From IMG/VR virus record IMGVR_UViG_3300025889_000764, positions 1 through 27,519 of that record: DNA of 27,519 nt; one strand, written 5' to 3'. The notes below the pieces were generated by a model. It had not been told where the DNA came from and made no database searches. It saw only the letters and a program-made list of their open reading frames with translations. Positions 1 through 27,519 of this stretch are shown here, one piece after another. This DNA is from a virus. Position 1 is the first letter of the stretch. Every line of letters begins with the position of its first letter. The translations under genes were made by a program, and so were the position numbers.

Positions 1-498
1 CTACGAGAAACACTCACGATCTCGACAACCGCTTCGGACAGCACCTATTCACTAACGGGTGGTGGCGACAACGTAAAAGTTATGTCGGTTATCAACGATA
101 CTCAAAATTGTTTTATGGAGTATCAAACTAAAGATTGGTTTAACGATGCGCTTTACATTTCTAACGCAGTAGAAGGTGCGCCTAAGTACTTTACCTACAA
201 CGGTCTAGACAGTAACGGCGATACTCAGGTTTTAGTTGGCCCTACACCCGATGGCGTATACAGCCTTCGTTTTGATCTAACTAAACGACAAGCAGATCTA
301 ACGGCCAATACTGACTCACTGCTTATTCCTGCTCAACCTGTCATTCACTTAGCAGTAGCGTTACTTGCGCGTGAACGTGGTGAGACAGGCGGCACATCGA
401 CTGCGGAATACTTCCAGATTGCTAATCAGTATCTATCAGATGCCATAGCAATTGATGCGGCAAAGCACCCAGAAGAGATGGTATTTAGGACGGTTTGA
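1..498 (+). CDS. Head-tail adaptor / tail tubular protein A-like, 5' partial
   Basis: The reading frame is open from base 1 to the TGA at 496-498, giving 165 visible residues, and the N-terminus lies outside the window. The C-terminal part has the pattern I associate with T7 gp11 / P22 gp4-type connector proteins: a helix around PAQPVIHLAVALLARERGE, then Y-x2-A-x3-L-x-DAI-x-IDAA and a PEE ending. Such proteins form a ring between portal and tail nozzle. It is followed after one base by the nozzle-like gene, which fits. No start codon is visible here; the internal ATG at 82 is not the start because coding sequence continues upstream of it. The family call rests on pattern and context, not on a search. 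Confidence 0.6.
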   Translation, partial: LRETLTISTTASDSTYSLTGGGDNVKVMSVINDTQNCFMEYQTKDWFNDALYISNAVEGAPKYFTYNGLDSNGDTQVLVGPTPDGVYSLRFDLTKRQADLTANTDSLLIPAQPVIHLAVALLARERGETGGTSTAEYFQIANQYLSDAIAIDAAKHPEEMVFRTV

Positions 499-499
499 T

Positions 500-2023
500 A
501 TGGCTCAACAACTGCAAAGCATCAATCTTGTAGCTCCGGCCTTTAAGGGTGTTAACACCGAAGACTCGCCGTTAGCTCAAGATCCGTCTTTTGCTGAGAT
601 TGCAGATAACGCTGTAATCGACAAGCGAGGACGTATTGCCGCACGCAAGGGTCATAGTGTTATTACGACTAACAAGACTGTGCTTGGCAGTGCTTCTATT
701 CGATCTATCAAAGAGTTTAGGGATGACGGTGGCAACACCAAGATATTCTCTGTGGGTAACAATAAGATCATTAGCGGTACAACTACGTTAGTTGATGAAA
801 CGCCTGGTAGTTACACAATTACTGCTGACAACTGGAAGATGGTGACGTTTAACGACAAAATCTATTTTTTCCAGCGTGGCTATGAACCTCTTGTTTACGA
901 CAATGCCGGTGGTTCAGTAATTAAGTTAAGTACCGTGTCCGGTGCCGCCGGAGTAGCCAGTGCCATGTACGGCAACGAAGTTCTAGCGGCCTATGGTCGG
1001 CTCTGGACGGCTGACTTTAGCTCTAACAAATCTACTATCTACTGGTCTGATTTACTTATTGGGCATGACTGGTCTGGTGGTACTAGCGGCAATATTGATA
1101 TCTCAAAGGTATGGCCTGACGGCTATGACGAGATTGTTGCGCTGGCGGCACACAATGGATTGCTGATTATCTTTGGTAAGCACAGCATCATTGCGTACCA
1201 GGGAGCAGAGGCTCCTGCCACCATGTCAATCGCAGATACCGTAGCAGGTGTTGGCTGTGTTGACAGAGATACCGTGCAGTACACCGGCACAGACGTGTTG
1301 TTCTTGTCGCACACTGGACTAAAGAGCTTTGGCAGAACAATCCAAGAAAAGTCCATGCCGATTAGCAGTCTGTCTAACAACATTACGAAGGATATTATCG
1401 CCGCACTACAGAACGAAACAGAGTTCTTTAGGTCGGTATACAGCCCAGAAGAAGGTTTCTATTTGCTGACCTTTACAGGGCAAGACGTAACCTATTGTTT
1501 TGATGTGCGAGGCACGATAGAAAATGGCTCATATCGTGTAACGCGCTGGCCTTCTACAGGCTTTACGGCATATACCCGACTGGAAAATGGCACATTGCAT
1601 GTAGGTACAACGGCAGGAATTAGCACATACACAGGGTATAGCGATAACGGATTTGGTTATCGATTTAAGTATTACAGCCCAAGCTTGACGTTTGGCGATA
1701 GTTCACGAATTAAGATCCTTAAAAAACTAAAGCCTACATTAGTTGGTGCTAACAACTCTGTGGTCTTTATGAAGTGGGCGTATGACTTTGACACTACATA
1801 CGCTACGGCAGAGTTTACGGTAGGTACGCAGATTACTGGGTTCTACGGTGAAAGCGAATACACAACAGTAGAATTCACAGGTGGTCAGCTAACCAATCAA
1901 CGTAGTTTGAACACCACAGGGTATGGAACAAGTGTTCAGGTAGGTCTGGAATCAGAAATTGATGGATCGCCCTTATCACTACAGGAAATTAACGTAATGG
2001 CTTTGATAGGTAAGCTACTTTAA
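500..2023 (+). CDS. Tail nozzle / tail tubular protein B-like (stabilization) protein
   Basis: This 507-residue protein starts at the ATG at 500, one base after the adaptor stop, with an AGGA-type ribosome site near 487. An upstream in-frame ATG at 452 would overlap the adaptor and add residues that do not look conserved, so I prefer 500. The N-terminus (NLVAPAFKGVNTEDSPLAQDPSFAEIADNAV...RGRIAARKG) is typical of the beta-propeller tail proteins of podoviruses (T7 gp12 / P22 gp10 type), and the rest is beta-rich with many G, T, Y and aromatic residues. It would continue the DNA channel below the adaptor. Length and position fit. The exact subfamily is uncertain. Confidence 0.6.
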   Translation: MAQQLQSINLVAPAFKGVNTEDSPLAQDPSFAEIADNAVIDKRGRIAARKGHSVITTNKTVLGSASIRSIKEFRDDGGNTKIFSVGNNKIISGTTTLVDETPGSYTITADNWKMVTFNDKIYFFQRGYEPLVYDNAGGSVIKLSTVSGAAGVASAMYGNEVLAAYGRLWTADFSSNKSTIYWSDLLIGHDWSGGTSGNIDISKVWPDGYDEIVALAAHNGLLIIFGKHSIIAYQGAEAPATMSIADTVAGVGCVDRDTVQYTGTDVLFLSHTGLKSFGRTIQEKSMPISSLSNNITKDIIAALQNETEFFRSVYSPEEGFYLLTFTGQDVTYCFDVRGTIENGSYRVTRWPSTGFTAYTRLENGTLHVGTTAGISTYTGYSDNGFGYRFKYYSPSLTFGDSSRIKILKKLKPTLVGANNSVVFMKWAYDFDTTYATAEFTVGTQITGFYGESEYTTVEFTGGQLTNQRSLNTTGYGTSVQVGLESEIDGSPLSLQEINVMALIGKLL

Positions 2024-2036
2024 TCGGGAGATAACA

Positions 2037-3611
2037 ATGATTTTTCCAACAGTACAAGCGCCTGCAACAACACAAGCAGATCCTAGCGCTCTTGGTCAAA
2101 TATTTGGCGGCTTGATGGGAGCCGGACAATCTATCTTGTCTTCTCCTGATGCGCTTATGGGCTTAGGTGGCGGCTTGCTAACCAAAGAAGCTTATGACCG
2201 CCTAAGTAATATTGGCGAGCAGGCTAAACGTGAGGCTATGGGCCTTGCAGAGCGCGGACAGATGGAGTCACAGTTCAAACCGTTTACGGTGACTACGCCT
2301 ACCGGCGCTATGTTTACTGCGCGTATGGGCGGTCAGCCTAGAATGCCTTCTGGTTTTGGCCAGCTAATGCCTAGAGAAACGTTTGGAGGGTTTGGCCCTG
2401 ACTTACAGCCATTAGGTCAGCCTTCAATGATGTTGCCTCCAATCGAAGGAGGAACTTCTCCTTTGATTAGCTCAGGCTTGCGACAACTTAAATCAAGAGG
2501 CGATCAGCTACTTGAGGATTTGCCGCAAATGATGCAAACAGATCCTGCCTTAAAAGCGCAATACGACAATTTTTTTCAAGACTCTTTAAAGTCTTACCAA
2601 GCAAGCCCAATAACACCTGAAGGTGGCGCAAGATATTCCGCAAGTAATGACGCAATGCAAAAATTAAAACGCTTGATAATGGATCAAGAGCGGCTTGGGA
2701 TTGCTCCAGGGGAAGTTCCCACGCCAGGCAGAGCAACTAGTTATATGCCTTTGCCGTTTATTGACACTATGCCTGTTGATCCAGGCCCAACAGAGCAAGA
2801 GATGCAAGCAGATCGCCAAAGATTTTTAGCAATGTCTCCACAACAACGTCAGCAATTTGAAGAATTAGGAGGTCTTTCTCCTTTACAGCAACCAGTTCGA
2901 CCTACTGCTGATGGCCTTCAGATTGGCATGGAGCTATCTCCTGAAGAGCGAGCATTACAGCAACAGTTAATTGGCGGTGCTGGCACATTCTTTGGCCAAG
3001 CCGCACAGCCTACCGTAGATCGTGAGCAGGCCATATTTGAGCGTATGCGGGCCGCACAGCGTCCTGAAGAAGAACGGCAACGCCTTGCACTGGAACAGCG
3101 TTTAGCGGCTCAGGGGCGATTAGGTGCGTCCTCAGCGGCATACGGTGGTGCTACACCAGAGTTACTAGCGTTGAGTGCGGCAGAGCGCGAAGCTCGTGAT
3201 CGGTCTATGCTGACTGCAATGCAACAGGCGCAAGCAGAACAGGCACAACAAGCGGCCTTGGGTGGTCAGTTCTTGGGTGCTGGTTACTTGCCACAGCAAC
3301 AACTAATTGAAGCTACTCGACCAGGCTTGATTCAGCAAGAGCTTGCACAGCAGGCACAGCAGTTTGGTACAGGACTCTTTGGTGAGACTGCACTGTCTGG
3401 TATCGAAGCACAGCTACTGCAAGAACAGGCACGAGCTAACCTACTGGGCGGGATCGGTAGTAACCTAATTACTGGTCTTATGAACCAACAACGTGCCGCC
3501 GCCGCACAACCTTCGGGTGGTGGTAGCTCAGGATTAGGTGGCTTGTTTGGTGATATCGTTGATGACCTTGGTACTGTAGGCTCGGGCATCAAAAGACTTT
3601 TTAATTTCTAA
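2037..3611 (+). CDS. Internal virion / ejection-type protein, Gln/Ala-rich
   Basis: The protein is 524 residues, with a GGGAG ribosome site before the ATG at 2037. It opens with a glycine-rich hydrophobic stretch (about residues 20-50: GQIFGGLMGAGQSIL, LMGLGGGLLTKEAYDRL). A Pro/Gly-rich middle follows, then a long Gln/Ala/Glu-rich helical part (about 300-490) with many QQ and AQ pairs. The end is a Gly/Ser linker and a short amphipathic tail (FGDIVDDLGTVGSGIKRLFNF). Position just after the nozzle gene and before two more large non-enzymatic proteins suggests a DNA-ejection or internal core protein, as in T7 gp14 or P22 gp7/16/20. No catalytic motif is visible. The stretch about 2470-2870 is more AT-rich than its flanks. 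Confidence 0.5.
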   Translation: MIFPTVQAPATTQADPSALGQIFGGLMGAGQSILSSPDALMGLGGGLLTKEAYDRLSNIGEQAKREAMGLAERGQMESQFKPFTVTTPTGAMFTARMGGQPRMPSGFGQLMPRETFGGFGPDLQPLGQPSMMLPPIEGGTSPLISSGLRQLKSRGDQLLEDLPQMMQTDPALKAQYDNFFQDSLKSYQASPITPEGGARYSASNDAMQKLKRLIMDQERLGIAPGEVPTPGRATSYMPLPFIDTMPVDPGPTEQEMQADRQRFLAMSPQQRQQFEELGGLSPLQQPVRPTADGLQIGMELSPEERALQQQLIGGAGTFFGQAAQPTVDREQAIFERMRAAQRPEEERQRLALEQRLAAQGRLGASSAAYGGATPELLALSAAEREARDRSMLTAMQQAQAEQAQQAALGGQFLGAGYLPQQQLIEATRPGLIQQELAQQAQQFGTGLFGETALSGIEAQLLQEQARANLLGGIGSNLITGLMNQQRAAAAQPSGGGSSGLGGLFGDIVDDLGTVGSGIKRLFNF

Positions 3612-3622
3612 GGGGCTTAACC

Positions 3623-4918
3623 ATGGCTAAGTTTTCACAACAGTTTTTACGAGCAATGACACAGCCTGCATACCAAGAAGGCTTGTTTACTGCCGCCCGT
3701 GAGCTAGGCGAAATGCCAGGGCGAATGAGACAGCAAGCAGATATTGAAAGAAAAAAGCAGAGTCTTGCTGGAATGCTAAAAGGCGCAACGCCAGGAACTG
3801 CCGAATATACTTCAATACTTGCTGATTATTATTCAGAAGTAGAGAAAGATCCAGAAAAGGCAAACACACTGGGTGCGCTTGCTAGACAACAAGCTGAAGC
3901 TCAAGCGAGTCAAATTAGCGGAGAAAGAACACTCACAAACTTGAGAGCGGCGGCTAGAGTAAAAGCATCTAAAAGCCCTAAATCAGAACAATTACTGCCA
4001 TTAATAAATAGCATGGGCATCTCTCAGCTTCAGGATTACTTAAAGCCAACTACGCCTGCTGAATACACGCTTAGTCCTGGCCAGGCTAGGATGCGTGGTA
4101 GTGAACAGATAGCCAGTCTTGGCCCTAAAATTGAGTATGTAACAGACGATATTTTGAATACTAAAACGGGCAACATAGAGAGCATTCGTTTTGGATTTCA
4201 AGACGGGAAACAAGTAAGTAAAGAAGTTTTAGGGATTGTTCCCTCTAGAGATGGCTCTGGCGGAATTGGTGGCGCTGGTGGCCCAGGATCAAAAGAAAGG
4301 TTATTGAATCTTGAGGCGTTAGCCAGGCAAAGAAAAATACCCGTAGACTATGATAGCGTTGAAAGTCTTGAAGCATTGCAAAGATTGGCGGGATCTGTGT
4401 TAGATGATGCCTCATTAGCAAATAGCTTTAACTCTTTAATTGACAGAGTAAGGGCTAAGACTCCTGGATTAACAGAATCTCTTACTGTCATGAGAAGCAT
4501 TAATCCAAACATGGCTTCGGCTGAGGCAGACCTTGATACAGCTAGAAAGTTTTTGTCATTAGATAGATTGACGGCAGATAATGTTGCTGGACTGGTTCCT
4601 CTTATTGAAAGGGTTGTTACTTCTGCTTACCCAAATGATATTAAGGCACAGCAAGAGCTTAATAGATTTAGGGGTAGCAAGGACATTATTAGAAGAATTT
4701 CTGATGCGGTAACAATGGCCGTAAGTGGCACTCTGACAGATGACACCTTCCGTGAGTATCGCCAAATTATGGCTGGCGTTCAAGAGCTTGCAAGTAAACA
4801 AATTGTTAATGAGGCAATAAACACTTACTCGATTTCAGATAGCGACCGAGAAAAAAATGCGGCTCTGAACGTTATAAAAATGTATGGCGGAAAGGTTCCA
4901 GCAAGAATCGTCCCTTAG
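3623..4918 (+). CDS. Putative internal virion / ejection protein
   Basis: I do not recognise the family of this 431-residue protein. It is mainly helical and charged: the N-terminus has FSQQFLRAMTQPAYQEGLFTAARELG followed by a basic helix (RMRQQADIERKKQSL), there is a Gly-rich spacer near residue 213-222, and the C-terminal half is predicted helical with no hydrophobic membrane span. It lies 11 bases after the previous gene and 14 before the next, in one operon, so a structural or ejected role is inferred from position. Codon choice is AT-ending and uses AGA/AGG for many arginines, unlike the capsid gene. Confidence 0.45.
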   Translation: MAKFSQQFLRAMTQPAYQEGLFTAARELGEMPGRMRQQADIERKKQSLAGMLKGATPGTAEYTSILADYYSEVEKDPEKANTLGALARQQAEAQASQISGERTLTNLRAAARVKASKSPKSEQLLPLINSMGISQLQDYLKPTTPAEYTLSPGQARMRGSEQIASLGPKIEYVTDDILNTKTGNIESIRFGFQDGKQVSKEVLGIVPSRDGSGGIGGAGGPGSKERLLNLEALARQRKIPVDYDSVESLEALQRLAGSVLDDASLANSFNSLIDRVRAKTPGLTESLTVMRSINPNMASAEADLDTARKFLSLDRLTADNVAGLVPLIERVVTSAYPNDIKAQQELNRFRGSKDIIRRISDAVTMAVSGTLTDDTFREYRQIMAGVQELASKQIVNEAINTYSISDSDREKNAALNVIKMYGGKVPARIVP

Positions 4919-4932
4919 TAAGGTAAAAGATT

Positions 4933-7674
4933 ATGAGTACCAAAGTAAGCAGGGTAGAACTGGCAAATGGTGAGGTTATTTCTGTTGAGCATCCAGTTGA
5001 GTGGCCTGAAGAGGTTGTGCTTGCTTGGGCTGTTAATAACCAAGATCAAAGCAAAAGAACTTCTCAGCAAACAGAGATTGGGCCGGCCAATAAAGACGAT
5101 GATGTAACAGTTGGAGACCTAGTTAAACTTGGCTTTATGAGGGTTGGCTATCAGTTTGTTCCTGATGTGTTTTTGTTGGGGCCAGAAAAGTGGCGAGAGA
5201 CCATGACTCAAGAGGATGGCTTTCAACAGATTGAGGCCATAACAGAGGCAGAAGCCAGGAAGAAAGCCGGAGTTCCTGTTGATGAAGAGCTTACATTTTT
5301 GCAAGAACTTGCAACCCTGCCAGGAGACCCCTTAAGTTATGTTGGCGTTTCCGCCCCAGTTAAACTTGCCGGAAAAATTCCAAAGACAAATCTTTTTGAT
5401 TTCTTTAAAACCTTAACTCCTTCGCTTGCTTCTGGTGGTGCGGGTGTTGGCGGCGCAATGGTGGGACAAGAGCTAGGAGAGCAATATGATCTTGGTCAAA
5501 CAGGAACTGCGCTACTTAGCACAAGCCTTGCCCTTGCTGGTGGCGTTAGCGCTGGAGCCGTTACAACTCCATTGGTTGAAACTGGATTTAAAATTGGTAG
5601 TGACACTAAAAAACTTTTTCTTGGTGAGTCAAGCATCCTTGGCTCTGGGTCTGAGGCTATGGCAAATAGCCAAGTCAGAGCTGAAATAAATAGGATCGCA
5701 GAAACAACAAGACCTGAAGAAGTGGCGAGAGCGGTTGAAAATCTTGCTGAACTTAAGCAGGAAATACCTGGACTTCAGGTCGATGGAATCATAGCCACCA
5801 TGGCTGACAACCCAGTAGCTAGAGATTGGGTTCGAAAAACAGTTCAAGGGAATAAAGGCTTCCAAAAAGAAATGGAAGAAATACTTATTTCTGATTCTCA
5901 AAAGCTGGCGGATGAAGCAGACAAGTTATCAGGAAAACTAACGGGAAGAACCTCAGCCGACCCAGAGGATTACAGTGTTGTTAGGGCGCAAATGGAAACG
6001 GTGCTACGGAAGTCTTATAAAGATCGTGAATCCGCGTCCATAAATCTATTAGAAAAACAAACAAAAGAAATAGAAGATGCAATGGTAGATCTTTCTACAA
6101 GGATTTCTTTAGATTCAGACCTTGATAGCGTTGCCATAGGTCGAGCGGCAAACAAGCTATCAGAAAAGCGAGAGGCGATAATAAGAGGTGAGGCCGACAA
6201 GCTTTATGACTCTGCAAAAGTTGTTGCCAGCAGAGTTACCTTGAAACCCGAGTTGGTTCAAGACGTTTACAGTCAGTTTAGAAACGTCAGATTAGATGAT
6301 GTTTTTGGCCCAAACAGCAGAGTTGCCGCTCAACTAGAAGCAAGATGGATGCCTAAAGAAGCTGATGGAAAAGTTGTAATCCCAAAAGCAACAGGCGCAG
6401 ATGTTATTTCTTTAAAGAAAGCAGTCAACACAGAGATAGGATCTTTAAGCAGGAGGGCTAGAACTCCAGAGGTTGATCAAAGAATAGAGCGACTCTATAA
6501 AACCAAAGGCATCGTTAATTCCATGCTAAAGAAGATGAAAGAAACAGAACCTGAGTTCGTATCGACCTTATCAAAGGCTGACAAATTTTATTATGAACAG
6601 CTTGGCCTGCCAATGAGAGCTGAAGGCATGAAAAACTTCACCTCAAAACGATTTGATGCCGAAGCGGCCACAACCTTAATGGATTATGAGAAAGCCAAAG
6701 ACTATGTAAGTTTTGTTGGTGCTGAAGGGGTGGCTGTTGTTAGGCATGCTATACGACTAAAGGCTGAAAAGGCTCGGGTTATCGGGGATGATGGAAACAT
6801 CCAGCAAGCACAGCTAGATCGGTTTATCAGACAAAACAAAAGGCTTATACGCGACTTTGATATGGAGAAGGAGTTCACCGACGTATCGAGCAAACTAAGA
6901 ACAATCAGAAACACTCAAGCAAGACATCAAGAAGCGTATAACGAGCGCTCCAAAGAACTGTCTAATAGTTTCTTTAAGAGTATAGAAAACAACAACCTTG
7001 ATACTGTTGTTAAGAAAATGAAAACAAGCCCTGGCGAAAGAAAGCGGTACATGGCGGAGATATCCAAGCTTGGTGCAAAAGAGCGAGACATCGTTCTCTC
7101 CGGATTAAGGCAGGAGTTCTTGTCTCAGGGCATTACAGTCAAAGGCTCTATGCAACAGTACATAAATGCAAACGCTGAAGCCGTAAAAGATATCTTTGGC
7201 TCTGAATACGTCAAGAATATAAACAAGTTGGCATCTTTAAGAGACCTAATGGAAAGCGTTAGCAAGACAATGAAAGACTCAATGGGGTCAGTTCCCGTTA
7301 TAGATAGCGTTCAGGATCTAACTGGTGTTAGCACCTCTGAGTACATAGGAACTTTTAGAAACCAAATTCTTTCTCCAGAGCGAAAGGTAATTAACCTAGT
7401 CTCGAAGTCGGTCATTGTGAAAGGGCGAGAAAAGTTCTACACAAAGTCTGCTGAGATACTTAAAGATCCAGATGTGGTTGCTAGGCTTGCCAACCCGCCT
7501 AAAGACGATATGCTGAAGTTTGTTAAACAGAAAGGCGCAGGCTCCGTTGATTATATTAGAGACATCGGCGCGTTCTACACAAACGCTTTGAGAGGTAGCC
7601 TTACCATGTCAACAGCGCGAGCTGTTTATGCGGCGCAAGATATACAGCCAACTCCAGAGCAAGAGCCTCGTTAA
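4933..7674 (+). CDS. Large internal virion / ejection protein
   Basis: At 913 residues this is the second-largest protein in the window. It starts at an ATG with an AAGGT ribosome site. Residues about 1-35 form a short domain (STKVSRVELANGEVISVEHPVEWPEE). Residues about 160-215 are a Gly/Ala-rich, weakly hydrophobic segment (GGAGVGGAMVGQELG ... GTALLSTSLALAGGVSAGAV) that could insert in membranes. The rest is long, charged and helical with coiled-coil character. I see no lysozyme or transglycosylase catalytic motif. Size, helical nature and position as last gene of the tail block match podovirus ejection proteins (compare T7 gp16 by position only). Its stop shares the TTAA at 7671-7674 with the convergent NinG-like gene. 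Arginine is often AGA/AGG. Confidence 0.5.
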   Translation: MSTKVSRVELANGEVISVEHPVEWPEEVVLAWAVNNQDQSKRTSQQTEIGPANKDDDVTVGDLVKLGFMRVGYQFVPDVFLLGPEKWRETMTQEDGFQQIEAITEAEARKKAGVPVDEELTFLQELATLPGDPLSYVGVSAPVKLAGKIPKTNLFDFFKTLTPSLASGGAGVGGAMVGQELGEQYDLGQTGTALLSTSLALAGGVSAGAVTTPLVETGFKIGSDTKKLFLGESSILGSGSEAMANSQVRAEINRIAETTRPEEVARAVENLAELKQEIPGLQVDGIIATMADNPVARDWVRKTVQGNKGFQKEMEEILISDSQKLADEADKLSGKLTGRTSADPEDYSVVRAQMETVLRKSYKDRESASINLLEKQTKEIEDAMVDLSTRISLDSDLDSVAIGRAANKLSEKREAIIRGEADKLYDSAKVVASRVTLKPELVQDVYSQFRNVRLDDVFGPNSRVAAQLEARWMPKEADGKVVIPKATGADVISLKKAVNTEIGSLSRRARTPEVDQRIERLYKTKGIVNSMLKKMKETEPEFVSTLSKADKFYYEQLGLPMRAEGMKNFTSKRFDAEAATTLMDYEKAKDYVSFVGAEGVAVVRHAIRLKAEKARVIGDDGNIQQAQLDRFIRQNKRLIRDFDMEKEFTDVSSKLRTIRNTQARHQEAYNERSKELSNSFFKSIENNNLDTVVKKMKTSPGERKRYMAEISKLGAKERDIVLSGLRQEFLSQGITVKGSMQQYINANAEAVKDIFGSEYVKNINKLASLRDLMESVSKTMKDSMGSVPVIDSVQDLTGVSTSEYIGTFRNQILSPERKVINLVSKSVIVKGREKFYTKSAEILKDPDVVARLANPPKDDMLKFVKQKGAGSVDYIRDIGAFYTNALRGSLTMSTARAVYAAQDIQPTPEQEPR

Positions 7675-8096
7675 TCCCAACTAACAAACTCTAACCACCC
7701 TGCTACCCCTGAGGCTCGTTCGTTCTCCATACGTGCGGCCTCAGTTTTATAGTGTTTAGCGATTAGCTTCTGTTCTTTGTTCATCCTCTTACCGAGGTTG
7801 ATGTCCTCTGCCTTTTCCCTAATCAACCCCAGGGCACCTTCGCCGTAGGTATCGATGTAGTGACGGACAAAGTAATCAGGGTTGCTACCGTACTTCTGGT
7901 GACAGCCGTAGCAGTGAGCGAAGGCATTCATTGCATCGTACCGTATGCCCTTCTTTGACCGGCTGAAGTAGTGGGAGCAGTGCAATCCCGTACTGTTTGA
8001 CTCGTACTGTGCGCCACACCCCTGGCACTTGAATTCATTGCGTAGCCTGACGCACCTACTGAACCAATGATCTGCCGCTGTTCTTTTTAACTTCAC
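7671..8096 (-). CDS. NinG/Rap-like recombination endonuclease (zinc, HNH-type)
   Basis: The 141-residue protein starts at a GTG (8096-8094), which overlaps the TGA of the upstream gene as GTGA, a translational-coupling arrangement. Near residues 24-75 it has CQGCGAQYES, then HCSHYFSRSKKGIRYD, then N-x-FAHCYGCHQKYGSNPDYF. This C-x2-C / H-x2-H / C-x2-C layout with the RYD..N motif is that of lambda NinG (Rap), which processes recombination intermediates. The C-terminus is a charged helix. It sits directly behind a NinB-like gene, as in lambdoid nin regions. The family assignment is by motif and neighbour. Confidence 0.75.
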   Translation of the reverse strand: MKLKRTAADHWFSRCVRLRNEFKCQGCGAQYESNSTGLHCSHYFSRSKKGIRYDAMNAFAHCYGCHQKYGSNPDYFVRHYIDTYGEGALGLIREKAEDINLGKRMNKEQKLIAKHYKTEAARMENERASGVAGWLEFVSWD

Positions 8097-8518
8097 TTCA
8101 ATTCATCCTTTAGTTGTTGAGGGAATGGTACATAGACCTGTTTGTTCTCTGAGAGCCACCTAATTAGCACCTCAGCGGCCTCTGATAGTTCAGCAGGGGT
8201 AAGCTTGGTGGTGGTCTCTTTGTTGAACATGGCCTTTGCAGTGGGCTTGTAGAGCATCTCTTTTACCAGCACCTCAGTAAACGGTATCTCAAAGTTATCA
8301 CTGAATGGATGTCGTACCCAGTAGCCAGCATCATTTAGCTCGATAGCTATCTGCCTGAACCACAAGTGCATGGCGTTGTTCTGCCGGTCACTGCGCGTGG
8401 TGTCCTTGATCGAGTACATGATGTGCTTGCCATCCTCGTACTGCTTTTGCACGAAGCTAATAAAGAACTTCAGTTTGTTTTTGTTATCGACTATCCAGCG
8501 ATGTGCAGGGTCTGTCAT
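8093..8518 (-). CDS. NinB-like recombination protein
   Basis: The 141-residue protein starts at the ATG at 8518, supported by GGAG five bases upstream. The frame is open further upstream through the 9-bp repeats (giving KLG repeats), but that extension has no good ribosome site and reflects the repeat. Visible features are TTRSDRQNNAMHLWFRQIA (about residues 39-57) and VKEMLYKPTAKAMFNKETTTKLTPAELSEAAEVLIRWLSE, followed by VYVPFPQQ. This matches the D-x-QN-A-MH / STT-L / PFP style of NinB (lambda Orf) proteins, which bind single-stranded DNA and SSB and help recombination loading. It overlaps the NinG-like gene by four bases, and the two are probably co-transcribed with the helicase. Confidence 0.65.
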   Translation of the reverse strand: MTDPAHRWIVDNKNKLKFFISFVQKQYEDGKHIMYSIKDTTRSDRQNNAMHLWFRQIAIELNDAGYWVRHPFSDNFEIPFTEVLVKEMLYKPTAKAMFNKETTTKLTPAELSEAAEVLIRWLSENKQVYVPFPQQLKDELK

Positions 8519-8661
8519 ATTATCTCCATTCAGTTTACCCAGTTTACCCAGTTTCCCCAGTTTACCCGTAATCCCCCAGTTTAAACCCCCCACTTATCGG
8601 ACAACCCGCCCCCTACAGAAGGGGATTAGAGGGATTCTGGGGATTCTGGGGATTCTGGGGA
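8519..8661 (+). other. Candidate replication origin: intergenic segment with opposed 9-bp repeat arrays
   Basis: These 143 bases lie between the helicase gene and the NinB-like gene, both on the minus strand. They hold two arrays of 9-bp repeats (listed separately), separated by a core containing the palindrome GTTTAAAC at 8579-8586. Both arrays have G-runs every nine bases, on opposite strands. Iterons beside the replication gene are typical of lambda-like origins; here the location beside a RepA-like helicase is the main support. No experiment or skew analysis was possible, so origin function is inferred. Confidence 0.4.
8531..8566 (-). repeat. 9-bp tandem repeats, array A (CAGTTTACC on plus strand)
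   Basis: There are four units at 8531, 8540, 8549 and 8558: three are CAGTTTACC and one is CAGTTTCCC. A degenerate fifth unit CGTAATCCC is at 8567, and CAGTTTAAA at 8577 begins another. On the minus strand they give runs of three to five G separated by five to six bases, which satisfies the usual G-quadruplex pattern. Confidence 0.85.
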
Positions 8662-8666
8662 TTACA
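8622..8666 (+). repeat. 9-bp tandem repeats, array B (GGGATTCTG)
   Basis: There are five units at 8622, 8631, 8640, 8649 and 8658: GGGATTAGA, three perfect GGGATTCTG, and GGGATTACA. On the plus strand the G-runs of three to four are separated by five to six bases, a G-quadruplex-capable pattern. The last unit runs into the stop codon and final codon of the helicase gene. Confidence 0.85.
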
Positions 8667-9861
8667 TTGGCACCCAGCGATAGAACTTTTTGCCATGCTC
8701 TCCGCGTCTTTCTAGCTGTAGGTTGTTACCCTTCAGCAAGTCGATGCAGTTAAGTAGCTTTTTCCTAGTACAGCCATTGGGGTTAATCTCTTCATCCCGC
8801 AGAAGGTCAACTAACTCTGACTGGCTCCACATTTTGTTACCTTTCATGACACTACTGAGTAGAACATACTCATCTTCGTACTTGCTTATTGCCTTTCCGA
8901 TATTGATCTGCGCTCTCTGCTTTTCCTTTAGCTCGCTGATGTCATCGGTACTCATGAACTGCACAGAATCCACGGACTCTTCGTAGTGAACAACTGCGCT
9001 AGTTTGCTTGTACTTAAACCCACCCTCGAAACTGATCTGGCTCCGATCCTTTTCATTGATTACTAGAAGCTCTTGATAGGCGGCGAACTTATCATTCACT
9101 GGGTCAAGGCCAAACATATTGTCTACGTCTGACTTCAGATCCCCTACACCTTCATAAATCAACCGACCGTCCATGCTTCTGTGCTTGTTACAGTGGCCTA
9201 GCAGAATGACCGTACCGCCTGCCGCCGCAAACTCACGGAAGACGTGTAGCACGTCCCGCATGTCGCCCTTGTTTAACACTGGCGCAAACTTCTTGAGCGT
9301 GTCACAGATAACGATCTTGCCATCGGCCTGGCCCTCTTCGCGTATCGCACTAAGCAGGCGTAGCGCATCATCGGTGTTTCTCAGCATAGGATCTGGCGAG
9401 TTAGCCAGGGTGATCATGGTCATCCCGTGCTTTCTGCCCATCTTTGCCTTCTGGAGTACACCCTTAGCACCGTCGTCTTCGTTGAAATAGATCACGTCGG
9501 AGCCTTTTATCAGGTTATTCCGAATACTTTGGAAAAGGTTTCCCAGTATCCATACCGTCTTGCCTGCTCCGCTAGGTGCGTAGACAAGGGTGACTGTGCC
9601 GGTAGTAATCATGCCTGGTATCACGTCTCGCTCTTTGGCAAGGCGCTCTTCCATCTCTTCAATGCGGTCATTGACTGCCGCGTACATGAGTTTTGATAGT
9701 GCTGATGAGGTTCCGTTTTGCTTGCTGAAATATGGATTGCCTGGGAATGCTTCATTGATTGCTCTTTCTTTCTCAACCCATGATGCGGGTTGTTTAATGT
9801 TGCTTAACGGTACTTCGATTTTATTTTGCTCTTGGCAGTACCAGTCCCAATCGTCGATCAT
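8662..9861 (-). CDS. RecA-fold replicative helicase / RepA-like ATPase
   Basis: This 399-residue protein starts at an ATG with AAGGAG upstream. Walker A is APSGAGKT (about residues 95-102), Walker B is KIVICDTLKKF (about 182-192), and a conserved strand ending in VILLGHCNKH follows (about 218-227), as in RepA/DnaB-type RecA-fold helicases and AAA_25 proteins. An N-terminal helical part of about 85 residues precedes the ATPase. The last 70 residues (WSQSELVDLLRDEEINPNGCTRKKLLNCI) look like a winged helix that could bind DNA. There is no primase or zinc domain, so priming must come from elsewhere, probably the host. It probably drives phage replication with the repeat arrays just downstream. 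Confidence 0.65.
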   Translation of the reverse strand: MIDDWDWYCQEQNKIEVPLSNIKQPASWVEKERAINEAFPGNPYFSKQNGTSSALSKLMYAAVNDRIEEMEERLAKERDVIPGMITTGTVTLVYAPSGAGKTVWILGNLFQSIRNNLIKGSDVIYFNEDDGAKGVLQKAKMGRKHGMTMITLANSPDPMLRNTDDALRLLSAIREEGQADGKIVICDTLKKFAPVLNKGDMRDVLHVFREFAAAGGTVILLGHCNKHRSMDGRLIYEGVGDLKSDVDNMFGLDPVNDKFAAYQELLVINEKDRSQISFEGGFKYKQTSAVVHYEESVDSVQFMSTDDISELKEKQRAQINIGKAISKYEDEYVLLSSVMKGNKMWSQSELVDLLRDEEINPNGCTRKKLLNCIDLLKGNNLQLERRGEHGKKFYRWVPM

Positions 9862-9897
9862 TCTTATCTCCTTTTTTGGCCCAGAAAAGTCTTTAAC

Positions 9898-9924
9898 TTT
9901 GGCTTAGTTTTACCCAACTGTCAA
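9898..9924 (-). promoter_or_regulatory. Candidate leftward promoter for the helicase-ninB-ninG operon
   Basis: On the minus strand there is a perfect TTGACA at 9924-9919. At 17 bases spacing the -10 position reads CAAAGT, a poor match, so an activator might be needed or the start may lie elsewhere. It sits about 60 bases upstream of the helicase ATG. Confidence 0.35.
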
Positions 9925-9947
9925 ACATGATGTGACTGCTGTTGCAA

Positions 9948-9968
9948 ATGTTTACAGATGTTTACATC
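9948..9968. repeat. Tandem ATGTTTACA repeats, operator-like
   Basis: ATGTTTACA occurs at 9948-9956 and 9958-9966, one helical turn apart. The second copy also lies in the inverted repeat GATGT-TT-ACATC (9957-9968). It covers the -35 box of the rightward promoter, as expected for a repressor or activator site. Confidence 0.5.
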
Positions 9969-9989
9969 TTTATACAACTTTAGTACACT
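9961..9989 (+). promoter_or_regulatory. Candidate sigma70-type rightward promoter for the annealing-protein operon
   Basis: TTTACA (9961-9966, five of six consensus bases), a 17-base spacer, then TACACT (9984-9989, four of six). The gene starts at 10023 with AAGGAG six bases before its ATG. The -35 box lies inside the second ATGTTTACA repeat, so transcription is likely controlled there. Confidence 0.5.
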
Positions 9990-10022
9990 CCATTACATCT
10001 CAACACAACAAAGGAGAGAGAG

Positions 10023-10631
10023 ATGACAGGAACCGTTAAGATTCACGGCAAGGAATACAAGACTGTAGCCTTGCGTATTCAGGAGTTCAGGGAGAAGCAT
10101 CCTGACTTCACCATCCAAACAGAGCTGGTCGAAGCCAATGACATGCTAGTTGTCATGAAGGCAACGATATCTATGGGGCCTCAGGTCATTGCCACAGGCT
10201 ATGCTGAAGAGGTTAGAACAGCCAGCAAGATCAACCGTACTTCAGCGTTAGAGAATGCAGAGACCAGCGCAGTAGGAAGGGCCTTAGCGTTCTTCGGGCT
10301 GGGTGGTTCTGAGATAGCTTCAGCGGATGAGGTAGCCAATGCTATTAGTCAGCAGAATAGCCAGGGTTCCAATGAGGAAATGGAAAGGCTGGTGGCTCAT
10401 AACGAAGCATGGCGTAACAACTCAGGCTCTATCTACTTCATCAAGGAGTACATCAATATGGACTCTCCGAAGTGGGAGAACGTAGCTGAAGCATGGGCTG
10501 AGATTCCAAACGAAGACAAGCAAGCCTTGTGGCTGGCTCCTTCAAAGGGCGGGGTATTTACTACGGCTGAACGTGCCGCGCTTCATTCCGATGAGTTCAC
10601 TGCCGCAATGAAAGTAATGGGAGAAAAGTAA
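10023..10631 (+). CDS. Putative single-strand DNA annealing protein (Rad52/Erf-like)
   Basis: The 202-residue protein starts at an ATG with a strong AAGGAG site. The N-terminal 110 residues contain alternating strands (TGTVKIHGKEYKTVALRI, LVEANDMLVVMKATIS, QVIATGYAEEV) and then the block SKINRTSALENAETSAVGRALAFFG, followed by SADEVANAI. That TSALENAETSA-GRAL block is a pattern I associate with phage annealing proteins of the Rad52/Erf superfamily. The C-terminus (about 115-202) is a different helical domain with several Trp. With NinB- and NinG-like genes nearby it would form a recombination pathway. An alternative is a conserved phage protein of unknown function. It overlaps the next gene by one base (TAATG). 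Confidence 0.5.
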   Translation: MTGTVKIHGKEYKTVALRIQEFREKHPDFTIQTELVEANDMLVVMKATISMGPQVIATGYAEEVRTASKINRTSALENAETSAVGRALAFFGLGGSEIASADEVANAISQQNSQGSNEEMERLVAHNEAWRNNSGSIYFIKEYINMDSPKWENVAEAWAEIPNEDKQALWLAPSKGGVFTTAERAALHSDEFTAAMKVMGEK

Positions 10632-11059
10632 TGAGTGATGAACCTAAGTTTATTGATGGTATGAGGCTAACAGCAGAACCAAAAGCTGATCGCCTTGTTG
10701 ACGGCCTTATGATCAAAAAGCCAAACGACAAAGCGCCGGACTTCGTTAAGGCAAAGGGGTCTATTAATCTTGAGTCGTTTGGTAAGTGGCTGATCGAATA
10801 CAAAAAGCAAAAGACTGATAACGAGTGGGTCAACCTCATGATCCAAGAGCCTTACTTTCAGGCAAAGATGTCTTTGAAGCTCGATGATTTTGAGGGCTGG
10901 CTTGCCGACTTCGTTAAGAACAACCCATCGAAGGAGTGGGTTAACTTTGATATTAAGGAATCCAAGTCGGGCAACATTTACGCAGAGGTAGACACTTGGG
11001 AGCCTAAAAAGGAAGACAAGCCAAAAGAAGAATCACTGCCAAGCTGGATGAAAGGTTAA
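10631..11059 (+). CDS. Small protein with internal duplication, possibly ssDNA-binding
   Basis: I do not recognise this 142-residue protein. It has two copies of one unit of about 33 residues: the first at about 40-72 (AKGSINLESFGKWLIEY ... NEWVNLMIQE) and the second at about 77-109 (AKMSLKLDDFEGWLADF ... KEWVNFDIKE). Each unit is K-x-S-(I/L)-x-L-(E/D)-x-F-x-x-W-L followed by EWVN and an acidic strand. A charged linker leads to the tail ESLPSWMKG. The acidic, then hydrophobic C-terminus and coupling to the annealing protein suggest an SSB-like or recombination accessory role, which is inference only. A hairpin pair and terminator follow. Confidence 0.6.
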   Translation: MSDEPKFIDGMRLTAEPKADRLVDGLMIKKPNDKAPDFVKAKGSINLESFGKWLIEYKKQKTDNEWVNLMIQEPYFQAKMSLKLDDFEGWLADFVKNNPSKEWVNFDIKESKSGNIYAEVDTWEPKKEDKPKEESLPSWMKG

Positions 11060-11062
11060 GTC

Positions 11063-11086
11063 CGTTGGTCTGGTTCCGTACCAACG
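11063..11086 (+). other. Intergenic hairpin upstream of a terminator
   Basis: CGTTGGT (11063-11069) and ACCAACG (11080-11086) form a perfect 7-bp stem with a 10-base loop, just before the terminator hairpin. It may stabilise the messenger 3' end. Confidence 0.55.
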
Positions 11087-11092
11087 TCCCTT

Positions 11093-11117
11093 GCCCCGTC
11101 TAGTGCGGGGCTTTTTT
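11093..11117 (+). terminator. Rho-independent terminator
   Basis: GCCCCG (11093-11098), a seven-base loop, CGGGGC (11106-11111) and then six T (11112-11117). The ribosome site of the next gene (AGGAGA) starts immediately after the T run, so that gene is made only by read-through or from another start. Confidence 0.85.
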
Positions 11118-11128
11118 AGGAGATTTAA

Positions 11129-11311
11129 ATGACAGAGCAAACCGAATACCTGTACTACCGTGACCTGTTTGACATCTTCAAGGTGTACCAGGTGCCAAAG
11201 CTGATCCGTATCCTAGATGATCAAGGCATTAATTACTTCAAGGATGCAAGCGAGAAACCCTTCACGACAAGGGCCGCTATCGATGGTGCGCTAGAAAAGT
11301 CTTCTGGTTAG
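11129..11311 (+). CDS. Small DUF4224-like protein
   Basis: The 60-residue protein has AGGAGA eight bases upstream of its ATG. The pattern LFDIFKVYQVPKLIRILDDQGINYFKD...PFTTRAAIDGAL resembles the DUF4224 family (a short helix pair, a choice of helix pairing with -x-GI-x-(Y/F), then TTR-x-AI). Members are small phage proteins often found near regulatory or recombination genes; some are thought to be DNA-binding. Here it lies beyond a strong terminator, at the end of the rightward operon and convergent with the early operon. The family call is tentative. Confidence 0.55.
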   Translation: MTEQTEYLYYRDLFDIFKVYQVPKLIRILDDQGINYFKDASEKPFTTRAAIDGALEKSSG

Positions 11312-11388
11312 ATAGGGTGCCGCGATTTCGTCTACCGGAACGCGGCCAACCGGCCAACAGGCAAGAGAATGCCTCAGACCACATCATC
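11312..11388. other. Structured convergent intergenic region
   Basis: It separates the ends of two convergent operons. GCCGCG (11319-11324) can pair with CGCGGC (11341-11346), CGGCCAAC is tandemly repeated (11343-11350, 11351-11358), and AGGC/GCCT (11359-11362, 11371-11374) form a small stem. No clear T-run follows on either strand, so it may be a weak two-way terminator. Confidence 0.35.
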
Positions 11389-11673
11389 TTAGCAGTCACC
11401 ATGCTCTCTTATGTACTGTTTTTCGTACCGGCAGTCCTGATACCCCTGCATGTACGCATCAGACGCACATAAGTTCGAGTGATTCCTCATGCAATCAGAC
11501 CAACCATGCTTGTAATCACGCTCGATCATGTCGAGATAGTCGTTCATGTAGAACTCGCACGATCCTAGATCTGGCTTCGTATCTACTTCATTGACTACTT
11601 GAATCCCTCGTAGCATTTCTAGGGACTGTTCAAGCGAGTCCATCGGTAGTTCTTTTGGCGCTTTAAACTTCAT
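11389..11673 (-). CDS. Hypothetical early protein, Cys/Tyr-rich
   Basis: The 94-residue protein is the last gene of the leftward early operon. The ATG has GAGAGG upstream. I do not recognise it. The C-terminal half is rich in Cys, Tyr and Asp (CEFYMNDYLDMIERDYKHGWSDCMRNH, then YMQGYQDCRYEKQYIREHGDC), a G-(W/Y)-x-D-C repeat that might bind metal or dimerise. It overlaps the preceding gene by 11 bases, so it is probably translationally coupled. Confidence 0.55.
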   Translation of the reverse strand: MKFKAPKELPMDSLEQSLEMLRGIQVVNEVDTKPDLGSCEFYMNDYLDMIERDYKHGWSDCMRNHSNLCASDAYMQGYQDCRYEKQYIREHGDC

Positions 11674-11965
11674 TGTTTAACCTCTCGCATACATCTTCAA
11701 AGTTAATGATGCTGTAACCGTTCCATGTACAGCTAATCACGTCGATCCATTCCTCGCGGAATACTGAAACCTGGCCCCATGCCTCGTCGGTGTAGACTTC
11801 TTGGCGCGTGTTCATCTCTGCCTCGATCTCATCGAGATTGACGATCAGTGACGCGACACCGGTATTGCGGTCGAAGTCATCGATCTGTGCGCCCATGAAG
11901 TCGTCAGCGTCGTCATGTACAAGCGCCACGATGTTGATCAGTGTCTTATCTCTAGGTAGGTTCAT
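11663..11965 (-). CDS. Hypothetical acidic early protein
   Basis: This 100-residue protein has 22 Asp/Glu and 6 Lys/Arg by my count, hence a net charge near -16. It is predicted mixed alpha/beta (INIVALVHDDADDFMGAQIDDFD, then VASLIVNLDEIEAEM). It overlaps both neighbours in the early operon. Highly acidic small early phage proteins sometimes mimic DNA to block host enzymes, but nothing here shows this. No known family recognised. Confidence 0.6.
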   Translation of the reverse strand: MNLPRDKTLINIVALVHDDADDFMGAQIDDFDRNTGVASLIVNLDEIEAEMNTRQEVYTDEAWGQVSVFREEWIDVISCTWNGYSIINFEDVCERLNNEV

Positions 11966-12143
11966 CGCCCTGCCTCCGTTTTATGTAGTCCGTAACGATC
12001 TCATGGTGCGGGCCGGTCTTGTAGTTTGTAGAGATATCCTGTGCAAACTGATTCAACCCTTCCCATGTCGGCCTCTCGTCATAACTACTACAAGTATTGA
12101 AGTAAAGCTGTAGCAGTGTCTCAGGGTATAGCCGTTCCATCAT
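11952..12143 (-). CDS. Hypothetical small early protein
   Basis: The 63-residue protein starts with ATG overlapping the stop of the upstream gene as ATGA. It has no recognised family. It has an N-terminal helix (ERLYPETLLQLYFNTC) and a central segment with Trp, Asn and Tyr, ending in a basic stretch (YIKRRQGDEPT). The gene overlaps the next by 14 bases, fitting a tight operon. Confidence 0.55.
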   Translation of the reverse strand: MMERLYPETLLQLYFNTCSSYDERPTWEGLNQFAQDISTNYKTGPHHEIVTDYIKRRQGDEPT

Positions 12144-12469
12144 TTCCCCCCGCTTTCTCTTTGAAGGTACACGACGTTATTGCGAATCTCTAGCTGTGTA
12201 CGGGCCACTTCATCTGAGGCGTCCGGTACGTCGGCCAAGATCTGATCGACTCTCTGAAGCAATTCTACGGCCTCCTGGATGGCGTAGTGCGCCTTCGATG
12301 CCCGCCACCGGTACAACTCGGGGAACAAACCTCGCGACGTTGTGCGCACAAGCTGTTCGTAGATGTCGTTTGGGTGGTGCATGTCCAGTAGATGGTTCTT
12401 CAGGATCTGGACTTCCCACTTGCCCAGCTCAGGGCAAATACTACTGATGTACTTATCACCAAAATTCAT
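12140..12469 (-). CDS. Hypothetical helical early protein
   Basis: The 109-residue protein has GAGGA about ten bases before its ATG. It is mostly helical with amphipathic stretches (WEVQILKNHLLDMHHPNDIYEQLVR, then AIQEAVELLQRVDQILADV). I see no catalytic motif or membrane segment and no known family. It overlaps the next gene by four bases. Confidence 0.55.
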   Translation of the reverse strand: MNFGDKYISSICPELGKWEVQILKNHLLDMHHPNDIYEQLVRTTSRGLFPELYRWRASKAHYAIQEAVELLQRVDQILADVPDASDEVARTQLEIRNNVVYLQRESGGK

Positions 12470-12471
12470 GG

Positions 12472-12639
12472 CTAGAGTTCCTCTTTTAGTAGTTGAACAA
12501 TTTCAGCATCGGTCATGCCGACACGTTCGCACCAGTAGATCAGCGCGAGGATGTTTTGAGTTTCGGAATGGACAAACCTATCCACAGCGTCTCGCGTATG
12601 CTCGCCAGCCTCTCCAAATGCATACCATGGTGTAGCCAT
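12472..12639 (-). CDS. Hypothetical small early protein
   Basis: The preferred start is the ATG at 12639, with GAGGGT upstream, giving 55 residues (MATPWYAFGEAGEHTRD...). A TTG at 12681 would add 14 residues but overlaps the upstream gene and lacks a ribosome site. The sequence is helical and acidic (VDRFVHSETQNILALIYWCERVGMTDAEIVQLLKEEL). Its C-terminal WCERVGMTDAEIVQLLKEEL resembles a small helical DNA- or protein-binding hairpin, but no family is assigned. Confidence 0.55.
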   Translation of the reverse strand: MATPWYAFGEAGEHTRDAVDRFVHSETQNILALIYWCERVGMTDAEIVQLLKEEL

Positions 12640-12673
12640 ATTGTTACCCTCTTTGTTGATGTTTAGCATAACT

Positions 12674-12871
12674 TTATACAAGTTTGCCGGAGTTTACTAG
12701 GTCAATACGCGCTTCTACTTCAGCTTTTGCGCGTTCGATCTCATCGTCTGACAGATGACCGGCGATTGACTCCGCCATGCGTAGCACGTCGTCCGATTGT
12801 TCTTCTGTCGGAGCTGTGACAGCAAGCCACAGGCCCATGCGAAACGCTTCATAATGGTTTTGAATTTGCAT
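12674..12871 (-). CDS. Hypothetical small early protein
   Basis: The 65-residue protein has GGGAGA upstream of its ATG. It is predicted to be two or three helices (YEAFRMGLWLAVTA, EEQSDDVLRMAESIAGHL, DDEIERAKAEVEARIDLV). Acidic, with no recognised family. It is separated from its upstream neighbour by two bases. Confidence 0.6.
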   Translation of the reverse strand: MQIQNHYEAFRMGLWLAVTAPTEEQSDDVLRMAESIAGHLSDDEIERAKAEVEARIDLVNSGKLV

Positions 12872-12873
12872 CT

Positions 12874-13071
12874 TTATGTCTCCCAGGTTTGTTTTACATC
12901 TTCTAAGCTGTCATCCCATAGCCAGACCTCGAGACTGCCGCCATTCATATCGCACAGTGAGTGATCACCGGCACGGAATGCTTCCTGGTATGTCTCGAAT
13001 TCAGGTTCCGAGGTGAACATCTCGCCGCCATCCCGATCGATGACGGTAAAGCCAAACAATTCATCGTTCAT
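12874..13071 (-). CDS. Hypothetical very acidic early protein
   Basis: The 65-residue protein has 17 Asp/Glu and 3 Lys/Arg by my count, a net charge near -14. It is a beta-like N-terminus (FGFTVIDRDGGEMF), a helix (YQEAFRAG) and a Trp-rich acidic end (LEVWLWDDSLEDVKQTWET). Its ATG overlaps the upstream stop as ATGA. It could be a DNA-mimic type inhibitor, which is speculation. No known family. Confidence 0.6.
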   Translation of the reverse strand: MNDELFGFTVIDRDGGEMFTSEPEFETYQEAFRAGDHSLCDMNGGSLEVWLWDDSLEDVKQTWET

Positions 13072-13286
13072 TGCATAGATTCCTTTTCTTGATATCTCGT
13101 TTTTGCGTAATGAGACGTGGCTTCGCTTTCCATTGTGAAGCTAACAACGTAGATTATTGCGCCCGTCTCAGTGTCTTTATAGATAACGCTGTAAGGGAAT
13201 CGCCCTCCCTCTTTCCACCAAATTTCAGCCGTTAATTCATCCGGCGAATCGCCTTTAAACAGATAAAGTCTTATCGGTTCACTCAT
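13068..13286 (-). CDS. Hypothetical small early protein
   Basis: The 72-residue protein is mainly beta (IRLYLFKGDSP, LTAEIWWKEGG, YSVIYKDTETGAIIYVVSFTM) with a short charged helix at the C-terminus. Its ATG overlaps the upstream stop as ATGA, and the GAGGT of the ribosome site lies inside the upstream gene. No family recognised. Confidence 0.6.
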   Translation of the reverse strand: MSEPIRLYLFKGDSPDELTAEIWWKEGGRFPYSVIYKDTETGAIIYVVSFTMESEATSHYAKTRYQEKESMQ

Positions 13287-13486
13287 TGTGTGACCTCGCT
13301 AAATAACTTGTACCCGTCGCCGTCGTTAAATAGGACATGGCATTCGCCCGTCTTTTCCGATCTAACCTGGACGCAGTACCAGCCCTTTGATTGCGCCATG
13401 TCTAGCCACTCTTGCAACTCATCCAGGCTATTTAAAACCGCCTTATCCGATAGGCCTTTAGCCAGTCGCACTCGATAACAGATCAT
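13283..13486 (-). CDS. Hypothetical small early protein
   Basis: I chose the ATG at 13486, which has GAGGGG at a proper distance and begins just two bases after the upstream stop, giving 67 residues. A longer frame to 13621 lies inside the upstream gene. The protein is MICYRVRLAKGLSDKAV..., a helix (ELQEWLDMAQSKGWY) and a beta pair ending YKLFSEVTQ. No family recognised. Confidence 0.55.
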   Translation of the reverse strand: MICYRVRLAKGLSDKAVLNSLDELQEWLDMAQSKGWYCVQVRSEKTGECHVLFNDGDGYKLFSEVTQ

Positions 13487-13488
13487 GA

Positions 13489-14232
13489 TTAACCCCTCGC
13501 AATGATTGCTGTGTTGAATTTGTTGGAACGCGAACCGTGAACAGCGATCGCAATATTCTGAGATACCCCGTCGCATAACTTGCAGTCTACGCACTGTATG
13601 CCATCGGAATCTGCCAGGCATTCGATCTCGCCAGGCAATAACCCGTCGCCTTCCATTGCCACGCGGAATGTTTTCGCGCCTTTCTTCTGGTATTTGGTCG
13701 CTTGTTTGGGGGAGTCAGCCGATACCTGGCACAGCGTAAAATACCGCTGATCAAAATTTTTGTGATTAGCCTGGTGTGTGTAGCCAGTATGAGCGCGGGC
13801 TAGTCTGGCGATAATGTGGAATACCTCAAAGGGTACAGCGGCGGGATCACCATACGCGCCCAATCTCACAACACGCGACCGGAAGTAATCAGCGTGTAGC
13901 TTGTGATCATATTGTTCATACAATCCGCGCTTGTAGCTTTTCCAGATCTGATTAGGTGCCTGTCCGACGTTCACATAACACGCGCCGTTATTGAAGTGCC
14001 GGTGTGGACAGCTACCACATATCGATGAATCGTCGCCGGTCTTTGTAGCTTCGACGGGGTTGATATCGTCTCGGAGTATCCAGGTCTGTATTGCGTCGCC
14101 GGTTTTTACGTTAGACGTTGAAAGGGTAGCGATTACCACAATGGGCGCGCCGTCTAGTACCGATGGGCCCTGGTATAGAATGAAGCCGCGTCGTTTGGGT
14201 AATGCTTTAGGTGATGTCTTTTTACCTAGCAT
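13489..14232 (-). CDS. Cysteine-rich conserved phage protein of unknown function
   Basis: The 247-residue protein is the largest of the early operon. Its ATG has GAGGT upstream and it overlaps the upstream gene by seven bases. Eight cysteines stand out: C72 and C75 (CGSCPHR), C85 (GACYVNVGQAP), C168, C205, and C214, C217, C220 (CVDCKLC). Other striking motifs are QTWILRDDINP, RLGAYGDPAAVPFEVF and HTGYTHQ. The clustered Cys suggest zinc or an Fe-S cluster. I have the impression of a family recurring in phage early regions, but I cannot name it or its function. It differs from its small neighbours in size and in being clearly structured. Confidence 0.7.
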   Translation of the reverse strand: MLGKKTSPKALPKRRGFILYQGPSVLDGAPIVVIATLSTSNVKTGDAIQTWILRDDINPVEATKTGDDSSICGSCPHRHFNNGACYVNVGQAPNQIWKSYKRGLYEQYDHKLHADYFRSRVVRLGAYGDPAAVPFEVFHIIARLARAHTGYTHQANHKNFDQRYFTLCQVSADSPKQATKYQKKGAKTFRVAMEGDGLLPGEIECLADSDGIQCVDCKLCDGVSQNIAIAVHGSRSNKFNTAIIARG

Positions 14233-14471
14233 GATGACACCTCGCTAGTAATTAGCTTGCACCATTCGCCATGGATCTTGTAACGAGTCCCGTTTTTTGT
14301 CTCTTCCCATCGGCTTTCTGTCATTGATAGAGCGCCGCAATTTGCCAGGCCTTCGCTGTTACTTATGTAAACGCAAAGCGTTCCAGGCGGTAACTGTGCG
14401 CGCCTTGCTTCATCGCCTTGAAGTATTTGGGTTACCTGGTAACGCGTACCGCTGTCATTAATGAAATACAT
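14226..14471 (-). CDS. Hypothetical small early protein
   Basis: I chose the ATG at 14471, after an AGAGAGA purine stretch, giving 81 residues. An in-frame ATG at 14507 would add 12 polar residues. It is mostly beta with turns (MYFINDSGTRYQVTQIL, GTLCVYISNSEG, RWEETKNGTRYKIHGEWCKLI). No family recognised. Confidence 0.55.
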   Translation of the reverse strand: MYFINDSGTRYQVTQILQGDEARRAQLPPGTLCVYISNSEGLANCGALSMTESRWEETKNGTRYKIHGEWCKLITSEVSSC

Positions 14472-14551
14472 ATCTGTCTCTCTCTGTTTGTTGGGTTGAT
14501 GGTGCAAAGCGCACCCGAAAAGCCACCAGATGATGGCCAGTCGGCTATGCT
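14472..14551 (-). other. Intergenic segment with hairpins in the early operon
   Basis: Eighty bases without a gene. GGTGC/GCACC forms a 5-bp stem with a five-base loop around 14501-14515. Another less perfect set of inverted GCC/GGC repeats follows around 14521-14545. It is a possible attenuation or processing point. Confidence 0.3.
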
Positions 14552-14872
14552 TTACAGGTTTGGATGAATGGCGCGGAGTTTCTTTGCCCGCTGATAGAAT
14601 CGCTTACCACCGGCCATGATGTCGGGATCATCGTCCCAATGGCCCTCGAGGTAGTCGATTTGTGCGCGGTTCTCTAGGTCTGAGACAAACTCAGCCAGCA
14701 CGTCGGGATCTACCATCGTGTTTTTGCTACCGGTGAAGGTATCCAAAAACTGAAGGTATCGATCGTATAGGCTGACCGGTTGAATGCCTTCGGCGCATTC
14801 TTTGAAATTGTCAATCTCACTGTAACAGTAGTCAGTGAATCGAAACGTGATACCGAATTTTACTTGTTGCAT
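14552..14872 (-). CDS. Hypothetical early protein
   Basis: The 106-residue protein has GAGGAT upstream of its ATG. It opens with a strand (QQVKFGITFRFTDYCY), has a helical middle (SLYDRYLQFLDTF, DVLAEFVSDLENRAQIDYL) and an acidic DDDPDIMAGG loop. A basic helix ends it (KRFYQRAKKLRAIHPNL). No known family. It is followed by an 80-base hairpin-containing gap. Confidence 0.6.
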   Translation of the reverse strand: MQQVKFGITFRFTDYCYSEIDNFKECAEGIQPVSLYDRYLQFLDTFTGSKNTMVDPDVLAEFVSDLENRAQIDYLEGHWDDDPDIMAGGKRFYQRAKKLRAIHPNL

Positions 14873-14876
14873 GTTG

Positions 14877-15104
14877 CTATCCTCTTTGTCGCTCTCTACG
14901 ATCTAACTCGCGCCCTATCTTCTCGACGGCTACGGCATTACTTCTGGCCATCTCCGCGTAGAATTCGCCCGTATGAGCGTTCGCATTGAATGGATCCATG
15001 GCGTTAACCAGAAACTTGTTTTGGTGGTGCTGGTTCAAGTTGTTCAAGCGTAGATAACGCTTTTTGAGTTTTTCAGTAGTCCAGCGTGCATATTGAATTG
15101 TCAT
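14877..15104 (-). CDS. Hypothetical basic early protein, first gene of the leftward operon
   Basis: I chose the ATG at 15104, with AAGGGT eight bases upstream, giving 75 residues (MTIQYARWTTEKLKKRYLRL...). The frame runs upstream to 15167 but without a ribosome site. It is basic and helical (TEKLKKRYLRLNNLNQHHQNKF, AVAVEKIGRELDRRERQRG), so DNA or RNA binding is possible. As the first gene behind the divergent control region it might be a regulator, but that is only positional. Confidence 0.55.
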   Translation of the reverse strand: MTIQYARWTTEKLKKRYLRLNNLNQHHQNKFLVNAMDPFNANAHTGEFYAEMARSNAVAVEKIGRELDRRERQRG

Positions 15105-15141
15105 AGTGTTTACCCTTGTTTGTTGATGACAGGTACAAGCT

Positions 15142-15169
15142 ACTATGAGACACCGCCAGGTTTTCACAA
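15142..15169 (-). promoter_or_regulatory. Candidate early leftward promoter
   Basis: On the minus strand TTGTGA (15169-15164) and CATAGT (15147-15142) are separated by 16 bases; each matches four of six consensus bases. It precedes the first early gene by about 37 bases. The -35 box sits inside the palindrome at 15161-15179. Confidence 0.35.
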
Positions 15170-15207
15170 TGTGACAAAACTTTTTTAGTTTTTTTGTGAA
15201 TGTGACA
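15161..15207. promoter_or_regulatory. Operator-like palindrome and direct repeat
   Basis: TTTTCACAATGTGACAAAA (15161-15179) is a near-perfect inverted repeat, and AATGTGACA recurs at 15199-15207. An inverted TTTGTCA is at 15221-15227. The spacing and overlap with a -35 box suggest repressor sites. Confidence 0.45.
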
Positions 15208-15595
15208 TTTTGGGATTGAGTTTGTCATATGGGGGTACTTCATCCATCCACACACTCACCACCATGCGCCACGTATTGCGGCAAATGCTGGCGGGTTAGC
15301 GACTAGGCAAATACAGACAAGAATAAGCAAAAACAGACAGAAAAATAGACAGGGGGAGGGGTAGTTGTAGTTGTTAGGTGTATATTGTACCCACCCAGAC
15401 ACAAAAAAGAGTCATTTCCGCCTTATTCCAACTCCTTGATCCACCTCATGTTTTTATAACTGTTTTGCATTAGCATTCTTATCAGGTAAGGTGGGGCTTG
15501 TAGAGTCCGTAATATATAAGTAGGATAGGGAGGGCGGGTTGGTTAAGTAGATGTTCAAAAAAACATCGAAGCTTTAGCTTAACCTGTGTTTTTTT

Positions 15596-16060
15596 ATGAC
15601 AGACAAGAGAGTAGAAGTACCTGAAGACGACGGTTTGACTTACAAGCAACGTCGTAAAGCGCAAATAAAAGAAGAAAAAAAGCGCACCAAACCCAGCAGG
15701 CAAGCATTAGCCGCTAATTCCAAGGGTGGTAGAGGTAAAGTAGGCCGTCCTAAGGGTGATGCCGCCAAGATAAACGAGTACAAAGCTCGTATGCTGGCCT
15801 CTCCTAAATCCAAACTGGTCTTAGACACCATATTCGATGCCGCGTTAGACAATGATCACAAGAATCAGTCCGCCGCATGGAAGTTAGTAATGGATAGAAT
15901 CCTGCCTGTAGCCGCATTTGAAAAAGATGTCGTGCAAAATGGCGGCAAATCTGCTATTCAGATCAACATTACTGGGGTTGGCACTGCCTCTGTTAAAGAA
16001 GTCGATCCAACTACTATCCAACCTACGGTTATTGATGGGGATAACGGTGAAATACTTTAA
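15596..16060 (+). CDS. Terminase small subunit (putative)
   Basis: The 154-residue protein begins the late operon. The N-terminus is very basic (residues 20-60) and has an AT-hook-like GRGKVGRPKGD. The core SPKSKLVLDTIFDAALDNDHKNQSAAWKLVMDRILP is a helical pattern I associate with small terminases of marine phages. It would bind the packaging site and hand DNA to the large terminase two genes downstream. The ATG is preceded by a T-run and has no good Shine-Dalgarno, which is unusual for a late gene. The last residues overlap the next gene by 14 bases. Confidence 0.65.
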   Translation: MTDKRVEVPEDDGLTYKQRRKAQIKEEKKRTKPSRQALAANSKGGRGKVGRPKGDAAKINEYKARMLASPKSKLVLDTIFDAALDNDHKNQSAAWKLVMDRILPVAAFEKDVVQNGGKSAIQINITGVGTASVKEVDPTTIQPTVIDGDNGEIL

Positions 16061-16391
16061 ACGAGAAGAATTTAACTGCACTCATACCAACAACAACGAA
16101 ATGGATGACGCATTTCTGGAAAAATTAGACGAATTGCGTGAAGCCTGCGGCTTTCCTTTCGTTATTACCTCGGGTTACAGAGATCCTTCCCACCCCAACG
16201 AGGTCAATAAGGAAAAGCCAGGCACCCATTCGCAAGGTATTGCCTGTGATATCCGCGTAACTAATGGTGTTGAGCGCATGAATATCGTTCACAACGCACT
16301 AAAGCTAGGATTTGGTGGTATCGGAGTGGCTCGATCCTTTGTTCACGTCGATAATCGCGACACAACCCCTGTTATGTGGACGTACTCATGA
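16047..16391 (+). CDS. Peptidase M15A-like endolysin / D-Ala-D-Ala peptidase
   Basis: I chose GTG at 16047 as start because the protein then begins VKYFKREEFNC, the usual N-terminus of this family, with GGGG six bases upstream. The ATG at 16035 is an alternative, and a longer frame overlaps the terminase gene. The 114-residue protein carries TSGYRDP, then GTHSQGIACDIR (H61, D68) and FVHVDNRD (H100), the zinc-binding set of M15A peptidases that cut peptidoglycan crosslinks. It is short but complete. It probably serves as the lysin. No holin was identified nearby, so it may be helped by one outside the window or act in the virion. It sits between the two terminase genes, which is unusual. Confidence 0.75.
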   Translation: MKYFKREEFNCTHTNNNEMDDAFLEKLDELREACGFPFVITSGYRDPSHPNEVNKEKPGTHSQGIACDIRVTNGVERMNIVHNALKLGFGGIGVARSFVHVDNRDTTPVMWTYS

Positions 16392-16726
16392 AGTTTTCGC
16401 ACGGTGATGCCCTAACCGCTGGTTCTGCTAACCACATCTTAGCGGTGCCTGCCGGCTATGATGCTATTGTTACCTATCTGTTTATTTCTAACACCGGAGC
16501 TAATAAAAGCATTAGCGCCAAATGGGTTCATAATGGTACAGATATCGACTTTATAGCAGGAAAGAACGTAAATGCTGACGAATTTCTAGAGTTTGGCGGC
16601 AATTATGGCGAGTTTCTTGTAGCAAAAGAAGGCGACACCATTACGTTAACACCAGAAGCAGGCTCTACATTTGTTAGCATTATTTCGTTTGAGCTGATAA
16701 CTGCAACGCCAAGGTTAAACTTTTGA
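16388..16726 (+). CDS. Small beta-rich virion-type protein
   Basis: The ATG at 16388 overlaps the peptidase stop (ATGA), giving 112 residues. It is beta-rich: ALTAGSANHILAVPAGYDAIVTYLFISNTG, SISAKWVHNGTDIDF, EFLEFGGNYGEFLVAKEGDTITLTPE, a jelly-roll-like style I associate with small phage decoration or tail proteins. No catalytic motif. It may be a structural protein co-expressed with packaging genes. I cannot name the family. Confidence 0.55.
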   Translation: MKFSHGDALTAGSANHILAVPAGYDAIVTYLFISNTGANKSISAKWVHNGTDIDFIAGKNVNADEFLEFGGNYGEFLVAKEGDTITLTPEAGSTFVSIISFELITATPRLNF

Positions 16727-17976
16727 GTGATCTCAATATTGAACTACTGCCTTGGCAACAACAGGTCTGGGCAGACGATACGCGCTTTAAAATCGTAGCG
16801 GCAGGAAGGCGTACCGGTAAATCTCGACTAGCCGCTTGGATGTTGATAGTAAATGCTCTGCAGGCCGATAGGGGACATGTATTCTACGTTGCACCAACGC
16901 AAGGACAGGCGCGGGACATCATGTGGCAAACTCTTTTGGAGTTGGGTCATCCTGTTATCGCTGGCAGTCACATCAACAATCTCCAAATCAAACTGGTCAA
17001 TGGAGCAACCATTAGCCTCAAGGGGGCCGATAGACCAGAGACGATGCGAGGTGTTTCGCTCAAGTTCCTAGTGCTAGACGAATACGCGGATATGAAGCCC
17101 GAAGTATTCGAGCAAATCCTAAGACCTGCATTGGCCGACCAAAAGGGCTGTGCGATGTTTATTGGGACGCCCATGGGAAGGAACCATTTCTACGAACTGT
17201 ACAAATATGCGGAGTTAGGAGATGATCCGACGTACTGTGCCTGGCACTTTACTTCTTATGACAATCCACTATTGGACAAGAATGAAATTGATATCGCTAA
17301 GAGGAGTATGTCTAGTTATGCGTTCCGTCAAGAATTTATGGCAAGCTTTGAAGCTCGTGGGTCAGAAATGTTTAAGGAAGATTGGGTTCGGGTCGAAGCT
17401 GATAAAGATCCCGCCGGAGACTACTACATCGCCATCGACCTCGCCGGCTTCGAAGAAGTCAACAAAAAGCGCACCAAAAACCAAAAGCTCGACGAAACCG
17501 CGATCGCCGTCGTCAACGTCTCGGAAGAAGGCTGGTACGTCGAAAACATCATCTACGGCAGGTGGACGCTCGACGAAACGGCTATCAAAATCTTCCAAGC
17601 CGTAAGAGATTACAAGCCGGTATCGGTAGGTATCGAAAGGGGCATAGCCAAGCAAGCGGTTATGTCACCTTTAGTTGACCTACAAAAGAAGTACGGTACA
17701 TTTTTTCGGGTAGAAGAACTAACCCACGGCAACAAAAAGAAAACTGATCGTGTAATGTGGGCATTGCAAGGTCGTTTTGAAAATGGCTATATCACACTTA
17801 ACAAGGGTGAATGGAATGCAAGATTCCTTGACCAACTCTTCCAATTCCCTGATCCTTTGACCCATGATGACTTGATAGACGCTCTGGCTTACATCGACCA
17901 GTTAGCGAAAGTAGTCTATGACTACGAATACGAAATAGATGACCACGACATCTTAGACATAGTGGCGGGATACTGA
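16723..17976 (+). CDS. terL: Terminase large subunit
   Basis: The 417-residue protein probably starts at TTG (16723), overlapping the upstream TGA as TTGA, with AAGG eight bases upstream; no ATG is near. Walker A is GRRTGKS (about 28-34), Walker B FLVLDE (about 115-120), and GTP at about 148-150 is the coupling motif. The nuclease domain begins around 230 with YIAIDL (D239), then E305 in VGIERG and DPLTHDDLIDALAYI (D382/D383/D386), an RNase-H-like triad. It pumps and cuts DNA at the portal. Codons 230-293 have codon usage sharply different from the rest (see findings), suggesting recombination at the ATPase/nuclease border. Confidence 0.9.
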   Translation: MSDLNIELLPWQQQVWADDTRFKIVAAGRRTGKSRLAAWMLIVNALQADRGHVFYVAPTQGQARDIMWQTLLELGHPVIAGSHINNLQIKLVNGATISLKGADRPETMRGVSLKFLVLDEYADMKPEVFEQILRPALADQKGCAMFIGTPMGRNHFYELYKYAELGDDPTYCAWHFTSYDNPLLDKNEIDIAKRSMSSYAFRQEFMASFEARGSEMFKEDWVRVEADKDPAGDYYIAIDLAGFEEVNKKRTKNQKLDETAIAVVNVSEEGWYVENIIYGRWTLDETAIKIFQAVRDYKPVSVGIERGIAKQAVMSPLVDLQKKYGTFFRVEELTHGNKKKTDRVMWALQGRFENGYITLNKGEWNARFLDQLFQFPDPLTHDDLIDALAYIDQLAKVVYDYEYEIDDHDILDIVAGY

Positions 17977-17977
17977 C

Positions 17978-19990
17978 ATGGACGAAATATACGAACCAGA
18001 TGCGTTAATGATTGAACAGTCTGTTGAAGGCTGGGTAATGACAAAGTGTGAGAACTGGCGTGATTACTATGAATCAAACTATGAAGCGCGTTTTGAAGAA
18101 TACTATCGGCTTTGGCGTGGGATTTGGGATCCTTCTGATAGCGAGCGTCGGAGTGAGCGTAGCCGTATTATCTCTCCTGCTTTACAGCAGGCTGTCGAAT
18201 CCAATGTTGCCGAACTAGAAGAGGCTACTTTTGGTAGAGGCAAGTGGTTCGATGTCTCCGATAACTTTGGCGATACCTCTAGGGAAGACGTTCTTTTCCT
18301 AAGAAACAAACTTACCGAAGACTTTGAAGACTGCATGATCCGTAAGTCTGTTGCGGAATGCCTTATCAATGCCGCCGTATTCGGTACAGGTGTTGGTGAA
18401 ATCGTTATTGAAGAAATGAAAGAGATGGCACCTGCTACTCAGCCGATTATGGATGGGGATCTTCAGGCGGTTGGTGTCACGATTAATGATCGGGTCAAAG
18501 TAAAGCTACGTCCCGTTCTACCTCAGAACTTCTTGATTGATCCTGTAGCCACCAGTGTTGATGAAGCATTGGGTGTGTGCATTGATGAGTTTGTCAGTCG
18601 TCACCAAGTCGAGCTACTACAAGAGCAAGGTGTATACCGTGATACCTACATAGGATCTGCGGCTCCTGATACTGACCTCGAACCCGATCAAGACATTACA
18701 ATCTACAACGATGACAAGGTTCGACTTACTAAATACTACGGCCTTGTTCCTAGAGAGCTTCTTAACGAAGCCATGGATGAAGAGTCTGAAGGCGATAGCC
18801 AGTATGTAGAAGCTGTAATCGTTATCGCTAACGGTGGCACGTTACTTAAAGCAGAGGCTAATCCTTACATGATGGGTGATCGCCCTGTTGTTGCATTCCC
18901 ATGGGATGTGGTGCCTGGACGTTTTTGGGGAAGAGGCGTTTGCGAAAAGGGCTACAACAGCCAAAAGGCACTGGATACAGAACTCAGAGCGCGTATTGAT
19001 GCGCTAAGTCTAACAATCCATCCAATGATGGCGATTGATGCGACTCGCCTGCCAAGAGGTGCCAAGCCAGAAATTAGACCAGGCAAAATGGTATTAACCA
19101 ACGGAGATCCTAGAGAAGTACTCCAGCCATTTAACTTTGGTCAGGTAGGTCAGATTACATTTGCACAGGCCGGCGCATTACAACAAATGGTTCAACAGGC
19201 AACAGGTGCAGTAGATTCTGCGGGTATTGCAGGTCAGGTAAACGGTGAATCGACGGCGGCAGGAATTAGCATGTCGCTCGGTGCTTTGATTAAACGACAT
19301 AAACGCACACTAATTAACTTCCAGCAGTCTTTCTTGATCCCGTTTGTTAAGAAGGCCGCACATCGGTACATGCAGTTTGATCCTGAAAACTACCCTGTTG
19401 CTGACTACAAGTTTAATGCTAGTAGTACGCTGGGCATCATTGCTCGTGAGTACGAAGTGACTCAGTTGGTACAGTTGTTGCAGACCATGGGTAAAGAGTC
19501 GCCGCTCTATACAACCCTGATTCAGTCTGTTGTAGACAACATGAACCTCTCTAACCGTGAGGAACTGTTGGCGGCAATGTCTCAGGCAATGCAACCTAAT
19601 CCTCAAGCACAGCAAATGCAGATGCAAGCGCAACAAGCACAGTTGCAATTCCAGCAGTCACAAACTGCGGCCCTATCTGCACAGGCACAAGAGTCTGCGG
19701 CTAGAGCGCAGAAGCTTGCGGCTGAGGCGGCTGTTGTTCCGCAAGAGCTTGAGATTGACAAAATCAATGCAGTTACTAGAAACTTGCGCGAAGGCGATCA
19801 AGAAGACAAAGAGTTTGAGCGTCGTATGAAGATTGCCGACACACTACTAAAAGAGAAACAAATCCAAGGAAAAGAGAATGTTAACAGACAGAGAACTCCA
19901 AATGATTTACAACAAGCTCAACGCCCAAATGGAGCCGTTGGCGCGCCAAGTGCAGGAACTCCAGGCCAAGGTGGAGGCTTTAACCAATGA
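17978..19990 (+). CDS. Portal protein
   Basis: The 670-residue protein begins one base after terL. Its N-terminus (EPDALMIEQSVEGWVMTKCENWRDYYESNYEARFEEYYRLWRG) and the section with SRIISPALQQAVESNVAELEEATFG fit podovirus-type portal proteins. The middle has the usual mixed fold, and the region about 395-430 is QQATGAVDSAGIAGQVNGESTAAGIS. The C-terminus (about 530-670) is a long Gln/Ala/Glu coiled coil ending in a Gly-rich tail. It forms the dodecameric vertex through which DNA is packaged and later ejected. The last 113 bases are overlapped by another gene in a different frame. Confidence 0.8.
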   Translation: MDEIYEPDALMIEQSVEGWVMTKCENWRDYYESNYEARFEEYYRLWRGIWDPSDSERRSERSRIISPALQQAVESNVAELEEATFGRGKWFDVSDNFGDTSREDVLFLRNKLTEDFEDCMIRKSVAECLINAAVFGTGVGEIVIEEMKEMAPATQPIMDGDLQAVGVTINDRVKVKLRPVLPQNFLIDPVATSVDEALGVCIDEFVSRHQVELLQEQGVYRDTYIGSAAPDTDLEPDQDITIYNDDKVRLTKYYGLVPRELLNEAMDEESEGDSQYVEAVIVIANGGTLLKAEANPYMMGDRPVVAFPWDVVPGRFWGRGVCEKGYNSQKALDTELRARIDALSLTIHPMMAIDATRLPRGAKPEIRPGKMVLTNGDPREVLQPFNFGQVGQITFAQAGALQQMVQQATGAVDSAGIAGQVNGESTAAGISMSLGALIKRHKRTLINFQQSFLIPFVKKAAHRYMQFDPENYPVADYKFNASSTLGIIAREYEVTQLVQLLQTMGKESPLYTTLIQSVVDNMNLSNREELLAAMSQAMQPNPQAQQMQMQAQQAQLQFQQSQTAALSAQAQESAARAQKLAAEAAVVPQELEIDKINAVTRNLREGDQEDKEFERRMKIADTLLKEKQIQGKENVNRQRTPNDLQQAQRPNGAVGAPSAGTPGQGGGFNQ

Positions 19991-20069
19991 GCAACAGGGA
20001 TCCCCGACTAGAGCGCGTAGGCGTAAGCGGGTACAACAAACCGAAGAGAACGCCCAACCATCCCACTAA
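19878..20069 (+). CDS. Candidate overlapping coiled-coil protein
   Basis: This 63-residue frame overlaps the end of the portal gene by 113 bases and the next gene by 83 bases. Its ATG has AAGGA seven bases upstream. It shows strict alternating 3-4 spacing of hydrophobics: L14, M18, L21, V25, L28, V32, L35, with L7 before, i.e. a classical coiled coil (KLNAQMEPLARQVQELQAK). A basic tail follows (TRARRRKRVQQTEENAQPSH). In the portal frame the same DNA gives a low-complexity Gly/Pro-rich tail. The regular heptads and the ribosome site support real translation, perhaps as a small head or scaffold helper. Not proven. Confidence 0.5.
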   Translation: MLTDRELQMIYNKLNAQMEPLARQVQELQAKVEALTNEQQGSPTRARRRKRVQQTEENAQPSH

Positions 20070-20271
20070 ATCGCATGTTGTCGTAGCAAAGTGCGAAGAT
20101 GGCTCGATTAAAACAATTCGTTTTGGTCAGCAGGGCGTAAGCGGTGCAGGTAAAAACCCTAAAACCGCCAAAGAAAAAGCTAGACGTAAATCCTTTAAAG
20201 CTCGTCATGCAAAGAATATTGCAAAAGGCAAGTGTTCTGCCGCATATTGGGCTAACAAAGTAAAGTGGTGA
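19987..20271 (+). CDS. Small basic protein, marine-phage type
   Basis: The 94-residue protein starts at ATG 19987 overlapping the portal stop (ATGA), with GGAGG nine bases upstream. It is very basic. The distinctive blocks are GYNKPKRTPNHPTKSHVVVAKCEDG, TIRFGQQGVSGAGKNPKTAKEKARRKSFKARHAKNI and AAYWANKVKW. I know this as a conserved small protein of phages near the portal gene, possibly a DUF6321-type protein, with no established function. A nucleic acid or capsid interior role would suit its charge. Confidence 0.65.
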   Translation: MSNRDPRLERVGVSGYNKPKRTPNHPTKSHVVVAKCEDGSIKTIRFGQQGVSGAGKNPKTAKEKARRKSFKARHAKNIAKGKCSAAYWANKVKW

Positions 20272-20275
20272 TGAT

Positions 20276-20422
20276 ATGAAAGTTCCAGCACCAAAAGGCT
20301 ATCACTGGATGAAATCCGGTAAAGAGTATAAGTTGATGAAAGATCCTGCGGGTGGTTACAAACCACACAAGGGCGCATCTAAGTCAGCAGACTTTGCAGT
20401 TCAGAAAATCCACAAAAAGTAA
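20276..20422 (+). CDS. 48-residue basic protein
   Basis: The ATG at 20276 is four bases after the previous stop; the stop TAA is at 20420-20422. The protein is MKVPAPKGYHWMKSGKEYKL... and ends ADFAVQKIHKK. The N-terminal PAPKGYHWMKSG...YKLMK block is one I associate with small marine-phage proteins of unknown function. It has 13 Lys among 48 residues. It belongs to the run of tiny basic genes behind the portal. Confidence 0.6.
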   Translation: MKVPAPKGYHWMKSGKEYKLMKDPAGGYKPHKGASKSADFAVQKIHKK

Positions 20423-20432
20423 GGAGGCTATC

Positions 20433-20486
20433 ATGCCATATCATTCAAGCAGTAAAGGCAAAAAGAAAAAGCCAAAGGGTAAGTAG
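20433..20486 (+). CDS. 17-residue lysine-rich micro-protein
   Basis: The reading frame MPYHSSSKGKKKKPKGK ends at TAG 20484-20486. It has an exact AAGGAGG ribosome site (20421-20427) five bases upstream, which also overlaps the preceding stop codon. The strong site in front of such a short frame is the main evidence that it is translated. Short Lys-rich MPY-type peptides occur in marine phage genomes near the capsid genes, from memory. Confidence 0.5.
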   Translation: MPYHSSSKGKKKKPKGK

Positions 20487-20488
20487 TT

Positions 20489-20677
20489 ATGCCTCGTAAG
20501 CGCTCGACGGGTGGCGCAAGTCGCCCTAAGAAAAAGTCTGATCCAGTGCCTAAAAACAAAGCACTGTATGCTCGCGTTAAGGCAGAGGCCAAAAAGAAAT
20601 ACAAAGTTTGGCCTAGTGCTTATGCTTCTGGCTGGCTAACTAAAGAGTATCAACGCAGAGGCGGCACGTATGCCTAG
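20489..20677 (+). CDS. Small basic protein, DUF5872-like
   Basis: The 62-residue protein begins MPRKRSTGGASRPKKKSD. It then has ALYARVKAEAKKKYKVWPSAYASGWLTKEYQRRGGTY, the pattern (ALY-x-x-VK...PSAYASG-x-(L/V)-x-K-x-Y-x-x-GG-x-Y) that I associate with DUF5872, found in phages and also in large eukaryotic viruses. Function unknown. Its start codon follows the micro-protein by two bases and it overlaps the next gene by eight bases. Its first 16 residues nearly match those of the next gene. Confidence 0.65.
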   Translation: MPRKRSTGGASRPKKKSDPVPKNKALYARVKAEAKKKYKVWPSAYASGWLTKEYQRRGGTYA

Positions 20678-20966
20678 ACGTGTTTCTACTGGTGGTGCTC
20701 GTAGACCAAAGAAAAAGAAACCTTCGGGTGGATTGACTAAGTGGTTTAAAGAAGAGTGGGTAGACGTTAAGACGGGTAAGCCTTGTGGTCGCAGATCGGC
20801 TACTAATAGTAATCGTCCTTATCCTTCTTGTCGCCCAAAAGCAGTAGCGGCTAAGATGACTAAAGCTGAAAAAGAGTCATCAGCTAGGCGTAAGACAGGG
20901 CCAAAGCGTGTAGCCCATGCTGTAACAGCATCAGGTAAGCGTAGAAAAACTACGAGAAATGCCTGA
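20670..20966 (+). CDS. Small basic protein with WFKEEWVDV motif
   Basis: The 98-residue protein begins MPRRVSTGGARRPKKKK, sharing the tag of its upstream neighbour. It continues GGLTKWFKEEWVDVKTGKPCGR and SNRPYPSCRPKAVAAKM, a pattern I recall from small conserved phage and giant-virus proteins of unknown function. The C-terminus is Lys/Arg-rich (RRKTGPKRVAHAVTASGKRRKTTRNA). It has two Cys but no obvious metal site. With the gene before it, it may be packaged with DNA. Confidence 0.6.
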   Translation: MPRRVSTGGARRPKKKKPSGGLTKWFKEEWVDVKTGKPCGRRSATNSNRPYPSCRPKAVAAKMTKAEKESSARRKTGPKRVAHAVTASGKRRKTTRNA

Positions 20967-20971
20967 CATTT

Positions 20972-21000
20972 TTTAAAAACCGTGCTACAAGGCACATAAT
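20972..21000 (+). promoter_or_regulatory. Weak candidate internal promoter before the head genes
   Basis: TTTAAA (20972-20977), a 17-base spacer and CATAAT (20995-21000, five of six). A GTGC/GCAC hairpin lies in between. It precedes the 84-residue gene and the capsid genes. It may be a chance match in AT-rich sequence. Confidence 0.3.
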
Positions 21001-21023
21001 CAACGAAAGAGAAGAGGGAATTT

Positions 21024-21278
21024 ATGACACCTGAACTTGAGGAGTACTTTAACAATTACAACGAACTGTTTAATCACGCTGGGTTTAAGCAGTTAACAGA
21101 AGAACTAGCTAACAATGCAAGGCAGTTAGCGGATCTTCAAACAGTTAAAGATCAGGAGGAGTTGTTCTATCGCAAAGGCCAGGTTGCCGCTCTAGCTACA
21201 GTAATTAATCTAGAAGGAACGATTACTGCGGCGCGAGACCAAGCTGAAGCGGAAGGGCAAGAAGAGTTAGATGTATAA
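21024..21278 (+). CDS. Small acidic helical protein
   Basis: The 84-residue protein has AGAGGGA before its ATG. It is acidic and helical (PELEEYFNNYNELFNHAGFKQLTEELANNARQLADL..., then FYRKGQVAALATVINLEGTI). It looks like a small coiled-coil head protein. It overlaps the zinc-ribbon gene by eight bases. No family certain. Confidence 0.6.
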   Translation: MTPELEEYFNNYNELFNHAGFKQLTEELANNARQLADLQTVKDQEELFYRKGQVAALATVINLEGTITAARDQAEAEGQEELDV

Positions 21279-21501
21279 GATATACGACTTTCGTTGTGAT
21301 TGCGGTCGTATATTTGAAAAGATGGTACGCAGTGGAGAGACAGTCAGTAGGTGCGACTGTGGCTTGACTGCTACTAAAATGCTGTCAGCGCCTAAATGCG
21401 TACTCGACGGGTCTAGTGGGGACTTTCCAGGTCGCCACATGAAGTGGGTACGGGAACATGAAGAGGCTGGCAGGAAACGTAAATCTCCAAACGGAGTTTA
21501 A
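21271..21501 (+). CDS. FmdB-like zinc ribbon protein
   Basis: The 76-residue protein starts MYKIYDFRCDCG and has C9-x-C11, C28-x-C30 and C43. The frame YDF-x-C-x-CG ... (10-18 residues) ... CxCG matches FmdB-type regulatory zinc ribbons except that each pair is C-x-C instead of C-x2-C. Such proteins are common in marine phages between portal and capsid genes; their role is unknown, possibly binding RNA or DNA. The C-terminus (GDFPGRHMKWVREHEEAGRKRK) is basic. Confidence 0.65.
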   Translation: MYKIYDFRCDCGRIFEKMVRSGETVSRCDCGLTATKMLSAPKCVLDGSSGDFPGRHMKWVREHEEAGRKRKSPNGV

Positions 21502-21503
21502 TT

Positions 21504-22334
21504 ATGTCTAGAGCAACGATGATTGATCCGCACCTTGAAGAGGAGAATGCGGAAAACATCGAAAACGAAGTCCAAGAGACTCAGCAGGCTGATGCAGAGG
21601 AATCTGTTGATGCCGTTGAGCAGACTCAAGACTCGGTAGAGACTGACACTGACAACGATATTCCAGAGCAATACCGAGGTAAATCTCTGAAAGAAGTTGT
21701 TCAGATGCACCAGGAAGTTGAAAAGGTGATGAGTCGGCACTCTAACGAGGTCGGTGAGCTTCGTAAGATAGTGGATGAGTACATTACTACTCAAACACCA
21801 TCGCCAGCACCTCAACAGAATGTTGAGCCTGAAAGCGATATTGATTATTTTACGGATCCTCAAGGAGCTGTTAACAGAGCAATTGATAACCATCCTAAGA
21901 TTAAAGAGGCCCAGAAATACACTGAAGACTACAAAAAGCAGGCGGCGTTAGCGGCTTTGGGTAACAAACACCCAGACATGCAAACAATTCTTGCTGATCC
22001 GAAGTTTGCAGAGTGGATCGGGGCATCAAAGATTAGGACTCAATTATTTGTAGAAGCTGACCAACAGTACAATGCTGACGCGGCTGATGAGCTATTTTCT
22101 CTCTGGAAAGAAAGAAAGGTGGTTGCACAGCAAACCGTTAATGTTGAAAAACAGGTGCGTAAGCAACAACTACGGGCGGCTAATACAGGTAAAGCTCGAG
22201 GCAGTGCAGAGTCAACCGCAAAGAAACAGTATCGCAGGGCCGACATCATTAAACTAATGAAAACAGACCCCGAGCGTTACCAAGCCCTGTCAAATGAAAT
22301 ATTTCAGGCATACGCAGAGGGTCGAGTCAAATAA
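21504..22334 (+). CDS. Capsid scaffolding protein
   Basis: The 276-residue protein lies directly before the capsid gene, where the scaffold normally sits. It is acidic and Glu/Gln/Asp-rich at the N-terminus (EEENAENIENEVQETQQADAEE). A predicted coiled coil (SLKEVVQMHQEVEKVMSRHSNEVGEL...) and a basic C-terminus (KQYRRADIIKLMK) follow, a usual way to bind the capsid protein. It guides procapsid assembly and leaves afterwards. The family is supported by composition and position. Confidence 0.65.
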   Translation: MSRATMIDPHLEEENAENIENEVQETQQADAEESVDAVEQTQDSVETDTDNDIPEQYRGKSLKEVVQMHQEVEKVMSRHSNEVGELRKIVDEYITTQTPSPAPQQNVEPESDIDYFTDPQGAVNRAIDNHPKIKEAQKYTEDYKKQAALAALGNKHPDMQTILADPKFAEWIGASKIRTQLFVEADQQYNADAADELFSLWKERKVVAQQTVNVEKQVRKQQLRAANTGKARGSAESTAKKQYRRADIIKLMKTDPERYQALSNEIFQAYAEGRVK

Positions 22335-22351
22335 TCTGAAAGGAGATTGAC

Positions 22352-23326
22352 ATGGCTACTGCAACTTACCCAGGCGCGGCTGGTAATACCGCGAAGACAG
22401 AGGCGGCTACGTTTATTCCAGAAATCTGGAGTGACGAGATTATTGCCGCTTACCAAAAGAACCTGAAGATGGCTCCGCTTGTTAAAAAGCTGGCTATGTC
22501 AGGCAAGAAAGGCGACAAGCTTCACATTCCTAAGCCTACTCGTGGTGATGCGAATGCGAAAGCGGCTGACACTGCGGTTACTATCATCGCAAACACCGAA
22601 AGCGAATTGACTGTCGATATCGATCGTCACTTCGAGTACTCACGTCTTATCGAAGACATCGTAGAAGTTCAGGCTCTTTCTAGCCTCCGTCAGTTCTACA
22701 CTGAAGATGCGGGTTACGCGCTTTCAGTGCAGGTTGACAATGACCTTCACGCGGCGGGTACTGGTTTTGGTGATGGTGGCACTGTTGTCTTTAGCCCAGC
22801 GGCTACTGACTATCAGCACACTGGTTGCTTCTTTAATGATGCCGGTACTACTACTCAGTACACCGACGACACTATGGTAGCGGCTGACGTGTTCACTGAT
22901 GCTTTCTTCCGTGACATGATCCAGAAGCTTGATGACAACAACGTACCTATGGACGGACGTTCGCTTGTTATTCCTCCTTCGGTTCGCAACACCATCATGG
23001 GCATTGACCGATACGTGTCTTCTGACTTCGTAACCGGCCAAGCAGTTAACTCTGGCCTTATCGGTAACTTGTACGGCGTAGACATCTACGTTTCTGCTAA
23101 CTGCCGAACTATCGAAGCGGCGGCTGATAACACAGCTTCTTCTGTCGATACTCGTGCGGCACTTCTGTTCCACTCTGACGCTATCGTCATGGCAGAACAG
23201 CAAGCTGTACGTTCGCAGACTCAGTACAAGCAGGAATACCTCTCAACTCTGTATACGGCTGACTGCCTGTACGGTGTTCAGGTATACCGTCCTGAAGCTG
23301 GTTTCGTACTCGCAATCGCTGAGTAA
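22352..23326 (+). CDS. Major capsid protein
   Basis: The 324-residue protein has an AAGGAGATTGAC site. The N-terminus is ATFIPEIWSDEIIAAYQKNLKMAPLVKKLAMSG, followed by a GDKLHIPKP section and a central IDRHFEYSRLIEDI, as in HK97-fold phage capsid proteins of the P22 coat / N4 gp56 style. It is the only protein here of that type. Its arginines are all CGN codons, unlike the AGA/AGG-rich ejection genes, as expected for the most abundant protein. It is followed by a strong terminator. Confidence 0.75.
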   Translation: MATATYPGAAGNTAKTEAATFIPEIWSDEIIAAYQKNLKMAPLVKKLAMSGKKGDKLHIPKPTRGDANAKAADTAVTIIANTESELTVDIDRHFEYSRLIEDIVEVQALSSLRQFYTEDAGYALSVQVDNDLHAAGTGFGDGGTVVFSPAATDYQHTGCFFNDAGTTTQYTDDTMVAADVFTDAFFRDMIQKLDDNNVPMDGRSLVIPPSVRNTIMGIDRYVSSDFVTGQAVNSGLIGNLYGVDIYVSANCRTIEAAADNTASSVDTRAALLFHSDAIVMAEQQAVRSQTQYKQEYLSTLYTADCLYGVQVYRPEAGFVLAIAE

Positions 23327-23335
23327 TGATACCTG

Positions 23336-23361
23336 GCCCCCTTCGGGGGGCTTTTCTTCTT
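23336..23361 (+). terminator. Rho-independent terminator after the capsid gene
   Basis: GCCCCC, a TTCG tetraloop and GGGGGC form a perfect 6-bp stem (23336-23351), followed by TTTTCTTCTTTTC. It would separate capsid from tail-fibre transcription. Confidence 0.9.
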
Positions 23362-23391
23362 TTCGTATATTTTCTGCAATAGGAACCTCAG

Positions 23392-26300
23392 ATGTCGAAC
23401 TACTCTAAGACCACAGACTTTGAAGCTAAGGACTCGTTACCTACGGGCGACTCAGGAAAAATTATCCGTGGCGCTGAATTTGAAACAGAGTTCGATGCAA
23501 TCTCTACAGCTATTGCAACCAAAGCTGACACAGCAGGGCCTACGTTTACCGGAACCCTGACCTTTGAAACTATTTCTGACGGAACCATTGGTGTTACTGC
23601 ATTCGTTGACGAAGACGATATGTCGTCCGACAGTGCAACTCTGGTTCCTACACAGCAGTCCGTAAAAGCGTACGTTGACTCACAAGTCACTGCACAAGAC
23701 CTAGACTTCCAAGCTGACTCTGGTGGTGCGCTTAGTATTGACTTGGACTCTGAGACACTGACCTTCACAGGCGGAACAGGTATTGATACGTCTGGCTCAG
23801 GTAATGCTGTTACCTTTGCTATTGACTCTACCGTTGCCACACTGACTGGCACTCAGACGCTGACCAATAAGACTCTCACGTCTCCTGACGTAAACACTCC
23901 TGACATCGACGGTGGTACTATTGACGGTACTGTCATTGGTGGTACTACTCCTGCCGCTGTCTCTGCTACTACTGTCTCTGCTACAGGTAACATTACTGTA
24001 GGCGGTACGGTAGACGGACGTGATGTAGCTACTGACGGCACTAAGCTAGACGGCATTGAGTCCGGTGCTACTGCTGACCAAACAGCCGCAGAGATTCGTA
24101 CATTGGTTGAGTCCGCTACTGACTCTAACGTCTTTACTGATGCTGACCATAGTAAGTTAGACGGTATAGAAGCAGGCGCTACAGGTGACCAAACTAATGC
24201 TGAAATTAGAGCCGCAGTAGAAGCCGCTACGGACTCTAATGTATTTACTGATGCAGATCACTCAAAGCTAGACGGTATCGAAGCCTCAGCAGACGTTACT
24301 GACACGACTAACGTTACAGCCGCTGGTGCTTTGATGGACTCAGAGTTAACTAGCGAAGCTTCAGTCAAAGCTTTGAACCAAGGCGTGGCCACTACCGATA
24401 GTCCTACCTTTGCAGGCGTTACTGTCAATGGAACCGTAGAGTTTGACGGTCTGTCTGGCACAGGCGCTGTTAGCGTTACAGACATTCTTGACCAAGACGA
24501 TATGTCTAGCAACAGTGCTACTGCGTTGGCTACTCAACAGTCGATCAAGGCGTATGTCGATTCTCAGGTTGCTACGGCAGACACACTGGCTGAGGTTCTT
24601 GCTAACGGTAACACTACTGGCGGTACAGATGTTGCCTTCGGTGACAACGACAAGGCTATCTTCGGTGCTGGCTCTGACCTACAAATTTACCATGATGGGT
24701 CTGATAGTGTCATTTATGACGGCGGTACAGGTAATTTAAAGTTGTTAGGTACAAATGTTGTTATAAACAACGCCGGTAATACTGCAAATTTAGCCACTTT
24801 TAATGATGGCTCTGATGTCAGATTATTTTTTAATGGTAGTCAAAAACTAGCCACCACCTCTACAGGCATAGATGTCACAGGTGTTATTACCACAGACGGT
24901 ATGACTACCTCTGCTGACATTAACTTTGGTGACAATGACAAGGCAGTCTTCGGTGCTGGTAACGACCTGAGCGTCTATCACGACGGGTCAAACAGCTACA
25001 TCAAAGAGGAAGGGACTGGAAATTTAGAGATAGGCACAAATGGTGGAAACATTACGCTTAAGAATCTCGCCAACTCTGAAACACTAGCTCTATTTAATAT
25101 CAACTCTGGCGTTAACTTATATTACGACAACGCAGTTAAACTAGAAACAACCTCTGCAGGCATCGACGTAACGGGTACTGTGACGGCTGATGGTTTGACT
25201 GTAAGTGGTGATGTCAGCATTTCTGATTCTGTTCCTATTCTTAGGCTAGACAGCCCAGCAGTCACTTGGTCTGGAGGTGAAGACTTAGGCGGTATTGATT
25301 GGTACACCGAAGACACGTCAGGAAACGGCCCAGCGGTAATGGCTAGAATTTACTCAGAAAGTTCTGGAACAAATACCCTTCCAATTCCTAACATGATTTT
25401 CCAAACGTCTGTTGCAAATGTGGATCTTAAAGACCGCATGAGAATAGATGGCACAGGAGACATAAGTTTCTACGAAGACACTGGCACGACTGCGAAGTTG
25501 TTCTGGGATGCGTCTGCGGAGGCGCTAGAATTAGATAAAATTACAGCATTAGGTGACCAAAATACTAAATTAGCTTTTTCTCCTGCAAACACTGCCCGCA
25601 TTTTTACAGGCGGTTTAGAACGCATGCGTATTGACTCGAGCGGCAACGTCGGAATCAACGCCACTACTGTTGCGGCTAACGGCCTTCAAATTGGTAACCT
25701 GTCTTCTACTGATACAGAGCAACTATACCTTTACAGTAACAAAGCCATCTTTAGTATTAGTACTAACGGTGCTACTAACGCCGCTGGTACAACTATTAAT
25801 TATTCATGGGCAAACGGCGGTCAAGGGCCATTAAATTTTACCAATGCAACAAGCACGGTTATGACGCTAGATGCAAGCGGCAACGTCGGTATTAACAGCA
25901 GTAACCCATCTACTGGAAGATTAGTTATTCCTCAGAGCAACTCTGCTCAACCAGCTATTCACCTTCCAACTGACGAAAGTACGATACAAGGCCCGTCTGC
26001 AAATACCCAAATTCGCATGGGTGGCAACCTTGTTCTTGGCAGTGCTGGAATTACCAGTCTTTCTACTGCTGGCTCAGAACGCATGCGTATCGACTCAAGC
26101 GGGCAACTTTTGCTAGGACGTGGTGCTAATGTCGCAAGTGGCGCTGAAGCTACCCGTATCCAGTTCTACAACACAAATAGCACCTATGACATTGCTTCTA
26201 TTAGAAGTTTAATTGGCGCAGGTCAAGTAAACAGAGGCGAACTTACTTTTGCTGTAAACAATGGTGCAGGCCAGCAGGAAAGGATGAGGCTAGATTATTC

Positions 26301-27078
26301 TGGCAACTTGTTGGTTGGGAAAACTGTTTCATCTTTTAACACAGCAGGAATAGAGGCACGCGCTGGCGGCACATTGTGGGCTACTGCTGACGGAACAAAT
26401 GCGGCGTCTTTTAACAGAAAAACAAGTGATGGCGCTATTGTATTCTTCACCAAAGACGGCGTCCCAATCGGTAATATTGGTACTAACTCTGGCAACATTT
26501 ATCTAACCGACGGCGCTAGGTCGCTTATTGTAGATGGTGGTGTTGTTAAGGCTGGTTACTCTACTGGCGGTGACGCAGACAATGCTCAAGACCTTGGTAG
26601 TGCTTCAGTCCGCTGGAAAGACCTTTACCTGTCAGGCGGTGCGTACCTAGGCGGCACAGGTTCAGCCAATAAGCTAGACGACTACGAAGAAGGGACGTTT
26701 ACTCCCGCTTTAACAAATGCAGGAACCCCAACTTATTCTCGTCAATTTGGCATTTATAGAAAAGTAGGAAATTTAGTTTATATCAACTTAAAGCTAACTG
26801 CTTCTTCAATTTCATTAGCCGCTCAAACCTTTGGGTTTTCTGGTCTTCCTTTTACAGCCACAAATACTGATGACAATAACCAACGGTCTGTAGCGATAGT
26901 AGGCGGAGATTGTCAAAACTTAGGCTCTAATAGTCATACTTTAACATTTAGAACTGACGGGTCAGCGTTGGAAGGAGTTTATTTAAATAGCAACGGAAGT
27001 TCAGAGTACTATGCTTACAATCAACTTAATTCATCAAGCATAGAAATTCATTTATCTTTAACTTATATGACAGCCTAA
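23392..27078 (+). CDS. Long tail fibre / receptor-binding protein
   Basis: At 1228 residues this is the largest gene. The N-terminus (NYSKTTDFEAKDSLPTGD ... FETEFDAISTAIATKADTAGP) is the virion-anchoring type of marine phage fibres. The body repeats short beta units: ATDSNVFTDADHSKLDGIEA twice, FGDNDKA-(I/V)-FGAG-x-DL-x-(I/V)-YHDGS twice, and ERMRIDSSGN-type motifs at least four times. The C-terminal 120 residues begin DDYEEGTFTPAL, a domain known from fibre tips, likely the host-binding end. AGGA lies nine bases before the ATG. The messenger probably starts beyond the upstream terminator or reads through it. Confidence 0.8.
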   Translation: MSNYSKTTDFEAKDSLPTGDSGKIIRGAEFETEFDAISTAIATKADTAGPTFTGTLTFETISDGTIGVTAFVDEDDMSSDSATLVPTQQSVKAYVDSQVTAQDLDFQADSGGALSIDLDSETLTFTGGTGIDTSGSGNAVTFAIDSTVATLTGTQTLTNKTLTSPDVNTPDIDGGTIDGTVIGGTTPAAVSATTVSATGNITVGGTVDGRDVATDGTKLDGIESGATADQTAAEIRTLVESATDSNVFTDADHSKLDGIEAGATGDQTNAEIRAAVEAATDSNVFTDADHSKLDGIEASADVTDTTNVTAAGALMDSELTSEASVKALNQGVATTDSPTFAGVTVNGTVEFDGLSGTGAVSVTDILDQDDMSSNSATALATQQSIKAYVDSQVATADTLAEVLANGNTTGGTDVAFGDNDKAIFGAGSDLQIYHDGSDSVIYDGGTGNLKLLGTNVVINNAGNTANLATFNDGSDVRLFFNGSQKLATTSTGIDVTGVITTDGMTTSADINFGDNDKAVFGAGNDLSVYHDGSNSYIKEEGTGNLEIGTNGGNITLKNLANSETLALFNINSGVNLYYDNAVKLETTSAGIDVTGTVTADGLTVSGDVSISDSVPILRLDSPAVTWSGGEDLGGIDWYTEDTSGNGPAVMARIYSESSGTNTLPIPNMIFQTSVANVDLKDRMRIDGTGDISFYEDTGTTAKLFWDASAEALELDKITALGDQNTKLAFSPANTARIFTGGLERMRIDSSGNVGINATTVAANGLQIGNLSSTDTEQLYLYSNKAIFSISTNGATNAAGTTINYSWANGGQGPLNFTNATSTVMTLDASGNVGINSSNPSTGRLVIPQSNSAQPAIHLPTDESTIQGPSANTQIRMGGNLVLGSAGITSLSTAGSERMRIDSSGQLLLGRGANVASGAEATRIQFYNTNSTYDIASIRSLIGAGQVNRGELTFAVNNGAGQQERMRLDYSGNLLVGKTVSSFNTAGIEARAGGTLWATADGTNAASFNRKTSDGAIVFFTKDGVPIGNIGTNSGNIYLTDGARSLIVDGGVVKAGYSTGGDADNAQDLGSASVRWKDLYLSGGAYLGGTGSANKLDDYEEGTFTPALTNAGTPTYSRQFGIYRKVGNLVYINLKLTASSISLAAQTFGFSGLPFTATNTDDNNQRSVAIVGGDCQNLGSNSHTLTFRTDGSALEGVYLNSNGSSEYYAYNQLNSSSIEIHLSLTYMTA
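24043..24264 (+). repeat. Two 111-bp repeat units in the fibre gene
   Basis: Units at 24043-24153 and 24154-24264 each encode 37 residues beginning KLDGIE; a third partial copy starts at 24265. The protein copies are about 80 percent identical but the DNA has synonymous differences, showing the repeat is old or has been selected at protein level. Confidence 0.75.
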
Positions 27079-27081
27079 TTA

Positions 27082-27101
27082 TCTCAAGTGGACTCTTGAG
27101 A
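27082..27101 (+). other. Intercistronic hairpin after the tail fibre gene
   Basis: TCTCAAG (27082-27088) and CTTGAGA (27095-27101) form a perfect 7-bp stem with a six-base loop. There is no T run, so it may be an mRNA processing or stability element rather than a terminator. The AAGGAG for the next gene follows. Confidence 0.55.
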
Positions 27102-27121
27102 CGGACTAAAGGAGAAAAACA

Positions 27122-27349
27122 ATGGCATTAACTAAAAGCGTAACAGCAGACAAAATAGAAGTAATAACGAACCCAAATGAAAACGGTGCCGACGAAACCT
27201 CTGTTCAAGTACGGACTGTTACTAAAGTACTCGAAGACGGCGCTGTGATTTCACAGTCGTATCACCGTCATGTAATTCAATCAGGTGACGACTACTCATC
27301 TGAACCCGCTAACGTGCGTTCAATCTGTGACGCAGTATTTGGAGACTAA
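27122..27349 (+). CDS. Small hypothetical late protein
   Basis: The 75-residue protein has AAAGGAGAAAAAC before its ATG. It is beta-rich, with TADKIEVITNPNENGADETSVQVRTVTKVLEDGAVISQSYHRHVI and an acidic end (CDAVFGD). It looks like a small protein found beside phage fibre genes. Function unknown. Confidence 0.6.
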   Translation: MALTKSVTADKIEVITNPNENGADETSVQVRTVTKVLEDGAVISQSYHRHVIQSGDDYSSEPANVRSICDAVFGD

Positions 27350-27351
27350 CA

Positions 27352-27519
27352 ATGGCTACATGGACTATCGCAAATCTTGAAAGAGAATTATCGACAGGGG
27401 GCGTTACAGTGGCCCACTGGCGTGTTACTGAATCTGAAACTGTTGGTGACGACACATTCACTGCCTCTGCATACGGCACTGTAGGCTTTACACCTGACGC
27501 TGACGCTGATGACTTTGTT
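27352..27519 (+). CDS. Small late protein, 3' partial
   Basis: The ATG at 27352 follows the previous stop by two bases. It is open to the end of the window (56 residues, MATWTIANLERELSTGGVTVAHWRVTESETVGDDTF...). The HWRVT(E/D)SETVGDD block is familiar from small conserved marine phage proteins near fibre genes, of unknown function. Its C-terminus lies outside the window. Confidence 0.6.
   Translation, partial: MATWTIANLERELSTGGVTVAHWRVTESETVGDDTFTASAYGTVGFTPDADADDFV

Follow-up and report, generated by a model that had tools for sequence, protein, structure and literature searches.

The window, that is, the whole 27,519-bp stretch of DNA analyzed here, is the IMG/VR virus record IMGVR_UViG_3300025889_000764. 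It derives from an uncultured, probably marine phage and resembles podoviruses in its genes, which include those for terminase, portal, NinB, and NinG. Between the gene for a NinB/Orf-like recombination mediator and a helicase gene lies an element composed of two facing arrays of 9-bp repeats and a spacer, with the following features.

8093..8518, minus strand: NinB/Orf-like recombination mediator gene, flanking the element (phrog_72, E 2e-9)
8532..8576, minus strand: iteron array A, five 9-bp units (GGGTAAACT/GGGGAAACT/GGGGATTAC), kept in relatives
8532-8540, minus strand: array A unit 1, GGGTAAACT
8541-8549, minus strand: array A unit 2, GGGTAAACT
8550-8558, minus strand: array A unit 3, GGGGAAACT
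8559-8567, minus strand: array A unit 4, GGGTAAACT
8568-8576, minus strand: array A unit 5, GGGGATTAC
8577..8620, no strand: GC-rich spacer (core) of 44 bp separating arrays A and B
8603..8615, minus strand: core box TAGGGGGCGGGTT, kept in relatives, inverted in some of them, and found again in a sub-clade at its second site
8621..8665, plus strand: iteron array B, five 9-bp units (GGGGATTCT type), kept in relatives
8621-8629, plus strand: array B unit 1, GGGGATTAG
8630-8638, plus strand: array B unit 2, AGGGATTCT
8639-8647, plus strand: array B unit 3, GGGGATTCT
8648-8656, plus strand: array B unit 4, GGGGATTCT
8657-8665, plus strand: array B unit 5, GGGGATTAC
8662..9861, minus strand: helicase gene, 399 aa, with an AAA_25/RecA-type core and a C-terminal winged helix (Pfam AAA_25, E 1.2e-9)
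8674..8877, minus strand: winged-helix domain, residues 329-396, proposed iteron reader (AlphaFold2 pLDDT about 90)
8752..8754, minus strand: codon of Leu370 in the recognition helix (Leu occurs with G, T, or A at iteron base 4, Arg with C)
8773..8775, minus strand: codon of Gly363 in the turn preceding the recognition helix (Gly or Ala occurs with A at base 5, Glu or Asp mostly with C or T)

The outermost unit of array B overlaps the stop codon of the helicase gene. Aligned in register, both arrays fit a single motif, GGGDAWWCT (where D is any base other than C), placed in opposite orientation around the GC-rich core, and are thus not arrays of different sequence, as the preliminary description had taken them to be. 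Its count of five units holds for array B, whereas array A, to which it had assigned four, also has five (8532-8576). The opposed G-run arrays that it reported are real and unique in the window: the search of the whole window for four GGG runs at period 9 yielded four overlapping matches, all of them at the element, and none in 100 shuffles. Since an independent contig (L132, 99.94% identity over 8,682 bp) carries the identical element, the arrays are no assembly artefact. The GTTTAAAC palindrome that had been noted between the arrays is not conserved, relatives mostly having TAAAAC at this place; the core box that relatives hold in common is (T)TTTAGGGGGC.

The core fold of the helicase resembles Rho, RecA, and Twinkle in a low-confidence structure model, the full-length model being poor outside the winged helix. 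The predicted winged helix resembles those of the PadR/HxlR type (Z about 9), and residues 366-376 form the recognition helix in this model. Pfam finds AAA_25 alone in the 399-aa protein, with no fused primase domain of the P4 alpha type, and a profile search with the helicase against PDB sequences gave nothing credible. Cultured phages yielded no match to the helicase at E 1e-5, viral contigs yielded many, and the sole match in GTDB genomes is one contig fragment of a MAG. No literature on the origin of this phage lineage was found.

The comparison set comprised ~88 distinct relatives (about 90 related phages), mostly represented by fragment records. Nearly all loci, including 22 further distinct ones retrieved with a distant query, have a paired C-array and G-array immediately 3' of this helicase gene. 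Read on the helicase strand, the stop codon is followed by the C-array and then by the G-array, irrespective of the next gene, and the element stays in place while the flanking genes vary. The preliminary description had named absence of the arrays from close relatives as the outcome that would speak against it; the opposite was observed, the arrays being conserved in place. Exceptions to the clean pair are the degenerate arrays of L047-L051, and the elements of some relatives were not cleanly parsed. Across relatives the spacer has a mean GC of 0.57 and contains a conserved GGGGGC box. The orientation of the element is not critical, since the whole element (L037/L108, L049, and L063) or the core alone (L008, L017, and L019) is inverted in place with respect to the flanking genes in some loci.

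In some relatives, one small gene separates the helicase stop codon from the arrays. Small genes of several families, one of them mosaic, are inserted directly after the stop codon in L001, L007, L009-L013, L015, L016, and L031, and the gap between the helicase gene and the putative origin looks like a hot spot of gene acquisition. One 58,241-bp record, IMGVR_UViG_3300046167_000364 (L004, L125, L139, and L315), contains two modules of helicase, putative origin, and NinB from different lineages, and is probably two phages joined in assembly. The helicase was not detected in other viruses with similar G-rich repeats by a search that was run without a positive control. In these (L083, L097, L103, L119, L130, L136, L142, and L147), repeats of the ACTGGGGAA type are numerous, run in both orientations, and adjoin a gene encoding a protein with an SSB-like acidic tail at its end (..DEVVPF); they are perhaps another iteron origin.

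Judged by covariation, the winged helix is matched in specificity to the iterons, which supports the earlier suggestion that it is their binder. When residue 370 is Leu, iteron base 4 is G in 69 units, T in 27, A in 7, and C in none (0/103 units); when it is Arg, base 4 is C in 350/359 units (A in 8 and T in 1), the nine non-C units being single degenerate ones. Residue 370 predicts base 4 in every locus with readable units, and no mismatched combination occurs there. Residue 363 probably influences base 5, which is A in 371/396 units when this residue is Gly or Ala and is distributed among C (32), T (13), and A (12) when it is Glu or Asp. A scan of all helicase columns identified 344, 351, and 370 as the only ones that separate the Leu and Arg types perfectly, and all three belong to the winged helix. 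Columns 344 and 351 are associated equally well. The predicted assignment of base 4 to residue 370 draws on one mutational event and the structural position of this residue, plus the unlinked second site described below. NinB was rejected as an iteron reader: the window and L001 have 100% identical NinB despite their differing iterons.

The type has been switched repeatedly among the phage backbones. On the tree of the helicase core (trees were made with a quick search), the type changes eight times, six of these changes being forced by well-supported branches, and base 4 changes along with the type in all of the independent pairs (6/6; sign test p 0.031), whereas on the winged-helix tree one Leu/Arg change suffices. 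Because the core tree switches repeatedly and the winged-helix tree only once, the residue appears to have changed a single time and the cassette to have moved between backbones since; eight independent mutations at residue 370 were rejected in favor of one mutation followed by repeated cassette exchange. Core-sister pairs of different type are about 90-100% identical in the flanks and ~50-80% identical from the winged helix through the end of the arrays, and the DNA profiles of most such pairs have high identity in the core and in the downstream NinB gene. Sister phages are ~95-97% identical in core DNA, sharp divergence being limited to the winged helix and the arrays. Among pairs with >93% core identity, the winged helices are 93% identical if the type is the same and 71% identical if it is different. 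The window and L001, with 99% identical core proteins and 100% identical NinB, nevertheless differ in type. These sequence patterns indicate that the winged helix and the iterons constitute a specificity cassette that is moved between phage backbones by recombination.

The match between the two persists where neighboring DNA has been replaced. The gene located between the winged helix and the arrays is 47-80% identical over most of its length in L013 and L016, and both flanks are nearly the same; the intervening gene has thus been exchanged, the winged helix and the arrays remaining of unchanged type. A 93-100% identical patch within this gene is common to L013 (D type) and L011 (C type), so that recombination does reach between the winged helix and the arrays, and mismatched combinations are nonetheless unseen.

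A sub-clade has a second iteron array (recorded in L016, L020, L021, L024-L028, L030, L034, L042, L045, and L053), which is intergenic, 8-9 kb away, and upstream of a possible small-terminase gene; the core box is present at this second site in several members. In 14/14 records, base 4 of the second site is the one expected from residue 370 (hypergeometric p 0.0003 assuming independence, the records being partly kin). In the sister pair L027/L030, base 4 differs in 3/3 second-site units as predicted, and the close flanks are about 98-100% identical. Simple linkage is ruled out, because this distant site follows residue 370. The second site is perhaps a counterpart of P4 crr, or perhaps regulatory. 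It is absent from the window's own clade and is therefore not essential; the corresponding region of the window is as follows.

15380..15533, no strand: intergenic region orthologous to the second-site location in L016, L020, L021, L024-L028, L030, and L034; second site absent here

A conserved box, TAGGATAGGGAGGG, lies at 15500-15533 of the window upstream of the possible small-terminase gene, often following TATATA, and is kept in most relatives, including those without the second iteron site.

Given the covariation, cassette, and second-site evidence, together with the published SaPI Rep, PICI, and PLE systems, we consider it highly likely that the 8532-8665 element is a phage replication origin bound by the winged helix of the helicase itself, the two forming a modular specificity cassette. 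The facing arrays are very probably the site where DNA replication starts, and the earlier proposal that two binding sites make up an origin next to a RepA-like helicase is strongly supported. In the mechanism that we infer, the C-terminal winged helix would bind the iterons and so make the element an origin. Residue 370 would read base 4, with Arg taking C only and Leu taking G, T, or A. A pair of oppositely facing helicase rings would be loaded at the two opposed arrays, producing forks in both directions, and recombination would shift the cassette of winged helix and iterons from one phage backbone to another. Escape from competing replicons or decoys is perhaps what drives the swapping, although this is speculation. 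Points against the origin reading include the core between the arrays, which is GC-rich and not AT-rich, the degenerate arrays of L047-L051, and the absence of the second site from the window's own clade; moreover, no further replication genes were identified in the window. A search of 10 near-complete relatives for DNA polymerase A found none. GC skew, which had been recommended as a means of locating the origin, follows gene strand and is uninformative in this respect.

The same binding by the winged helix could serve regulation and not replication. The arrays would then be an operator, for autoregulation of the replication operon or of the late region, or else a segregation or packaging site, and this we regard as improbable. 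It would agree with the resemblance of the winged helix to PadR/HxlR regulators, with the position of the element between genes of one operon, and with the location of the second site upstream of a possible small-terminase gene. However, the element is found downstream of the helicase gene and not at its promoter, the paired inverted arrays and the core are kept as one unit, and helicase-fused iteron-binding domains mark origins in published systems (PMC7581432, PMC6092414).

A DNA G-quadruplex switch or a replication fork barrier, formed by the G-runs on opposite strands, is very unlikely. The rule of four G-runs does apply to both arrays in the window, as stated in the preliminary description, and no other part of the unit is as well conserved as GGG; the rule is not a conserved feature, however, as it holds for the G-array in 44/83 and for the C-array in 32/83 distinct relatives, and a distant clade has only three G-runs per array. 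Quadruplex formation predicts neither that base 4, a loop base, should follow a protein residue nor that a matched second site should exist, and the suggested fork barrier found no support.

There is only a slight chance that the element acts as structured RNA, such as a hairpin between the arrays, or as a terminator in the helicase-NinB transcript. The inverted arms are 74% complementary over 39 nt and fold with -56.8 kcal/mol, but the z-score of this fold is only -1.81, unit positions 6 and 7, which would be paired in a hairpin, agree between the arms in only 12/58 and 9/58 loci, no terminator-like site was found in the element, and neither the covariation with the helicase nor a second site with a single array is predicted. 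The absence of any functional link, with the winged helix and the arrays matching through shared inheritance as neighbors, would suit their adjacency and the single Leu/Arg change on the winged-helix tree, but is largely refuted and barely credible in view of the agreement in 14/14 records at a site 8-9 kb off, the difference in all three L027/L030 units, the types still matched across the exchanged gene of L013/L016, and the lack of mismatches among loci with readable units.

The origin and initiator proposed here share features with several known replicons. The lambda ori is a phage origin with iterons inside the O gene, the product of which recruits a separate helicase. The element is likewise a putative phage origin with iterons; unlike in lambda, there are two opposed arrays, and the helicase itself is the proposed reader. 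Satellite phage P4 has short iterons at ori and at the distant crr, a combination resembled by the putative origin and second site of the sub-clade. The P4 alpha protein includes a primase domain in addition, and its helicase is of the SF3 type, whereas the helicase described here is without a primase domain. Helicase and origin-recognition activities are combined in the one alpha protein (Ziegelin 1993, as cited in PMC8628076), as they would be in the helicase described here.

The C-terminal domain of SaPI Rep recognizes an iteron origin directly downstream (PMC7581432), and PICI origins consist of two iteron sets around a spacer (PMC7581432, PMC6092414). The layout proposed here is similar in having a helicase with a C-terminal origin-recognition domain, an origin directly 3' of the gene, and two iteron sets flanking a spacer. 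It differs in belonging to a phage and not to a satellite island, in the RecA-type AAA_25 core, in the inverted arrays of 9-bp units, and in the GC-rich spacer (mean GC 0.57), as opposed to the AT-rich melting region of SaPI/PICI. We did not file the element as a PICI replicon, since the spacer is not AT-rich; the comparisons made of the helicase core cover Pfam AAA_25 and the RecA, Rho, and Twinkle folds. In SCCmec, the C-terminal domain of Cch2, when isolated, binds to direct repeats that follow the helicase operon (PMC7581432); Cch2, however, is of another helicase class, with 5-nt AAGTG iterons, and belongs to a staphylococcal cassette. In PLE, satellites of Vibrio cholerae, the DNA-binding domain of RepA covaries with ori, the two have been swapped together at least twice, and only cognate pairs replicate, as determined experimentally (PMC8263062). 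The covariation of a DNA-binding domain and its exchange with the putative origin are common to both systems, although in PLE the RepA_N domain of RepA is N-terminal and the iterons are semi-palindromic and ~30 bp long, as opposed to the C-terminal winged helix of a phage helicase here.

If the proposed reading is true, the origin and initiator of an abundant uncultured phage lineage have been located, and the satellite-type layout, in which a helicase with a C-terminal origin reader is followed by paired iterons, would extend to phage. More tentatively, and with somewhat less than even confidence, we propose a compact code, in which a single recognition-helix residue of a RecA-type helicase would set one base in the opposed iterons of 9 bp. 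The cassette would be swapped repeatedly, the distant second sites changing along with it, under the selective pressure of competing replicons such as satellites or co-infecting phages. The published PLE/Odn conflict is a candidate for such a selective force. The lineage would then provide a residue-to-base code that is natural and has been swapped many times, and, as natural matched and mismatched alleles exist, the question of why replicons change origin specificity would become testable.
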